The notes under the pieces are model-generated. The model had not been told where the DNA came from and did no database searches. It saw nothing but the letters and a program-made list of their open reading frames with translations. This document shows positions 1 through 52,300 of a stretch of DNA of 52,300 nucleotides, in pieces. Source of the stretch: a virus. Every line of letters begins with the position of its first letter. The first letter of the stretch is position 1. The stretch covers positions 1 through 52,300 of IMG/VR virus record IMGVR_UViG_3300047476_000672; one strand, given 5' to 3'. The translations under genes and the position numbers were made by a program.

Positions 1-1
1 A

Positions 2-442
2 GAATTATGTACATATCCTGATTGGCAGGATGATGTTCTTTATCAATCATATAGTAACACAATTGTAAACAGAAATGGTAAACTCTATAAGGTTATTGCT
101 ACTAATACCAATGCTGACCCTTCGGTTCCTTCTAATTCTATTTATTGGAGTGAGTATATTTGTGACGGGAACTGTGACCAAACTAGATACTGTACTAAGG
201 AAAGAGTTGTTGTTTTATGCATTTCGCTCCTTAAATGCTATAAGAGCTTGGTTAAATCGGCTCTCTGCGAGGTAGAGTCAGCTCCTTGTGCTAAGAATCT
301 GTGTGACAATAAAAAGTTCATGGATGCAATGAAGTTTAAGGTTACATTAGACTCTATTGAGTTTAGTGCTTGTGACGAGAAGTGGAACTTAGTTAAGGAC
401 CAAGTTGATTTATTAAAAAGTATTTGTTGCTGTGATTCCTAA
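2..442 (+). CDS. Tail-associated protein with carbohydrate-binding-like segment (5' partial)
   Basis: The reading frame is open from the first bases and ends with TAA at 442, so the N-terminus lies outside the window and 146 residues remain. The visible N-terminal part (PDWQDDVLYQSYSN, then GKLYKVIA, then IYWSEY) resembles the aromatic pattern of type 5/12 chitin-binding modules: tryptophan, a valine-tyrosine strand and a closing W-x-E-Y. The C-terminal half is rich in cysteine and ends CCCDS. It heads a plus-strand series of tail and fibre genes, so a role in a virion appendage touching the cell surface is inferred. The internal ATG/GTG codons are not good starts because the upstream frame is clearly coding. 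Confidence 0.6.
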   Translation, partial: ELCTYPDWQDDVLYQSYSNTIVNRNGKLYKVIATNTNADPSVPSNSIYWSEYICDGNCDQTRYCTKERVVVLCISLLKCYKSLVKSALCEVESAPCAKNLCDNKKFMDAMKFKVTLDSIEFSACDEKWNLVKDQVDLLKSICCCDS

Positions 443-1025
443 TTGTTGTTTAGTCATATCGGTACTTTTTCAAGGTGAAACATATAACCTGAATATATAT
501 CCTTTATATGGAGATAGTGGAGAAGTTATTTCTTATTATTTCTCTACTCCTTATGAGGATTTATATGTAAGCATAACATATTCTGATGGAGTGTGGTATA
601 TGCAGGACGTTAATAATGAACTGGTTTACTTTTCTCTTGAATCTAATGAATGTCCTGTTGGGAATCAAGATGTATGGCAAGAAAACCCAATAGATAAGCC
701 TCCATTTGTTACATTTGAAATATTTAATACTGGATGTGGTGAATCAATTGAGGACCCTGTTGTTGAAATAGAAATAAACAATACTGTATATAATCCTTGT
801 AAATATAAGAATGCATTGATTAAAGGTAAAAGAGGTTTGTCAGAAGATGTTGCTAAATTAAAAGGAGCAGAAGTTTTTCAGCTAGATAGTTGTAAATCTG
901 ATTGGTCTGCTGCTATTGCTAAATATTTAGCTATAGATGCTTTAAAATGTCCTCCATACAATGTGTATACGGAGAGTGACGAAAGATGTTTAATTAGCCA
1001 ATTGGCTACTAATTATAAATGTTAA
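432..1025 (+). CDS. Cysteine-rich hypothetical virion protein
   Basis: This 197-residue ORF uses a GTG start inside the last codons of the preceding gene (11-bp overlap), which suggests translational coupling; the next in-frame ATG would lose about 56 residues. The N-terminal half reads as beta-strand rich (alternating Y/V/I with D/G turns), the C-terminal half as helical with scattered cysteines, ending in KC. No family is recognised. Its place between a carbohydrate-binding-like protein and a tail fibre suggests a tail appendage or adaptor. The start is uncertain. Confidence 0.6.
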   Translation: MIPNCCLVISVLFQGETYNLNIYPLYGDSGEVISYYFSTPYEDLYVSITYSDGVWYMQDVNNELVYFSLESNECPVGNQDVWQENPIDKPPFVTFEIFNTGCGESIEDPVVEIEINNTVYNPCKYKNALIKGKRGLSEDVAKLKGAEVFQLDSCKSDWSAAIAKYLAIDALKCPPYNVYTESDERCLISQLATNYKC

Positions 1026-1028
1026 GAT

Positions 1029-2435
1029 ATGAGCTGTACAACTTGCGGAAGTAATAGCATAACTAGCTGTAATTGTAATGATAATTGCCCAAATAAGACT
1101 TCGGATATCACATTATTTGATGGTAATTTATCATATATAGAGGTTCCTGAAGGTGCTAGTTTAAATGATGTTCTATCATTGATGGAGCAATACATTAATA
1201 ATTCGTTAGATGATTTGAATTTAACGTATGTTTTAGCTCCTGGCAACTGCTTGAGTCTTTCGCCTGGGACATATGGTTATTCTCAGATACTAACTGCTAT
1301 TATAGAAAAACTATGTGAGGTAGCTACTGAGGCTATTGCTAGTGTTGACACTAATGATGTTGACTTAGTTGATATTGTATATCCTGATTGTTTTAGTGCA
1401 TTTACTGGTCTTACATCTACTGATTTATTTAATGCAATTCTTGAATCTATTTGTGAGGAGCAAAATAAGTCTATACCTCAAGGTGAAGCTTATGATTCAG
1501 ACCAGTTAGGAAAACTAATTCCTTTATCTATACTTTCTGATGTAGTAAGTGGATTGGTTGACAACGATACATTTGTATATAACCATACGACTGTTGTAAC
1601 AAGTCCTACATTATTGAATATCACAGTTAACCCAATGAAGGCTGTGGTAAATACTATTCCTGTTTATCGTTCTGGTTCTGAGGTATTTTCTTTAGGTCCT
1701 AATAAGGATATTTACTTCTTGTTAGCTGACGATGGAGTCATTACTAAGATTGAACAGACTATTGGAAACCCGGCTCCTTCTACGACTGGCTATGCTTATT
1801 TGTATAAGATTGTAACTAATGGAAGTGGAGTTGTAAGTTATACGGAGCAATTTGTTGCTACTGCGTTTAATCCGCCTTCATTTACTATTGCCCCTAACTC
1901 TATTACTACAGCAATGATTGCGAATGACCAAGTTACTTCTGCTAAATTAGCTGATGTAGTTGTTGGAACATCTGTTGGTAATCCTTCTATTATACGAATT
2001 GTATTTAACAATAAAGGGCAGATTATTTCTGCTTCATCAAATCTTGATTTATCAAGTGTAGCTGATGGAGACATTATTAAGTATGATGCTGGAACAAATG
2101 CTTTTATTGGTGGTCCGAACTTAAATACTGGTACTGCTGGATTTATTCCTATTTCTGTTGGTGGAGATTTTAGTTCTTCAGCTATTGAAGAGAATGCTTC
2201 ATATATTAATGCATATAAAAGTATTGAGATAAATACAACAGGTACTCCAGAGGCTAATGCTGATGCTGGATTAAACGTTGTAAGCGGAACATTTGTTGTG
2301 CCAAGGTATACGGCTGCTAATGCTTCATTGTTAACTGCTACTAATGGAACAATAATATATTTAACAAGTACTAACGTTACTTTTACTCAGAAAGGATTCT
2401 GGGGAGTAGAAGAAGGTGTTTGGGTTAAACTTTAA
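1029..2435 (+). CDS. Tail fibre-like protein
   Basis: The 468-residue product begins with a cysteine cluster (MSCTTCG, then SCNCNDNC) that could bind metal or form disulfides. It continues with repetitive, low-charge sequence rich in T, S, N, G and V, typical of trimeric phage fibres. Around residue 290 is the fibre phrase SITTAMIANDQVTSAKLA, followed by a 'NNKGQIISAS' stretch like the V-x-G-K-G-R-V-x-A motif of many tail fibres. The C-terminus (FTQKGFWGVEEGVWVKL) looks like a beta-rich tip. It probably contributes to host attachment. The start lies 3 bp after the upstream stop. Confidence 0.72.
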   Translation: MSCTTCGSNSITSCNCNDNCPNKTSDITLFDGNLSYIEVPEGASLNDVLSLMEQYINNSLDDLNLTYVLAPGNCLSLSPGTYGYSQILTAIIEKLCEVATEAIASVDTNDVDLVDIVYPDCFSAFTGLTSTDLFNAILESICEEQNKSIPQGEAYDSDQLGKLIPLSILSDVVSGLVDNDTFVYNHTTVVTSPTLLNITVNPMKAVVNTIPVYRSGSEVFSLGPNKDIYFLLADDGVITKIEQTIGNPAPSTTGYAYLYKIVTNGSGVVSYTEQFVATAFNPPSFTIAPNSITTAMIANDQVTSAKLADVVVGTSVGNPSIIRIVFNNKGQIISASSNLDLSSVADGDIIKYDAGTNAFIGGPNLNTGTAGFIPISVGGDFSSSAIEENASYINAYKSIEINTTGTPEANADAGLNVVSGTFVVPRYTAANASLLTATNGTIIYLTSTNVTFTQKGFWGVEEGVWVKL

Positions 2436-2446
2436 AAAAAAATAAA

Positions 2447-3136
2447 ATGGAATTACAATCTATTAATTTTCCTACTCGTTCAAGAAAAGAGCAATTAATT
2501 GACAATGATTTATACGCTTTGAATGAGTATAATAAATCTAATGAGCCTTATATTCACCCTTATAAAGTTTATACAGCATTATTAAGTCAAAGTGGTGGTG
2601 AAGAAATGTCTAATTTTTCATGGGCATATGGAGGACCAGAACCAGAATTGCCAAATCTTGAAGAAGGTAAGGTTTATGTAATATCAGAAAACAATTCTGC
2701 TACTGATTTTACAATATGCGGAGCATCTAGTAGTGAAGCAGATACTTATTTTATAGCTAATGGTATTCAGCCAGAATGGAGTAAGCCAGATATTGATGGT
2801 ATTATTTCAATTTCTTGGAATGAAATAGGTAATCCAGAGGCAACAGTATTAGAGAATACAGTAGGAGATATTAAGTTTATACGTGGTTCTTCAGGATTAT
2901 ATGCAGCTGTCACATCTAGTTATTTTGGTCCGAATTCATATATTTCAATACAGAATACTCAAGTAGAAAAAGCAGACGAATTTTCTTTAATTGCTTCAGA
3001 ATTATATAATAATAATACTATTTTAATTTCAACTAAACTATTTTCATTATTACCAGAGATAAGTTTAGAAAATGTAGATGATAAATTATATAATACACCT
3101 ATAGAAATTAGAGTATATCCAACTATTGAGTCATAA
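2447..3136 (+). CDS. Hypothetical tail/appendage protein
   Basis: This 229-residue protein is preceded by an A-rich leader and begins at a clear ATG. It lacks cysteine clusters, transmembrane segments or a recognisable enzyme motif. It is polar and acidic with beta-strand periodicity and ends in IRVYPTIES. It sits within a consecutive series of tail-protein genes on the same strand with short gaps, so a virion appendage subunit is the most reasonable guess. No family is assigned. Confidence 0.6.
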   Translation: MELQSINFPTRSRKEQLIDNDLYALNEYNKSNEPYIHPYKVYTALLSQSGGEEMSNFSWAYGGPEPELPNLEEGKVYVISENNSATDFTICGASSSEADTYFIANGIQPEWSKPDIDGIISISWNEIGNPEATVLENTVGDIKFIRGSSGLYAAVTSSYFGPNSYISIQNTQVEKADEFSLIASELYNNNTILISTKLFSLLPEISLENVDDKLYNTPIEIRVYPTIES

Positions 3137-3158
3137 TAATACAATAAAGAAATAAATC

Positions 3159-3731
3159 ATGATACAAGTAAGCAATTCAAATAATCAGTTAGTAGTAACT
3201 TGGGCTACCAACCTTACCGACTACTATGCTTTTGAAGATATTAAATCAGTAACTCCTTATACCGGTGGCTCTACTGATTATGTTATAATTAACTTTATTA
3301 ATGAAAATAGAAATTCATCATTAAGAATTCCTTTTACTGAGATAAGCAATCAACCAGGGTGGACTGATGTTTCTGTTGCTTGTGCTGATATTTCTACTTG
3401 GATGGATACTTCTATCGGTGGAGGTTTGGCTACTGAAGCTACTCTACAGAATGTAGAAACAAATACAGCTGATATAGTCTCTAATACCACAGGTGCATTA
3501 AGAGTGCCTAGAATGCAGAGGGTTACTAGCTCTGGAAACTTATCTTCCCTTGGAATTCCTATATATTCTGTGTCTGTAGCCAATGTTGGTGCTGCCAATG
3601 GAACAATATTAGGAGAAATAATAAAGCCAGGAGAAATTATTAATTTTGATGCTAGTAGTATTAGTCATTATTTTAATGATTTTGCATATAACGCAACAGG
3701 AACTGAGTTTATTATTATATATGTTATATAA
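3159..3731 (+). CDS. Hypothetical virion protein
   Basis: The product has 190 residues. The N-terminal third reads as a compact beta domain with alternating hydrophobic strands and a D-Y-V-I-I-N-F strand. A middle linker (LATEATLQNVETNTADI) resembles the short coiled linkers of tail proteins. The C-terminal part resembles a small beta sandwich (GTILGEIIKPGEIINFDA). Proteins of this shape are common as host-recognition or baseplate subunits in Bacteroidota phages. The assignment rests on context and composition only. Confidence 0.6.
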   Translation: MIQVSNSNNQLVVTWATNLTDYYAFEDIKSVTPYTGGSTDYVIINFINENRNSSLRIPFTEISNQPGWTDVSVACADISTWMDTSIGGGLATEATLQNVETNTADIVSNTTGALRVPRMQRVTSSGNLSSLGIPIYSVSVANVGAANGTILGEIIKPGEIINFDASSISHYFNDFAYNATGTEFIIIYVI

Positions 3732-3736
3732 TACGT

Positions 3737-4555
3737 ATGCAGTACTTTAATCTCGGTGGAGGAAATAGTATTAGAATAGCTTCTGGAACGGCTGCTCCTA
3801 CAGTCGACCCAGACGCACAAGCATTCATCACAGCAGCAGCTATAACAGACCCTACACAACAAAGTGCGGTTAATCAGTTGGTTGTTGACTTGAAAACTTA
3901 CGGTATTTGGACTAAGATGAAGGCAGTTTATCCGTTTGTAGGCGGTACTGCTAGTCAACATAAGTTCAATCTTAAAGACCCTAGAGATTTAGATGCTGCG
4001 TTTAGGTTAGTATTTAATGGTGGATGGACGCATTCAGCAAATGGAGCGCAGCCAAATGGCGTTAATGGATATGCTGATAGTAAATTCATTCCTTCAGTAA
4101 ATCAAAGTTTAAATAGTAATGGATTAGGAGTTTATATTACTCAAAATAGTTCAGCAACATCAGACCCTGTGACAATTGGTGTTTTTCAAAGTATTAGTCA
4201 AGCAAGTACACTTGTAGTAAATCCAACAACTGTAATTTCAAGATTAAATGGAGAGCCATTTATTTCTGGAACAATAAGTGGAGGTTTAGGTTCATTTGAT
4301 GCTCAAAGAACAAGTTCAACATTAACAAAAATATATAAAAATTCAACCGTAATAAATAGTGGAACATCAAGTGGTTCTCTTTCTGTATTTCCTATTTATT
4401 TAGGAAATATGAATTTTAATATGACAACCTATGGATTTGTAAACTCTCAATTTAGGTTTGCATATTTTTCAGACGGATTAAATGATACAGAAATAGCTAA
4501 TTTAAGGATTTCCGTACAAACATTCAATACTACGTTAAATCGCCAAATACCTTAA
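3737..4555 (+). CDS. Probable tail protein with lectin-like (LamG/concanavalin-type) domain
   Basis: This 272-residue protein starts MQYFNLGGGNS. Residues about 35-85 form an alpha/beta lead-in (QQSAVNQLVVDLKTYGIWTKMKAVYPFVGG), and the rest is beta-rich with repeated N/S/T-G turns and an R-x-N-G-E-P-F-I-S-G motif. I recognise this arrangement from structural proteins of flavobacterial phages and prophages, where the C-terminal part resembles a LamG/concanavalin-like jelly roll. A receptor-binding or adhesin role is inferred. It starts 5 bp after the upstream stop. Confidence 0.62.
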   Translation: MQYFNLGGGNSIRIASGTAAPTVDPDAQAFITAAAITDPTQQSAVNQLVVDLKTYGIWTKMKAVYPFVGGTASQHKFNLKDPRDLDAAFRLVFNGGWTHSANGAQPNGVNGYADSKFIPSVNQSLNSNGLGVYITQNSSATSDPVTIGVFQSISQASTLVVNPTTVISRLNGEPFISGTISGGLGSFDAQRTSSTLTKIYKNSTVINSGTSSGSLSVFPIYLGNMNFNMTTYGFVNSQFRFAYFSDGLNDTEIANLRISVQTFNTTLNRQIP

Positions 4556-4559
4556 TAAA

Positions 4560-4775
4560 ATGATACAAGTAGGACTTTTAACAGATGTACAGAAAGACGA
4601 ATTAGTCGGACAAATGTACGATGAGGATTCATATTACAACCCTATTCAAGACTTAAACGACAATTGGATAATCTCAGTTGAAGAAATAGACCAAACAGTA
4701 AATCCTAACTTTTCATGGGTTAAAGAACTTCCTTTGATTCCATACGAACCGAAACCAACACCACCAATTGAATAG
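4560..4775 (+). CDS. Small conserved phage protein
   Basis: A 71-residue acidic protein (MIQVGLLTDVQKDELVGQ) whose C-terminus is proline-rich (LPLIPYEPKPTPPIE). It lies 4 bp after the preceding tail gene and 2 bp before the next one. The phrase 'LNDNWIISVEEIDQTVNPNFSWVKELPLIPY' has the pattern of short accessory proteins found beside receptor-binding genes in Bacteroidota phages. A chaperone or adaptor for the adjoining tail proteins is possible but not shown. Confidence 0.6.
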   Translation: MIQVGLLTDVQKDELVGQMYDEDSYYNPIQDLNDNWIISVEEIDQTVNPNFSWVKELPLIPYEPKPTPPIE

Positions 4776-4777
4776 AT

Positions 4778-5332
4778 ATGTCAACATCAATAACTATAAC
4801 AGAACTTACTCCTGCTACTAATGTAGGTGGATTATATGCTCAGACAGCCAATAGCACTCCTATTACTGCTACAGTAGTAGAGACAACTCTTATTGACGGA
4901 GGCGTAGGTACTTTATCTGTACCAGCAAATGGCTTTCAAGTAGGAGATAGTTTCTCTGTTAGTATGGGTGGAATGATTTCTTCTGCTAACAACGAAGGAT
5001 TACAGATAAAAGTAAAATCTGGAAGTGTTATACTTGGTACAACAGGAGTAATTTCATTACCACAATGTACTAATCAAGTATGGGATTTAGAGGTTATATT
5101 TACGATTAGAGCAATAGGTGCAGCAGGTGTAGCCTCTATAGCTGTTAAAGGACAATTTACTTATTCTAAGGATGCTAGTAATGCATATGAAGGTGCAGAC
5201 TTCAGCACAATAAATAACACTACCTTTAATACTACAATAGGAAATACACTTGCTATAACAGCACAATGGGGAAGCAATAATGCTGCTAACTCTATATACT
5301 CACAAATATTTGTTTTAAGTAAAATATATTAA
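4778..5332 (+). CDS. Beta-rich virion appendage protein
   Basis: A 184-residue, low-charge protein made of short strands and G/N/S turns. The phrase GTLSVPANGFQVGDSFSVSMGGMIS has the shape of the small jelly-roll head domains of tail fibres or capsid fibres. It lacks signal peptide, cysteines and enzyme motifs. Its start at MSTSITITELTPATN directly follows the stop of the preceding gene. It is probably a trimeric receptor-facing subunit; this is inferred from composition and context. Confidence 0.6.
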   Translation: MSTSITITELTPATNVGGLYAQTANSTPITATVVETTLIDGGVGTLSVPANGFQVGDSFSVSMGGMISSANNEGLQIKVKSGSVILGTTGVISLPQCTNQVWDLEVIFTIRAIGAAGVASIAVKGQFTYSKDASNAYEGADFSTINNTTFNTTIGNTLAITAQWGSNNAANSIYSQIFVLSKIY

Positions 5333-5334
5333 TA

Positions 5335-5946
5335 ATGGGTACTAGAATAGAAATAATACCACAATCTACACCAACCGCTGCACCAGTAGGAGCAACCTTG
5401 ATGAAGACAGGTCAGACCACTTCATACCGTACAGGTGATGACGGTGATTTTGAAGCTGGTAGGGCAACTTCATTTACTGTACTTGCTAGTAATAATCCAT
5501 TTGGAAACACAAACAGATTTACAGATGAGTTAGGCGGACAGACATATACAAATAACATTGTTATTGATTGGTCTACATATAATGGGAGTACAGTGTTGGG
5601 GTATAGAAGGACATTGAATGGCGCTTTATCAACTTGGAACAGTGCAATTGATGGGGCTTTATCTGTTAGTATAGGTTCATTTACAAGCGGTTGGAGATTG
5701 CCTAATATTAGAGAGCTTCATAATCTACAAAATTGGCAATTATCTCAAACGTATAATTATAATCCTTTTAATTTAGTTTTAACGGATGCTTTATGGAGTT
5801 CAACAACTCCAAATATAGGTGGAGGTGCATTTGCTATTTGTATAACGTCAAATTATACAAGTACAATAATTCAAAAAGTTAATTCTAATAATTATCAATG
5901 GTTACCAGTCCGCACCTTCACAGTAATAGGAACAACTTTAACATAA
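5335..5946 (+). CDS. DUF1566 / Lcl-C-like (C-type-lectin-related) tail protein
   Basis: This 203-residue protein carries the signature of the Lcl C-terminal (DUF1566) domain: GWRLPNIRELHNL near residue 120, then LWSSTTPN near 152, and the closing YQWLPVR near 190. That fold belongs to the C-type-lectin/FGE-like group used for surface binding, including variable proteins of diversity-generating retroelements. No reverse transcriptase or template repeat is seen in this window, so this copy is probably a fixed receptor-binding or adhesion subunit. The N-terminal region begins MGTRIEIIPQSTPTAAPVG, as in other phage fibre tips. Its neighbours are other tail proteins. Confidence 0.68.
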   Translation: MGTRIEIIPQSTPTAAPVGATLMKTGQTTSYRTGDDGDFEAGRATSFTVLASNNPFGNTNRFTDELGGQTYTNNIVIDWSTYNGSTVLGYRRTLNGALSTWNSAIDGALSVSIGSFTSGWRLPNIRELHNLQNWQLSQTYNYNPFNLVLTDALWSSTTPNIGGGAFAICITSNYTSTIIQKVNSNNYQWLPVRTFTVIGTTLT

Positions 5947-5952
5947 AAAAAT

Positions 5953-6189
5953 ATGGCAACTTATAAATTTGAACAGTTTAACGTAGAGATAGTCAACCCA
6001 ACAGTTGAGGTTGTAAACGTAGCAGATGCAATTAATGAAAAAACGTGTAGTGTTGATGTAGTATTGACTACTGACACAGCGACATTCGGAGTAAATTTGC
6101 AAGGCTTCACGTATGTAGAAGCATGGACAGATGAGGAAATTATCCTTTGGGTTAATGACGTAGAGCTTCCAAAGTACGAGATAAGCTAG
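5953..6189 (+). CDS. Small conserved phage protein
   Basis: A 78-residue acidic protein (MATYKFEQFNVEIVNPTVEV) that closes the tail gene series. It is predicted to be all beta with a central hydrophobic strand (ATFGVNLQGFTYVEAW) and ends ELPKYEIS. Proteins of this kind are frequent next to tail genes in Bacteroidota phages and prophages, but no function is known to me. The following 70 bases hold only a promoter-like motif. Confidence 0.6.
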   Translation: MATYKFEQFNVEIVNPTVEVVNVADAINEKTCSVDVVLTTDTATFGVNLQGFTYVEAWTDEEIILWVNDVELPKYEIS

Positions 6190-6223
6190 CTGTCATTAAA
6201 ATAACAGCATATAATATATTAAG

Positions 6224-6231
6224 TATATTTG
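6224..6231 (+). promoter_or_regulatory. Bacteroidota -7 box upstream of lysis cassette
   Basis: The sequence TATATTTG matches the Bacteroidota -7 consensus TAnnTTTG exactly and lies 29 bp before the first lysis-cassette ATG in the only sizeable gap of the tail/lysis region. No convincing TTTG is found 19-21 bp upstream, so the call rests on the -7 element and position. Confidence 0.45.
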
Positions 6232-6259
6232 CGTATACATATAGAATATGATTTGAGAG

Positions 6260-6514
6260 ATGATAACACCTGATAATATTTTGAGACTAGCTAAAAAACA
6301 TGGGGCCTTAGGAGTTATGGCCCTATGGCTTTCTTACACAACGTATAGGCTAGATGTAGTAGAGAATAAACTGTATGGATGCTTTGACGAATTAAAACAG
6401 CGTCCTATAGCTGAAAGAACGACAGATAGATTCATTGAACAGACAAAGTTGTATGCTGTTCTACCATCAGAGTCAAAAGTTAGAGTAAATAAAAAGACAA
6501 TACTTATTTCATGA
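6260..6514 (+). CDS. Small membrane protein of the lysis cassette (holin-like?)
   Basis: An 84-residue protein with one predicted membrane segment near residues 14-30 (KHGALGVMALWLSYTTYRL), followed by a charged C-terminal tail. It begins just after a promoter-like box and overlaps the next gene by ATGA, so the two are translationally coupled. Position at the head of a cassette containing a spanin-like lipoprotein and a cysteine hydrolase suggests a holin or an accessory lysis protein. The family is not certain. Confidence 0.6.
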   Translation: MITPDNILRLAKKHGALGVMALWLSYTTYRLDVVENKLYGCFDELKQRPIAERTTDRFIEQTKLYAVLPSESKVRVNKKTILIS

Positions 6515-6990
6515 GATTCTATTTAGCCATAGTATTGTTATTGTTAGGTTCATGTTCTGCTGAAAAGCACTTGGCTAAAGCTAAAAAACACATAGAAATC
6601 GCTAAGAAAAAAGGAGCTGTAGTAGTTCCGGATACTATTTGGCACTATGTTTACGATACCGACACGGTATTTAACTACACAAATAATACATTTGAAACAA
6701 AGCAGGTGATTAAGGATAGCTTTCCTTATACTGTAACCAATACAATTAGAGTCGGAATGACTCGTGAGGAGCGTAAGCATTTTGAGGATATGTTTAAGCA
6801 TATGGAACGAATGATGCGACTTCAGAATGATAGTCTTAAATTGGCATTAAAATATCAGACCAAGAAACATAAGCAGGATAAAAAGACTGATAGAGTAGTT
6901 ACTAGAAAAGAGAATAAGACTAATCCGTGGATATGGGTTATAATGGCTGCTCTATTGGTTGTTGCTATTTACCTTATCAAGTTAAAGTAA
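6511..6990 (+). CDS. u-spanin-like lipoprotein
   Basis: The 159-residue product begins with a signal peptide ending in a lipobox (LLLLGSC; predicted lipidated Cys15). The central part is charged and helical, with a coiled-coil-like stretch near residues 85-135 (MTREERKHFEDMFKHMERMM, then DSLKLALKY). It ends in a transmembrane segment, WIWVIMAALLVVAIYLI. A lipidated N-terminus plus a C-terminal inner-membrane anchor is the defining architecture of unimolecular spanins, which bridge outer and inner membranes and cause the last step of lysis. It overlaps its upstream neighbour by 4 bp and the next gene by 1 bp (TAATG). Confidence 0.65.
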   Translation: MRFYLAIVLLLLGSCSAEKHLAKAKKHIEIAKKKGAVVVPDTIWHYVYDTDTVFNYTNNTFETKQVIKDSFPYTVTNTIRVGMTREERKHFEDMFKHMERMMRLQNDSLKLALKYQTKKHKQDKKTDRVVTRKENKTNPWIWVIMAALLVVAIYLIKLK

Positions 6991-7223
6991 TGGGAAAAAT
7001 TTTACGTGAGATATTTAGTGATGAGTCAGGATTGATTTCATCAAAGAGGATAGCTGGAATGTTATGTGTTCTAGCGTTAATTATTGCGTTAGTAGGTAAT
7101 ACTTTTTACCCTAAGGACATTACTCCATCTTCAAGGCTTATAGATGCTGTTGCGCTATTTGCTTTTGGAGCATTGGGTCTTACTTCTATTGACAAGTTTA
7201 CTAAAATTAAAAACAGGAAATAA
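6990..7223 (+). CDS. Holin-like two-span membrane protein
   Basis: This 77-residue protein starts at the ATG overlapping the upstream TAA (TAATG) and has two hydrophobic segments, roughly residues 20-39 (IAGMLCVLALIIALVGNTF) and 51-66 (LIDAVALFAFGALGLTS). A basic tail (KFTKIKNRK) follows. Small size, two spans and position between a spanin-like protein and a peptidoglycan-active enzyme fit a class II holin. Its stop overlaps the ATG of the next gene. A longer in-frame ORF exists upstream but would run through the spanin gene. Confidence 0.62.
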   Translation: MGKILREIFSDESGLISSKRIAGMLCVLALIIALVGNTFYPKDITPSSRLIDAVALFAFGALGLTSIDKFTKIKNRK

Positions 7224-7828
7224 TGTACACTAGAGAGCAGATTGAGCGTTCAGTTAAGGCAAAGGGTTATAAATGGTTTGAAGGTGCGCCAAACAAGCCG
7301 TATGACGTAAATATAGTAGGTGTACGTAATAATGCACCATCTGTAGCCGATAAGGTAACAAATGTATTTGATGACCATATTACTATTTCATTTAAAGATG
7401 AGAATGGTGTAAAACAATTTTACTGTTGGAAAGCGACTGTTGACCCTGGAAAGAAGGGTGTTCAACAATTTGGCAATAAGAAAGGTGTTGCAAGACTTGT
7501 TCCTAATCAATATCGTTCTGTATGGATGATTGATAAGCATGGTGGTAAATATACTGCGTTATGCCAGAGAAAAGGTGATGTAACTGTTTATCGTGATGCT
7601 GACAAAAATTTAGAGTTTGATGAGTCTAAGTTAGATACTGGAATGTTTGGTATTAACATTCATAAAGCAGGACAAGATTCTACATGGGTAGAGAATTGGA
7701 GCGAAGGATGCCAGGTATTCAAAAGAGTCAAGGATTTTGATGAGTTCATGAAGATTTGTCAAAAGGCTAGAAAGATTTGGGGGAATGGATTCTCATATAC
7801 ATTATTAGAGTCTACAGATATTATATAG
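7223..7828 (+). CDS. Putative lysis enzyme, YkuD-like Cys/His motif
   Basis: The 201-residue protein contains the phrase GINIHKAG followed about 12 residues later by WSEGCQVF. A histidine then S-x-G-C is the catalytic signature of YkuD-type L,D-transpeptidases, which act on peptidoglycan peptides through the cysteine. The N-terminus (YTREQIERSVKAKGYKWFE) looks like a small helical domain. There is no signal peptide, so export would need a holin, which fits its position directly after holin- and spanin-like genes. It may act as a peptide-cleaving endolysin or as a wall-modifying enzyme; the activity is inferred from the motif. Confidence 0.58.
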   Translation: MYTREQIERSVKAKGYKWFEGAPNKPYDVNIVGVRNNAPSVADKVTNVFDDHITISFKDENGVKQFYCWKATVDPGKKGVQQFGNKKGVARLVPNQYRSVWMIDKHGGKYTALCQRKGDVTVYRDADKNLEFDESKLDTGMFGINIHKAGQDSTWVENWSEGCQVFKRVKDFDEFMKICQKARKIWGNGFSYTLLESTDII

Positions 7829-7844
7829 TTGATAGTGAATACTT

Positions 7845-7985
7845 ATGGCAAAGATTAAAGAGACATCATTAAAGACGTTAGAGAAGAAGAAAATTGCAAG
7901 ACCTGGCGTACACGCTAAGACTAAGACTTCTCAATTGAAGAGCTCTAAGAACTATAAGAAACTATATAAAGGACAAGGGAAATGA
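7845..7985 (+). CDS. Small basic conserved phage protein
   Basis: A 46-residue lysine-rich ORF starting MAKIKETSLKTLEKKK. Its core, RPGVHAKTKTSQLKSSKNY, recurs in many Bacteroidota and marine phages. The stop overlaps the ATG of the following gene (ATGA), a typical coupled pair. Strong positive charge suggests nucleic-acid contact, perhaps inside the head, but the function is unknown. Confidence 0.66.
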   Translation: MAKIKETSLKTLEKKKIARPGVHAKTKTSQLKSSKNYKKLYKGQGK

Positions 7986-8263
7986 GAAATTCATTAGCAG
8001 GAACCAAGAAAGGCAAGAGTAAATCTGCTAAGTATTATCAGGAGAACCCTGAAGCTAAGAAGAAGAAAGATTCCTATAACAAGGAATATCATTCTACGGA
8101 GAAACGTAAGAAGTATAGAACTATTTTACAAGCTATTAATAGAGAGAAGGGAACTCATGGTAATGGTGATGGTATGGATGAGGCTCACGTTTCTAAAAAT
8201 AAAACTGTAAAGCAATCACAATCTAAAAACAGAGCAGATAAGAAGAGAAAATTCTTTCGTTAA
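7982..8263 (+). CDS. Basic conserved phage protein (KSAKYYQENPEAKKKK family)
   Basis: A 93-residue, strongly basic protein. The patterns KSAKYYQENPEAKKKKDSYN near residue 14 and EKGTHGNGDGMDEAH near residue 55 are characteristic of a small protein widespread in marine and Bacteroidota phages; its function is not known to me. The histidine/asparagine/glycine composition hints at a nuclease-like fold but catalytic residues are not clear. Its stop codon overlaps the stop of a convergent small ORF on the minus strand (8260-8263). Confidence 0.65.
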   Translation: MRNSLAGTKKGKSKSAKYYQENPEAKKKKDSYNKEYHSTEKRKKYRTILQAINREKGTHGNGDGMDEAHVSKNKTVKQSQSKNRADKKRKFFR

Positions 8264-8412
8264 TCACCTTCTTCATTGTTTGTTCTTTTTTGTTCATTGA
8301 ACATTCTATTAACTATTTTTAGAACAATATTTCTATTTCTGTTTTCTACAGATAACCGTATTCCGGTTTGTTCCATTTTTTCTTTTCTAACTTTATATAG
8401 GTGCTTTCTCAT
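8260..8412 (-). CDS. Small hypothetical protein at the end of the early block
   Basis: A 50-residue ORF (MRKHLYKVRKEKMEQTGIRL) starts with an ATGA overlap at the end of the upstream HTH-like gene and ends with TAA overlapping the TAA of the convergent plus-strand gene. Such tight packing on both sides argues that it is real. It is basic and probably helical; no family is recognised. Confidence 0.5.
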   Translation of the reverse strand: MRKHLYKVRKEKMEQTGIRLSVENRNRNIVLKIVNRMFNEQKRTNNEEGD

Positions 8413-8642
8413 TGTAGTTCTACGTTTATTCTTATGTTGATGTTCCTAAATGCTTTGTTAATTTTCTTTAACGTAAGCAACCCATGAACGCTTTTACCAT
8501 CTTCGACTAGCAGAAGTGTCTTTTCTGACATACCAATACGTTTAGCGAATGGCTCTGCGTGCATTTTAACATACTGTATACGTATCATCTCAACCATTTC
8601 GCCAATATCTTTGGCCGTCATATCTACTAAATACTCATCCAT
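8409..8642 (-). CDS. Small HTH (XRE-like) regulator
   Basis: The 77-residue product contains IRIQYVKMHAEPFAKRIGMSEKTLLLVEDGKSVHGLLTLKKI. This reads as the five-helix XRE pattern, with PFAKRIGMSEKTLLLVEDGK as the helix-turn-helix. It is the penultimate gene of the minus-strand block and overlaps the coiled-coil gene upstream by 8 bp. It could regulate the convergent or early genes; the target is unknown. Confidence 0.6.
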   Translation of the reverse strand: MDEYLVDMTAKDIGEMVEMIRIQYVKMHAEPFAKRIGMSEKTLLLVEDGKSVHGLLTLKKINKAFRNINIRINVELQ

Positions 8643-8931
8643 TTTGTCTGTTCTTTAATTCATTATCAAATAGTTGCTTTCTCATTCGTATATTTTCCTG
8701 AACCACTTTGTTACATTCTTTTCTACTTTTTTCAAGTTCTTTTTCAAGGTTTTTTACTCTACCTTCAAGATTAATTAATGTTTGTACCTTGACTTCTTTT
8801 GTATTAATTAATTTCATTCTTTCTTTAAGCTCTTGAATATAAGCATTTGCTTTGCCTAATTCTACACGTAATTCTTTAATAACAGCTTCACTTGGTATTT
8901 TTAATAACCCATAGTTTTCTTTATCTTTCAT
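8635..8931 (-). CDS. Coiled-coil hypothetical protein
   Basis: A 98-residue, highly charged protein that is almost entirely heptad-like helix from residue 15 onwards (AVIKELRVELGKANAYIQEL, then GRVKNLEKELEKSRKECNK). It overlaps the downstream regulator gene by 8 bp and follows the tRNA-like genes on the same strand. A structural or partner-binding role is possible; no family is recognised. Confidence 0.6.
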   Translation of the reverse strand: MKDKENYGLLKIPSEAVIKELRVELGKANAYIQELKERMKLINTKEVKVQTLINLEGRVKNLEKELEKSRKECNKVVQENIRMRKQLFDNELKNRQNG

Positions 8932-8944
8932 GTCTTACGTTTTT

Positions 8945-9020
8945 GTAGTCAGGGCCGACTCGAACGGTAAAGCAACCTTTAAAGGACTCGGCAACCACGC
9001 CTCATTACGCCACCTGACTA
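8945..9020 (-). tRNA. Degenerate tRNA-like sequence (anticodon unclear)
   Basis: On the minus strand the ends pair as a perfect 7-bp acceptor stem (TAGTCAG with CTGACTA), and a T-loop GTTCGAGTC lies at the correct distance from the 3' end (76 nt in all). The T stem has only three good pairs. A loop CTTTAAA would put UUA at the anticodon, but the arm has two wobble pairs and one mismatch, and the D arm is abnormal. It may be a decayed tRNA, a tRNA mimic, or a tRNA with unusual arms. It lies 64 bp downstream of a better tRNA on the same strand. Confidence 0.38.
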
Positions 9021-9084
9021 AATATTTGACTCAATTGTTTATCCTTATGTTGGGTTTCCGTTGAGTCATTACCTCCCAAATTTG

Positions 9085-9172
9085 TGGAGCAGACAGGATT
9101 CGAACCTGTAACAGGGACTTAAAGGAATTCTACACTCTAAGTTTGTTTGGCGACCAATTCCGCCACTGCTCC
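9085..9172 (-). tRNA. tRNA, class II (Leu-like, anticodon uncertain)
   Basis: The 88-nt minus-strand sequence has a perfect acceptor stem (GGAGCAG with CTGCTCC), a canonical T arm (ACAGG-TTCGAAT-CCTGT) and the start TGGCGGAATTGG typical of tRNA-Leu. The length fits a class II tRNA with a long variable arm. The anticodon arm is irregular: only ACA/TGT pair cleanly around AACTTAGAG, so UAG (Leu) and UUA are both possible readings. CCA is not encoded. It is co-oriented with SSB and may be cut from the same transcript. Confidence 0.68.
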
Positions 9173-9182
9173 ATGTCCCAAA

Positions 9183-9310
9183 CGTCATTCAGCACGTCTG
9201 CTGAAGAGAGGTCTGGTAATCTACCATAACTTATGCCTTGGGCTATTCGTTTACGTAGAGAAACGACCACATAAGTGAGCTGTTCTAATGGTAAGCCTCG
9301 TGGTACTGTT
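9183..9310. ncRNA. Candidate structured RNA between SSB and tRNA-Leu
   Basis: This gap has no ORF but contains consecutive perfect stems: 9188-9194 with 9199-9205 (TTCAGCA/TGCTGAA, 4-nt loop), 9214-9218 with 9222-9226 (TGGTA/TACCA), and 9229-9235 with 9270-9276 (ACTTATG/CATAAGT). The last encloses 9247-9252 with 9261-9266 (TCGTTT/AAACGA). Such density in 90 nt suggests a folded RNA, most simply a 3' extension of the SSB transcript or a processed RNA next to the tRNAs. The strand is not proven; minus is likelier from the neighbouring genes. Confidence 0.42.
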
Positions 9311-9316
9311 AATTAT

Positions 9317-9724
9317 TTAGAACGGAGCTCCGTCATCCATCATCTCATCTACGAAAATTTTTGCTGGCTTACCTGCCGGCTTAGAGCCTTTATCTTGTGA
9401 AGCCTTAGAGAAAGTCTTAAACATAGTACATGAAATATCTTTGCGCTCTCTCTTCTCACCTTCTTTAGTGGTCCAAGAGTTAGTTGAAATACTTCCTTCT
9501 ACATAAATCTTATCTCCTTTAGAGATTGAAGAGGCTCTTTCAGCAAGGCCAGGTATAGCGAATATACACTTGTGCCATTCTGTTTTATCAACCCATTCAT
9601 TGTTCTTTTTGTAACCATCAGAAGTAGCTAATGATACCTCTACAATTTTGTTACCGCTTTGAAGTTCCTTAACCTCTACTGTTCCAACATTACCAAGTAA
9701 TGTCACTCTGTTTACTGTGCTCAT
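9317..9724 (-). CDS. ssb: Single-stranded DNA-binding protein
   Basis: The 135-residue protein has the bacterial SSB OB-fold order: VNRVTLLGNVGTVEVKEL at the N-terminus, then SLATSDGYKKNNEWVDKTEWH, then GDKIYVEGSISTNSWT. It ends with an acidic tip, DEMMDDGAPF, the conserved docking tail for replication and repair partners. It coats single-stranded DNA during phage replication. The start is confirmed by the family's usual M-x-x-V-N-x-V begin, although this overlaps the upstream nuclease gene by 35 bp. Its neighbours are recombination and replication genes. Confidence 0.95.
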   Translation of the reverse strand: MSTVNRVTLLGNVGTVEVKELQSGNKIVEVSLATSDGYKKNNEWVDKTEWHKCIFAIPGLAERASSISKGDKIYVEGSISTNSWTTKEGEKRERKDISCTMFKTFSKASQDKGSKPAGKPAKIFVDEMMDDGAPF

Positions 9725-10109
9725 CTTTTTTCTTTTTTAAATTATTAACGAACTCTATTGCTTGCTTCTGTGATTTCAACCATAAGACATCAGTATCCTT
9801 TTCATCTTTTAGCTGATTCTTTAGCATCTTATATTTAATTTTTGATACTTCCGTTGGGAATCCTTTAGAGTCTATGTAGTAAATAATATTGTTTACATTT
9901 AAAACAAAATCAACTATGATTGTTATAGCTCTAATTGATTCTCCATTGTACTTAAACTTATCTATTAGTGTTATTGTTTTCTGAAAATCAAAATCTAATT
10001 CATTGTTTTTGAATAGATTGTAACAAAACATCTCAAGCTTGGAGTCAAACTTAACTCCATCTACCTCAATCTTTTTGTTTCCGTATTTGCCTTTCTTATT
10101 AAATAACAT
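9690..10109 (-). CDS. DUF1064-type PD-(D/E)XK endonuclease
   Basis: Starting at the ATG at 10109 (139 residues) the protein reads MLFNKKGKYGNKKIEVDG, then FDSKLEMFCYN. Downstream comes IIVDFVLNVNNIIYYIDSKG, followed by KIKYKMLKNQ. E in SKLE, D in VDF and D-x-K in IDSKG form the PD-(D/E)XK catalytic set, and the order is that of DUF1064 phage nucleases, related to Holliday junction resolvases. It probably resolves branched DNA or trims ends during replication. An upstream start at 10133 would add eight residues but lengthen the overlap with the previous gene, so the shorter form is preferred. Confidence 0.8.
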   Translation of the reverse strand: MLFNKKGKYGNKKIEVDGVKFDSKLEMFCYNLFKNNELDFDFQKTITLIDKFKYNGESIRAITIIVDFVLNVNNIIYYIDSKGFPTEVSKIKYKMLKNQLKDEKDTDVLWLKSQKQAIEFVNNLKKKKDEHSKQSDITW

Positions 10110-10710
10110 AATTCTTTCCGTACACCTCAACAACTATCTTTCCGACACTTGTCTGTGGGTACTTAACGATTACTTTTTTCTTCAGGTAAGATTCAATCTT
10201 TTCAGAAATCCATAGTAAGGCTCTATGAAATATACTTAGTTTATCCTTAATAGTCTTTTCTATCTTCTTTGTTGTTTCTTCCTGATGCTTCTGTGCTATC
10301 TCCTGAAGGACTTCATTACCCTTATACATATCAAAGTCCCGGTCAATAATTAATCGTAGCTTAGGAGGGCTATATGACTCTGGCTTCATTACCTTTCCGT
10401 CTTCACGATACATAGGCTTTCCATCTTCACCCATCTTAGACATATTAGAACGATGAACTTCATCAAAAAGCATTACTGCTCTATCTGCTAATCCATACTC
10501 ATGTATTGTACCGAAGGTGATATACAATATGTCAATCAGCGCATCAGCAACATCAACAATATTGTCTGCTTGTTCTAGTTCATTTACTTCTTCGACAAGT
10601 AAATCCTGTCTTAATCTGGCTCTTTTAGAATCTAGAAGCTGAGGAGTCTTAGGCATTGGTGCTCCAAAAGCTACTTGAAACTCACGAACCTGCATTAGTT
10701 GCTTTTCCAT
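10099..10710 (-). CDS. MazG-like all-alpha NTP pyrophosphohydrolase
   Basis: The 203-residue protein carries the helical metal-binding pattern of the MazG/dCTPase-like NTP-PPase group. LLVEEVNELEQADNIVDVAD supplies E-x-x-E, and ALIDILYITFGTIHEYGL supplies D-x-x-x-D-like residues. FDEVHRSNMSKMGEDGKP with a later SYSPPKL is the lid sequence seen in phage members. Such enzymes hydrolyse (d)NTPs to monophosphates and pyrophosphate, adjusting nucleotide pools. The C-terminal 80 residues are an extra charged helical extension. A -7 promoter box lies 27 bp upstream of the start. Confidence 0.8.
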   Translation of the reverse strand: MEKQLMQVREFQVAFGAPMPKTPQLLDSKRARLRQDLLVEEVNELEQADNIVDVADALIDILYITFGTIHEYGLADRAVMLFDEVHRSNMSKMGEDGKPMYREDGKVMKPESYSPPKLRLIIDRDFDMYKGNEVLQEIAQKHQEETTKKIEKTIKDKLSIFHRALLWISEKIESYLKKKVIVKYPQTSVGKIVVEVYGKNYVI

Positions 10711-10736
10711 CGTTTATTTTCAAGTTATACTGTTTA

Positions 10737-10744
10737 CAAATATA
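10737..10744 (-). promoter_or_regulatory. Bacteroidota -7 box upstream of MazG-like gene
   Basis: On the minus strand TATATTTG matches TAnnTTTG, 27 bp before the start codon and inside the only non-coding gap nearby. A -33 TTTG at 19 bp is not evident. It would start a transcript covering the pyrophosphohydrolase, nuclease and SSB genes. Confidence 0.48.
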
Positions 10745-10759
10745 CAAAATTAGTTAACA

Positions 10760-11074
10760 CTAATGTTCTGAATAGTCGAACATATAGTTGAGTTTTGAAG
10801 AGAACTTAGCGTTGTCAATTGATTTAACCTCAAATATTATTGTATCAAAAGAACCTCTTGATATATACTTTTCGTATATACTATGAAAAAACTTTTTCTT
10901 GTATTTATTAGAAGGAAGTTTACCATCTAACAATATTATCGGATACTTTTCTAGCTTAATTATTCTTCTATCAAACTCTTTCTTTTTTTTTGACCTTGTT
11001 GGTATTGCAACATGAATAATTATGTCAGCTATATATAGACTAGGCTGAGGCTTCTCTTCAAAAATGTCAAACAT
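10760..11074 (-). CDS. Hypothetical protein
   Basis: A 104-residue basic protein (MFDIFEEKPQPSLYIADIII) predicted to alternate strands and helices, with a lysine-rich centre (TRSKKKKEFDRRIIKLEK). It overlaps the upstream gene by 8 bp. No family is recognised. The position between MazG-like genes suggests a nucleotide or DNA metabolism accessory, but this is only context. Confidence 0.6.
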   Translation of the reverse strand: MFDIFEEKPQPSLYIADIIIHVAIPTRSKKKKEFDRRIIKLEKYPIILLDGKLPSNKYKKKFFHSIYEKYISRGSFDTIIFEVKSIDNAKFSSKLNYMFDYSEH

Positions 11075-11402
11075 TTCTTTCGTGAATTATCATTATTATT
11101 ATTCTCTCAAGTTCTTTTCTATTCTCTCCAGATATACCATTGTATGCGCACCAGTGGTCCAAGTCATCAACTCCTAAGTGTGTACTGAACTCCTTTTTTA
11201 ATCGCTGAATGTATAGCGTAGCATCCTGAAGCTCTTCCTGAAGGTGATTAAGCCAATCGTATGTACTTAAATCTTCTCTGTCAAGTGTTACACCATACTT
11301 TTTTATTCCTGTGTAGGAGCGTCTGTTAAACTGTTCAATTACATCTTGAACTATAGAATCTTTCTTCATAAATCTGTTGTCGTTGTCGTGTGTTATATTC
11401 AT
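11067..11402 (-). CDS. MazG-superfamily-like phage protein
   Basis: The 111-residue product reads DSIVQDVIEQFNRRSYTGIK, then KYGVTLDREDLSTYDWLNHLQEELQDATLYIQRL. This is the conserved core of a small phage protein family with a MazG-like fold, in which E-E-x-x-D residues (HLQEELQDA) would coordinate metal. It may hydrolyse a nucleotide or be an inactive relative. It is the second MazG-like gene in the block, overlapping the downstream gene by 8 bp. Confidence 0.62.
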   Translation of the reverse strand: MNITHDNDNRFMKKDSIVQDVIEQFNRRSYTGIKKYGVTLDREDLSTYDWLNHLQEELQDATLYIQRLKKEFSTHLGVDDLDHWCAYNGISGENRKELERIIIMIIHERNV

Positions 11403-11404
11403 AT

Positions 11405-11755
11405 CTATTTAATTAAATCAATTAATGGGAGGGCTATCCCTTTACTTGTGTCATTGTCTCCTCCTAGTCTATCGTTTTTTGTATTTAAATATTTCCTACA
11501 TTTTTCTTTTAATTCTTTCGTAGAAACAAGAATATATCGGCTATCTGATATTACTATGCAGTAATACTCTGCTTCTGTTGTTGATATACCGCTTGCTTTT
11601 CCTCTGGAACTATATTCTATAAATACATTTCCAGTCTTTTGAGCCATAAAGTCTCTCTTAACTTCTATCTTTTTATCTGAGAATATTTCAGATAACTTAT
11701 CCTCGGCTAATTTACCAAGCTTTAAGTCAAATTTAAAATTAGAACTTCTTTCCAT
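11405..11755 (-). CDS. PD-(D/E)XK nuclease-like protein
   Basis: From the ATG at 11755, two bases after the DnaB stop, the protein has 116 residues. The features GKLAEDKLSEIF, EVKRDF and GNVFIEYSSRGKASGISTTE match a small phage PD-(D/E)XK nuclease family: glutamate in the first helix, acidic/E-V-K strand, then a glutamate-bearing strand. It lies directly behind the replicative helicase and probably processes replication or recombination intermediates. A TTG start at 11767 would overlap the helicase and is less likely. Confidence 0.7.
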   Translation of the reverse strand: MERSSNFKFDLKLGKLAEDKLSEIFSDKKIEVKRDFMAQKTGNVFIEYSSRGKASGISTTEAEYYCIVISDSRYILVSTKELKEKCRKYLNTKNDRLGGDNDTSKGIALPLIDLIK

Positions 11756-11756
11756 A

Positions 11757-13136
11757 TTAAAAATCAATATTAGGTTTTAATTGTGTTTGAACGTAGTTAT
11801 CTACGTATTCATCATCTGTATCATCTGGGTTTCTCCATGCCGGTATCCTTGAGTCAAACTTCAAATGTATATCCTCAAGCTCACCATCCCTATGTTTAGC
11901 AACTATCAAGTATCCATCATCAGCTATTATACTAGCGTCTCTTTCTTCTGGATTCATATAGTAACTATTTCTGTATAAGAATGTTACGATGTCTGCATCT
12001 TGTTCAATGTCTCCTGATTCACGTAAATCACTAAGCATAGGTTTCTTATCAACCCTATGTTCAACTGCCCTTGACAACTGAGCTAATGCAATTACTGGTA
12101 TCTTCAAATCGTTAGCCATGTCCTTTAGTTTCCTTGATACGTCACCAACTTCGTTAGTTCTGTTCTGTGTTCCTGGCGATGTTATCTTCTGAATGTAGTC
12201 TATCACAACATAGTCAAGCCCTTCAGAGTGTTTCATCTTATAGATAAGAGAGAGGACATCTGATATGGTGAATGAACCAGCTACTATCTTTAGATTCGAA
12301 GAGATTATACGTCTTCTGGACCTTTCGTATCTACCCCTCTCGCTTGGCGTTAGTATTCCTCTTTTGATTGAGTAACCTGATATGCCGCTGTCTACTGATA
12401 TTATACGCTTCATCACCTGAACATCGTCCATTTCGCATGATATGAATAAACCTTTGTAGTTGTTGCTTATGCTTGCGTTCTTCATTAATCCAAGAGCAAA
12501 TTGCGTTTTACCCATAGCAGGCCGTGCAGCAACTATAATAAAGTTAGTTGGGTGCATACCAGAAGTTATCTTATCAAATCTTTTGTATCCTGTTCTGATT
12601 CCGTTAATTCCACTATTTGTGGCTGCCTCAGACATTTTCTTATCTAACTCATCAAGAAGGTCTTGGTTATTCATTTCCTTCTTGTTGGTTATTGACTTGA
12701 ACTTATTATCTAGGATATGACCCTGCATTAAGTCAATTACTTTCTGCGGTTCATAGTCTTCTGAAGTAGATATTTCTTCTACTTTCTTAGCAAAATCAAT
12801 ATGCTCATGTCTAATACTTTCAGCTATAAGATAATTAATAGCATCCGGAACTTCTTGCTTTTCAGAAAAAGAAAACATACTATAAATCTTTGACGATTCA
12901 GATAGTGCGTTTTGCTTGTGAATTGATTTAGATTTTAGTAACTCTTTAGATACTGTTATTAAGTTTATTGGCTGTTGGTTCATGTACAGATAAACCATCG
13001 CTTCAAAAATTAATTTGTGGATAGGGAGTGAAAACATATCAAGGTTAACCTTTGACATTACAACGTGTGTAGATGATGAATCTGTAAATATCGTATTGAG
13101 AACTAATTGCTCGGAACGTATTTGCATTTGATTCAT
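11757..13136 (-). CDS. dnaB: Replicative DNA helicase (DnaB-like)
   Basis: This 459-residue protein has the full DnaB layout: an N-terminal helical domain, a linker, and a RecA-like motor. Walker A is AARPAMGKTQFALG near residue 205, Walker B is LDYVVIDYIQKI, and ALAQLSRAVEHR with SDLRESGDIEQDADIV carries the downstream motor motifs. The final KHRDGELEDIHLKFD is also typical. It would unwind DNA 5'-3' as a hexamer at the phage fork. A DnaA-C-like protein and an unassigned protein that could be a loader precede it in the same operon. No primase is fused or adjacent. Confidence 0.95.
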   Translation of the reverse strand: MNQMQIRSEQLVLNTIFTDSSSTHVVMSKVNLDMFSLPIHKLIFEAMVYLYMNQQPINLITVSKELLKSKSIHKQNALSESSKIYSMFSFSEKQEVPDAINYLIAESIRHEHIDFAKKVEEISTSEDYEPQKVIDLMQGHILDNKFKSITNKKEMNNQDLLDELDKKMSEAATNSGINGIRTGYKRFDKITSGMHPTNFIIVAARPAMGKTQFALGLMKNASISNNYKGLFISCEMDDVQVMKRIISVDSGISGYSIKRGILTPSERGRYERSRRRIISSNLKIVAGSFTISDVLSLIYKMKHSEGLDYVVIDYIQKITSPGTQNRTNEVGDVSRKLKDMANDLKIPVIALAQLSRAVEHRVDKKPMLSDLRESGDIEQDADIVTFLYRNSYYMNPEERDASIIADDGYLIVAKHRDGELEDIHLKFDSRIPAWRNPDDTDDEYVDNYVQTQLKPNIDF

Positions 13137-13138
13137 AT

Positions 13139-13561
13139 CTATTCTTTTAAGTTAAATTTCGGGGCTACAAATGTAGACTTTTGCTCAATATGTTTTGCGT
13201 TAATCCATTTGTCAATCTGTTCAAGCCTTGAGAAATATTCGAGCGTACAATACTTATAGCTGTTTTCCTTATGGAAATCATCTTCTTTTGCGTTACTCAT
13301 AGCTTCACGAATGTCATCTAATGAGTAGTACTTTAATATTTCTGTGTATTTGTTAGCCACTTTCTTAGTGACTACTCTTGATTTTTTATTGAAAATGGAG
13401 TTAAATATATCAAGAATAACAACTGAACTGTCTTGAGTTGATACTTTATTTAGTGATTCAAAGTCTTTCTCTACGGCATTTATTATTCTATCTTTTTGTG
13501 GACTTGAAAATATTCCAAATATTAAATCAAGTTCTTTCTCTAGGTTCTTGTACTTCTTCAT
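13139..13561 (-). CDS. Hypothetical replication protein (possible helicase loader)
   Basis: A 140-residue helical protein sits 2 bp before the helicase gene. The stretch NKYTEILKYYSLDDIREAMSNAKEDDF, followed by SYKYCTLEYFSRLEQIDKWIN, resembles the C-terminal part of phage replisome organisers and loaders (K-x-x-T-x-E-Y-F-x-R-x-x-x-I-x-x-W). It overlaps the upstream DnaA-like gene by 35 bp. Loading DnaB onto DNA is a reasonable inference from position; no ATPase motif is present. Confidence 0.58.
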   Translation of the reverse strand: MKKYKNLEKELDLIFGIFSSPQKDRIINAVEKDFESLNKVSTQDSSVVILDIFNSIFNKKSRVVTKKVANKYTEILKYYSLDDIREAMSNAKEDDFHKENSYKYCTLEYFSRLEQIDKWINAKHIEQKSTFVAPKFNLKE

Positions 13562-13928
13562 TGCTTTCCATTAAGAAGTCTTTTATACACTTTATGTTAT
13601 CATTGTAATAATGAGTTGGCTTTCTTTTAGTTATGTGATGTATAACTGTTGCGTGGTTTACCCCAAGAAGCTGGCCTATTCTTACATAAGAAACATAGTA
13701 CTTCATGTATTTTCTATTAGACATCCACCAGAGTAAAAAGTACTGGCATTTATCTTTTAATACAGCGTTTCTGTTTCTTTGGTTTAACTCATAACTACTA
13801 ACGGCAAGTTCGCATAGCTTGTCGTATGTGTTTAAAGCATACTTAGCCTTTTCATTACCAACTTTATCTGCTCCGTTATTGTGTAGCCATTCAAACCACG
13901 GGTTTTCAAATACACTATTCTCCTCCAT
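13527..13928 (-). CDS. DnaA C-terminal-domain-like DNA-binding protein
   Basis: The 133-residue protein has, in its second half, KYYVSYVRIGQLLGVNHATV followed by IHHITKRK. This is the DnaA domain IV pattern (I-G-x-x-x-G-x-x-H-x-T-V-I-H), with the recognition helix reading DNA bases. The ATPase domain of DnaA is absent, so it probably binds a specific phage site and recruits the downstream loader and helicase. It overlaps both neighbours, consistent with one replication operon. The target could be the repeats at 28.1-28.5 kb, but this is untested. Confidence 0.7.
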   Translation of the reverse strand: MEENSVFENPWFEWLHNNGADKVGNEKAKYALNTYDKLCELAVSSYELNQRNRNAVLKDKCQYFLLWWMSNRKYMKYYVSYVRIGQLLGVNHATVIHHITKRKPTHYYNDNIKCIKDFLMESNEEVQEPRERT

Positions 13929-14454
13929 CTTCTTCTTTATCAGTTAAAAACATTATTGCCTCTCCAAGATTGTCAAGAAAATCTATAACATACTGACAGC
14001 CATTGCCTTCAGTATCCTTTACTTCAAGTATTGGTTTATATTGTTTCTCTATTTGCTTAACAACCTTACCGGTGTAGTGATGAATAAACATAGGATAGAA
14101 TGTATTCCTATTGTTTGTCATAGAGTCTATGTCATTGAGCGCACTCTTTATCTTACAGTAGAATACAACTAGAGTTGTTTTATCTGGGCTGCCAGCATCA
14201 ATTTCTTCTGTTGATTTGTCAATACGTGAATAGACTTCCATTAGTAGCTTATCATCTTCTTCCATCAGTGAATTCATCAATTCATTCATGTGCTTATTCA
14301 TTGATTCTGACCACTTTACACACTCTGTCTTAAACTTATGCTTAAAGTATTTAGAGTCAAATGACATAGAGTCATACTCATTAAATGCTGATGATATTTT
14401 CATTACTGCTCTGAGTAACTTAACCGTGTCTTCGTTTAGTTCCTTTTTTTCCAT
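13915..14454 (-). CDS. Helical hypothetical protein
   Basis: A 179-residue acidic protein, all-helical by eye, with no cysteine motifs or nucleotide-binding loops. Its stop overlaps the next gene by 14 bp and its start overlaps the previous stop (TAATG), so it is embedded in the recombination/replication operon. No family is recognised. Confidence 0.6.
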   Translation of the reverse strand: MEKKELNEDTVKLLRAVMKISSAFNEYDSMSFDSKYFKHKFKTECVKWSESMNKHMNELMNSLMEEDDKLLMEVYSRIDKSTEEIDAGSPDKTTLVVFYCKIKSALNDIDSMTNNRNTFYPMFIHHYTGKVVKQIEKQYKPILEVKDTEGNGCQYVIDFLDNLGEAIMFLTDKEEDGGE

Positions 14455-14930
14455 TACTTAGGTATTGATATTGCTATTGTTTTAGAGCCTTGCTTTTTGA
14501 TTTTAGCCGGTGGAATAACTTCTCCTGCTGAGTCTACCAACTGAGAGTAACCAATTGCATTAATCATTTCTTTCTCTCTTTCTTTAAGGATAACTTTAAG
14601 TGATTCAATCTTTTGGTTAATCATTTTCCATTGGTCATCGTGGCTAAAGTCGTATGTATTAGGTGAGCTTTTAACCTGAATACCACAACCATACACCTTC
14701 TCTCCATCAGAATAATTCTCAGCTTCAGATACGGCAAGGTCCTTAATCTTGTCCATTATTGATGAGGCCATTTCAGCTATACCTTTTGCTTTGATGTACT
14801 GTTCAATAGCGTATTCATTACCCTCCATGACTGAGTGAGCCACGGAGGATGATAGTTTGTCAATGTATTCTTTGGTTATCGTGTCAAAATTGATTGATAA
14901 GCCTGTCTCTTTTTCTTCAAAAATATTCAT
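14454..14930 (-). CDS. Gp157/host-nuclease-inhibitor-like phage protein
   Basis: This 158-residue protein starts at the ATG overlapping the upstream TGA (TGATG). It has a long helical N-terminal half and then the phrase YGCGIQVKSSPNTYDFSHDD, followed by a helix IESLKVILKEREKEM. That order resembles phage proteins of the Gp157 type, which accompany single-strand annealing proteins. A role as a partner of the adjacent Rad52-like protein, or in protecting replicating DNA, is inferred from context. Confidence 0.58.
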   Translation of the reverse strand: MNIFEEKETGLSINFDTITKEYIDKLSSSVAHSVMEGNEYAIEQYIKAKGIAEMASSIMDKIKDLAVSEAENYSDGEKVYGCGIQVKSSPNTYDFSHDDQWKMINQKIESLKVILKEREKEMINAIGYSQLVDSAGEVIPPAKIKKQGSKTIAISIPK

Positions 14931-15883
14931 CACTTCTTAATTATTTTAGCGTAATGCTCGTTACACAATGATTTAAAAGCTTCAATTACATCTTCTGGTT
15001 CTACATTAATGTATTTCTGAACGACTGATTTAGCCCAGGCTACAAACTCATTTGCATCAGAGTACTTAGATATCTCATCTGTATGGGCCATTATTCCAGT
15101 ATTAGACGGTACGTTTGGCTCTTCATCTTCTACTAAAGATTCTTTCTCTAGTTCTTTAGCTTGTCTATCTAGCTCTGCATCAATTTCTTTCTTGATGTTC
15201 TCAGTAGACATTCTGCCATGAGGACCTTTACCAAATACATTCTTGTACTCAAGTGATAGCATTTCACGTAGCGCATCACTTTCTTCTTTCTGAGGTAGCT
15301 CTTGTACTGGCTCTTCTTTTTTAACTTCAACAGGTTCTTGTGGCTTAACTTGCTTCAATTCTCCCCACTTAAATCTAACAGTCCCTTTTTCATCTTTAGC
15401 GGCTAGAAATGTTATTTTGTTATCAGTAAACTCTGCGTGCCACTTCCACTCTTTAATTTTTAGATTGTACGTCTGCTTTGGCCTGCCACCATCCTTAGTG
15501 AATTCATCTTCTCTAAGCTTCACAGATATCACAGGATAGTCGTAAAGCTCTCTACCTATACCAAGATTAAAGCAAGCACGTTTAAATGCGTCAGAAGCCT
15601 CTCCTTTAGCTGCTTCGGTCATTGATTCAGTTCCTACGTCCCATTTCCATACCCACTCACGAGTATTATCATTGTAAATACCTACACCACAGAATAGTTT
15701 ACCATCAATCAGTTTGTAGTCACGTTGCCATCCTGCCGGTGTTAGTACTTCATCTAGTCGGTTCATATCAACTCTGGCGTCCTTATAGGCAAGGATTGTA
15801 GCATAACCACCATTGTTAATTGATTGCACTCTGAAATCTACGTTTGAGATATCAAGAGGTCTTGATAATTGTTTTAAATTCAT
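14930..15883 (-). CDS. Rad52-family single-strand annealing protein
   Basis: The 317-residue protein shows the Rad52/22 core: LTPAGWQRDYKLIDGKLFCG, then WKWDVGTES, then TEAAKGEASDAFKRACFNLG and GIGRELYDYPVI in the first 120 residues. The ring-forming domain anneals complementary single strands in phage recombination. The C-terminal half is charged and ends in a small helical module (EISKYSDANEFVAWAKSVVQ). Its neighbours (SSB, nucleases, helicase) make a complete recombination set. The 5' leader contains a 13-bp repeat also found at two other places. Confidence 0.9.
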   Translation of the reverse strand: MNLKQLSRPLDISNVDFRVQSINNGGYATILAYKDARVDMNRLDEVLTPAGWQRDYKLIDGKLFCGVGIYNDNTREWVWKWDVGTESMTEAAKGEASDAFKRACFNLGIGRELYDYPVISVKLREDEFTKDGGRPKQTYNLKIKEWKWHAEFTDNKITFLAAKDEKGTVRFKWGELKQVKPQEPVEVKKEEPVQELPQKEESDALREMLSLEYKNVFGKGPHGRMSTENIKKEIDAELDRQAKELEKESLVEDEEPNVPSNTGIMAHTDEISKYSDANEFVAWAKSVVQKYINVEPEDVIEAFKSLCNEHYAKIIKK

Positions 15884-15908
15884 AATTTAAAATGTTGATA
15901 GTGAATAA

Positions 15909-16148
15909 TTAAGCGTTGCCTTGTGTTTTTAAATTCTTGTATAAAGCTTCATTATGCTCTATATTTTCGAATGTCTCAGACATATCCTGCTCATTTGCTA
16001 ATTGTATTGCTGTCTTCATCATTGCCATAAAGTGTGGTGACTGATGAGCTATTACAGCGAGAGCATGAGTTATATCTAGTACGTCTCCGTTTATTTCTAC
16101 TTTAACACCTTCTTCAGTAGATGTTATTTTTAAAAGCTCTAGTTCCAT
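15909..16148 (-). CDS. Small acidic protein, paralogue of 16209-16424
   Basis: A 79-residue protein with an N-terminal beta hairpin (KITSTEEGVKVEINGDVLDI) and a helical second half (ALAVIAHQSPHFMAMMKTAI). The neighbouring 71-residue protein has the same plan: V-E-x-x-G, a short helix, then M-x-x-A-I. The pair probably arose by tandem duplication. Its ATG overlaps the stop of a 25-residue membrane peptide (TAATG). Function unknown. Confidence 0.6.
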   Translation of the reverse strand: MELELLKITSTEEGVKVEINGDVLDITHALAVIAHQSPHFMAMMKTAIQLANEQDMSETFENIEHNEALYKNLKTQGNA

Positions 16149-16225
16149 TATATGCTTAGTAATATTGTTAATCCGATTACGTACCCAAGTACTTCAAAAA
16201 AGTTTTCTTTAATCTTCTCCTTCAT
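16148..16225 (-). CDS. 25-residue membrane peptide (short ORF)
   Basis: The ORF encodes MKEKIKENFFEVLGYVIGLT followed by ILLSI: a charged head and one short hydrophobic span. It starts 17 bp inside the upstream gene and stops with TAATG on the downstream start, linking translation of the two paralogues on either side. Small size keeps confidence moderate. Confidence 0.42.
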   Translation of the reverse strand: MKEKIKENFFEVLGYVIGLTILLSI

Positions 16226-16424
16226 AGCTGTTTAATAAGTTTCTTAAATTATCATCTAAATTTTCATGCACGCTGATTGCTGCTTCCATCATCTGCTTCA
16301 TAGATGGGTTAGCGTCTAGTAGCATTACAAGTCCGCTAACGATTTCTTCTCCTGTACCTTCTAATTCGACACGAGCTTTGTCTCCTTCAACTGAAAAGCT
16401 GAAGATAACCTTTAATTTTTCCAT
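16209..16424 (-). CDS. Small acidic protein, paralogue of 15909-16148
   Basis: This 71-residue acidic protein begins MEKLKVIFSFSVEGDKARVE. A strand pair is followed by a helix (SGLVMLLDANPSMKQMMEAA) matching its downstream neighbour in order and spacing. The C-terminus is very acidic. It may form oligomers or bind a basic partner; function unknown. It is the second gene after the promoter at 16716-16746. Confidence 0.6.
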   Translation of the reverse strand: MEKLKVIFSFSVEGDKARVELEGTGEEIVSGLVMLLDANPSMKQMMEAAISVHENLDDNLRNLLNSYEGED

Positions 16425-16435
16425 AAGTTAATTGT

Positions 16436-16702
16436 TTAAAATAAATCGCTATCTATTGTGGCGTAGCGAGTAACCTTCTTTGTATATCTGGACAGAATCT
16501 TCCTGATATCTTCACCTAAAAAATCTGATAAGAATATGTATACGTAACCATCACGAGGTACTGTGTTACCATTAATTAAGTTGTATACATTCTGACTTGA
16601 CAACCAGTTGCCTGGCACTTGTTCTTTAACTAATGCTTGCTGAATGTGTTTCTGGGTGTACCGTTTCTCATCTAACAAGTCTTTGATTCCCTTTTTTGAC
16701 AT
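16436..16702 (-). CDS. Putative HTH regulator
   Basis: The 88-residue protein reads GIKDLLDEKRYTQKHIQQALVKE, then WLSSQNVYNLINGNTVPRDGYVYIFLSDFL. This has the shape of a phage Cro/XRE-like helix-turn-helix domain with a long loop before the recognition helix. It is the first gene after a complete Bacteroidota promoter, so it probably controls this part of the early region, possibly its own promoter. Confidence 0.6.
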   Translation of the reverse strand: MSKKGIKDLLDEKRYTQKHIQQALVKEQVPGNWLSSQNVYNLINGNTVPRDGYVYIFLSDFLGEDIRKILSRYTKKVTRYATIDSDLF

Positions 16703-16715
16703 AGATTATTTTTTA

Positions 16716-16746
16716 CAAATTTAGTGATTTAAAATTAAAATACAAG
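16716..16746 (-). promoter_or_regulatory. Complete Bacteroidota promoter (-33/-7)
   Basis: On the minus strand CTTG (16746-16743) is followed by exactly 19 bp and then TAAATTTG (16723-16716). This fits the TTTG-N19-TAnnTTTG consensus for the Bacteroidota primary sigma factor with one mismatch in the -33 element. It lies 14 bp before the start of the HTH gene and just beyond the stop of the upstream small membrane ORF. Confidence 0.72.
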
Positions 16747-16752
16747 TATTAT

Positions 16753-16839
16753 TTACAATTTATCGTTAATAAACTTACCTAGTAACATTCCGAAAGATGT
16801 TCCTAAGAAAAATCCACCGGCAAATAAAATTATTTCCAT
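16753..16839 (-). CDS. 28-residue membrane peptide (short ORF)
   Basis: The ORF encodes MEIILFAGGFFLGTSFGMLL followed by GKFINDKL, a single glycine-rich hydrophobic span. Its ATG lies within the last codons of the upstream membrane protein gene (10-bp overlap). Two overlapping small membrane ORFs in a row suggest a membrane complex or an exclusion-type function, but nothing more can be said. Confidence 0.42.
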   Translation of the reverse strand: MEIILFAGGFFLGTSFGMLLGKFINDKL

Positions 16840-17045
16840 AGCTCTACAATTTCTTTAATATTAAAATATAATTCTCTGATGTTTAATAAGGGAACAAGTG
16901 ATACTATCATGGTGTAAAGTATTACTTCTGATTGTTCTTTACTTGTTATCATTCCTTTGCTTGAGTATTTCCATTCAAGTAATATCATTCCTGAAAAGAA
17001 AGATAGTACTGAAATGAATAGGTGAGTGAATAAAAGTATGTCCAT
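16830..17045 (-). CDS. Small two-span membrane protein
   Basis: A 71-residue protein with two hydrophobic segments, about residues 3-24 (ILLFTHLFISVLSFFSGMIL) and 41-55 (VILYTMIVSLVPLLN), joined by a short charged loop. It lies 1 bp after the upstream zinc-binding gene. Small early membrane proteins in phages often modify the host envelope; no specific function can be given. Confidence 0.58.
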   Translation of the reverse strand: MDILLFTHLFISVLSFFSGMILLEWKYSSKGMITSKEQSEVILYTMIVSLVPLLNIRELYFNIKEIVELWK

Positions 17046-17046
17046 A

Positions 17047-17442
17047 TTATTTGTCCAGTTTTTTTTGTAATAAACTTAATCTGTAATCTATCTCTTTCCC
17101 AATTAAATCAAGGTGCCACGAAGCTCCACCATACTCTATTATCGCCTGTAGGTGGTCATCTTCTAAATCACAAATTGGAATCCATTTCAATGGTTGTTTA
17201 CCGTCCTTTCCTCTTGCTCCTCTGGTTGCATATTTGCGTACTGTTTCGAAGTCATCGTCTGCGTAGATATTTATCTTTTCAATCCTACTCATGTCTTTTG
17301 CTCCGTACCTTTCGTATGCTGTTCCTCCATCAACCATCGCTTCGTTCTGGCAACCGCACGTCTTGTAGTCATGCCTACTGTAGCTGACTATAGTCTCTTC
17401 ACAATCATGGCATTTTACTGCGTTGTAAACTAACTGTCTCAT
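17047..17442 (-). CDS. Conserved phage protein with zinc-binding N-terminus
   Basis: The 131-residue protein starts with CHDCEETIVSYSRHDYKTCGCQ (C-x2-C, C-G-C), a probable zinc site. The phrases NEAMVDGGTAYERYG and RGARGKDGKQPLKWIPICDL, then DDHLQAIIEYGG, are characteristic of a phage protein family found in many host groups. Its function is unknown to me. It is coupled to the next gene by a 4-bp overlap. Confidence 0.66.
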   Translation of the reverse strand: MRQLVYNAVKCHDCEETIVSYSRHDYKTCGCQNEAMVDGGTAYERYGAKDMSRIEKINIYADDDFETVRKYATRGARGKDGKQPLKWIPICDLEDDHLQAIIEYGGASWHLDLIGKEIDYRLSLLQKKLDK

Positions 17443-17636
17443 AGTTTATTTATTTCTTGTTTAACTTGCATATAGTATTGTTCTAATAAACTGCCTAGTG
17501 CGCCTGTGTTAATTAATTCATCACATACAATCAATGCAGCCTTTCGCGCATTCTCTTCCTGCTGTTCTGACGTCTGTGCCTCGACTAGTTCGAAGTACTT
17601 GTCATACAGTTCTTTCGCTTTTTCTTTTGCTATCAT
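17439..17636 (-). CDS. Small conserved helical phage protein
   Basis: From the ATG at 17636 the product has 65 residues: IAKEKAKELYDKYFELVEAQ, then AALIVCDELINTGALGS. This is a common small protein in Bacteroidota phages. An upstream GTG (17750) would add 38 residues of low-complexity sequence that looks untranslated, so the ATG is preferred. It overlaps the following gene by 4 bp. The upstream leader runs into the folded region at 17752-17867. Confidence 0.62.
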   Translation of the reverse strand: MIAKEKAKELYDKYFELVEAQTSEQQEENARKAALIVCDELINTGALGSLLEQYYMQVKQEINKL

Positions 17637-17751
17637 ATCTTTAAAGTTAAAAATAAGTGGTGTTGTCTTAGGCACTTCATTGAGAGGTGCATTCCGTAAA
17701 TCAGCTGTTTTATTTGCATTGTCGACTTTAGCCACCGAACCAGCCACCACT

Positions 17752-17867
17752 TAGTTATAAAGTAGGCAACTCAAAAGGTCGACCTGTTGCCTCTGCTGGG
17801 TGACACCCCAACACTCGCTTCCTACTTAGTTATGTAAGTCGCAATTGCGCTTATATGCTAGTTATAA
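17752..17867. other. Highly folded intergenic element bounded by TAGTTATAA repeats
   Basis: The 9-mer TAGTTATAA occurs at 17752-17760 and 17859-17867. Between them are perfect stems: 17760-17766 with 17821-17827 (AAGTAGG/CCTACTT), an inner 17765-17770 with 17786-17791 (GGCAAC/GTTGCC) around the palindrome AGGTCGACCT, and 17798-17801 with 17805-17808. A second hairpin at 17835-17853 contains CGCAATTGCG. It sits immediately after a minus-strand gene whose TAA stop is inside TTATAAC, as in the attC-like sites nearby, but it lacks their inverted GTTATAA end. It may be a diverged recombination site or a folded RNA leader. Confidence 0.45.
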
Positions 17868-18068
17868 GAGATTTAAGCGAATCAAATCATCTTTATCAAA
17901 CATAACATCTCTTACTTCTTCGCCACAAGAAGGGCAATTATTAACTCTGTACATTACTGTATCAATCTTAAAATGTGGCATTGCTACAAATATTTTATTA
18001 TTTTCTGGAAATTGCATCCAATTAAATTCCCTTATTAATTTAGGAAAAACTTTACAACATGTATTCAT
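17862..18068 (-). CDS. Small zinc-ribbon-like protein in cassette-like position
   Basis: The 68-residue product begins MNTCCKVFPKLIREFNWMQF and contains MYRVNNCPSCGEEVRDVMFD, giving cysteine pairs (CC, C-x2-C) able to bind zinc. Similar short proteins with a C-P-x-C-G-E motif occur in Bacteroidota phages. It lies alone between two folded elements, with an attC-like site upstream and the 17752-17867 element overlapping its stop, so it looks like one cassette. Confidence 0.58.
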   Translation of the reverse strand: MNTCCKVFPKLIREFNWMQFPENNKIFVAMPHFKIDTVMYRVNNCPSCGEEVRDVMFDKDDLIRLNLL

Positions 18069-18095
18069 ATCTATTAAATTAAAATTAAAAACCTC

Positions 18096-18174
18096 TTATA
18101 ACAGTGGTTACAATCAAACGGGCGAAACGTACTGTGTTGATAGCCCGTCTGCTCGTAGCCACAAAACGTTATAA
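18096..18174. repeat. attC-like recombination site A
   Basis: Outer inverted boxes TTATAAC (18096-18102) and GTTATAA (18168-18174) flank an inner imperfect pair, GTGGTTAC (18104-18111) with GTAGCCAC (18155-18162, one G-T pair), then ACGGGC/GCCCGT. The 3' part GCCACAAAACGTTATAAGCAA closely matches site B. Short outer core boxes, inner L boxes and a variable centre are the layout of integron attC sites, and the sequence resembles attC families of Bacteroidota cassettes. It follows the stop of the minus-strand gene at 18195-18464, the correct side for a cassette. Confidence 0.55.
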
Positions 18175-18194
18175 GCAAGGCTACATTAGTGCTT

Positions 18195-18464
18195 CTAATA
18201 TAAATCCTCACTGTATAAATTATCGCCTCTAATTTGTGAATGGTCAATAACTTGGGCATTCTCTAAAGCAATTCTCAATCCTTCTTTACGGTCAACAAAT
18301 CTGCCTTTACTTGTCAAAAATCCTTGATGATGTGGATTTCTACTAACCAACTTTGATTGCCATAAAATATTGGCGTGTCTTAATCCACAGTAAATCAATG
18401 GTTCTCCTGCCATATCTTTATCTTCTGGGTTGTGAATTGCTGCACAAATTATTTGTTCTTTCAT
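18195..18464 (-). CDS. Conserved hypothetical protein (cassette-like position)
   Basis: An 89-residue protein. IYCGLRHANILWQ in the middle, then HHQGFLTSKGRFVDRKEGLR and the C-terminal NLYSEDLY, mark a small family seen in phages and bacterial mobile regions; its biochemical role is unknown. It is bounded on both sides by attC-like sites (18096-18174 and 18507-18570), with about 20-45 bp of linker, exactly as a gene cassette would be. It is on the minus strand like its neighbours. Confidence 0.68.
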   Translation of the reverse strand: MKEQIICAAIHNPEDKDMAGEPLIYCGLRHANILWQSKLVSRNPHHQGFLTSKGRFVDRKEGLRIALENAQVIDHSQIRGDNLYSEDLY

Positions 18465-18506
18465 TTTATCTTTCTATTTAAGTTTTTACTAATTAAACCG
18501 CCCAGC

Positions 18507-18570
18507 TTATAACACGGGTTTGGCGCAAGCCTCGTTCCTCAGCCTGTCGCCAAGCCGCAAAACGTTATAC
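18507..18570. repeat. attC-like recombination site B
   Basis: TTATAAC (18507-18513) and GTTATAC (18564-18570) form the outer boxes. Inside, CGGGTTTGGCG pairs with CGCCAAGCCG leaving one extra G, like the extrahelical base of attC sites that sets recombination polarity. GCCGCAAAACGTTATACGCAA at the 3' end matches site A in 18 of 21 positions. It lies between two minus-strand ORFs, directly after the stop of the gene at 18575-18796. Confidence 0.58.
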
Positions 18571-18574
18571 GCAA

Positions 18575-18796
18575 TCAATCAAAACTTAAGTTTTCTTCAC
18601 TTCTTAACTCATGCAGTTTATACCTTGCCTCGTCTAGTGCCTTATATGCATTTTCAGATAAGTCTTCATGCTTTAGTTTGTTACGTAAGTATTGGTCAAA
18701 CTGCCAAGCTAAATAATACCACTTGCTACCGTTAAGACACATCTCCATTTCTTCTTTGTCTTCTATGCTGTCAAATTCTATTGTTATTTTTGCCAT
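18575..18796 (-). CDS. Small conserved phage protein
   Basis: From the ATG at 18796 the product has 73 residues: MAKITIEFDSIEDKEEMEMC, then WYYLAWQFDQYLRNKLKHED. This pattern (strand, then helix with W-x-x-D-x-x-L-R-x-x-L-K) is a familiar small phage protein of unknown function. An upstream TTG-type extension would deepen the overlap with the preceding gene. Its 3' end abuts attC-like site B. Confidence 0.62.
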   Translation of the reverse strand: MAKITIEFDSIEDKEEMEMCLNGSKWYYLAWQFDQYLRNKLKHEDLSENAYKALDEARYKLHELRSEENLSFD

Positions 18797-19046
18797 CTGT
18801 TTTATTGTTAAAAATATCATCTAAATAGTCAGACCTAAAAGAACTACCTCCAACCATATCTTCAGTAGGCGGCTCAATAACGTGGTCTTGCTTTATTTTA
18901 AAGTCTGGGAATACACTCGTAAATACCTTTACAGCATCACGTACAGTAGATGGTGCGTATGTGTGCCTACCGTGCGCGTACCTAGCTGCCATCCAGAGTA
19001 TATCATCTATCGCTGACTGCAATCTTTTTTCATCTGATTTTTTCAT
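18771..19046 (-). CDS. Conserved hypothetical protein
   Basis: The 91-residue protein contains AIDDILWMAARYAHGRHTYA, then PSTVRDAVKVFTSVFPDFKI. This is a conserved core I have seen in small phage and bacterial proteins (W-M-A-x-R-Y-x-x-G-R-x-T-Y-A). Function unknown. It overlaps the next gene by 26 bp and its start is preceded by a 19-bp sequence repeated at two more gene junctions upstream. Confidence 0.6.
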   Translation of the reverse strand: MKKSDEKRLQSAIDDILWMAARYAHGRHTYAPSTVRDAVKVFTSVFPDFKIKQDHVIEPPTEDMVGGSSFRSDYLDDIFNNKTDGKNNNRI

Positions 19047-19062
19047 TCTATTCTGATTTAAA
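19044..19062. repeat. Gene-junction repeat, copy 1 of 3
   Basis: CATTCTATTCTGATTTAAA is found identically at 19044-19062, 19132-19150 and 19329-19347. On the minus strand it reads as the end of one gene (codons for F-K-S-E-stop) followed by AATG, the start of the next. In this copy it provides the start of the 91-residue ORF. Confidence 0.7.
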
Positions 19063-19071
19063 AATATGGTA

Positions 19072-19134
19072 TTACATTGTTTTCAATACACCATAAGTAA
19101 TACTCTTCGTTGTTGTCAATATTTACTGTTTTCA
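19072..19134 (-). CDS. 20-residue ORF, possibly a gene remnant
   Basis: The ORF MKTVNIDNNEEYYLWCIETM starts inside junction repeat copy 2, in exactly the position where the flanking genes start. It is very short and could be a truncated gene or a short peptide. The bases after it (19063-19071) add nothing recognisable. Confidence 0.28.
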
Positions 19135-19150
19135 TTCTATTCTGATTTAA
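19132..19150. repeat. Gene-junction repeat, copy 2 of 3
   Basis: Identical 19-bp copy of the junction repeat. Here it encodes the F-K-S-E-stop end of the gene at 19137-19331 and the ATG of the 20-residue ORF. Confidence 0.7.
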
Positions 19151-19331
19151 ACGGTGAAATTCCTAATTCTATTTTTCCTTTGTGTTTTGACTTTTCTCCT
19201 GTAAAATGTACTAAAGAAACAGTTCCCCATACTTTTTTACCGTTTCTTATGAAATACATTTTTGCACCTAAGTCTGGTTGTCCTAACTTGTTGTAAGTTT
19301 CGGAGTCAAAATATCTTTTTGCCATTCCCAT
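19137..19331 (-). CDS. Small hypothetical protein
   Basis: A 64-residue basic protein (MGMAKRYFDSETYNKLGQPD) with a compact beta pattern, MYFIRNGKKVWGTVSLVHFT, suggesting a small SH3-like or KOW-like barrel. Both its start and its stop lie in copies of the 19-bp junction repeat, so it may have been inserted or duplicated as a unit. Function unknown. Confidence 0.58.
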   Translation of the reverse strand: MGMAKRYFDSETYNKLGQPDLGAKMYFIRNGKKVWGTVSLVHFTGEKSKHKGKIELGISPFKSE

Positions 19332-19347
19332 TCTATTCTGATTTAAA
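19329..19347. repeat. Gene-junction repeat, copy 3 of 3
   Basis: Identical 19-bp copy. It encodes the F-K-S-E-stop end of the gene at 19333-19554 and supplies the ATG of the gene at 19137-19331. Confidence 0.7.
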
Positions 19348-19554
19348 GGTTAATTCTTTTATCCAGTCTTCAAATTTAATTATAGGAAGATTTGCTCTAT
19401 CACATCTTATACAAAACTCCGCATATTCTTCTGCTATATCTTTCTCCATTTGTTTGGCTTGTTCAATTTCTTTCTGCCATTGTTCTGTGTGGTCTCCGCA
19501 TATCTGTTCAACCAACCATTCTACTGCTGTTAACTGTTTTTCCATTCCTTCCAT
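19333..19554 (-). CDS. Small phage protein, VEWL type
   Basis: The 73-residue protein starts MEGMEKQLTAVEWLVEQICG and continues WQKEIEQAKQMEKDIAEEYA, ending in FKSE. The T-A-V-E-W-L start and long amphipathic helix with A-K-x-M-E-K define a small, common phage protein family. It resembles the 52-residue neighbour upstream, suggesting duplication. They overlap by 25 bp. Function unknown. Confidence 0.6.
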   Translation of the reverse strand: MEGMEKQLTAVEWLVEQICGDHTEQWQKEIEQAKQMEKDIAEEYAEFCIRCDRANLPIIKFEDWIKELTFKSE

Positions 19555-19688
19555 GTTTCAAAATCTTTTAGTTTATCTTCTTTCTCTTTAGCTTTCTTCA
19601 GCAACGAATGCCATCTAAACTTATCTTTAGGCTCGTCCCATAGTTTATAGAATAGCCATTCGACTGGACTTAAATTTTCTTTATCCAT
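19530..19688 (-). CDS. Small phage protein, VEWL type (paralogue)
   Basis: A 52-residue ORF: MDKENLSPVEWLFYKLWDEP, then FRWHSLLKKAKEKEDKLKDF. The S-P-V-E-W-L beginning and following lysine-rich helix parallel the downstream gene. It overlaps that gene by 25 bp and the upstream zinc-ribbon ORF by 8 bp. Short but well placed in the coupled series. Confidence 0.55.
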   Translation of the reverse strand: MDKENLSPVEWLFYKLWDEPKDKFRWHSLLKKAKEKEDKLKDFETWKEWKNS

Positions 19689-19827
19689 ATAACTTTATTT
19701 TAGAACATTTTTCACAAACTTCAAAGTCATGACCATAGTCTTTTCTTATTATCCATTTATACTTATGAATACAGAAAAAATGCTGGTGAAAAAACTTTTT
19801 AATACTTAGTACAATATCTCCAATCAT
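19681..19827 (-). CDS. Small zinc-binding protein
   Basis: A 48-residue ORF (MIGDIVLSIKKFFHQHFFCI) with HFFCIHKYK and then VCEKCSKIKLYG. The C-x-H and C-x2-C pairs separated by about 18 residues look like a small zinc ribbon frequent in phages. It starts 1 bp after the stop of the upstream HTH gene and overlaps the next by 8 bp. Function unknown. Confidence 0.58.
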   Translation of the reverse strand: MIGDIVLSIKKFFHQHFFCIHKYKWIIRKDYGHDFEVCEKCSKIKLYG

Positions 19828-19828
19828 A

Positions 19829-20143
19829 TTACTTAGTTTTAGTTAATACTTTATGTTTATACCTCCTGTGGTCTCTTTGAGTAGCAGCATGCTCTTCTTT
19901 ACTTTTGTAGTACTGCTTCCAACCACCTCTTTTTTCTCTGTCATCTAAATTCTTTTGCCTTCTTTCAGGAAATAATTCAAATTGAATTAATCGTTTATTG
20001 ACATTGAATTGTTTTGACAAAGAATGAATTGACATACCATCATTGTATAATACATGAATCATTTCCTTCATGCATGGTAGTAATTTAACTCTCCTATCAA
20101 AGAATGGAGAGTCTAGTTTCATCTTATCTGTCTTGTAGGGCAT
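19829..20143 (-). CDS. HTH-containing conserved phage protein
   Basis: The 104-residue basic protein contains MIHVLYNDGMSIHSLSKQFNVNKRLIQFEL, a homeodomain-like helix-turn-helix, followed by the basic tail FPERRQKNLDDREKRGGWKQYY. This combination is a recurring phage protein of unknown function; DNA binding is likely from the motif. It lies 1 bp from the glucosaminidase gene. Confidence 0.62.
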   Translation of the reverse strand: MPYKTDKMKLDSPFFDRRVKLLPCMKEMIHVLYNDGMSIHSLSKQFNVNKRLIQFELFPERRQKNLDDREKRGGWKQYYKSKEEHAATQRDHRRYKHKVLTKTK

Positions 20144-20144
20144 A

Positions 20145-20684
20145 TCACTTATATTTTTCTGCTATTTGCTTTAACTTACTTACGTAGTTAGGGTCTTCAG
20201 CATAGTTATCAGCAAGATACTGATAATAATCGTCTTCATTCTTAATTTTTCTTAAAAAAGCTGATTGGAATAATGCGTAATCCTGAACAGAGAAAGTCCA
20301 ATGTTGATAGTGAGCGTGACCTCTACTTTCTCCTAGAGCTGTAGTTGGTCTTGACTTAGCTACCTTCATTCCAAAAGCATTATGTGAATGAATAAAGATG
20401 TTAGATTTAAACCTTGCTGTTTCCACTAATGCTTGAGCCATTACTATATGAGGAAATTTAATTCCACATTTTTTAATGTACTGATAAAAGTTTTCTTGGC
20501 TAAAGGCTAAAGGTCCAACCTCTATTAACTTTTCTTTGTTAACTATCTTATGCTTAACAATAACATCTGGCTTTGCAGTACTCATCGTTAGCATTAAACC
20601 AAAGAATATTGCTATTAACACATAAATCAATTTAAGTTCTAATCTTCTATAGATTAAATCCTTGTTGTCGAAATAATAAATCAT
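20145..20684 (-). CDS. Glucosaminidase-family lysozyme with N-terminal membrane anchor
   Basis: This 179-residue protein has an N-terminal hydrophobic segment (LIYVLIAIFFGLMLTMS, about residues 19-35) and then a glucosaminidase domain. AQALVETARFKSNIFIHSHN and AFGMKV carry the catalytic glutamate (E in VETA), followed by GHAHYQHWTFSVQDYALFQS and YYQYLADNYAEDPNYVSKLK. Enzymes of this family cut glycan strands of peptidoglycan. The anchor could be a cleaved signal or a signal-arrest-release segment. It is encoded in the early-oriented block, away from the lysis cassette at 6.2-7.8 kb. Confidence 0.82.
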   Translation of the reverse strand: MIYYFDNKDLIYRRLELKLIYVLIAIFFGLMLTMSTAKPDVIVKHKIVNKEKLIEVGPLAFSQENFYQYIKKCGIKFPHIVMAQALVETARFKSNIFIHSHNAFGMKVAKSRPTTALGESRGHAHYQHWTFSVQDYALFQSAFLRKIKNEDDYYQYLADNYAEDPNYVSKLKQIAEKYK

Positions 20685-20708
20685 AATGTTTAATTTTAAA
20701 GTTTATAG

Positions 20709-21065
20709 CTACGCTTTTATTAATACCTTATCATATTTTTCTTGTAGAAGTTTATCTTCCGGTGATAAAGAATTAATCATTTCAGCTCTTTTATTTTTTG
20801 TTTTTTGTTTGTGATAAGTGTAATATTTTACCTTGGTTGTTTTATGAATTTCATTGTGACATATTGAACATAGTGTTGTTAAATCACAATTAGAATATTG
20901 CCACGGCTTCTTGTTATGTATATATCTTTTGTGGTGAACTTGAAGACATGATTTAGAACCACATGATGTACATTTTCCGCAGTCTCTTTTTATTATTTCA
21001 ATTCTTTTTGATAACCATCTTTTGTCTTGAAGTAATAATCCGTAAGGTTGTTTATTTTTTCCCAT
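20709..21065 (-). CDS. HNH endonuclease
   Basis: The 118-residue protein has a zinc-ribbon HNH core: CGKCTSCGSKSCLQVHHKRY, then CDLTTLCSICHNEIH. H-H in VHHKRY and H in ICHNEIH are the expected catalytic residues, with two C-x2-C pairs binding zinc. Free-standing HNH enzymes of this type often act as homing nucleases or in phage packaging; here it is far from the terminase. Its 5' leader contains the unusual hairpins at 21092-21166 and 21344-21381. Confidence 0.85.
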   Translation of the reverse strand: MGKNKQPYGLLLQDKRWLSKRIEIIKRDCGKCTSCGSKSCLQVHHKRYIHNKKPWQYSNCDLTTLCSICHNEIHKTTKVKYYTYHKQKTKNKRAEMINSLSPEDKLLQEKYDKVLIKA

Positions 21066-21091
21066 TATTGCTTTTGTTAGATTATGAAACT

Positions 21092-21166
21092 AAGCAAGGT
21101 GATAGAAAATAAGTCTAACCCCCTTCCCCCTAAAGAGAATTAGACTTATAATCACCATTATTGCTT
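21092..21166. ncRNA. 75-nt long inverted repeat with purine-rich loop in the HNH leader
   Basis: Three nested stems pair perfectly: AAGCAA (21092-21097) with TTGCTT (21161-21166), GGTGAT (21098-21103) with ATCACC (21151-21156), and ATAAGTCTAA (21109-21118) with TTAGACTTAT (21140-21149). The 21-nt loop carries two C5 runs (two G5 runs on the minus strand). Bases 21155-21166 repeat the 12 bp at the HNH start codon (21062-21073). It is too long for a simple terminator and may be a regulatory RNA or protein-binding structure. Confidence 0.55.
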
Positions 21167-21343
21167 CCGTTGAGTTACTCACATCGCTTTAGGCTGATGG
21201 CGGGTAATAAGTCTTTAGAACACCCATCTCCATCATTTAAGATTACATTATAGACACCACAGTAAAACAGGATGTCTGTTCCTTCCTTGTGAGTTGGAGA
21301 AGTACCTACGCTTATGTACGATGCCTCATCTAAGAATAGGGAT

Positions 21344-21381
21344 AAAAAAAAATCCCTGAAACGCTCCAACCGAATCAGGGA
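21344..21381 (-). terminator. Terminator-like hairpin with T9 in a leader (possible attenuator)
   Basis: On the minus strand TCCCTGA (21381-21375) pairs with TCAGGGA (21359-21353) around a 15-nt loop and is followed by nine T residues (21352-21344). It lies about 70 bp downstream of a -7 box and upstream of the HNH gene, so it could stop or regulate that transcript. Its design (7-bp stem, 15-nt loop, T9, then A-pyrimidine-CCC) matches the leader at 34956-34993. Confidence 0.6.
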
Positions 21382-21446
21382 CTTATCATGCTAAAAAAGG
21401 AAACTAAAACATGAAAAATATCTTACTGTCTGTTGGAGTGACAATG

Positions 21447-21454
21447 CAAATATA
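21447..21454 (-). promoter_or_regulatory. Bacteroidota -7 box
   Basis: TATATTTG on the minus strand matches TAnnTTTG in the 430-bp gap between 21066 and 21496. A -33 element is not evident at 19 bp. It would give a transcript beginning near 21440 with a structured leader of about 370 nt before the HNH gene. No convincing protein-coding ORF lies in this gap. Confidence 0.5.
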
Positions 21455-21496
21455 AATAAAAAATCATTCGTGGTTATTTTTTTTGAGTAAAAATTT

Positions 21497-21889
21497 TTAA
21501 TTCACCCATGAAGAATATCTTTCGTAGGCAGCCTGAGTAATAGATGAAAGATTGTTTTGTTCTATATCAAACTGTACGTTGATACCTGTACCGGCTGAGT
21601 TCATTACATATAAGCTGTCATCAGCTATAATGTAGGTAGAAGGTCTATATTCAATCTGTATTGGTAACTGTGGTAGTTCATCACCTTCCATTACTGCTTC
21701 GAGTACCTCTTCCCAAAAGTCATAGCATTCAAGTGAATCACTCCAATCAAATAGAGAAAGGAAATCTATTTCAAAACAGATTGCTTGCTGCTGTAAATCA
21801 GACGGTTTATCCATGTTATTGATAACCGCATCTACATATTTGTTGGGCAATTTTTCTAATAGCATTTCAAGTATTGTCATCTGATTCAT
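21497..21889 (-). CDS. Acidic hypothetical protein
   Basis: A 130-residue, strongly acidic protein: helical N-terminal half (MTILEMLLEKLPNKYVDAVI) and beta-rich second half (IQIEYRPSTYIIADDSLYVM). It is the last gene of the 21.5-27.6 kb series before the structured gap. Charge and size recall anti-host proteins that mimic nucleic acid, but no family is recognised. Confidence 0.58.
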   Translation of the reverse strand: MNQMTILEMLLEKLPNKYVDAVINNMDKPSDLQQQAICFEIDFLSLFDWSDSLECYDFWEEVLEAVMEGDELPQLPIQIEYRPSTYIIADDSLYVMNSAGTGINVQFDIEQNNLSSITQAAYERYSSWVN

Positions 21890-21908
21890 TTTATTACTAA
21901 TTTAATTA

Positions 21909-22076
21909 TTAAATAAGAACTGGGCTTTGTAGTACGGAAACATATAGCAATTCACTAGACTTGAAATCTTTATTGAATAATGCTATTGCTTCAGCGTAAT
22001 CCTTAGCTTGAATGTTTACACCTGTGCACAATTCTTTGCCCACCATGTAACAGAAATGATAAATATTTTTTTTCAT
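21909..22076 (-). CDS. Small hypothetical protein
   Basis: A 55-residue ORF beginning MKKNIYHFCYMVGKELCTGV, with a central helix NIQAKDYAEAIALFNKDFKS. It lies alone between two acidic protein genes on the same strand with a usual A-rich leader (10 bp to the upstream stop). The Q/A-x-D-Y-x-E-A-I-A-L-F phrase recurs in small phage proteins; function unknown. Confidence 0.5.
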   Translation of the reverse strand: MKKNIYHFCYMVGKELCTGVNIQAKDYAEAIALFNKDFKSSELLYVSVLQSPVLI

Positions 22077-22086
22077 TTTTTATAAT

Positions 22087-22389
22087 TTAAAATTCACCGT
22101 AATTATACTCGTCATAGAAATCCCTTTCGTCTTTCTCATACTCATACCAGTCTATTGAATCATTGATATATTTCTCAACCTTTTCAAGTAAATCATCTGA
22201 TGGTGTAAATACAATGTAATCACCGATTTCATCGTCATACCTAGCAATATCAATGCTTTGAAGCTCTACATAATAGTCACTTGATATAGCATCAAATGTG
22301 CATTTATAATTTACATACTTAACTAGGTAATCTATTCCATCAATTGTTATTTCTTGCTCGTTTGAACTTCTATTGTCTAGCATAATCAT
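22087..22389 (-). CDS. Acidic hypothetical protein
   Basis: The 100-residue protein begins MIMLDNRSSNEQEITIDGID and has a DNA-mimic-like abundance of D, E and Y, especially at the C-terminus (DWYEYEKDERDFYDEYNYGE). Its ATG overlaps the TGA of the upstream gene. No family recognised; the acidic character may be functionally relevant. Confidence 0.6.
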   Translation of the reverse strand: MIMLDNRSSNEQEITIDGIDYLVKYVNYKCTFDAISSDYYVELQSIDIARYDDEIGDYIVFTPSDDLLEKVEKYINDSIDWYEYEKDERDFYDEYNYGEF

Positions 22390-22559
22390 CTATTTACTTG
22401 ATACAAAATATTCTCTACTACTTCGCTCCAATTAGATGTTGTGTCATCTGCGTAAAAGCTTTCGTAGTTTTCCATAACGTACTGAATGTGGTCATCGTTA
22501 ACATACATATTAATGTTACTTGCCACGTTAATAACGTCTTGTCTATCTATGTGTCCCAT
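22386..22559 (-). CDS. Small conserved phage protein
   Basis: A 57-residue ORF (MGHIDRQDVINVASNINMYV) ending in a helix, DDTTSNWSEVVENILYQVNR. The D-D-T-T-x-N-W-x-x-V-V-E-x-x-L-Y-Q phrase is common in small phage proteins of unknown function. It overlaps the downstream gene by ATGA and lies 2 bp after the upstream one. Confidence 0.58.
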   Translation of the reverse strand: MGHIDRQDVINVASNINMYVNDDHIQYVMENYESFYADDTTSNWSEVVENILYQVNR

Positions 22560-22561
22560 AA

Positions 22562-22777
22562 CTATAAGTTTTTAAAGTGTTCTAAAAATTGTTCAAAGTT
22601 TTTATCGCTTGTGCCCATGCCGAATGATTCACCAGCTGCAAAAAATAATGATAATACTGCTTGTTCCCTTGCTAATAATAACAAATCAATTAGTTCAATT
22701 AGTTGTTCTTTAGTGTAACTCTCTTGCATTCTGTCTATACTTATGGAATGCATTAATGATTCTAGTGTTGTTTTCAT
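22562..22777 (-). CDS. Helical hypothetical protein
   Basis: A 71-residue, all-helical acidic protein (MKTTLESLMHSISIDRMQES, then LIELIDLLLLAREQAVLSLF). It is tightly packed, 2 bp from each neighbour. Small size and hydrophobic helices suggest a protein-interaction module. No family recognised. Confidence 0.58.
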   Translation of the reverse strand: MKTTLESLMHSISIDRMQESYTKEQLIELIDLLLLAREQAVLSLFFAAGESFGMGTSDKNFEQFLEHFKNL

Positions 22778-22779
22778 GG

Positions 22780-23145
22780 CTATTTATTTTCGTTGTACCA
22801 CTTAATGAATTCGCACACACAATGATAAGTTATACCAATCTTTTCGTTTACTTTATATCCTAGTAAAATTAATTCAGATAGCGAGTATGAAAACCTTAAT
22901 ACTCCAGTTCTTTCTCCTGTAATTATTTCTGTCTGAGTTTTATGAATTATTACTTCACATAGATTATTATTTGTTTTTTCAATATTCTCAACTACTGGCA
23001 TTAACCAATCCCATGAGGTATGGTATTTTAATTCGCTAGTCATGTATCCTTGTTCAAAGTAAATTCCGTCACTTCTCATCTCTTTTAATTCGCTGATATA
23101 ATCATCATCATTTTTGAATTTTAATCCCATAAACTCCGCAATCAT
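22780..23145 (-). CDS. Conserved phage hypothetical protein
   Basis: The 121-residue protein contains YHTSWDWLMPVVENIEKTNN and the C-terminal VCEFIKWYNENK. These phrases recur in a small protein family of Bacteroidota phages and prophages without known function. Beta-strand rich in the middle. It belongs to the tightly packed early series. Confidence 0.62.
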   Translation of the reverse strand: MIAEFMGLKFKNDDDYISELKEMRSDGIYFEQGYMTSELKYHTSWDWLMPVVENIEKTNNNLCEVIIHKTQTEIITGERTGVLRFSYSLSELILLGYKVNEKIGITYHCVCEFIKWYNENK

Positions 23146-23168
23146 TGCGTTTTTCTCTTAAATTGTTT

Positions 23169-23477
23169 TCATGGCTCTATTATTTGATAATCGAATCCTA
23201 TTTCGTCCCAACCTGATGTTGGCTTTGTCCACTGGAATGATTCCGTATAAACGGCAACTACATTCATTAAATACTTTTCCTTTTCGGGGCGTTCTAAGAG
23301 TACTTTCTCTATTCCAGTAAGGTAATAGTCGTACCACTCATTAAAAACGTCCTGAACGTCCTCTTTGTAGAATAAAACGTCACCTGATTCCTTGTACATT
23401 TCCTCTTCGGTGATGTTAAGCTCAAACATTGTTCTTGCGTGAGCCAATTCTGATGCTAGTTCAATAATTCTTTCCAT
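23169..23477 (-). CDS. Hypothetical protein
   Basis: Starting at the ATG at 23477 (10 bp after the upstream stop) the product has 102 residues: MERIIELASELAHARTMFEL, then DVQDVFNEWYDYYLTGIEKV. It is helical in the first half and ends in an aromatic strand (FQWTKPTSGWDEIGFDYQII). An ORF extension to 23510 would run into the upstream gene and is rejected. No family recognised. Confidence 0.58.
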   Translation of the reverse strand: MERIIELASELAHARTMFELNITEEEMYKESGDVLFYKEDVQDVFNEWYDYYLTGIEKVLLERPEKEKYLMNVVAVYTESFQWTKPTSGWDEIGFDYQIIEP

Positions 23478-23487
23478 AGTTATTGTT

Positions 23488-23718
23488 TTATAGTTTTTCC
23501 ACTCCTTCAACGTCTGCGGCTACATCCATTGAGAACCATATTTGTTCGATTGTTGCGTCATTCCTCATTGTTGAGTGTAGTATATCCATTGCTGTATCTT
23601 CATCGCAATCGTAATTGTTCATTACATCGTCAATATGCCAAAGGTTATCTGTATAGTAACCGTATTTTTTAAGTATTAACTTTGCGTTTTCTACTTCTTC
23701 TTTTCTATTTTTTGCCAT
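23488..23718 (-). CDS. Small conserved phage protein
   Basis: A 76-residue protein: MAKNRKEEVENAKLILKKYG, then LWHIDDVMNNYDCDEDTAMD and ILHSTMRNDATIEQIWFSMD. The W-H-x-x-D-V ... C-x-x-x-x-A-M-x-I-L pattern defines a small, common phage family thought to be early proteins. Function unknown. Four bp separate it from the upstream gene. Confidence 0.62.
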   Translation of the reverse strand: MAKNRKEEVENAKLILKKYGYYTDNLWHIDDVMNNYDCDEDTAMDILHSTMRNDATIEQIWFSMDVAADVEGVEKL

Positions 23719-23721
23719 GTC

Positions 23722-23928
23722 TTATCTTTTTATTTGGTATTCGTTTTCTGTTACGTATTCAATTAAGGGAATAGGAATCCCTTTCTTGTATTGGTCAATT
23801 AATTCTAGGTCGCTAACTGTTCTGCTAAATGAAAGTGTTTGTTCATCTACAATTAATTCAACCATTACTGTATAAGCGAATTCGTTTATTGGTCGAATTG
23901 ACGCTAATTTAATTCTTGCTTGTTTCAT
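23722..23928 (-). CDS. Small hypothetical protein
   Basis: A 68-residue beta-rich protein (MKQARIKLASIRPINEFAYT) followed by VMVELIVDEQTLSFSRTVSD. It is the first gene after the amidotransferase and is preceded by the 13-bp leader repeat at 23939-23951. No family recognised. Confidence 0.55.
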   Translation of the reverse strand: MKQARIKLASIRPINEFAYTVMVELIVDEQTLSFSRTVSDLELIDQYKKGIPIPLIEYVTENEYQIKR

Positions 23929-23938
23929 ATTTAAAAGT

Positions 23939-23951
23939 GTTGATAGTGAAT
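23939..23951. repeat. 13-bp repeat GTTGATAGTGAAT (copy 3)
   Basis: GTTGATAGTGAAT occurs identically at 7828-7840, 15894-15906 and here. The last two copies lie in leaders of minus-strand genes and are followed on that strand by a T/A-rich stretch and ATG (ATTCACTATCAACA, then TTTTAAAT). It may be a shared translation-start or regulator-binding sequence. Confidence 0.5.
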
Positions 23952-24838
23952 TATGCTCCTAGACCCCATTCTTTTTTACAGTCATTACAGATAAAGCAAT
24001 TGTATTCGTGAAAGTAACTAGACTTTACATCTCTATCGCAGCAATCGCAACCGCTAACTTGATACTCTTCGTTCAATGCTTTGTCTGATTCCATGCACCA
24101 ATCGCATTTACCATTGTTTATCTCATTGATTCCGTATAGTTTTATATCGCAGTTAGTACATGAGTAAAAATCTTCTTCCTCATCTAGCCACATTGAACCT
24201 GCTGAATGATAAGTTGACTGTGTTTTGGGTGTGTACGCCCATGCGTTATATTGATTCTTGTAAACTTTTTTGCCTCCATAATCAACATAATTGTTTACTT
24301 GCTTATAAGATGAATTACTAAACCAACAATCCATATTCCAATGACCGGCTTTCTCGTTAACAATTCTGTATTCATTATCTGAATTAAGGAATACTAATTT
24401 AGAACCTTGACCTATATATAATTCAAGCATATCCATGATTACATCATTGTACTCAAATCCATCTTTCATATTCTTAAGTATTGTCTCATTGAACATATAA
24501 GTATCTGAAAAATCTTTGCTTGTTGGTACATCGTAAATCATTCCGTTATGGACAAAGCCTAAGTCATTATTAACTAAGAATGGGTGACAATTTGTTTTAT
24601 TTACCTTGCCATGAGTACTGATACGGAAATGTAAAACGATATTGTTTTTACCGTATTTTCTTTTGATGTCAATGTAGTTGGAATAAAAGTTCTCAAAAGA
24701 TTTCATTTCCTTGAACACTTGCATTTTGTTATTGTCAATGTAAAGTATTCCCGCACCATCGCCATTGTTTTCCCAACAGTTAGATAAAATATCTTTTGAT
24801 AATGTTGTTTTCTTCGTGTTTAAAATTGCTATACACAT
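23951..24838 (-). CDS. Class II glutamine amidotransferase with zinc-finger C-terminus
   Basis: The 295-residue protein has Cys2 directly after the initiator methionine (MCIAILN), the catalytic nucleophile of N-terminal-nucleophile GATases. VLHFRISTHGKVNKTNCHPF and LGFVHNGMIYDV follow in the usual order. Such domains release ammonia from glutamine for a synthetase. The C-terminal 80 residues carry C-x2-C pairs (SCTNCDIKLYG, KCDWCME, GCDCCDRD, CFICNDCKKEW), probably zinc-binding. It is next to an amidoligase gene, and both proteins begin M-x-I-A-I-L-N and end L-G-A, so the two are probably a functional pair making an amide or isopeptide bond on an unknown target. Confidence 0.8.
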   Translation of the reverse strand: MCIAILNTKKTTLSKDILSNCWENNGDGAGILYIDNNKMQVFKEMKSFENFYSNYIDIKRKYGKNNIVLHFRISTHGKVNKTNCHPFLVNNDLGFVHNGMIYDVPTSKDFSDTYMFNETILKNMKDGFEYNDVIMDMLELYIGQGSKLVFLNSDNEYRIVNEKAGHWNMDCWFSNSSYKQVNNYVDYGGKKVYKNQYNAWAYTPKTQSTYHSAGSMWLDEEEDFYSCTNCDIKLYGINEINNGKCDWCMESDKALNEEYQVSGCDCCDRDVKSSYFHEYNCFICNDCKKEWGLGA

Positions 24839-24865
24839 GATTTCCTTTTTTAAAATGATTATTAA

Positions 24866-26353
24866 TTATGCACCTAGTTGGTTAGATGCGTTTTCTATTG
24901 TGTCAACTTTTACTTGTGACCTGATTAGTTTAGGTAATTGCTTATCGTTAAATGATTGACTATATTTTATGAACAATTCTACTTTGTCAATTAACTTTTC
25001 TTGTGAATATACAAGACGTAAATGTTTGTAAAGTTTACTCTTTGGATTCATCATCATTTGAAGTATTTCGATTTCGGATAAACCTTTGTAGTAAGATTCG
25101 AATCCTTTAATCTTTGTTTCTTTGATTGAAGAACACATGATACGTAGTAAATCCCTGCGCCACAATAAGTTAGTAACATTCTTTACTGCACTTGGTATTC
25201 TAAATTCAAGAACATTTGATTTGATATATACTGCTGAATACTTATCAGAAGAATATTTGTAGCTATGTTTCTTTCTTGCCTTAGAATAATTTGTTTCAAT
25301 CCTATGTTCATACATTGAATAGAACAATGGCAACCAACCTGATAAGTGTTCGAACAATGTTTCTGTATCGAATAAGCTAGAAGCTACATTGATATGACCG
25401 CCACATGAAGATGAAGTATTCGCATTGATTAATGTTTGCAAGTCTGAATCTTTAGCTATTTCGTCCTCAAGGTCTGATGAATAAAGGTCAAATGCTGGTG
25501 TTACAAGTTCGTATCCGCTACTGTCACAAAGAGAACCATCTTTTTCTTTAATCCAATCTGTTCTGTCGTAAAGGTCTTGATATTCTATTTCCACCGCATT
25601 ATCATCTTCCTTTTCTATTTCAAAACCAATTGAAAACTTAGGTGCTTCGTCAAATCTTTTTGTTCTTCTAAGGTCATGGTAACTAGCATTTTTTTCTATT
25701 GGATAGTCTTCATCAGTATACCATTCGTCATGACCTTCGTGGTATATTAAGCCATGATACCTAGCTGCGTCAGAATCCATATAGTTATCGCCATTTATTC
25801 TTAATGGTTGTCCGTAGCTCAATTGAAAATGTGTTTCATAGTCATGACCTTCTACATAACCGTAAAATACATCATCTCTATCTGTCTCAACCATTTCGCA
25901 ATGGTATTCAGAATAAGCAATATCTAGTTCACATTCTGTACTTTCAATGTATGTATTTCCATGTTTTGTTCTATAAACCTCATCAATTGGTGCGTATTCG
26001 TCATTAAGTGTAGCAAATTTACATTCGCTTTTCCAAGCATACTCACCGTTGTACATTTCAACAATAAGTTCGGGGTCTACATTCCTAACTATTTCGCCGT
26101 CATGTAGTACAAATTCATTTTCGAATTGCATAAATTTTTCGTTCCATTCTTGTATCGTTATTACCTGATATTCTTCTGACGGTTCACCAACACAATCTGA
26201 AAACATTACTTCATCGTCATATATGTAGAAACAGTTAACAGAATCTCCAGACCATGAATTGTTAGTCTTTCTGTTTATTAAATCAATGTAGCTTTGAAAC
26301 ATTTGTTTCTCACTAGAATTGAAATTTTCCGAGTTTAAAATTGCTATTTTCAT
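24866..26353 (-). CDS. Putative amidoligase (COOH-NH2 ligase family)
   Basis: The 495-residue protein has a variable N-terminal half and, from about residue 240, an amidoligase-like core: FSIGFEIEKED, WIKEKDGSLCDSSGYELVTP, SSSCGGHINV and VLEFRIPSAVKNVTNLLWRR. These match the glutamine-synthetase-like amidoligases predicted to join carboxyl and amino groups using ATP. The N-terminal part includes degenerate D/C/H-rich segments (GYVEGHDYETHF, YMDSDAARYHGLIYHEGHDE). It is paired with the adjacent class II amidotransferase, as known for predicted modification systems in phages and bacteria. The substrate is unknown. Its ATG overlaps the TGA of the upstream ORF. Confidence 0.75.
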   Translation of the reverse strand: MKIAILNSENFNSSEKQMFQSYIDLINRKTNNSWSGDSVNCFYIYDDEVMFSDCVGEPSEEYQVITIQEWNEKFMQFENEFVLHDGEIVRNVDPELIVEMYNGEYAWKSECKFATLNDEYAPIDEVYRTKHGNTYIESTECELDIAYSEYHCEMVETDRDDVFYGYVEGHDYETHFQLSYGQPLRINGDNYMDSDAARYHGLIYHEGHDEWYTDEDYPIEKNASYHDLRRTKRFDEAPKFSIGFEIEKEDDNAVEIEYQDLYDRTDWIKEKDGSLCDSSGYELVTPAFDLYSSDLEDEIAKDSDLQTLINANTSSSCGGHINVASSLFDTETLFEHLSGWLPLFYSMYEHRIETNYSKARKKHSYKYSSDKYSAVYIKSNVLEFRIPSAVKNVTNLLWRRDLLRIMCSSIKETKIKGFESYYKGLSEIEILQMMMNPKSKLYKHLRLVYSQEKLIDKVELFIKYSQSFNDKQLPKLIRSQVKVDTIENASNQLGA

Positions 26354-26496
26354 CTTATTACCTTTTTTACTTTATACTTTTCCCTTTTACTTTCTTCGCT
26401 ATACATTCCATAGAAATACATAGCAAGTTCAACGGCATGATATTTTGTTTCCGCCATAATTAACCGTTGACTTTTGCCATTACTTACTAAATACAT
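26350..26496 (-). CDS. Small hypothetical protein coupled to the amidoligase
   Basis: A 48-residue ORF: MYLVSNGKSQRLIMAETKYH, then AVELAMYFYGMYSEESKREK. It begins on the TAATG of the upstream gene and ends on the ATGA of the amidoligase, so translation through it would feed the ligase start. An internal ATG (26457) gives a 35-residue alternative. Basic C-terminus; function unknown. Confidence 0.52.
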   Translation of the reverse strand: MYLVSNGKSQRLIMAETKYHAVELAMYFYGMYSEESKREKYKVKKVIR

Positions 26497-26735
26497 TACA
26501 TATTTTTAAATGATTTTCCCCTACAATTATTCACGTTGAATAACTTTACCGCAATCCGGTGACGTTTCTGTTTTTTGTAGTGTTTTTTATAGTTAAAACC
26601 ATGTATCGGGTCAACATTGTTTGTTGTTGGTGCTGCATCTACTGCATAAGGCAATAGTAAAAATGCAATGGCTATTCCGTAGCCGATAATATACGCCCAA
26701 ACTTTGATGTCTTTGTTTTGATTTCCTTTTTTCAT
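26496..26735 (-). CDS. Small membrane-anchored protein
   Basis: The 79-residue protein has one hydrophobic segment (VWAYIIGYGIAIAFLLLPYA, about residues 12-31) that may be a signal or anchor, followed by a basic periplasm- or cytoplasm-facing tail (YKKHYKKQKRHRIAVKLF). No family recognised. It is coupled to the downstream ORF through TAATG. Confidence 0.55.
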   Translation of the reverse strand: MKKGNQNKDIKVWAYIIGYGIAIAFLLLPYAVDAAPTTNNVDPIHGFNYKKHYKKQKRHRIAVKLFNVNNCRGKSFKNM

Positions 26736-26746
26736 GTTGTTTATTT

Positions 26747-27016
26747 TTATAGATTATTACTTGCTTCTTCGTAGGTCTCGAAAAACATTTCTTTACGAGT
26801 TTCAAAGTCTATTGTTAAATACTCAACTTCTTGTCCCAACATTGAGCATATTGATATACCATTCTCAAGGGCAATGTAAGTGTATCCGCTATTCGGATTA
26901 AAGCCGATTTGCATAATTGATTCGCCTGAACAATTTTCAGCATAAGCATTGAAACAATTACTCAAACCTTTTGCCTCACAAAAAGCAATTGATTCATTTA
27001 AACCGATAATTTCCAT
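26747..27016 (-). CDS. Hypothetical protein
   Basis: An 89-residue acidic protein (MEIIGLNESIAFCEAKGLSN) with a central beta region (GYTYIALENGISICSMLGQE) and a helical end (RKEMFFETYEEASNNL). No family recognised; it lies in the first part of the early transcript. Confidence 0.57.
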   Translation of the reverse strand: MEIIGLNESIAFCEAKGLSNCFNAYAENCSGESIMQIGFNPNSGYTYIALENGISICSMLGQEVEYLTIDFETRKEMFFETYEEASNNL

Positions 27017-27027
27017 GATATTTATTT

Positions 27028-27210
27028 TTAATTATTAAACTGTTTCATCTTGCTATCTATGTATCCCAAAAATGACAATACAGATAAGCCCAAAGAGCCA
27101 TAGGATAACATAAAATTTTCAACGTATCCGAATATATTTACACCTACATTACTGAAAAATAAGGTAGTGCTAACAATCGCTAACACTACCGACAAGATTA
27201 AATATTTCAT
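27028..27210 (-). CDS. Small two-span membrane protein
   Basis: A 60-residue protein with two hydrophobic segments (LILSVVLAIVSTTLFFSNVG and YGSLGLSVLSFLGYI) and a short basic tail. It is the second gene of the early transcript. Early small membrane proteins may act in superinfection exclusion, but nothing in the sequence identifies that. Confidence 0.56.
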   Translation of the reverse strand: MKYLILSVVLAIVSTTLFFSNVGVNIFGYVENFMLSYGSLGLSVLSFLGYIDSKMKQFNN

Positions 27211-27230
27211 TTCCTTTTTAGCTTGATTAA

Positions 27231-27602
27231 TTACTTTGTTGCGTAATATTTCTTAATTAATAAACACATTTCGTACACGCTGAAGCCCTCTTTTTGAGCA
27301 TTCTTTTCTGTTCTTAATGGTATTAAGTTTTTCGGCGTTAAATCGGCAACATTAAAGCCTTTTATACCTGCAAAAAATTCATCGCCGAATTCAATTACAC
27401 GCTTAATACAGTATGAAAAACTTTTCCCGTCTTGTTTATGCGCATTGTTTGTAGCATAAATTGCCGTCATTAAACTTTTTCCCGTTACTCCTTCATTAAG
27501 ATACCTTACTGCCTCTTTTGTTTTGTTGTTTACTACTTTTGTACCTTTTGCGATTTTAGTAGTAGTTACTTTTTTTCCGTTTGTTTTTACATTTGCTTTC
27601 AT
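27231..27602 (-). CDS. First gene of the early transcript, hypothetical protein
   Basis: From the ATG at 27602 the product has 123 residues: a basic tail (MKANVKTNGKKVTTTKIAKG) followed by a helical domain (AVRYLNEGVTGKSLMTAIYA, then SFSYCIKRVIEFGDEFFAGI). An ORF extension to 27671 would run through the hammerhead ribozyme and is rejected. Basic N-terminus and early position fit a DNA- or RNA-binding early protein; no family recognised. It starts 78 nt downstream of the predicted ribozyme cleavage site. Confidence 0.6.
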   Translation of the reverse strand: MKANVKTNGKKVTTTKIAKGTKVVNNKTKEAVRYLNEGVTGKSLMTAIYATNNAHKQDGKSFSYCIKRVIEFGDEFFAGIKGFNVADLTPKNLIPLRTEKNAQKEGFSVYEMCLLIKKYYATK

Positions 27603-27631
27603 AATAATTAAACTTAAATAGTTTAAATAAT

Positions 27632-27690
27632 AAATTCCGTTTCGTCCTTTTGGACTCTTCAGGCAGGGCACTCACCCCACTACGGAAATT
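27632..27690 (-). ncRNA. Type III hammerhead ribozyme
   Basis: On the minus strand the order is: stem III strand TTCCGT, cleavage residue A (27681, in a GUA context), stem I (GTGGGG with CCCTGC, 6-nt loop), core CTGAAGA, stem II (GTCC-AAAA-GGAC), core GAA, then ACGGAA closing stem III. All invariant core residues are present: C3 U4 G5 A6 N7 G8 A9, G12 A13 A14, and the U16.1-A15.1 pair. Predicted cleavage is between 27681 and 27680, leaving a 78-nt leader before the first early gene. Hammerheads are known in some phage genomes. Confidence 0.85.
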
Positions 27691-27895
27691 AGTCTTACCG
27701 TCTTTTATACATTGCCGTTACACGTGATTAAGTGGCTGCATTTTTACCACAGTCTTTCGTTATTAATTACTCGCATTTCGCTTTCCAAAATAACTACTCA
27801 AGCCCTCGATTAAATGTACTTTATTAGTTATCGACTTTTATCGTATTAACATGCGGCTAATATGTCCCGCCCTCTACGCTTACCTAACCTTTCAA

Positions 27896-27920
27896 ACATT
27901 TAGCGTTTCGCCGTTTGTTT
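27896..27920 (-). other. Leader hairpin near the early transcription start
   Basis: CAAAC pairs with GTTTG and GCG with CGC inside (27896-27920), forming a small hairpin about 10 bp downstream of the -7 box, so it would be at the very 5' end of the minus-strand transcript. It may protect or mark the 5' end before hammerhead cleavage. The leader between 27691 and 27895 holds no clear ORF. Confidence 0.4.
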
Positions 27921-27927
27921 GATGAAG

Positions 27928-27960
27928 CAAATATAAGAACATAAAATTTAATTAAACAAG
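27928..27960 (-). promoter_or_regulatory. Promoter of the early minus-strand transcript
   Basis: On the minus strand TATATTTG (27935-27928) is an exact -7 box. CTTG (27960-27957) lies 21 bp upstream, within the range accepted for Bacteroidota -33 elements. It is placed to drive the whole early block starting with the gene at 27231-27602, through a leader of about 320 nt containing the hammerhead ribozyme. Confidence 0.62.
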
Positions 27961-28133
27961 AAAAAAATTAAAATTGTCAAAATAAAACGATAATTGCCTG
28001 AAAATCAATAAGTTATAATTCGATAAAAAATAGCTTGTAACCTAGAAAATAGGGTGAAATCGGGTTGAAGTTTTTAATTAAGCGCATTGAATGTTTACAC
28101 AAATAACAGTCAAAACTAGGTGATAAGATAGAA

Positions 28134-28144
28134 GAGTAGTACTC
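28134..28144. repeat. Odd palindrome GAGTAGTACTC
   Basis: GAGTA-G-TACTC is a perfect inverted repeat around one base. Its core AGTAGTACT recurs at 28477-28489, and TAGTAC half-sites recur at 28376-28392. Together they suggest binding sites for one dimeric protein. Confidence 0.5.
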
Positions 28145-28375
28145 ATAACCGTCTATAAATCAAGTAGTTAGGTCTATCTACTTAAAGCTTTGGATAAACT
28201 AAGCGAAGCTAATTAGCTGAAAGCTAGTAAGATATGTAAAGGAATATGAATGAATAGCTAACAAGCAAAGGGGCAAAGGGCAAACGGTGAAAGAAAGCCC
28301 GAAAAAAAGATAGTTAGCGCAATACATTTAGTATTTTCAGGGGTTCGGTTTTCCTTTTGAGAAGGGGAGGGGATA

Positions 28376-28392
28376 TAGTACCACGAGTACTA
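28376..28392. repeat. Inverted repeat TAGTAC-N5-GTACTA
   Basis: Perfect 6-bp half-sites separated by 5 bp. The half-site sequence is the same as in the two odd palindromes of this region. It is a candidate operator or iteron. Confidence 0.5.
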
Positions 28393-28476
28393 CCCTAAAA
28401 AACACATACTTTTTTCTGGACCGGAGGGTTATAGTTACGATATTGGCATATGGGGGTTAAATAAATAGGGGGAGGG

Positions 28477-28489
28477 ATAGTAGTACTAT
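28477..28489. repeat. Odd palindrome ATAGTAGTACTAT
   Basis: ATAGTA-G-TACTAT is a perfect 13-bp palindrome around a single G, sharing the AGTAGTACT core with 28134-28144. Confidence 0.52.
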
Positions 28490-28694
28490 AGGTTAGTATA
28501 TACGATATGAATATTTTTGTAGATTATCGTTTAAGGTTACGTTCCGTTAGTGTCGCTTCATTAGTCATTAGTCGGTATACTGCGTAACCGCCTAACGATA
28601 ATTACATCATTGATTTTCTCAAGTTGCACATGGGGAATAAACATATATAGGAGTTTTTTCTTAATTGATTGATTATTAATAAGTTAGGTGTGTA

Positions 28695-28734
28695 ATTAGT
28701 GGTAACAGACTGTATCTAGCGATTAGTGGTAACA
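28695..28734 (+). promoter_or_regulatory. Tandem direct repeats ATTAGTGGTAACA upstream of plus-strand promoter
   Basis: ATTAGTGGTAACA occurs at 28695-28707 and again at 28722-28734, 27 bp start to start. That is between two and three helical turns. The second copy ends 28 bp before the -7 box at 28763, a usual position for an activator site replacing the missing -33 element. Confidence 0.5.
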
Positions 28735-28762
28735 CTTTAAAAGAAAAGTGTATTAATTTAAT

Positions 28763-28770
28763 TATCTTTG
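28763..28770 (+). promoter_or_regulatory. Bacteroidota -7 box of the packaging operon
   Basis: TATCTTTG matches TAnnTTTG and lies 22 bp before the HNH start codon. No TTTG is found 19 bp upstream; the direct repeats at 28695-28734 may serve for activation instead. Confidence 0.55.
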
Positions 28771-28792
28771 CTTGTCTTATAAAAGGTTGTAT

Positions 28793-29098
28793 ATGATTAG
28801 TAAGGGAGGTATAGACTTGAGTGTCTGTATGTATTGTAAGACCTCTTTGGATGAGTATTCGAGAACGGTAGACCATTTGTATCCGAAGTCCAGGGGAGGC
28901 AAGTTAAGCAATGACAATAAGGTTCCTTGTTGTGGAGACTGTAATAAGTTGAAGGGGAACATGAGTATTGTTGAGTTTAGCAATGCTTTAAATTCTTTTA
29001 TATTTTTTAATCACCGGAGCATTTCTCATTTAAAGAAGATAAAGAGGAATGTTGATGAGTTGATTGAGTCTAGGAAAACTTCTGGTAATGGAAAATAA
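28793..29098 (+). CDS. HNH endonuclease
   Basis: From the ATG at 28793 the product has 101 residues. VCMYCKTSLDEYSRTVDHLY, then PKSRGGKLSNDNKVPCCGDC and NKLKGNM form a classical HNH/treble-clef domain. D-H in TVDHLYP, N in SNDN and the N-x-x-K-G of the closing helix are the expected residues, with C-x2-C pairs for zinc. It is the first gene of the packaging operon. HNH proteins next to terminases can assist DNA cutting during packaging, but it could also be a homing enzyme. A TTG at 28772 precedes the likely transcription start and is rejected. Confidence 0.82.
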   Translation: MISKGGIDLSVCMYCKTSLDEYSRTVDHLYPKSRGGKLSNDNKVPCCGDCNKLKGNMSIVEFSNALNSFIFFNHRSISHLKKIKRNVDELIESRKTSGNGK

Positions 29099-29633
29099 TA
29101 TTGTTTATGATTTAATCTTGTTAGAGGCTGACAGGATTATAAGTAGGAAGTTAAAATCACCTAAGTTGTATTATGAGAATGCTTATGGTGATATAGTTCC
29201 TTTGGCGGAGCCGTGGAGTGCGGAGGTTGATAATATGGTAAATAGCATATTTAAGAAAAAGAAGATGCGTTATCTTATTACCTTTGTGGATGCCTTGAAG
29301 ATTCAGGATGAGTTAAATCCTTCTTCTATAAAGATGTTGAGGTTTATGGCTGGTGAGATGAACTATGGTAATTATCTGAAGGGGTATGGACTGAGGGATA
29401 TTAGAAATGCTACTGGCATGAACATGAGATACGTGTTGAAGGCTATTGGCCAGTTATGTGAGCATGATATCATTAGGTTCTACACAGAAAAGGGAAGAAG
29501 AACATATATGGTGAATCCAATATATTTTTACAAAGGTTCAATGAAGAGTATCTTTAGCTCTGTAAAGAACTACAATGCCATACCTAAGAATACGGCTGAT
29601 GGCGATGAGGAATATGAATTTAACGAAGATTAA
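29088..29633 (+). CDS. RepL-like winged-helix protein
   Basis: The 181-residue product (ATG at 29088, overlapping the HNH gene by 11 bp) contains YLKGYGLRDIRNATGMNMRY, then VLKAIGQLCEHDIIRFYTEK and RTYMVNPIYFYKGS. This is the winged-helix pattern of plasmid RepL-type initiators: recognition helix followed by a beta wing and an N-P-x-Y-F-x-x-G end. It could bind the repeats in the divergent region to start replication, or act as a transcription regulator for the late operon. Both are inferred from the fold and location. Confidence 0.62.
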   Translation: MENNIVYDLILLEADRIISRKLKSPKLYYENAYGDIVPLAEPWSAEVDNMVNSIFKKKKMRYLITFVDALKIQDELNPSSIKMLRFMAGEMNYGNYLKGYGLRDIRNATGMNMRYVLKAIGQLCEHDIIRFYTEKGRRTYMVNPIYFYKGSMKSIFSSVKNYNAIPKNTADGDEEYEFNED

Positions 29634-29635
29634 TT

Positions 29636-30655
29636 ATGAGTAGAGAACTTGGGGATAAGTCAATTTTAGTCAGAGAATACCTTGAGATGTATTCTGAATA
29701 CCCAACTAATGTTATTGCTAGAATGCTGCATAGTGAATTTCCTGATGTGTTTCATAGTTTTGATAATGCCAGGGGTAATGTTAGATACCATAGGGGAGAA
29801 ATACGTATGAATAGTAAGAGTAATAATATTATAAATAATCCTGTATCAATAAGGACAGAAGAGGAGAAGAAATATGCTATGAGTAGATTTAATGTTCCTA
29901 TATCTGACTATGAAAAGATAGACCCATTCATTGTTCCTAGACTGAATGATAGAGGATTAATTATGAATGATATCCATTTGCCATATCAAGATAATGAGGC
30001 ATTGGAAATTGCGATTAATTACGGTATCAATTTTAAACCAAACTTTGTTTATTTGAATGGTGATACTATTGATATGTATCAGGCATCTATGTTCTCTAAG
30101 GATAGGAGGTTAAGGGATTTGGCAGGTGAACTTGAGGTTACTCGTCATTTCTTAATGGAACTTAAATCTGTATTTGACTGTCCTATTTACTTTAAGATTG
30201 GTAATCACGAAGAGAGATGGCAGACTTATTTGAGAGCTAATGCTCCTGAGCTTTTAGGCATATCTGATTTTGAATTGGCTAATATCCTTAGGTTTGGAGA
30301 GTTAGGTATCCAAGAAGTTAAGAGTAAGCAGATTGCCAAGATAGGTAACTTTACACTTGCGCATGGACATGAGTTTGGTCAAAGTGTATTCAGCCCTGTA
30401 AATGCTGCTAGGGGATTATATACCCGGGCTAAGATTGATTGTGCTATAGGACATCACCACGTAACATCTGAGCACAGTGAAAAAGATATGGCCGGCAATG
30501 TAGTCACTACTTACTCTATCGGGTCACTTTGCGGACTTTCTCCGGAGTACCTTCCTTATAACAAATGGAATCACGGCTTTGCGACAATTGAAACGCAGCC
30601 TGATGGAACGTATGAGTTTAGAAACCTGAAGATTATTAATGGCAAGGTCATCTAA
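29636..30655 (+). CDS. Calcineurin-like metallophosphoesterase with N-terminal helical domain
   Basis: The 339-residue protein has the metallophosphoesterase signatures in order: MNDIHLPY (D-x-H), LNGDTIDMY (G-D-x-x-D), KIGNHEERW (G-N-H-E), LAHGHEFG and IGHHHVT. The first 90 residues form a separate helical, HTH-like part (VREYLEMYSEYPTNVIARML). It probably hydrolyses a phosphodiester or phosphomonoester in nucleic acid or nucleotides with a dinuclear metal centre. It precedes small basic proteins and the terminase, so a DNA-end or packaging link is possible. Confidence 0.85.
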   Translation: MSRELGDKSILVREYLEMYSEYPTNVIARMLHSEFPDVFHSFDNARGNVRYHRGEIRMNSKSNNIINNPVSIRTEEEKKYAMSRFNVPISDYEKIDPFIVPRLNDRGLIMNDIHLPYQDNEALEIAINYGINFKPNFVYLNGDTIDMYQASMFSKDRRLRDLAGELEVTRHFLMELKSVFDCPIYFKIGNHEERWQTYLRANAPELLGISDFELANILRFGELGIQEVKSKQIAKIGNFTLAHGHEFGQSVFSPVNAARGLYTRAKIDCAIGHHHVTSEHSEKDMAGNVVTTYSIGSLCGLSPEYLPYNKWNHGFATIETQPDGTYEFRNLKIINGKVI

Positions 30656-30689
30656 AAAATAGTATTTGTATAATTTGTAATTTTGAATT

Positions 30690-30869
30690 ATGGACCCAAG
30701 AGCACCGAAAAAGAAAGGGGAGAGAATCCCGTTTGAAAAAAGAGAATATCTGCCAGGCAAGTGGCGCAAGGAAGACAAGAAGAAAATCGGAAAGTCAAAG
30801 AATCGCCCTGAAGATAAAATTGAAATTCAAAAGAAGCTTGACGCTGCTCTTAAAAAACTTAGGAAATAA
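30690..30869 (+). CDS. Small basic protein
   Basis: A 59-residue ORF (MDPRAPKKKGERIPFEKREY, then LPGKWRKEDKKKIGKSKNRP) rich in K and R with a C-terminal helix. It shares its TAA with the ATG of the next ORF (TAATG). Basic small proteins in front of the terminase may coat or condense DNA; function unknown. Confidence 0.6.
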   Translation: MDPRAPKKKGERIPFEKREYLPGKWRKEDKKKIGKSKNRPEDKIEIQKKLDAALKKLRK

Positions 30870-30982
30870 TGTTAGGAAAAATGTCAGGCGTAGACCCTAA
30901 GCTTGTAAAGAAAGCTTACGAGATAGCTCAAAAAGTAAAGAAGAGCAAACCAATGAAAAAAAGTAAAAACTGTAAAAAATAA
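30869..30982 (+). CDS. Very small basic protein
   Basis: A 37-residue ORF (MLGKMSGVDPKLVKKAYEIA) ending KKSKNCKK. It starts on the upstream stop (TAATG) and is followed 5 bp later by the next gene. Short but well placed in a series of lysine-rich ORFs. Confidence 0.5.
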   Translation: MLGKMSGVDPKLVKKAYEIAQKVKKSKPMKKSKNCKK

Positions 30983-30987
30983 TAGTT

Positions 30988-31218
30988 ATGTTAAGCCCTA
31001 AGAAAATAAAAAAAATAGGAGAAGCTATGAATGCAGCAGCATCTGCCGCTAGTAAGTCTAAAGCAGTTAGCAATATGGTGAGTAACTATAAATTAGATTC
31101 TGCTCCTAAAAAACCATTATCTAATTCTCCTGTTTCTAAATCAGACACTTCATCACTTAAAGGAGGTAGAAAAACAGAAATGAAACCTGTAGTTTCAAAA
31201 TATTTGAGAAACAGATAA
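30988..31218 (+). CDS. Small basic protein
   Basis: A 76-residue protein (MLSPKKIKKIGEAMNAAASA) with low-complexity S/K/P composition and a basic C-terminus (GGRKTEMKPVVSKYLRNR). It is the third of four consecutive small basic ORFs before the terminase. Such proteins may be packaged with the DNA. No family recognised. Confidence 0.58.
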   Translation: MLSPKKIKKIGEAMNAAASAASKSKAVSNMVSNYKLDSAPKKPLSNSPVSKSDTSSLKGGRKTEMKPVVSKYLRNR

Positions 31219-31220
31219 TT

Positions 31221-31520
31221 ATGGCAAAGAAATTAAAGCAAAAGACTTTGAATGATTCAAAGAAGATGCAAAGCACTACTTATTCTGTTCCTGCCAAGCC
31301 TACGAGACCTTATTTAAATCCTATTAATAAAAATGCGTTTGGAACAACATCATTTGAGAGACCAATGTCTAGCTTTGAGATGTCTTCTAAAGTTGATTCG
31401 GGTGTAGATAAAAGAGATTCTATAGTAAAAACAGGGCCTTTAAAAGAAGCACCTAGAAGTAGAAGAATTAAAGAAATTCTTTTAAAAGGTAATAATAAAG
31501 GTAAACCACTTGCCAATTAA
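31221..31520 (+). CDS. Small basic, low-complexity protein
   Basis: A 99-residue protein (MAKKLKQKTLNDSKKMQSTT) with many prolines, serines and lysines and no clear domain. It follows the preceding ORF by 2 bp and precedes the terminase by 12 bp. Probably disordered; a minor virion component is possible. Confidence 0.58.
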   Translation: MAKKLKQKTLNDSKKMQSTTYSVPAKPTRPYLNPINKNAFGTTSFERPMSSFEMSSKVDSGVDKRDSIVKTGPLKEAPRSRRIKEILLKGNNKGKPLAN

Positions 31521-31532
31521 ATAATTAAACTA

Positions 31533-33596
31533 ATGAGTTTTGATTTAGTTCAAGACGGTATTAGTTCAAAGGGGATAAGGACATCACAATGGATGCCAGA
31601 CCATCCGGAGTTTGAATATCCAAAAGAATTTGTTCAATGGATAGATTCAATAAATTCAGGCTGGCAGAACAAGATTAAATTCAAGCCCTTTGAGTTATAT
31701 CGCAAACAAGCAGAGATATGGTTATCTGATGATTCAACCATACTTGACTTTGAAACAGAAGAGGAGCAAATAGATTGGCTCAAGGTAGAGATTAAACGTT
31801 GTAAAGATAACACGCTATACTTCTGTAATAAGTACGGTAAAATCAAGGAAGATAAAGCAATGGATGGAACACTCCAGTACAAAGCCTGGGAGGCTCAGGA
31901 GGTTCTTTTATTCCTTTACGACTGTGGATACTCCATGATGATTGGTAAAGCCCGTCAGATTGGATTTACTACAACCATGTGTTTGGCCGGTATGAAACGT
32001 GTCAACCTCAATAAATCATACTTCATTAAGTTTGTTACCCACTCAAAGGATAAGGGTATAGAAATATTCCGCGATAAGGTGAAGTGGACATACACTAAGA
32101 TTCCTGGTTTTATTGCTCAAGAGGTTAAGAACTGGACCGACCAAGTAATGTCATTTGATAAGAAGGGTGATAGGAAAGGTAGGGAAGATGGTGGTGCGTC
32201 ACGCTTTCAGGTAGACTCTCCTCAGATAGATGCAATAAACGGGGGTTCTCCTTCAGCTGTATTTGTGGATGAGATTGGTTTGTTTGATATATTCGGTGAG
32301 ATGATGCGTGAGGGTCGACCTGCTTTGTTTAAGTTTAATCCAGAAACAGGAAAAATGACCATGCAGCAGCAGTTTATTGCTTGGGGTACTGGAGGTGAAA
32401 TGGATAAGGGTGGTTCTGTATTTGAATCAGAGTTTAAAATGTGTTTACGACAATGGGCAGAAGGTAATTATGAATATGGTATTATTCCATTGTTCTTTAA
32501 TGCCTATGCACGTAGAGGTGTTACCGATGAACATATAGAGAATGAGAAGAAAGCTTACTTAGCTGTAGGAGATACTAAGAAGGGAGAACTTGCAAGAGTT
32601 CAGTTCCATCAGCACTATCCGATTACAATAGATGATATGTTTATCAGGAAGGCTAGAACACTTGTTCCTATTCACTACTGTAACCAGAGATTGAATGACA
32701 TTTACAGTATGGAGGTCCCTATCCAATATGGTTTCTTTGACCCTATATTTGATATGAGTCAACCTACACCAGATTTGCATACGCCATACAGGATTATTGG
32801 AGCTAGATGGGTAGAAACTGGAGATAGAGATAATTCATCCACTACAGCAATGGTTGTTAACCATCCTCCTCATGGCGAGATATGGAAGAATAGATGGTAT
32901 CAAGGTACTGACCCTATTAACTCTGAGACTGGTCACTCTAAAATGTGTAGTGCAGTATGGGATGCATTGACTAATTCTGTAGCTTCTGTTGTTTTTAACA
33001 AGGATAAACGGTTTAAAAACGATTATCTACAGGTATTATTACAATCTTTATACTATGACCAACAGAAAAAAGGTGGAATTAAGGAGCTTGTAGAGAATAA
33101 CATTGGTGATATGCACGTAGACTTCCAAGAAATACATGGATTTAAGCATAAGTTTACGGCAAACGCACAGCTTCCTGACTATTTTCAGACGTATGGTGGT
33201 AAATGGTTTGGTATTTCCAATAAAGCAAACACGGCCCCACGTATAATTGCCAAGACAGAGGAGTTTTTGGATGCTTATGGCGATAGAATACACGTTCCGT
33301 GGCTATGGGAACAACTTAAAACATTCGTAGAGAAGGATTTAAAGTCTCAGAATACGCATAGACAAACAAGATACCAGGCATCTGACCTTAGATATGACTA
33401 TGATGATACGATATTTGCTATTACTTATGCTTATATCAATGCCCAGGCCCATGCTAAGTATGACCCAGTTAATATTTCTAATGAACAAACAGAATCAGCT
33501 GTAACTGTTAGATATGTACAAAGTAAAGAAACTAACTACAGAATGAGATTAGCCAGGGTTGACAAGAATGGTAAGATAGTTAAGATTCTAAAATAG
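31533..33596 (+). CDS. terL: Terminase large subunit
   Basis: The 687-residue protein has the packaging ATPase motifs: Walker-A-like MIGKARQIGFTTTM near residue 140 and Walker B AVFVDEIGLFD near 240. The C-terminal nuclease domain shows acidic motifs in ARWVETGDRDNSSTTAMVV and at the end in YDYDDTIFAITYAY. It would cut concatemers and pump DNA through the portal. Its last 17 bp overlap a convergent minus-strand gene. Length and motif arrangement fit podovirus-like Bacteroidota phages; no separate small terminase subunit is recognised. Confidence 0.92.
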   Translation: MSFDLVQDGISSKGIRTSQWMPDHPEFEYPKEFVQWIDSINSGWQNKIKFKPFELYRKQAEIWLSDDSTILDFETEEEQIDWLKVEIKRCKDNTLYFCNKYGKIKEDKAMDGTLQYKAWEAQEVLLFLYDCGYSMMIGKARQIGFTTTMCLAGMKRVNLNKSYFIKFVTHSKDKGIEIFRDKVKWTYTKIPGFIAQEVKNWTDQVMSFDKKGDRKGREDGGASRFQVDSPQIDAINGGSPSAVFVDEIGLFDIFGEMMREGRPALFKFNPETGKMTMQQQFIAWGTGGEMDKGGSVFESEFKMCLRQWAEGNYEYGIIPLFFNAYARRGVTDEHIENEKKAYLAVGDTKKGELARVQFHQHYPITIDDMFIRKARTLVPIHYCNQRLNDIYSMEVPIQYGFFDPIFDMSQPTPDLHTPYRIIGARWVETGDRDNSSTTAMVVNHPPHGEIWKNRWYQGTDPINSETGHSKMCSAVWDALTNSVASVVFNKDKRFKNDYLQVLLQSLYYDQQKKGGIKELVENNIGDMHVDFQEIHGFKHKFTANAQLPDYFQTYGGKWFGISNKANTAPRIIAKTEEFLDAYGDRIHVPWLWEQLKTFVEKDLKSQNTHRQTRYQASDLRYDYDDTIFAITYAYINAQAHAKYDPVNISNEQTESAVTVRYVQSKETNYRMRLARVDKNGKIVKILK

Positions 33597-33942
33597 GTAT
33601 TTCAAGCTGAACAAAGTTTATTACTTTATCTTTGTTGAATCCTATTTCTTTATGACTCCATATTTTACCATCTTCTGAATCTATATCAAGATTGTATTGA
33701 TTCATAGTTGAATGAAAAAAACGAATTTCTTTATTATTCATTCTTTTATAGGATAGATTTTTGTAATGAGTATCATCAGGGTCTACCCCTTTGTTTTTAT
33801 TGTACCAGTACAAATGATATTCACCTTTCTTTCTGTCGTAATCAAATATAGTAGTTATGTATGATAAGATAATGAAATGCTGCGTACTGTTATTTACGAC
33901 TTGGTTTAGTTTATTACTTGAATAGGCAGAAGATGTACTCAT
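33580..33942 (-). CDS. Hypothetical protein
   Basis: A 120-residue protein, beta-rich with an aromatic centre (FDYDRKKGEYHLYWYNKNKG), that overlaps the terminase end tail to tail and is ATGA-coupled to the nuclease upstream. No family recognised. It belongs to the antisense three-gene insert in the late region. Confidence 0.58.
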   Translation of the reverse strand: MSTSSAYSSNKLNQVVNNSTQHFIILSYITTIFDYDRKKGEYHLYWYNKNKGVDPDDTHYKNLSYKRMNNKEIRFFHSTMNQYNLDIDSEDGKIWSHKEIGFNKDKVINFVQLEIPILES

Positions 33943-34673
33943 GCTGCTAGATTATTGAATATAAAATCGACTTCGTTTACCATATCGGCCATTTTAAATG
34001 TTTTGTACGTGTCGTTTTGTTCGTTAATCCAGCAAATGTATGAATTTCCTAATTTTAAATTGGTATTTTTTTCAACAATCTTCTTGTATATGGCTAATTG
34101 GAGTGAATATGTGTTGTATTCACACTCATGTAAATGGCCTAAACCATTAGTCATTCTGTTCTTGTATTTACTGTAGGTATTTATCTCTTTATTCGTCTTA
34201 TAATCCCATATCTGAAGCTCATTTGCCTTTACATTGTAGAATAATTGGTCTATCATTCCGCAAAGTAAAAGGTCTTCATCACCAATAATCATTTCTGAAC
34301 GTATAGGGATAAGCCTACCCTTAGAATCATCATGAAATTTGTCTATCATTGACCTTAATGCCATTGGTAAATCTTCTTCTGATGGCGAATAAACCTTGTT
34401 AGCAAACTTTAATTCAGCATATTTATGAGCATGAGTTCCTTTGATTATTGATGTAAGCCTTTTATCATCCCATTCTTTAACTACATCTTCATATTCAAGT
34501 CCATGTTTCAAAGAATACCTTGTGGCTTGTTCTTCTACGTCAAAATGTTTTTTGTATTTATTTATGATTGAAGTTGTTGATACACATTCTTTTCCGTTGT
34601 ACAGATACTTGTGATTGTCTTCCTCAAATAGTATTGAGTTGAACTTATCTAATTCTTCGAATACTTCAAACAT
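33939..34673 (-). CDS. PD-(D/E)XK (RecB/Cas4-like) nuclease
   Basis: From the ATG at 34673 the product has 244 residues. GTHAHKYAELKF, then LCGMIDQLFYN and LQIWDYKTNKE, then YSLQLAIYKKIVE give the RecB-like order: H/E helix, G-x-x-D, D-x-K strand, and Q-L-x-x-Y helix. These nucleases trim double- or single-strand ends with metal ions. A TTG start at 34682 would lie inside the upstream gene. In this antisense insert between terminase and capsid genes it could serve recombination, packaging or attack on foreign DNA. Confidence 0.8.
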   Translation of the reverse strand: MFEVFEELDKFNSILFEEDNHKYLYNGKECVSTTSIINKYKKHFDVEEQATRYSLKHGLEYEDVVKEWDDKRLTSIIKGTHAHKYAELKFANKVYSPSEEDLPMALRSMIDKFHDDSKGRLIPIRSEMIIGDEDLLLCGMIDQLFYNVKANELQIWDYKTNKEINTYSKYKNRMTNGLGHLHECEYNTYSLQLAIYKKIVEKNTNLKLGNSYICWINEQNDTYKTFKMADMVNEVDFIFNNLAA

Positions 34674-34950
34674 ACTCAACAAGTGTTTCTTCCAAAAGTT
34701 CTGCTACAGCTTCCTCAGCTTCTAAATCTTCTTCTTCGTCAAATGGTTTAAATCTGTTTGAAAGATAATACTGGAACTTTGATTCGGGATGAATATTCTT
34801 TCCAGCAAGTTTGTATCCTTTGATGTTTCTTTGACGAATAAGCGTTACACATTCATCAACTTCATAAACTTCACCACTCTTAATCCAATCACCAATAAAG
34901 CCATCTGGCTTGTACTTATCATTGATGCAAATAACTTTAAAACTTTCCAT
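34666..34950 (-). CDS. Hypothetical protein, first gene of antisense insert
   Basis: A 94-residue protein: small beta domain (MESFKVICINDKYKPDGFIG, then SGEVYEVDECVTLIRQRNIK) and a very acidic C-terminal helix (DEEEDLEAEEAVAELLEETL). The N-terminal part resembles small phage SH3-like proteins with a K-P-x-x-I-G-x-W-I-K-x-G-E-x-Y pattern. It overlaps the nuclease gene by 8 bp and is preceded by an attenuator-like hairpin 6 bp before its ATG. Confidence 0.6.
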   Translation of the reverse strand: MESFKVICINDKYKPDGFIGDWIKSGEVYEVDECVTLIRQRNIKGYKLAGKNIHPESKFQYYLSNRFKPFDEEEDLEAEEAVAELLEETLVEYV

Positions 34951-34955
34951 AGGGT

Positions 34956-34993
34956 AAAAAAAAATAGCCTCAGCGAATGCAGTACCGAGGCTA
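34956..34993 (-). terminator. Terminator-like hairpin with T9 in the leader (possible attenuator)
   Basis: On the minus strand TAGCCTC (34993-34987) pairs with GAGGCTA (34971-34965) around a 15-nt loop and is followed by nine T residues (34964-34956), five bases before the ATG at 34950. A complete promoter lies about 57 bp upstream of it. A factor-independent terminator between promoter and gene would block expression unless it is overcome, which is how attenuators work. Confidence 0.68.
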
Positions 34994-35049
34994 AACCTAA
35001 TGTGTGGAAACTATCATCAAAGCAAATACCAGTCTGCATTACTGTGATA

Positions 35050-35080
35050 CAAATTTAGATATTGTTTTTTAATTTCCAAA
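35050..35080 (-). promoter_or_regulatory. Perfect Bacteroidota promoter for the antisense insert
   Basis: On the minus strand TTTG (35080-35077), 19 bp, then TAAATTTG (35057-35050) matches the consensus TTTG-N19-TAnnTTTG completely. It would start a leader of about 95 nt ahead of the gene at 34950, containing the hairpin at 34956-34993. Confidence 0.82.
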
Positions 35081-35100
35081 CAAAAGGCTAAAAAATTTAA

Positions 35101-35168
35101 TAAAGAAAAAAAGAAAAAGAAAAAATAAAGAAAGAAAGAAAAGAAGCAAAAGAAAGAAAGAAAAAGAT
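35101..35168 (+). other. Long purine-only tract
   Basis: These 68 bases contain only three pyrimidines on the plus strand and consist of A-run/G units. A second purine stretch lies at 35218-35240, separated by an alternating AT stretch (35180-35215). Long purine asymmetry can bend DNA, form triplexes or act as an UP-element-like region for the promoter at 35278. No ORF on the plus strand uses it; the ORF on the complementary strand is low complexity and not credible. Confidence 0.5.
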
Positions 35169-35277
35169 AGTCTATATTTCGAATATATATAAATATATAT
35201 TCTCATATATCCTATCAAAAAAGAAAAAGAAAAAAAGAAACAACCCAAACCCACAAAATTTGAACAAAAAAAATAAT

Positions 35278-35285
35278 TATATTTG
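35278..35285 (+). promoter_or_regulatory. Bacteroidota -7 box upstream of virion protein gene
   Basis: TATATTTG matches TAnnTTTG and lies 76 bp before the gene at 35362. A TTTG occurs at 35259-35262, closer than the usual 19 bp. A purine tract and AT-rich DNA directly upstream may enhance it. Confidence 0.55.
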
Positions 35286-35298
35286 CATCAATCACAGT

Positions 35299-35329
35299 GT
35301 GTGTTAAAATTTAATTTATTAACCAACAC
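35299..35329 (+). other. 5' leader hairpin
   Basis: GTGT+GTTAA (35299-35307) pairs with TTAAC+ACAC (35319-35329) with a 2-nt bulge. It would lie near the 5' end of the mRNA and may stabilise it, as in other highly expressed virion genes. The Shine-Dalgarno-free leader downstream is A-rich. Confidence 0.42.
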
Positions 35330-35361
35330 AGATAGAGATATCGGTGTAAAAACAAAACAAA

Positions 35362-36156
35362 ATGATTACTTTCAAAATGCCTAAAATCCAGAATGACTTG
35401 GCGTTCAACTTGGACACTTATGCAGCTGGTGACATCGTTTTAGCTGACGGTGTATTGTCTATCAAAGACGAATCTGGAACAGTAGCAGCTAAAATCCGTA
35501 CTAACGACCTTTTGTCTTACTCTTACGATGCGTATGCAGCTGGTACTGCTAACGTAGTTGACGTAGATGTTACAGGAGCTTCTTTAGTGAAAGATTCTAC
35601 TTATTCACTTACGGTTTTTGCTCCTAACGTAGTTAACTTCTTCGCTGGAGGACAAGAAACTGGAGCTACTTACCAAGCTCGTACTTACGTAGTTGGAGTT
35701 GATGCTACTCCTACTGCTGCTGAACTTCAAGCTTTGTTTGTTGCTCGTATCAATGCTGACGTTAATGCTTACTTTAGTGCTGCTGCTGTTGCTGGTGATA
35801 TCATCCGTATTACTGCTGACAACGCTGGATTTGGTCCATTAACTGTTACTCATACAATCCCTGGAACTGTTACTGTAGCAGACTCTACTGCATGGGTTTC
35901 TCCAGTTGGAACTGTAGCTGAAGCTTCTCAGTATATTAATGCTAGCAAATTAACTGCTGCATCTTATGACCGTTATGTAATTACTTACAACAAAATGATT
36001 CGTCACAATGCTGTAACCGGTCTTCAAGTAATCAAACCGACTAATGTTCTTTTCTACATTGATTCAGCTGATGCTGCTGGTGTTACATTGTTGACTTCAA
36101 TTCTTAACGGTACTTACGCTACTGTAGCTGACTACTTAGGATGTCCAGCTGTCTAA
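35362..36156 (+). CDS. Probable abundant virion protein (decoration or capsid-associated)
   Basis: The 264-residue protein (MITFKMPKIQNDLAFNLDTY) is low in charge, alanine/threonine/valine-rich and beta-patterned. It is followed by a strong terminator and preceded by its own promoter and leader. Its codon use (many GCT, GTA, CGT, AAC) is like that of the major capsid gene and unlike the early genes, pointing to high expression. A capsid decoration or head-associated protein is inferred; no family recognised. Confidence 0.6.
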   Translation: MITFKMPKIQNDLAFNLDTYAAGDIVLADGVLSIKDESGTVAAKIRTNDLLSYSYDAYAAGTANVVDVDVTGASLVKDSTYSLTVFAPNVVNFFAGGQETGATYQARTYVVGVDATPTAAELQALFVARINADVNAYFSAAAVAGDIIRITADNAGFGPLTVTHTIPGTVTVADSTAWVSPVGTVAEASQYINASKLTAASYDRYVITYNKMIRHNAVTGLQVIKPTNVLFYIDSADAAGVTLLTSILNGTYATVADYLGCPAV

Positions 36157-36168
36157 TCATATTTTGAT

Positions 36169-36176
36169 TATATTTG
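36169..36176 (+). promoter_or_regulatory. Possible -7 box before the portal operon
   Basis: TATATTTG matches TAnnTTTG but lies only 3 bp before a terminator hairpin, so a transcript begun here would start within the hairpin. It may drive the portal operon while the hairpin ends the upstream transcript. Evidence is limited to the motif. Confidence 0.35.
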
Positions 36177-36178
36177 CA

Positions 36179-36210
36179 GGGTAGGGGATTAATTTCCTCT
36201 ACCCTTATTT
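36179..36210 (+). terminator. Intrinsic terminator after the abundant virion protein gene
   Basis: GGGTAGGGGA pairs with TCCTCTACCC (one G-T pair) and is followed by TTATTT. It ends the mRNA of the gene at 35362-36156 and lies 8 bp before the next start. Confidence 0.75.
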
Positions 36211-36217
36211 AGTAAAT

Positions 36218-36790
36218 ATGAGCAAGAAAGAAACAGTTGAAGTAGATGTTATCTTGTTTGGTTTAGATAACAGCTCAGACTTACGAAACGAATATCCAGA
36301 ACTTGCGGATATACCAGAGTTTCAAAAATTAAAAGCCAAAGAGGTACGACTCTGTTGGTTGCTTGGAAATAGAACTTCGCCTTTGTATAAGCTTGATAAA
36401 AGGCAAAGATTACACAAAGCACTTGAAATAATCTACGGAGTTAGATACCAAGAAAACGAAGACCTTACACCAATGCTTCATGGCGAGATACCAGAAGAGA
36501 TTAGAGAAGGCATAAAGCGAATGGAGTTGTTCAATCCAGAGTATCGCTTACGGGCTAAGTTGCTTAGTCAGTATATGTTTGAAACATTAAATTCAATGGT
36601 TGTCCTCTCTGACGCTGAAATAGTCCAGATGGACATTGATGAGAAAAAGAAATATACAGATTTGGTAGTAAAGATTCATTCAGAGCTGCCAGATATGGTT
36701 AAAAGACTTGAAGAATCCTATGGTGTGAAAACAACAGATAGGAAGACGAAGAAAAAAGTTATGGTTAACATTAACGATATTTTGAAATAG
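36218..36790 (+). CDS. Conserved head-gene-cluster protein
   Basis: A 190-residue helical protein (VILFGLDNSSDLRNEYPELA, then LCWLLGNRTSPLYKLDKRQR) that lies 1 bp before the portal gene. The position directly upstream of the portal is typical for a conserved protein of crAss-like and related phages, but I cannot give a function. Possible roles are a small terminase-like or portal-assembly factor. Confidence 0.62.
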   Translation: MSKKETVEVDVILFGLDNSSDLRNEYPELADIPEFQKLKAKEVRLCWLLGNRTSPLYKLDKRQRLHKALEIIYGVRYQENEDLTPMLHGEIPEEIREGIKRMELFNPEYRLRAKLLSQYMFETLNSMVVLSDAEIVQMDIDEKKKYTDLVVKIHSELPDMVKRLEESYGVKTTDRKTKKKVMVNINDILK

Positions 36791-36791
36791 T

Positions 36792-38999
36792 ATGGCTTAC
36801 TTATTTAGCGACAGTAGAATACGCCCTAACAAACTGGAGGGTAAAAAAGACAAAAAATATCACAGAGACTACGCAAGGTTTTGTCTTTCGTCAATGAGTA
36901 GCTATCTATACAGACGATATATCAATAAATGTTTGATTAACTGGTCGTTCTTTAAAGGTCAAGATGGTCAATGGATTTTTGATGAAGATATCGAAGCTTT
37001 CTTCTTAGATGAATCAGGAGATATCCGTAACCGATTGAAATGGACTAAGAACGTAATTAAGCCAATGGTGCAACAATACGTTGGTAATGCGATACGTTTA
37101 GCATACGATGCAAGAGCTACTTGTATATCTGATTTCGTAATTAACAAGCGAGAAAAAGAACTCGCTAGAATGAAAGATTACTTTAAAATTGCTAAAAACT
37201 ATCCATATTTAGCAGACATCATTAAAGAATTTGTTCCTATCCAAGAAACAGAAGCTGAGACAGAAGAGATTTTTATGAATCTATTTGTTGAGGAATACGA
37301 GAAAGACATAAACAACTTAATTGAATATATAGCTCAAGAAGTAAATATTGATGAACTTAAAGTTCAGATTACAAGACACTTAGCTATTTGTGGAATGGGT
37401 ATCTACAAAGGATATGAGCTTAATGGTAATTATGTTGCTGAAGCTATTAATCCATTGTTTTTTCTTTGGGATATGTCTGCAAGAAAACCAGATTTATCTG
37501 ATTCAGAGTATATGGGTGAGTGGTATTATATGGATTCACCAAGTATCTTTGAGCGTTTTCAAGATTTAACAACTGAGCAGAGACAAGCTATTGAGAATTA
37601 CGGTAACAACAATCAAAATAATGGTATCCATAAGATTGTTAATGGTATTTATACTTTGGCTGGTAATAAAATACCTGTCCATGAAGTGTATTGGAAAGAT
37701 ATAGAAGTACGTGAGTACGGTTGGGTAATGGATGAATACGGATATCCTTACTACACAATGATTAATCATCCTGATTCAAAATATACAGATAAGGATTTGA
37801 TTGAGCCTATTACTGAAAAGCATAAAGAAGAAATGGGTAATAAAAAGAAGCATAAGATTTATGTAGACGTAATTCGATATGCTATTCTTATTGCTCAAGA
37901 AGATATGGGTAATGCTGACAACGATTTAGTTCTTGAATATGGTGTGTTGCCTTATCAAGAAAAGAATCTTTACGACCCAGCAAATGTTAAGTTCCCATAT
38001 AAGTGTTATACGTGGGTTTATGACCGTGGAGAGGTACTTACTCCACTTGATGATGTTATTGACCCTCAGCGTTTCTTAAACAGAACTATATCAGTTGTAG
38101 AATCTCACATGGCCAACATGAGAGGAACTGGTACAGTAATATCTAAATCAGCTGTAGACGATAGAGACGGAGAGGCAGATATCAACAGAAACATTAATGC
38201 ATCTAAACCTATTTTCGTAGACACAGACCGTGTAGGTTCTGTACAAAATGCTATTGGTACTTATGGTACTAATGTTGGAGCTGGAACATTACAATTATTT
38301 GATGTAATTAACAGCATACAAACAAGTATTCAGGACGTTACAGGTGTAAACGAAGCGATGACAGGTACTCAGGGTGCTTCAGATGCATTAGTTGGTGTTG
38401 TACAGGCTCAGATACAAAGAGGTTCATTAGTTCAGGAGCCATTCTATTGGGCACTTACATCAATACTTCGTCAAGCATACGAACACATGGCTACTGTAGG
38501 TAAAGCTATTTACCATGACAATCCACGTAAGTTGGCTATTATGCTTGGTGATAAAGGTCTTCAAAATATAATGATTACAGAGGACCACTTAATGCAAGAT
38601 TATAGAGTATTCATTAAACGTGGAGAATCTAAAGAACAAGGTATTGCTAATGGTAATCAATTGTTATTCACATTGTTGCAAGCTGGTATGATTGACCAGA
38701 TTATGTTCTCTAACTTATTTAATAGAGCTACTCCTGAGCTTATTGCTGATTCATTACGTGAACACTATAGAGCTGTTAAACAAGCTGAGGCAATGTCTAA
38801 TAGGGCTCAAATGGAAGGTCAGGCTATAGCTCAACAGGCTATGGCACAACAAGCTGCTGCTGCTCAAGAACAACAAGCTGCTCAATTAGAAACTGAAGTT
38901 GCTATGAAAGGTATGGACCATGATATGGAAATGGAAAAAATAGCATTAAAAGAAGCTGCCAAGACTGAGCGTGATATGCTTAAAAAACAGGGTATGTAA
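36792..38999 (+). CDS. Portal protein
   Basis: This 735-residue protein lies between the terminase region and the scaffold/capsid genes. It has the pattern of Bacteroidota podovirus portals: RNRLKWTKNVIKPMVQQYVG near residue 80, an acidic/aromatic stem region, and NRTISVVESHMANMRGTG in the clip/wing area. Later come GVNEAMTGTQGASDALVGVV and a glutamine/alanine-rich C-terminal helix (QQAMAQQAAAAQEQQAAQLE), the crown/barrel. It forms the dodecameric DNA gateway of the head and the docking site for terminase. Confidence 0.8.
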   Translation: MAYLFSDSRIRPNKLEGKKDKKYHRDYARFCLSSMSSYLYRRYINKCLINWSFFKGQDGQWIFDEDIEAFFLDESGDIRNRLKWTKNVIKPMVQQYVGNAIRLAYDARATCISDFVINKREKELARMKDYFKIAKNYPYLADIIKEFVPIQETEAETEEIFMNLFVEEYEKDINNLIEYIAQEVNIDELKVQITRHLAICGMGIYKGYELNGNYVAEAINPLFFLWDMSARKPDLSDSEYMGEWYYMDSPSIFERFQDLTTEQRQAIENYGNNNQNNGIHKIVNGIYTLAGNKIPVHEVYWKDIEVREYGWVMDEYGYPYYTMINHPDSKYTDKDLIEPITEKHKEEMGNKKKHKIYVDVIRYAILIAQEDMGNADNDLVLEYGVLPYQEKNLYDPANVKFPYKCYTWVYDRGEVLTPLDDVIDPQRFLNRTISVVESHMANMRGTGTVISKSAVDDRDGEADINRNINASKPIFVDTDRVGSVQNAIGTYGTNVGAGTLQLFDVINSIQTSIQDVTGVNEAMTGTQGASDALVGVVQAQIQRGSLVQEPFYWALTSILRQAYEHMATVGKAIYHDNPRKLAIMLGDKGLQNIMITEDHLMQDYRVFIKRGESKEQGIANGNQLLFTLLQAGMIDQIMFSNLFNRATPELIADSLREHYRAVKQAEAMSNRAQMEGQAIAQQAMAQQAAAAQEQQAAQLETEVAMKGMDHDMEMEKIALKEAAKTERDMLKKQGM

Positions 39000-39007
39000 T
39001 TAATTAC

Positions 39008-39015
39008 TAATTTTG
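39008..39015 (+). promoter_or_regulatory. Possible -7 box before scaffold/capsid genes
   Basis: TAATTTTG matches TAnnTTTG in the 35-bp gap between portal and scaffold-like gene, 20 bp before the start. No -33 element is seen. It could strengthen expression of scaffold and capsid. Confidence 0.35.
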
Positions 39016-39034
39016 AAACCAAATAACAACTTAT

Positions 39035-40234
39035 ATGGAAGATAACTTCGAAAAAGAGTTGGAAAGAGTTGCTGAAACGTCAGCTCCAGAGATTGATTTT
39101 GAAGGTTTAGATTTGCCGGCTGATATGGCTGAACAAATCAGACAGATTGAGTCTTTGGCGCAGATTGATTCTGAATTCGCCAATTCACAAGAGTACAAAG
39201 ACTTGATGGCTAGTATTTCTAATAGCGGTCAAGCATCAAAGTCTAATTCAGAGGAAGAGGACGAAGATGAAGAATACGATGAGGAAGAAGAGGAAGAAGA
39301 TGAGGAAGAGTCTGTTGATTCTGATGACATTTTTGGAATCTTAAAATCACCTAAGAAGGAGAAGGAAGTAAAACTTTCTTTTGAGCCTCCTAAAGAGATG
39401 GTTAAAATGCTTTCTTCTAAGTATGGAATTGAAGACGCAAGTAAGTTCTTTGCTTCTGTAGATACATGGAGAAATCAGGCACAAGAGGGTTCTGAGATTA
39501 AGAGAGAATATGAAGCTCTTACTGAAGACCTTCAATCGTTACCTGCTGATATACGTACACAAATTCAATTGTGGGCAAATGGTGAAGACCATACACAATT
39601 TATGAATGTTCAACAAAGACTGGACTTCTCATCAGATTTCGATGACCAAGAAATTGACGGATTAGTTCAGCACTATCTTCCTGAACAGTATAATAAATTG
39701 ACTCGTTCTCTTGAGAATGGTGATATTGATGAAGCTGATTTTGAGGATAGAATAACTTTGTTAGCAGAGTCTACTAAACGAATGTTTATTGAAGACAAAA
39801 AAGCGTTAGAGGCCGAGCGTGAGCAGTTTATTGAACGTCAAAAAAATCAGTTTCAAAATCTGAAAAAGACGGCACTGCTTTCCGTGGAGAATCTAAGTAA
39901 GGCTTACCCTAACTTCAGCAAGTCGGAGATTAATAAAATCCGGAGCGTCTTGGTTGAGGGGAAGATAGACAGTTTGTTTACGAAGTCTGACGGAACATAC
40001 AATGAAGATGCAGCTGAATTGGTTGCTTACGCAATGTATGGAAAGAAGATGTTAGAATCTGTTAGAAAGATATCTGAACGAAAAGGAGAAAGTAAGGCTA
40101 ATCAGAAGATAGTCGACTCTAGTCCTAAGACAGTTAAAAAACAAAAGGCCGCTGGTGGAAACCAAGGTCTTGGAATGGAAGCTGTAGGACACTTGAGTGG
40201 AGTATTTAAAGGAGACCCTTACGCAAGTAGGTAA
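39035..40234 (+). CDS. Scaffold-like protein
   Basis: The 399-residue protein is helical and highly charged, with an extremely acidic stretch around residues 75-95 and long heptad-like helices near residues 245-285 (RMFIEDKKALEAEREQFIER). Its end is basic and flexible (KQKAAGGNQGLGMEAVGHLS). Position directly before the major capsid gene, acidity and helical nature fit a scaffolding protein that guides procapsid assembly. Sequence alone does not identify a protease. Confidence 0.65.
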   Translation: MEDNFEKELERVAETSAPEIDFEGLDLPADMAEQIRQIESLAQIDSEFANSQEYKDLMASISNSGQASKSNSEEEDEDEEYDEEEEEEDEEESVDSDDIFGILKSPKKEKEVKLSFEPPKEMVKMLSSKYGIEDASKFFASVDTWRNQAQEGSEIKREYEALTEDLQSLPADIRTQIQLWANGEDHTQFMNVQQRLDFSSDFDDQEIDGLVQHYLPEQYNKLTRSLENGDIDEADFEDRITLLAESTKRMFIEDKKALEAEREQFIERQKNQFQNLKKTALLSVENLSKAYPNFSKSEINKIRSVLVEGKIDSLFTKSDGTYNEDAAELVAYAMYGKKMLESVRKISERKGESKANQKIVDSSPKTVKKQKAAGGNQGLGMEAVGHLSGVFKGDPYASR

Positions 40235-40257
40235 TGTAAAATTTAAAAACAAAAACG

Positions 40258-41493
40258 ATGGCGTTATACAATGACACAACGGCAAAGTTCACGAATCAAA
40301 ACTTAAACTCAGTTGGTTCTGAATATGCTAATCTTTACGGTCACGATTTGTCCCTATTGGTACAAAAGTTGACTAACCGTGCAATCTTTGATGCTGCTCC
40401 TCAGCAGTTCATGGATTTGAAATTATTGAACATGGTATCTCCTGAGCAAGTTAACTCTGACGAGTTCTTCTTCCAAGAGATGGCTTATCAGCGTGAGCCT
40501 CTAGTGGCAATTGCTGGTGCTGCTGGTGTTGCATACCCTGCTACACAAACAATCTCTGTTCAATCTGTAGACAATATTGCTACTAACACAATCATCTCTT
40601 ACCCTAATGGTCAGAAAGGTAGTGTTACTGCTGTAGATACTACTAACTTGACAGTAACTGTAACTCCTTACAACGGAGATACTTTGCCAGCTGTAAATGC
40701 TGACGATATTCTTGCTAACGTATCTTCTGTAGATTACGATGGTTCTGAAGGTTTCGCTCAGTACTTCCGCGCTTCTACAATTGAGCGTTCTAACTACGTT
40801 CAGTTGTTCAACAAGGCTATCCGTTACTCTGAAGTAGAGCTTCACAAGTTGAAAAACCAAGGAACTACTTCTAACTTCCTTGAAATGGAGAAAGCTGCGA
40901 TGTTTAACCAACACCGTATTGATATCTCTAACGCATTCTGGACTGGTCAAAAAGGTGAAATCATCACTCAGAACGGAACTCCTGCTAAAACAACTGGTGG
41001 TGTTTACACTTCTATGTTGGAAGCTGGTGCTCCTAACGCTTTGGCTACTACAGCTACGTTGGTAGATGCATTCGAAGATGTAGTATTATCTTCTGAATAT
41101 GGTGATTACGGTACTACTCGTATGGCGTTCATGACTCCACGTACACACCGTGCTCTTTCTTTGGCTTACAAAGAAGAATTGACTCGTTACCAACCTAACG
41201 ATGAAATCGCTTTGTTGAACTTGAAAGAAGTTAACCTTGGTTCTTCTCGTATCGTTCTTGTACCATTCAAGCGTTTCGAAGACCGTGCATCATTCCCTGG
41301 TTCTTTCGAGAACAAAATTGTTATCCTTGATATGAAAAACATCAAGCGTACACAACTTTGGGGTGAGCGTTCTGGAGATACTCTTAAATTAGAGGATGGA
41401 GTTCCTAAGCGTTATGGTGATGTTTGGGTTGATTGTAACATGGGTGTTAAAATGCACAACCCACTTGCGTGTGCATGGGTAGACATCGCATAA
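40258..41493 (+). CDS. Major capsid protein
   Basis: The 411-residue protein (MALYNDTTAKFTNQNLNSVG) has the composition and length of HK97-fold capsid proteins: an N-terminal arm, a beta insertion (TISVQSVDNIATNTIISYPN), then P- and A-domain-like segments (AMFNQHRIDISNAFWTGQKG, TLVDAFEDVVLSSEYGDYGT, RMAFMTPRTHRALSLAYKEE). Codon use is biased to GCT, CGT, GTA and AAC, as expected for the most abundant protein. It follows the scaffold-like gene and precedes a strong terminator. Confidence 0.85.
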   Translation: MALYNDTTAKFTNQNLNSVGSEYANLYGHDLSLLVQKLTNRAIFDAAPQQFMDLKLLNMVSPEQVNSDEFFFQEMAYQREPLVAIAGAAGVAYPATQTISVQSVDNIATNTIISYPNGQKGSVTAVDTTNLTVTVTPYNGDTLPAVNADDILANVSSVDYDGSEGFAQYFRASTIERSNYVQLFNKAIRYSEVELHKLKNQGTTSNFLEMEKAAMFNQHRIDISNAFWTGQKGEIITQNGTPAKTTGGVYTSMLEAGAPNALATTATLVDAFEDVVLSSEYGDYGTTRMAFMTPRTHRALSLAYKEELTRYQPNDEIALLNLKEVNLGSSRIVLVPFKRFEDRASFPGSFENKIVILDMKNIKRTQLWGERSGDTLKLEDGVPKRYGDVWVDCNMGVKMHNPLACAWVDIA

Positions 41494-41519
41494 TCAATAC
41501 CGATTAGCATAAATCATTT

Positions 41520-41551
41520 GGGGAGGGGCAAATAACTCCTCCCCTTATTTT
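41520..41551 (+). terminator. Intrinsic terminator after major capsid gene
   Basis: GGGGAGG (41520-41526) pairs with CCTCCCC (41538-41544) and is followed by TTATTTT. It resembles the terminator at 36179-36210 in design. Confidence 0.78.
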
Positions 41552-41564
41552 AAATAATAACAAG

Positions 41565-42449
41565 ATGGCAATAGAGAAAAAAACAACAAAAAAAGACTTG
41601 AAGTTTGAAGGTAATCAGACATCAAGCAGCGTAGATTTTGATTTAAAATTAGGCCCATTTTCGCCAAATTCGAAAGAAGATGTGAAGCCTAAAGCTGAGA
41701 AGACAGTGTCTGAGGTTGCACACACAGAGGATATGTTTCCTGAAGTAGAAAGAGGTGAAATTAAACCTGAACCAAAAGAAGAGGCTGTGCCGTTATCTAT
41801 CGTTCAAAAGATGATGGAAGAGATGCAGCAAAAGTTTATGAATCAAATCAACAAAATCAAATTCGACAAAAATAAGAGCGAGCTTGATAGTGATTTAGAT
41901 TATGTTAGAGACCTTGAGGATGATTGGATGGAGAATCCTGCAATATTTTTTGCGTTTTCTTTAAACTTTTCAATCCACGGTGATAAGAAACGTGGTGCTG
42001 AAAGTATTCCACCTCAGGGGCCTATCCGTTTCCAACCATTGATTCGTACAAAACGTAAGGGTCAACGTGGTGTTCAAGTAGTATCTGTATCTTCTGTTAA
42101 AGTACATTCTAAAGAAGTGGCTGAATACTTACGAGGCCATAGTCAATATGGAATTGCTTTCTATGAGAATATGGATTCTGCATTGAATGTTGATTCTACA
42201 TGGGCACAAAAAATGATTGAAGCACAGCAGTCTATTAGTAGATTATCTGATTTACAAGTAGTTGCAAGAGCAAAACAAGAAGGGATGTCTGTATCTCAAA
42301 GTCCTGAGGCAATGCGTAAGCAGTTAGTGGAAATTACTGCTAAACGTCAAATTGCTCAACAAGACAATATGTTATACGGGTCTCTTCGTAAAGCTACAGT
42401 TGATAAGACTGGTAGAGAGATTATAGAAAAAACAATTCCTAATTACTAA
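41565..42449 (+). CDS. Hypothetical virion protein
   Basis: A 294-residue protein with a charged, disordered N-terminal third (K/E/P-rich up to about residue 85) and a folded part (NPAIFFAFSLNFSIHGDKKR, then PIRFQPLIRTKRKGQRGVQV). It ends in a helical tail. It lies between the capsid gene and the connector genes. A head-completion or internal head protein is possible. Confidence 0.6.
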   Translation: MAIEKKTTKKDLKFEGNQTSSSVDFDLKLGPFSPNSKEDVKPKAEKTVSEVAHTEDMFPEVERGEIKPEPKEEAVPLSIVQKMMEEMQQKFMNQINKIKFDKNKSELDSDLDYVRDLEDDWMENPAIFFAFSLNFSIHGDKKRGAESIPPQGPIRFQPLIRTKRKGQRGVQVVSVSSVKVHSKEVAEYLRGHSQYGIAFYENMDSALNVDSTWAQKMIEAQQSISRLSDLQVVARAKQEGMSVSQSPEAMRKQLVEITAKRQIAQQDNMLYGSLRKATVDKTGREIIEKTIPNY

Positions 42450-42451
42450 TT

Positions 42452-43210
42452 ATGTTTACGGCATTAGAACTAAGAAATCAACTAGCCTTTGCATTAGATG
42501 CTGAAGGTTCTGACCATTATCGTGATGATTTAGATTATATCCCTGCGATTAATGCAGCGATGAAGTGGTTGACTTCTATTGTTAATGCCGCATACGGACA
42601 AGGTAAGATAGGTGAAGAGTTTTTTAGAGAATTGTCATACTCTGGGGTTTTTCAAACAAGTATTAACTCCAGAGTATCTCTTGACATCTTCCCATCTGAA
42701 GTGTGGAGTATATTAGCAGTATATGTAAATCCTGATGTTCAGGTTAATACAGGTATGCCTGTTCCTAATACTCCAGATGTTTACAGAAGTTATTATTTGA
42801 GTAACCTTACTCATTTATCAGCATCTTATAGTTGCAAAAGACTTAATGTTGAGGAGTGGGCTGTAAATAAAGTTAATCCATTTGAAGCTGGATTTGATGC
42901 AGAATATGTATGTGATGATTTAAAAAGATACGCATATATATCTCCGCTTAATTACAATGGAGTTTCAGAAGGATTCTTGTCTCAGGAAATAGAGATAAGA
43001 CCAAAGTTATCAAACAAAAAAGTTACTATCTTTTGGGTTAAGAAACCGGATAAGATTGTAAATATTACCGATGAGATTGGATTCCCTAATAGTGTATTCC
43101 AATTGTTATTCAATAAAGCATTGTTCTACATTAGCTTTAAACAAGGTGATGGAACAACTATTAATTCTGTTTCAAATGCAGATATTCAGCAACTATTAGA
43201 CGTATTATAA
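42452..43210 (+). CDS. Probable head-tail connector / ring protein
   Basis: The 252-residue protein begins MFTALELRNQLAFALDAEGS, then DYIPAINAAMKWLTSIVNAA. An N-terminal helical start with D-x-I-P-A-I-N-A-A and a beta-rich rest matches neck proteins of crAss-like/podovirus genomes. It is the first of three similar-sized genes in a row, consistent with ring proteins stacked below the portal. Confidence 0.62.
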   Translation: MFTALELRNQLAFALDAEGSDHYRDDLDYIPAINAAMKWLTSIVNAAYGQGKIGEEFFRELSYSGVFQTSINSRVSLDIFPSEVWSILAVYVNPDVQVNTGMPVPNTPDVYRSYYLSNLTHLSASYSCKRLNVEEWAVNKVNPFEAGFDAEYVCDDLKRYAYISPLNYNGVSEGFLSQEIEIRPKLSNKKVTIFWVKKPDKIVNITDEIGFPNSVFQLLFNKALFYISFKQGDGTTINSVSNADIQQLLDVL

Positions 43211-43211
43211 G

Positions 43212-43946
43212 ATGGCAACGTATAGATATGTAGTTTACGATTTAGAAAAGAGCTTAAACGCATCATTTGACGATGCTGACTTTACGTTTCCTCAAATAAT
43301 GTATTGGGTAACAGTAGTTGCCAATAGGTTACGTGTAGAACATAATAATTTAACTAATTCTGATTTATTTACGTCTACATTTCATTCTGTTCCTGTTTTA
43401 ACAGATGAAAAAGGAAGAAAGTACATAGACTTACCGGCACAGATAATGGATTTACCAAATAATGCTGGTGTAGTTTATATTACATATAATTATGAAACCT
43501 GTAAGTGCGATGGGCCTATGTTTGCTCAGAAGTTCTTTCAGCCTGTAAATGTTGGAGCTGTTCAGCATTTATATCTTGATGAATATACAAAACCATCTGT
43601 TAGTAATCCTTATTTCTACAGAATAGGACACATGGTTAATAACAATGGTGTAAATAGAATTTACCTTCTTGGCGTTGAATGTATATCAATTGAAGATGTA
43701 GAAATTGCTATTAAGGCAAGCATTGACCCAATGAAGATATGTGATTTGGATGAGCAAGTTCCTCTTCCAGATGAAAGAATACAAGAACTTATAAATGAGG
43801 TACTTAAACTTGGTAAATTCATTATGATGATGCCTACAGAGGGAATCAATGATGGTGAAGATTCAAGTAAGATTGCTAATCAGTATTCTGCTCGTGGAGC
43901 TACGTTATCTGATTTATCTGCTCAACAACAAGGACAAACTGAATAA
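43212..43946 (+). CDS. Probable head-tail connector / ring protein
   Basis: A 244-residue protein (MATYRYVVYDLEKSLNASFD) with a helical opening, MYWVTVVANRLRVEHNNLTN, then a beta domain (GRKYIDLPAQIMDLPNNAGV) and a helical end (IQELINEVLKLGKFIMM). The L-P-x-x-I-M-D-L-P phrase and lengths are typical of neck-ring subunits. It starts 1 bp after the previous stop. Confidence 0.62.
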   Translation: MATYRYVVYDLEKSLNASFDDADFTFPQIMYWVTVVANRLRVEHNNLTNSDLFTSTFHSVPVLTDEKGRKYIDLPAQIMDLPNNAGVVYITYNYETCKCDGPMFAQKFFQPVNVGAVQHLYLDEYTKPSVSNPYFYRIGHMVNNNGVNRIYLLGVECISIEDVEIAIKASIDPMKICDLDEQVPLPDERIQELINEVLKLGKFIMMMPTEGINDGEDSSKIANQYSARGATLSDLSAQQQGQTE

Positions 43947-43951
43947 TAGAT

Positions 43952-44722
43952 ATGAAGGCAAACGATTTCGTAAGTATAGAGCATATTTTAGCTGAAGTTA
44001 CTACTACCTTAGATGACAAGGAATTTAAGAAGGGATTCCCTAAAGGATGGTACATATCTCGTATTCAGGATGCTATGCAGGAGTTATCATTTGATACATT
44101 CTGGCTGACTATCCAAAAGGATTATGAGATGCCTAAGAATGGCCAGATAGAAATGCCAACTAATGTATTCAATATCAGAGAGATATATTTGTATACTGGT
44201 TCACTATGTAACCCTAATAAGACTCAAGTAGTTTATTGGAAGCGTCATTTTAACAATACATCTGATGGTACAGGATATACTGCCCGTGTAAAAGATGACG
44301 GAAGTAATGGTGGGGATATTTATCAGCCTAACCAGCGTATTTATTCTCGTAACATGGAAGGATTCTATGGTCCAAAGTTTTACTACAATGTAAACAATGG
44401 GCTTATGATGTTTAGTAAAGAATGTACTTCATTCCCTTACATACGTATTATATTCAATGGTATGGGTGTAGAGAATGGTGACTTGCCTATTATACCACGA
44501 TTCTTTGAAAGAGCTGTTGTTGAATATGTTGAGGAGCGATTCTATAATGCAATGAAAGCAAGAGACCCAAGAATCTATAGAGTTCTTTGGAGTGATGCAT
44601 ATGCGAGATTGAACGACCCTGTAAACGGTGGTTGGAATAAGGCTCGTAAGCGTATTAAGGCTATGGATTCTCAAGAGAAAGAATCTATGGAAGAATATAT
44701 CTCGAGTATGTTCCATAAATAA
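43952..44722 (+). CDS. Probable head-tail connector / ring protein
   Basis: The 256-residue protein (MKANDFVSIEHILAEVTTTL) has the neck-protein pattern YISRIQDAMQELSFDTFWLT, then IEMPTNVFNIREIYLYTGSL and PRFFERAVVEYVEERFYNAM, resembling ring proteins of crAss-like phages. It completes the group of three connector genes. Role: joining portal to tail; inferred from pattern and location. Confidence 0.66.
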   Translation: MKANDFVSIEHILAEVTTTLDDKEFKKGFPKGWYISRIQDAMQELSFDTFWLTIQKDYEMPKNGQIEMPTNVFNIREIYLYTGSLCNPNKTQVVYWKRHFNNTSDGTGYTARVKDDGSNGGDIYQPNQRIYSRNMEGFYGPKFYYNVNNGLMMFSKECTSFPYIRIIFNGMGVENGDLPIIPRFFERAVVEYVEERFYNAMKARDPRIYRVLWSDAYARLNDPVNGGWNKARKRIKAMDSQEKESMEEYISSMFHK

Positions 44723-44728
44723 TATTTT

Positions 44729-45019
44729 ATGTTAGACAAGAAATCAATGCCATGTAATAAGCCACGTAAGTCACCTAATCCTAAAAAGAAGAAGGTGGTT
44801 AAGGCTTGTCAGAATGGTCAAGAAAAGATAATTCATTTTGGTGCTACTGGATATGGTCATAACTATTCATCAGCAGCAAGAAAGTCATTTAAAGCACGGC
44901 ACAATTGTTCAACAGCTACAAGCAAACTTACTGCTCGTTATTGGGCTTGTAAGAATCTATGGGCAGGAAAAGGTGGTGATACACAAAGCTCACCAAGTAA
45001 TAGAAGAGGTAAATATTAA
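44729..45019 (+). CDS. Small conserved phage protein (DUF6321-like)
   Basis: A 96-residue basic protein: VVKACQNGQEKIIHFGATGYGHN, then SFKARHNCSTATSKLTARYW and ACKNLW. The I-x-F-G ... S-F-x-A-R-H-x-C ... L-T-A-R-Y-W-x-C pattern is a widespread small phage protein, probably a virion component with bound metal through conserved C/H. It follows the connector genes, 6 bp downstream. Confidence 0.72.
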   Translation: MLDKKSMPCNKPRKSPNPKKKKVVKACQNGQEKIIHFGATGYGHNYSSAARKSFKARHNCSTATSKLTARYWACKNLWAGKGGDTQSSPSNRRGKY

Positions 45020-45022
45020 TTT

Positions 45023-45211
45023 ATGACACCAAAGAATATTAAGAGAAAGCCAGTAGGTCTTGGAGATACTATTGCATCAGTTACTAAAGCTACTGGTATT
45101 GATAAAGTAGCTAAATTTGTTGCTAAAGCAGCAGGTAAAGAAGACTGCGGATGCAAAAAGAGACAAGATAAATTGAATAAGAAATTTCCTTATAGAAGTA
45201 ATAACAGATGA
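45023..45211 (+). CDS. Small conserved phage protein (DCGC motif)
   Basis: A 62-residue protein: GLGDTIASVTKATGIDKVAK, then EDCGCKKRQDKLNKKFPYRS. The G-L-G-D-T-I ... T-G-I-x-K-x-V ... D-C-G-C-x-x-R-x-x-x-L-N-x-x-F-P-Y pattern is conserved in numerous phages, including crAss-like ones; function not known. It precedes the antisense homing endonuclease by 2 bp. Confidence 0.7.
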   Translation: MTPKNIKRKPVGLGDTIASVTKATGIDKVAKFVAKAAGKEDCGCKKRQDKLNKKFPYRSNNR

Positions 45212-45213
45212 AA

Positions 45214-45663
45214 CTAGGTATTTATTGATTCTAATAATTTATTATATGCATTATGTGCCTCTTCTCTTGTTTTGAACCTTCCTATTCTTCTTGATTTTCC
45301 ATTAATAAAAATCCACTTTTCATATCTAGTGCATTTTTTTAATTTTATTTCTTTTATTGGCTTGTCAGATAAATAGTGTATGGTATTCTCTCTGCTGGTT
45401 ACCCATTCTAAATTTTCAACTCTATTATCTGTTTTTATACCATTTATATGATTTACAATTTCTTTATTTTGTTTTTTTTCTAAAAAATGGCTAGAAACTA
45501 TCCTATGTACAGATACTTGCTTTCTATTTATTGTAACTCTTTCATATCCCCTGTTACTAACATTTTTCTTTAAAATTCTTTCTGCAAAAACAGAATATAT
45601 ATTTCCAAAATTAGAAACTCTATACATTCCATTTGTTCCATCAATATCTTTCCAAATTTCTTC
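45214..45663 (-). CDS. NUMOD4-HNH-AP2-like homing endonuclease
   Basis: From the ATG at 45663 the product has 149 residues: NUMOD4-like EIWKDIDGTNGMYRVSNFGN, then an HNH_3 core with VSVHRIVSSHFL, EIVNHINGIKTDNRVENLEW and VTSRENT. The C-terminal WIFINGKSRRIGRFKTREEA, then HNAYNKLL, resembles an AP2 DNA-binding unit. This is a complete free-standing homing endonuclease. It is antisense to all surrounding late genes and squeezed between two conserved structural genes, so it is an inserted mobile gene. A non-ATG start at 45711 would run through its leader hairpin. Confidence 0.9.
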   Translation of the reverse strand, partial: EEIWKDIDGTNGMYRVSNFGNIYSVFAERILKKNVSNRGYERVTINRKQVSVHRIVSSHFLEKKQNKEIVNHINGIKTDNRVENLEWVTSRENTIHYLSDKPIKEIKLKKCTRYEKWIFINGKSRRIGRFKTREEAHNAYNKLLESINT

Positions 45664-45671
45664 CATAAAAC

Positions 45672-45715
45672 AAAAAACCCCATGAATCGGAGGTGGTAGA
45701 CTCTTCATCATAGGG
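45672..45715 (-). terminator. Terminator-like hairpin with T6 before the homing endonuclease start
   Basis: On the minus strand CCCTATGA (45715-45708) pairs with TCATGGGG (45685-45678, one T-G pair), loop 22 nt, followed by T6 (45677-45672) and then the ATG nine bases later. It lies between the -7 box at 45756-45763 and the gene. It could limit nuclease expression; on the plus strand the same inverted repeat lacks a T tract. Confidence 0.55.
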
Positions 45716-45755
45716 ATTTACTAATTTCTTAAAATGCTGCTACCACACAACAAAA

Positions 45756-45763
45756 CAAAGATA
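45756..45763 (-). promoter_or_regulatory. -7 box for homing endonuclease
   Basis: TATCTTTG on the minus strand matches TAnnTTTG, about 93 bp before the ATG at 45663, in a 145-bp gap shared with the oppositely directed motif at 45777-45784. Confidence 0.48.
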
Positions 45764-45776
45764 GATATAATTTTAA

Positions 45777-45784
45777 TATCTTTG
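45777..45784 (+). promoter_or_regulatory. -7 box for the large neck/stabilisation gene
   Basis: TATCTTTG matches TAnnTTTG and lies 23 bp before the ATG at 45808. It is needed because the antisense insert separates this gene from the upstream late operon. Confidence 0.5.
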
Positions 45785-45807
45785 TTAAAGAGATAATATA
45801 ATATATT

Positions 45808-48800
45808 ATGCGACAGCAACATCACGACATAGATTTAAAGACTTACGAGAAGGGCGTTAACTCCGATATGAACAAGGAGATTTTAGGCTCAAGAGAAGGT
45901 GAGCACGTTGACGCATTAAATATGCGTAGTATCTCTATGGATGGTGATAATTTTGCTAAAAAGAAAATAAAGGGAGAAGAGATACTATACGATGCTATAG
46001 ATAACCGTTGTTTTCTTGAGATTCCAGGCACTTTGAGTGATACTTATGAGTGTATGATGTCTCAGGAGATTAATGGCCACATAGTTGAGATATGGGCCTC
46101 TTCTGTTCCGGATAAAAATCCTCCGTTTATTCGTGTTAATGGAAAGATTGTGCTTATGAGCCCAGATTTTCCTGTTACTATAAACACTCCTCTTCAATAC
46201 GACAAGAATGAGAGTTGTGTTGGTGGGGAATTTTACGTAACTAATAACACTACTCCTCCAATGGTTTTTTCATTAAAAGACTTAATGGAAAATGGAGGAA
46301 TGACAGATATTTATCCTAATGCTGATTGTACTCAGAAATACTTTAGTGAGTTTAATCTTGAGCAGTATGTTATAGATATATCATCTCCATTGTATAAACC
46401 AATGTTTATCAATCAGGACCCTAGTACTACTGCTTATTCATATACGTCAATATTAGGTTCATTAGGCTTGCCTGTTGGTTCATATTCTTATTCATATAGA
46501 TATGTTACTCAAGAAGGGGATAGAGGTAGATGGTCTCCTGTTACGGAACTAATACCTGTGACAAGAAGTGTTGCATCTGCTGATGATATATTCCCTAATA
46601 GAAGAACTTATTCTGATAATCCAAACGTATCATCCGCTTCAGGATATGGTAACCATATTAGAATAAGAATTGAAAACTACAACAACTTTGATTTTATTGA
46701 AATACGAAGAGATTGCTGGTACACAGGTGAACTTATTGGTATAGCTCCAATATCTGAGCTTATAGGGTTTGTTGATGTTCAGCCTGGACTTTCAGTTATA
46801 GACGTTCTTGATAGATGTGCTGCATCTGAAATAGAAGAGTTATTGACTATTGAGGATACTGAGGTTCAAATGACTGGCATAGAAAGGTCTAAGTCTGTTC
46901 GTTATTTCAATGAGCGTTTGTATCTAATGAATATTGGATATGCATCAAGAGATATTGATGCTGATGTTGACTTTGTTCCAGGTACAGATTTAATATTCCC
47001 AGCTATTCAAAAGATTGGCAAATCTGGCCATAAATCTCCTTACAATGCTGCTCATTACAAGTCAAACATGAGAGGTGAAAGGGTTGGGTTTGGTATTATG
47101 TTATTTGATAAGGATGGTAATTATTCTTATGTTAAGCAAATACCTGGGGCTGAGAACTTTAAATTTCCAGAAAGAAGAACTGCTACTTCAGCATTGACTC
47201 AAGGTATTTCATATAATGGTACTGTAAGAGCTGCATTAGAGAATCCAGTAAACGGAGCTAAAGTTGGAAGTACTCATGAGGTATTTGACCATGAAAACGC
47301 AAAAGCAAGAAGCGGTCAGATATATGCAAATATATTTAATGATACAGCTTTAGATGTAAGTCAACAAATACCTTGGGCTCCATTTAATCCTACAGGTCAG
47401 AATGATACGACAAGTGATTATGGGTACAATGTGAATGTTGAGATTAAAACTTCATGCGATTTAACTAATGGAGAATGGAAAAATTATAACCCTAAAGCAT
47501 TTGGATTAAATTATTACTCAATGGGAGTTGCTTTCAGGGGTGTTGATACGTCTACTTTACCTTCTTGGGCTACTGCATTTTCTATAGTTCAGACACCTCC
47601 TGCCAATAGAGTTATTGCTCAAGGTCTTGGGTGGTATTCAATGATTCAACCTGCTAAGAATAATTTTACAGATGATTGGTTTGGTTCTCAGTCTGGTAAA
47701 GACTCGAATAAATTATGGGTTTATTTACCTGATGGCGATATTGATTGTGGTGGAATTAAGCCTCAGCTGATAGATGATTTACTTCAGAATTACGCTAATG
47801 GTGTATTTAAACTTCAAGCTGTTTCTCCATTAGGGTATTTTACTGAAGTATACTCATTGAATAATGAAATTGCAAAAGATGAGATAGGTGAATTAATTAC
47901 TTATGTTAGAGTTTTGCACGATGAGGGACAGATAAATCCAACAATGGGCATAGGTTATTATGGCCCAGGTCAAGACCAAGGTATATTGTCCGCAGGTAAA
48001 CAATATGTTGGATATGGTGCATTTAGAGCTAATATACCCCCGGCTGTTTATGCTGGCAACTCAAGTGGAGACCATTTATTTACAATTACAAATGTTCAAG
48101 AACAAGTAGGTATAAACGGAAGAGGTAATTACTTAATAATTACACTTGATGCTCCTATTTACTCAAAGGTATATGGTGACACATTTATAAATGAATTTAG
48201 AGAAGAGGTTCGTAAGTGGCAGGAGCCAATGTATGTTGTAAACATTATACGTGAAGAAGCTAATATTGCTGATTCAAACATAACGACATATAACTACGGA
48301 GGTCATTATCAAAGATTAAAGTCATTAATTGGAGAAGGAACTGGACTTCCTTTAGAATTAAAATTAGTATCTGAAAGATGGGAAGATTGTATTCCTGTCG
48401 CTCCTAATCAGACAACAAGTGGTTATACTGGTTTTTATAGATTCTTATGGATTGAAGATGCTCAATTAGTCCCTAGGAAATGGTTAAATGCTTATAGTTT
48501 AACTACTTCTCAAATAAATACTGTTCTTAATGATTTGCAGACTAATGGTGTAGCTACTGTATTTGATGCTTCCGGTTTCCATCAAATTTATGGATTGTAC
48601 AAACATCAATATAGCAATATTTTTAGCCATGTTGATGCATCTGTAATATTTGGAGCAATAAATGGTGTTTCTAACGAATATACGATTCCTCCTGTTGGAG
48701 CTAAAATATATGTGTATTATGACAATAGGATACCTGTAAGAGTATTTGCTGGTGATACATATATAAATGAAAGTATATGGGCTCCTGTTGATACTCAAAC

Positions 48801-50376
48801 AGACCAAGATGCTAAACCTATAAATGAAGTTAATGAGTTCAGATGGAATATGGCCATGCCTTATAATCAGCATAAATTATCTGATACTTATTATATATTA
48901 AAAAGAGCGTCTGGTATTTCTGACCATATACAATGGAATAACAACTGGAACTTTGATGTTACAGAGCCCGCAATTGTTCGCCAATGGGTAACAATGTGGA
49001 CAGCTGAGACAAGAACTAATCTTAGTTTTGCTTATAATATTGAATCTGGAAATAATAAGAATAGCAATCTTCAATACTTCCCATTAAAGAATTATGTGAT
49101 GAGGCCACTAAAATGGACTACATCAAATGACATAACCAATCCACAAGCATTCTTGGAAGATAATAAAATCTATTATCCTGAATATTATGATGCTTATGGA
49201 GCTGAGTGGGATAACTGGTCATGGGGTGGATTTAGATTTAAACCACAGACAAATCTTGATTATGCTAAATCTCAAACCAATATAAAACCTTCAAGTGTTC
49301 CTCAGTTTGGTTTTGAAGAACAAACAGAATATTGTACACGTATATTATGGTCAGAAAGAAGACCAATAAACGTACAGAATACACCTACTGTTAAAACATT
49401 CCCTTCAAATAATTACTACGATATATCAGATGATACCGGTTGTATTAATTTTGCTTGGAGTGCTATATCAGCAAGTAAGGGTAATAACCTTTACGCTATA
49501 ACTCAAGGTGGTGTTTGTTTACTACTTGTAGATAAGAGAATTATACATGAGATAAATGCTAATGAGTTAGCAACTGTAGGTTCTGATGTTGGAGGTATCC
49601 TTAATGAGCTTTGGATAGACAGAAACATAGGAATGAGTGATGAGACTTGGAGAAGCTGGGCTGAATACTCAAATATGTTATTCTTTGTCAATAATAAATC
49701 TGTTTATTCATTAATTGACAATGGATTAGTTGATATTGGAGGTAATGGGTTTATTGAATTGTTTAGACGCAAGTTCTTAGAAATATTAGGTCCTGGTTTC
49801 AGCTCAAGATTATCTGGTGGATTCAATGTATTGACTAAGGAATATATTATGAATGTATCTAATAACTCAAATAAAGATGAGCAGTTTAGTACATTGATAT
49901 ATGGTACACAACAAGAGTCTCTTCAATGCCAAAGCTCATACAGTTATGACAAGTATGTATATAGAGACAATTCATTGTTTGGCTCTAAAAATGCTAAGAC
50001 ATTTACGCTTGGCGTTGGAAACAAGATGAACGGTCAAGACATGGAATGTTATTTGACTGGTGTTTCTGATAAACAAATATACTTTGACAAAGAATTTATT
50101 CGTATTCGTGTAAACTCAAATAGCAAACCTGATAAGATTTATTTCTATGACTCTTATCAAGATTATATAAATGGTGTATCATCATCGGTTGTTGATGCAA
50201 CTATTAATCCAATAGCTATAAAGGATTACTTTGGATACGAATGTTATATACCAAGAAAGTCTATGCCTCCTCACTATAGACAACAAGGGCGAGTAGTTCT
50301 ATTTAGAATAACAAGTTCTGAGGATGAGGACTTCTTAATTACATCTACGGGTGTACAATATAAACAATTGAAATAA
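45808..50376 (+). CDS. Large neck/tail stabilisation-type virion protein
   Basis: The 1522-residue protein opens HHDIDLKTYEKGVNSDMNKE, then SREGEHVDALNMRSISMDGD. That N-terminal pattern (K-G-x-N-x-D-x-x-K-E ... G-E-x-x-D-A-L-N-x-R) is shared by the large 'stabilisation' proteins of crAss-like and related podoviruses that build the tail hub region. The remainder is a long beta-rich chain with fibronectin- or propeller-like stretches (GNNLYAITQGGVCLLLVDKR, then NMLFFVNNKSVYSLIDNGLV). No enzymatic motif is seen. The gene has its own -7 box after the antisense insert. Confidence 0.7.
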   Translation: MRQQHHDIDLKTYEKGVNSDMNKEILGSREGEHVDALNMRSISMDGDNFAKKKIKGEEILYDAIDNRCFLEIPGTLSDTYECMMSQEINGHIVEIWASSVPDKNPPFIRVNGKIVLMSPDFPVTINTPLQYDKNESCVGGEFYVTNNTTPPMVFSLKDLMENGGMTDIYPNADCTQKYFSEFNLEQYVIDISSPLYKPMFINQDPSTTAYSYTSILGSLGLPVGSYSYSYRYVTQEGDRGRWSPVTELIPVTRSVASADDIFPNRRTYSDNPNVSSASGYGNHIRIRIENYNNFDFIEIRRDCWYTGELIGIAPISELIGFVDVQPGLSVIDVLDRCAASEIEELLTIEDTEVQMTGIERSKSVRYFNERLYLMNIGYASRDIDADVDFVPGTDLIFPAIQKIGKSGHKSPYNAAHYKSNMRGERVGFGIMLFDKDGNYSYVKQIPGAENFKFPERRTATSALTQGISYNGTVRAALENPVNGAKVGSTHEVFDHENAKARSGQIYANIFNDTALDVSQQIPWAPFNPTGQNDTTSDYGYNVNVEIKTSCDLTNGEWKNYNPKAFGLNYYSMGVAFRGVDTSTLPSWATAFSIVQTPPANRVIAQGLGWYSMIQPAKNNFTDDWFGSQSGKDSNKLWVYLPDGDIDCGGIKPQLIDDLLQNYANGVFKLQAVSPLGYFTEVYSLNNEIAKDEIGELITYVRVLHDEGQINPTMGIGYYGPGQDQGILSAGKQYVGYGAFRANIPPAVYAGNSSGDHLFTITNVQEQVGINGRGNYLIITLDAPIYSKVYGDTFINEFREEVRKWQEPMYVVNIIREEANIADSNITTYNYGGHYQRLKSLIGEGTGLPLELKLVSERWEDCIPVAPNQTTSGYTGFYRFLWIEDAQLVPRKWLNAYSLTTSQINTVLNDLQTNGVATVFDASGFHQIYGLYKHQYSNIFSHVDASVIFGAINGVSNEYTIPPVGAKIYVYYDNRIPVRVFAGDTYINESIWAPVDTQTDQDAKPINEVNEFRWNMAMPYNQHKLSDTYYILKRASGISDHIQWNNNWNFDVTEPAIVRQWVTMWTAETRTNLSFAYNIESGNNKNSNLQYFPLKNYVMRPLKWTTSNDITNPQAFLEDNKIYYPEYYDAYGAEWDNWSWGGFRFKPQTNLDYAKSQTNIKPSSVPQFGFEEQTEYCTRILWSERRPINVQNTPTVKTFPSNNYYDISDDTGCINFAWSAISASKGNNLYAITQGGVCLLLVDKRIIHEINANELATVGSDVGGILNELWIDRNIGMSDETWRSWAEYSNMLFFVNNKSVYSLIDNGLVDIGGNGFIELFRRKFLEILGPGFSSRLSGGFNVLTKEYIMNVSNNSNKDEQFSTLIYGTQQESLQCQSSYSYDKYVYRDNSLFGSKNAKTFTLGVGNKMNGQDMECYLTGVSDKQIYFDKEFIRIRVNSNSKPDKIYFYDSYQDYINGVSSSVVDATINPIAIKDYFGYECYIPRKSMPPHYRQQGRVVLFRITSSEDEDFLITSTGVQYKQLK

Positions 50377-50380
50377 TTAT

Positions 50381-50388
50381 TAACTTTG
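50381..50388 (+). promoter_or_regulatory. Possible -7 box
   Basis: TAACTTTG matches TAnnTTTG in the 28-bp gap between two late genes, 16 bp before the next ATG. Weak evidence, no -33 element. Confidence 0.3.
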
Positions 50389-50404
50389 ATTAAAAATATT
50401 TATT

Positions 50405-51277
50405 ATGGCTATATGGGCAGCTTTAGGTAAGGCAATAGGCGGCATCACAAAAGGTGTAGGCGGTAAAGCTATGGCTTCAACAGGAAAAAATGCTATAGGT
50501 TCTAATATTGGAAAATGGGCAAAAGGCGCTAATGTAGCTAAATCTGTTCAATCTTCTCAGTTTAGTCCAGCTGCTTTATCAGGTAATTATTCAAATAGCT
50601 TTAAAGGTTCAGCTTCAAAAGCAATGGAATCAAGTGTACCTAAAAATATGGGTGGGACTGGAGGAGAGTCACCTGGTTTAGAGCAAAAAAACAGATTCTG
50701 GGGAGGAGAAGGTAAAACTGGAGGGGCAATGGATTCTTTTGCTAAAATACTTGACCCTAGTGGTGTTCTAGTTGGAATGGGTCAAAAAACGATATCTGCT
50801 ATTCAAGCTAAAAATGCAAAATCAAGACTTTTTGGAGGAGCAACACCTCAAGAAGTGTCTCTTCTTAATGAAATTTCAAGAATGAGAAAATCAGCTCAAA
50901 CAAATCCAACTTGGGCTCAAATAGCATCAAATAGAATAGCTGAAAATACAGCGTTAAATAGAGCGTTTAAGGCTGGAGGAAGAGGTGCGATTCCTGCTGT
51001 AACCTCTTCTATAAACCAATCATTAGCTCAAATATCTGCTGATGCTACTGCTAGACAAATGGGTCTAATTCAACAAGAGAGCGAAGGAACTAAATATGGA
51101 GGTCAAATTAAAAGAGATTTAGCCACACTACAGTATGCTCAAGGAATGGCTGATAAATCTTTAAATCAACAAGCTGCTAACCAAAATTTATTGGCATCAT
51201 TATCTACATTACCATCATTATTAAAAAAGAATAATGATAAGTTAAAAGGTTCAGCAACAAAAACTATGAACGCATAA
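50405..51277 (+). CDS. Probable internal/ejected virion protein
   Basis: The 290-residue protein begins with a glycine/alanine-rich amphipathic region (MAIWAALGKAIGGITKGVGG) and continues with low-complexity S/G/N sequence. The second half is helical with many Q, N and A (NRAFKAGGRGAIPAVTSSIN, then QGMADKSLNQQAANQNLLAS). This composition is typical of internal head proteins ejected with the DNA by short-tailed phages. Inference from composition and position after the neck gene. Confidence 0.58.
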   Translation: MAIWAALGKAIGGITKGVGGKAMASTGKNAIGSNIGKWAKGANVAKSVQSSQFSPAALSGNYSNSFKGSASKAMESSVPKNMGGTGGESPGLEQKNRFWGGEGKTGGAMDSFAKILDPSGVLVGMGQKTISAIQAKNAKSRLFGGATPQEVSLLNEISRMRKSAQTNPTWAQIASNRIAENTALNRAFKAGGRGAIPAVTSSINQSLAQISADATARQMGLIQQESEGTKYGGQIKRDLATLQYAQGMADKSLNQQAANQNLLASLSTLPSLLKKNNDKLKGSATKTMNA

Positions 51278-51338
51278 TTGCTTATATGAATTGATTTTAT
51301 TTAATAAAATTTGATTTCTTAAGATAAGAATATATACT

Positions 51339-52300
51339 ATGGCAGAAAATACTGATAGCAATCCTAATAAAATAGCTCGTGAAGAGCGTAAGGCTGAGAA
51401 GAAAAAACAAAGATTAGCAAAAGCTGTGGCTAAAGCTGATGAAAAACTTGGGATAGCTGGGAAAGAACCAGTTAATAATATTCAGCCATCTGAAGAAATA
51501 GAAGAGGTTACTGTTATAAATCCTCCTACTTCTGCTACTACGTATATAGATGCTACAGGGTCAAAACAGACTTCAAGAACAGTTCCTAATCAACCTACTT
51601 TTACAGGTACTCCAGGAGCTGCTGTCGTTAATGCCATGTCTACAATTACAGGTAGTAATTTATATGACAACGCTATTAGAAATAAAAAAGATGTAACCCT
51701 AGCGGAAGCTAATGAAGTTGCTAAAAGAGCAGTTAATGCTGATGAGGCTAAAAAAGAAGTAGAAGAAGAAAAAGGAGGTATGCTTACTAGCGCAGCAATG
51801 AATGCTATAGCAAGCAATCCTGAACTTCAAAATATGGCTCAACAAACTCAACCATTAGATGTAGAGCAAGTTGATATTAGCGAGCAAACAACTGGAGCTG
51901 GTGGCACTCCTTCGACTGGAGTTACTACAGGAGGTACAACTGGTGGTGCTCCATCTGGTTCTCCTGCTACATCAAATATAGGTGGTGTTGTTAGTTCAAC
52001 TGAACCTCAAAAACCAACATACGAAGGTACAGCTACAAAAGAGCAGGTAGCAAGAGACTTAGATACATTAGCATCTGAACTTGATTTCATTACTCCTGAT
52101 GCCGTAATGGAAAAGCTTGAGCTTACAGACTACTATCCAAATATAGGTAAAGATATTGCTGTAGGTAATTGGTCTGGTTCTGTTTTAGGTAGTCAAACTA
52201 TTTATTCTGGAGCTGGTGGGTTACTTCCTATGGGATTGTATGATGCTAGAAAAAGAGCAATAGCTAAAGCTGCTAAGGATAAGCAAGCCATCATAGATAA
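51339..52300 (+). CDS. Probable internal virion protein (3' partial)
   Basis: The ORF starts MAENTDSNPNKIAREERKAE and remains open to the window end (320 codons seen). It has a charged helical N-terminus (KKKQRLAKAVAKADEKLGIA), a long low-complexity middle rich in T, P, S and G, and a helical part from about residue 225 (ATKEQVARDLDTLASELDFI). Composition and position resemble the preceding internal protein; no catalytic motif is visible in this part. The remainder outside the window could carry a lytic or ejection domain. Confidence 0.6.
   Translation, partial: MAENTDSNPNKIAREERKAEKKKQRLAKAVAKADEKLGIAGKEPVNNIQPSEEIEEVTVINPPTSATTYIDATGSKQTSRTVPNQPTFTGTPGAAVVNAMSTITGSNLYDNAIRNKKDVTLAEANEVAKRAVNADEAKKEVEEEKGGMLTSAAMNAIASNPELQNMAQQTQPLDVEQVDISEQTTGAGGTPSTGVTTGGTTGGAPSGSPATSNIGGVVSSTEPQKPTYEGTATKEQVARDLDTLASELDFITPDAVMEKLELTDYYPNIGKDIAVGNWSGSVLGSQTIYSGAGGLLPMGLYDARKRAIAKAAKDKQAIID

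Follow-up and report, generated by a model that had tools for sequence, protein, structure and literature searches.

Does a hammerhead ribozyme between the early promoter and the first early gene of a phage serve to cut the early transcript at that point, and if so, is it the particular ribozyme or the cut itself that is under selection? The window, by which we mean the whole stretch of DNA analyzed here, is an entire 52.3-kb virus record; the phage belongs to an uncultured lineage and has a P22-like portal. Its early region has no nucleotide match, and its portal and 495-aa gene have no protein match, in 50,697 annotated phage records, in which the matches to its terminase are remote (23 to 30%); we conclude from this that the phage has no isolate relative. 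The terminase is encoded by no bacterial genome in the collection that was searched. The host is probably a member of the Bacteroidota, as judged from the promoter only. Elsewhere in the window, ARAGORN calls a minus-strand tRNA with the anticodon UUA at 9084 to 9172 (a "tRNA-Stop," which would read UAA; 35.1 bits with the Rfam tRNA model), and a second, degenerate tRNA-like stretch can be read by eye after it, at about 8953 to 9016.

The minus strand from 27687 to 27635 reads as a type III hammerhead ribozyme with a GUA cleavage triplet. From its 5' end, it consists of the 5' strand of stem III (UUCCGU, 27687 to 27682, which pairs with ACGGAA at 27640 to 27635), A27681, stem I (GUGGGG at 27680 to 27675 with CCCUGC at 27668 to 27663) enclosing loop I (UGAGUG, 27674 to 27669), the core segment CUGAAGA (27662 to 27656), which fits the CUGANGA consensus, stem II (GUCC/GGAC) with loop II (AAAA), together spanning 27655 to 27644, and the core segment GAA (27643 to 27641). 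Stem III has six Watson-Crick pairs, as seen from the sequence and from column pair counts, stem I has six pairs that include one U.G and one G.U, and stem II has four. Both core segments are intact and in register, the triplet GUA (27683 to 27681) fits the NUH rule, and the A15.1-U16.1 pair (U27682 with A27640) is also intact. The preliminary description of this locus had named a type III hammerhead with an invariant core, and CUGAAGA, GAA, GUA, and the A15.1-U16.1 pair bear this out. Its "three closed stems" are all present, but the wording is loose, since stem III of a type III hammerhead is the open end; stems I and II are loop-closed both in the fold and in the alignment to the Rfam model. 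Similarly, its interval of 27632 to 27690 marks the right site but is 3 nt too wide on either side. The predicted cut falls between 27681 and 27680 of the minus strand, and both this position and a leader of 78 nt from there to the ATG at 27602, as proposed earlier, agree with the sequence.

The Infernal search with the Rfam type III model that had been put forward as a check on this claim gave a full-length match to RF00008 (Hammerhead_3) at 27634 to 27688. The secondary structure and core are the same, and the score is 37.1 bits, which is below the gathering score of 48.5 bits. The E value is 1.9e-4 when the whole window is searched with all Rfam families, 4.4e-8 with RF00008 alone, and 2.5e-6 for a 701-base stretch. 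The sub-gathering score is the one point in favor of a chance resemblance, and the score with a phage-derived model and the shuffles described next refute that explanation, to which we assign a negligible probability. A covariance model (R1) trained on 21 phage type III hammerheads, with the window copy and the likeness closest to it, L261, withheld, scores the window copy at 67.2 bits (E of 3.4e-17 over 522 kb). Because the Rfam type I model misses or barely detects the type I hammerheads of the relatives described below, a purpose-written scanner for all three hammerhead types was used. When the window was dinucleotide-shuffled 200 times, this scanner found no hits at a stem score of 16, the score of the window copy, and 0.005 hits per window at a stem score of at least 14. 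In the window itself, it found this copy and one weak type III hit on the plus strand at 1695 to 1770, which has two 3-pair stems. Based on the sequence reading, the Infernal searches, the fold, the scanner, and the shuffles, we conclude that 27687 to 27635 is, by its sequence, a genuine and complete type III hammerhead for which cleavage is predicted.

As an isolated piece, the motif has a minimum free energy fold of -19.7 kcal/mol that is the hammerhead structure (z = -2.8). In context, the predicted probability of stem III, the open stem, is 0.03, and it ranges from 0.006 to 0.13 in transcripts of at least 240 nt. We had considered this low value as an argument against cleavage and dropped it after calibration on other phage hammerheads, in which the equilibrium probability of the open stem is just as low (median of 0.04, n = 35), which makes the value for the window ordinary. 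The same low values might instead suggest a regulated switch, in which cleavage is controlled by ligand binding, by another RNA, or by refolding (for example, by ACGG about 25 nt upstream of the ribozyme pairing with CCGU of stem III), and regulated hammerheads have been proposed in the haloviruses HF1 and HF2 (PMC3088659). However, the energy model behind these probabilities omits the loop-loop contact, the tertiary interaction between loops I and II on which fast cleavage depends, and a shared control is hard to reconcile with the exchange of unrelated elements at this site in relatives. We consider a switch quite improbable, and the "processing switch" of the preliminary description is not supported: we found no aptamer and no conserved alternative fold, and the stem probability is unremarkable.

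The motif lies, as previously described, between an early promoter and the first early gene. A pattern match to a Bacteroidota-type promoter (-33 TTG, -7 TATATTTG) is found on the minus strand at 27959 to 27928, and several relatives have similar -33/-7 matches ahead of their first early gene. From this promoter, the early minus-strand transcript is predicted to start near 27921. Together with the cleavage site, this would define a noncoding leader of about 240 nt (27921 to 27681), close to the earlier estimate of about 245 nt for the upstream fragment; the minus strand has no open reading frame of at least 60 aa within this interval. Downstream of the cleavage site, a 78-nt leader (27680 to 27603) that begins with stems I and II would stay with the message. 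The first early gene, g1 (27602 to 27231, minus strand), encodes 123 aa and has orthologues that are 46 to 61% identical, and it matches no PHROGs or Pfam family at an E value of ≤0.001. A PDB profile hit of g1 to a designed PPR protein was set aside, as no single stretch passes alone, and so was a longer open reading frame from a GTG at 27671, which overlaps part of the ribozyme and to which the orthologues give no support. On the opposite side of the promoter, a divergent plus-strand gene (28793 to 29098) encodes a CxxC motif and, as read from the sequence, an HNH-like sequence, and is about 63 to 82% identical in relatives.

Comparison with other phage hammerheads places the window ribozyme in an already known kind. 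In viral contigs selected for a GUCC/GGAC stem II, we found 90 hammerheads in 80 loci (67 of type I, 21 of type III, and 2 unassigned). The next gene in these loci begins a median of 31 nt after the hammerhead, and the preceding stop codon lies a median of 21 nt before it. Many phage type III hammerheads recurrently combine a loop I of the form U-GWGU-R (UGWGUR) with a loop II of the form NAAA, and UGAGUG and AAAA of the window are this recurrent pair. In an ungapped alignment of 23 type III hammerheads, 21 of which make up model R1, 12 of the 16 pairs vary on both sides; these sequences were picked by stem pairing, which biases the pair count, and not by their loop letters. That hammerheads flank phage genes has been reported previously (Perreault et al. 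2011, PMC3088659), and in HF1 and HF2 a hammerhead lies 13 nt upstream of the first open reading frame of an early polycistron, where a role in RNA processing has been proposed (PMC3088659). The earlier claim that the placement is unusual is thus only weakly right, since hammerheads upstream of genes are common, and a type I hammerhead occupies the same position in six loci with g1. Because the HF1/HF2 case is already published, a hammerhead that heads an early operon has a precedent; what is new is the comparison of this site across relatives.

The nearest likenesses of the window ribozyme are in L261 and L033, phages of other gene content that share little else with the window: distant relatives of the genes at 24866 to 26353 and 23951 to 24838 and a few others (e.g., 44729 to 45019). 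The first of these minus-strand genes encodes the 495-aa protein, which reads as amidoligase-like and has no Pfam or PHROGs match, and the second, with which it is paired, encodes a glutamine amidotransferase of class II (GATase_4). Both genes have distant relatives in several other phages with type III hammerheads (L261, L033, L263, and L085). A nearly identical ribozyme in such phages, together with the single type III copy in the clade of the window, would be expected of a relic or passenger that moves between phages and has no present role. Against this, the core, stems, and loop pair of the window copy are fully intact, its score with the phage model is high (67 bits), and the matching site is filled in nearly all loci with g1, so that we regard a relic as very unlikely.

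Relatives were gathered by portal, terminase, and g1 searches, and the site that corresponds to the ribozyme, which we call the slot, was located in each with the first early gene and the conserved divergent gene as landmarks. Of the 13 loci with g1, the window included, 12 have an occupied slot. A type I hammerhead is directly upstream of g1 in L175, L179, L221, L224, L230, and L240. It has the form GGUUAA-CUGANGA-stem II-GAA-stem III-UH^UUAACC, and the variants of its stem II (GUCC/GGAC, GUCU/AGAC, GCUU/AAGC, and GCUA/UAGC) keep their pairing through compensating changes. Two copies may be weak: that of L179, in which a C.A pair adjoins the core, and that of L240, with a core that reads CCGAUGA. 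A second type I hammerhead is found between genes 1 and 2 in L175 and L224; the type I elements of L175 are at 11353 to 11421 and 11826 to 11898. The slot of L253 contains a tRNA-like element with a T-arm, and the slots of L164, L166, L196, and L362 contain a covarying three-hairpin element composed of GCCUUG, UUACU-AUG-AGUAA, a 5-bp hairpin with AGCGAAA, CAAGGC, and A-CUAACC. This element pairs in all cells of its alignment, and four pairs are changed on both sides, among four sequences only. In L164 (13493 to 13546, plus strand) and the three other loci, the AGCGAAA loop and the UUACUAUGAGUAA hairpin are invariant ahead of g1. There is no credible Rfam match at the L164 element, which is possibly a self-cleaving RNA or tRNA-like. 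No recognized slot element is present in L364, the remaining locus with g1, or in several relatives with other first genes.

The exchange of slot elements can be seen directly in an alignment (A6) of L363, which has a type I hammerhead and is on the contig of L230, with the loci that have the three-hairpin element. These share the leader up to the element, including stretches such as UAUGUAUGGGGG, UCAGAACG, and CCUUGAAAUA, and the shared sequence resumes past the exchanged element as (U or C)UAACC (YUAACC). A 29-row terminase tree requires at least 12 changes of slot occupant, some of them between near-identical terminases. Since some relatives carry another gene 1, cassettes of an element and a first gene also move. 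The window lacks the YUAACC that follows the slot element in its g1 relatives, and within this phage clade the type III form is seen in the window only. Among relatives for which the site is sequenced, the nearest is L174, whose terminase is 86% identical; its first gene differs, it has no recognized slot element, and Rfam is silent over 300 to 1500. On the minus strand of L174, a strongly structured 150-nt gap without an Rfam match lies between early genes 1 and 2 at about 880 to 1030 (1118 to 1273 on the early strand).

The conserved noncoding sequence upstream of the exchanged element is what would be expected if the cut served the leader, that is, if the leader of about 240 nt were a phage noncoding RNA whose 3' end is formed by the hammerhead. 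A boxA-like GTTCTTTG in the leaders of some relatives is also in keeping with this. However, the leader of the window has no match to it, and the same slot elements are found between genes 1 and 2 in relatives, where there is no such leader. We therefore judge that formation of a leader RNA is unlikely to be the purpose of the cut. In L164, L166, L175, L179, L203, L224, and L230, the boxA-like GTTCTTTG precedes the first early gene by about 230 to 410 nt, which suggests antitermination in these phages.

Slots filled by tRNA-like elements were found in L169, L170, L171, L173, L202, L203, L223, and L253. These elements have an acceptor-like stem of 6 to 7 bp on which a T-arm is stacked (4 to 5 bp, UUCRANY loop), usually followed by one base and CUAA, and, where this could be read, a start codon is 21 to 43 nt beyond them. 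Elements with the CUAA tail occur 10 times in 496 kb of relatives, compared with 0.0 expected in shuffles, a figure that refers to elements with the tail, acceptor pairing having been part of the search rule. ARAGORN calls no tRNA in the 17 relatives on which it was run, and the Rfam tRNA model is silent in L171 and L173; by these searches, the slot elements of the relatives are not recognized as tRNAs with a canonical cloverleaf and an anticodon arm. In a pattern scan of viral contigs that returned 87 stretches, 54 of the readable matches are acceptor-paired and not called as tRNAs. An open reading frame starts within 50 nt of 43 of these 54 (median of 22 nt), versus 1 of 9 true tRNAs. Several of the contigs with tRNA-like elements also have type I hammerheads. 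The elements are widespread, being found in dozens of phages (L265 to L344 among them) with the acceptor stem, T-arm, and CUAAC tail, and ATGG follows soon after the 5' acceptor strand in 14 of 48 distinct elements. No Rfam 15 model for them was found in the loci tested, two elements compared with annotated phages have no nucleotide match, and phage leader elements of this kind were not found in the open-access literature.

Based on these comparisons, we think it probable that the early transcript is cut constitutively and that selection acts on the break rather than on a particular ribozyme. The type III hammerhead of the window would make a single co-transcriptional cut in the early transcript, after A27681. 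The upstream product would be the leader RNA of about 240 nt, ending in a 2',3'-cyclic phosphate, and the downstream product would be the early message, which would start with a 5'-OH and the folded stems I and II. The role would be constitutive processing without ligand control: the leader would be parted from the first gene and the 5' end of the message would be fixed. The sequences show the motif, its statistical significance, its position, and the exchange of slot elements. We infer that the hammerhead cleaves in the cell, that host nucleases act on the tRNA-like elements, and that the cut affects the stability or translation of the message. Related phages would gain a break at the equal place by a type I hammerhead or by the action of host RNase P or RNase Z on a tRNA-like element, and it is because they probably obtain the break in these other ways that the cut itself, and not one ribozyme, appears to be selected. 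Cleavage by a type I hammerhead would leave UUAACCAAUUAAU...AUG. An RNase Z-style cut after the base that precedes CUAA would leave CUAAC...AUG, which is nearly equal to the type I end, while after an RNase P-style cut the message would retain the tRNA-like fold. In the window, unlike in the type I case, the stems of the ribozyme would be retained at the 5' end of the message, which they might shield. These retained stems, the lack of YUAACC in the window, the single type III copy in the clade, the possibly weak type I copies, and the loci with no recognized element weigh against our reading.

Several known systems resemble parts of this arrangement. The C4 RNA of phages P1 and P7, an antisense immunity RNA, is cleaved by RNase P within a phage leader; in contrast to it, the slot elements of the relatives have a T-arm and a CUAA tail right before the gene. 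The hammerhead of HF1 and HF2 (HHphage) and other phage and prophage hammerheads (PMC3088659) have the consensus core and the proximity to phage genes in common with the window ribozyme, which differs from them in being type III, in its UGAGUG/AAAA loops, and in occupying a slot that its relatives share with tRNA-like elements. The theta (HDV-like) ribozymes of Caudoviricetes, whose hosts include Bacteroidota, adjoin tRNA genes and are phage self-cleaving RNAs proposed to process transcripts instead of host nucleases (PMC10879173), but they are a different ribozyme class and act on tRNA 3' trailers.

We give about equal weight for and against the broader proposition that uncultured phages, probably of Bacteroidota, keep "cut here" slots before early genes that are filled interchangeably by ribozymes of different topology or by a new and widespread tRNA-like class that would borrow host RNase P or RNase Z, which in the g1 family would both leave a nearly equal short leader (YUAACC...). 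The slot comparison reveals a tRNA-like leader element in dozens of phages that, in the loci tested, is absent from Rfam. What purpose phage hammerheads serve has been a question ever since their discovery, and the replacement of type III, type I, and tRNA-like elements by one another before one gene provides a natural control, as an RNA break at that point is what these elements would have in common. The interchangeability of the slot elements makes the processing hypothesis directly testable.
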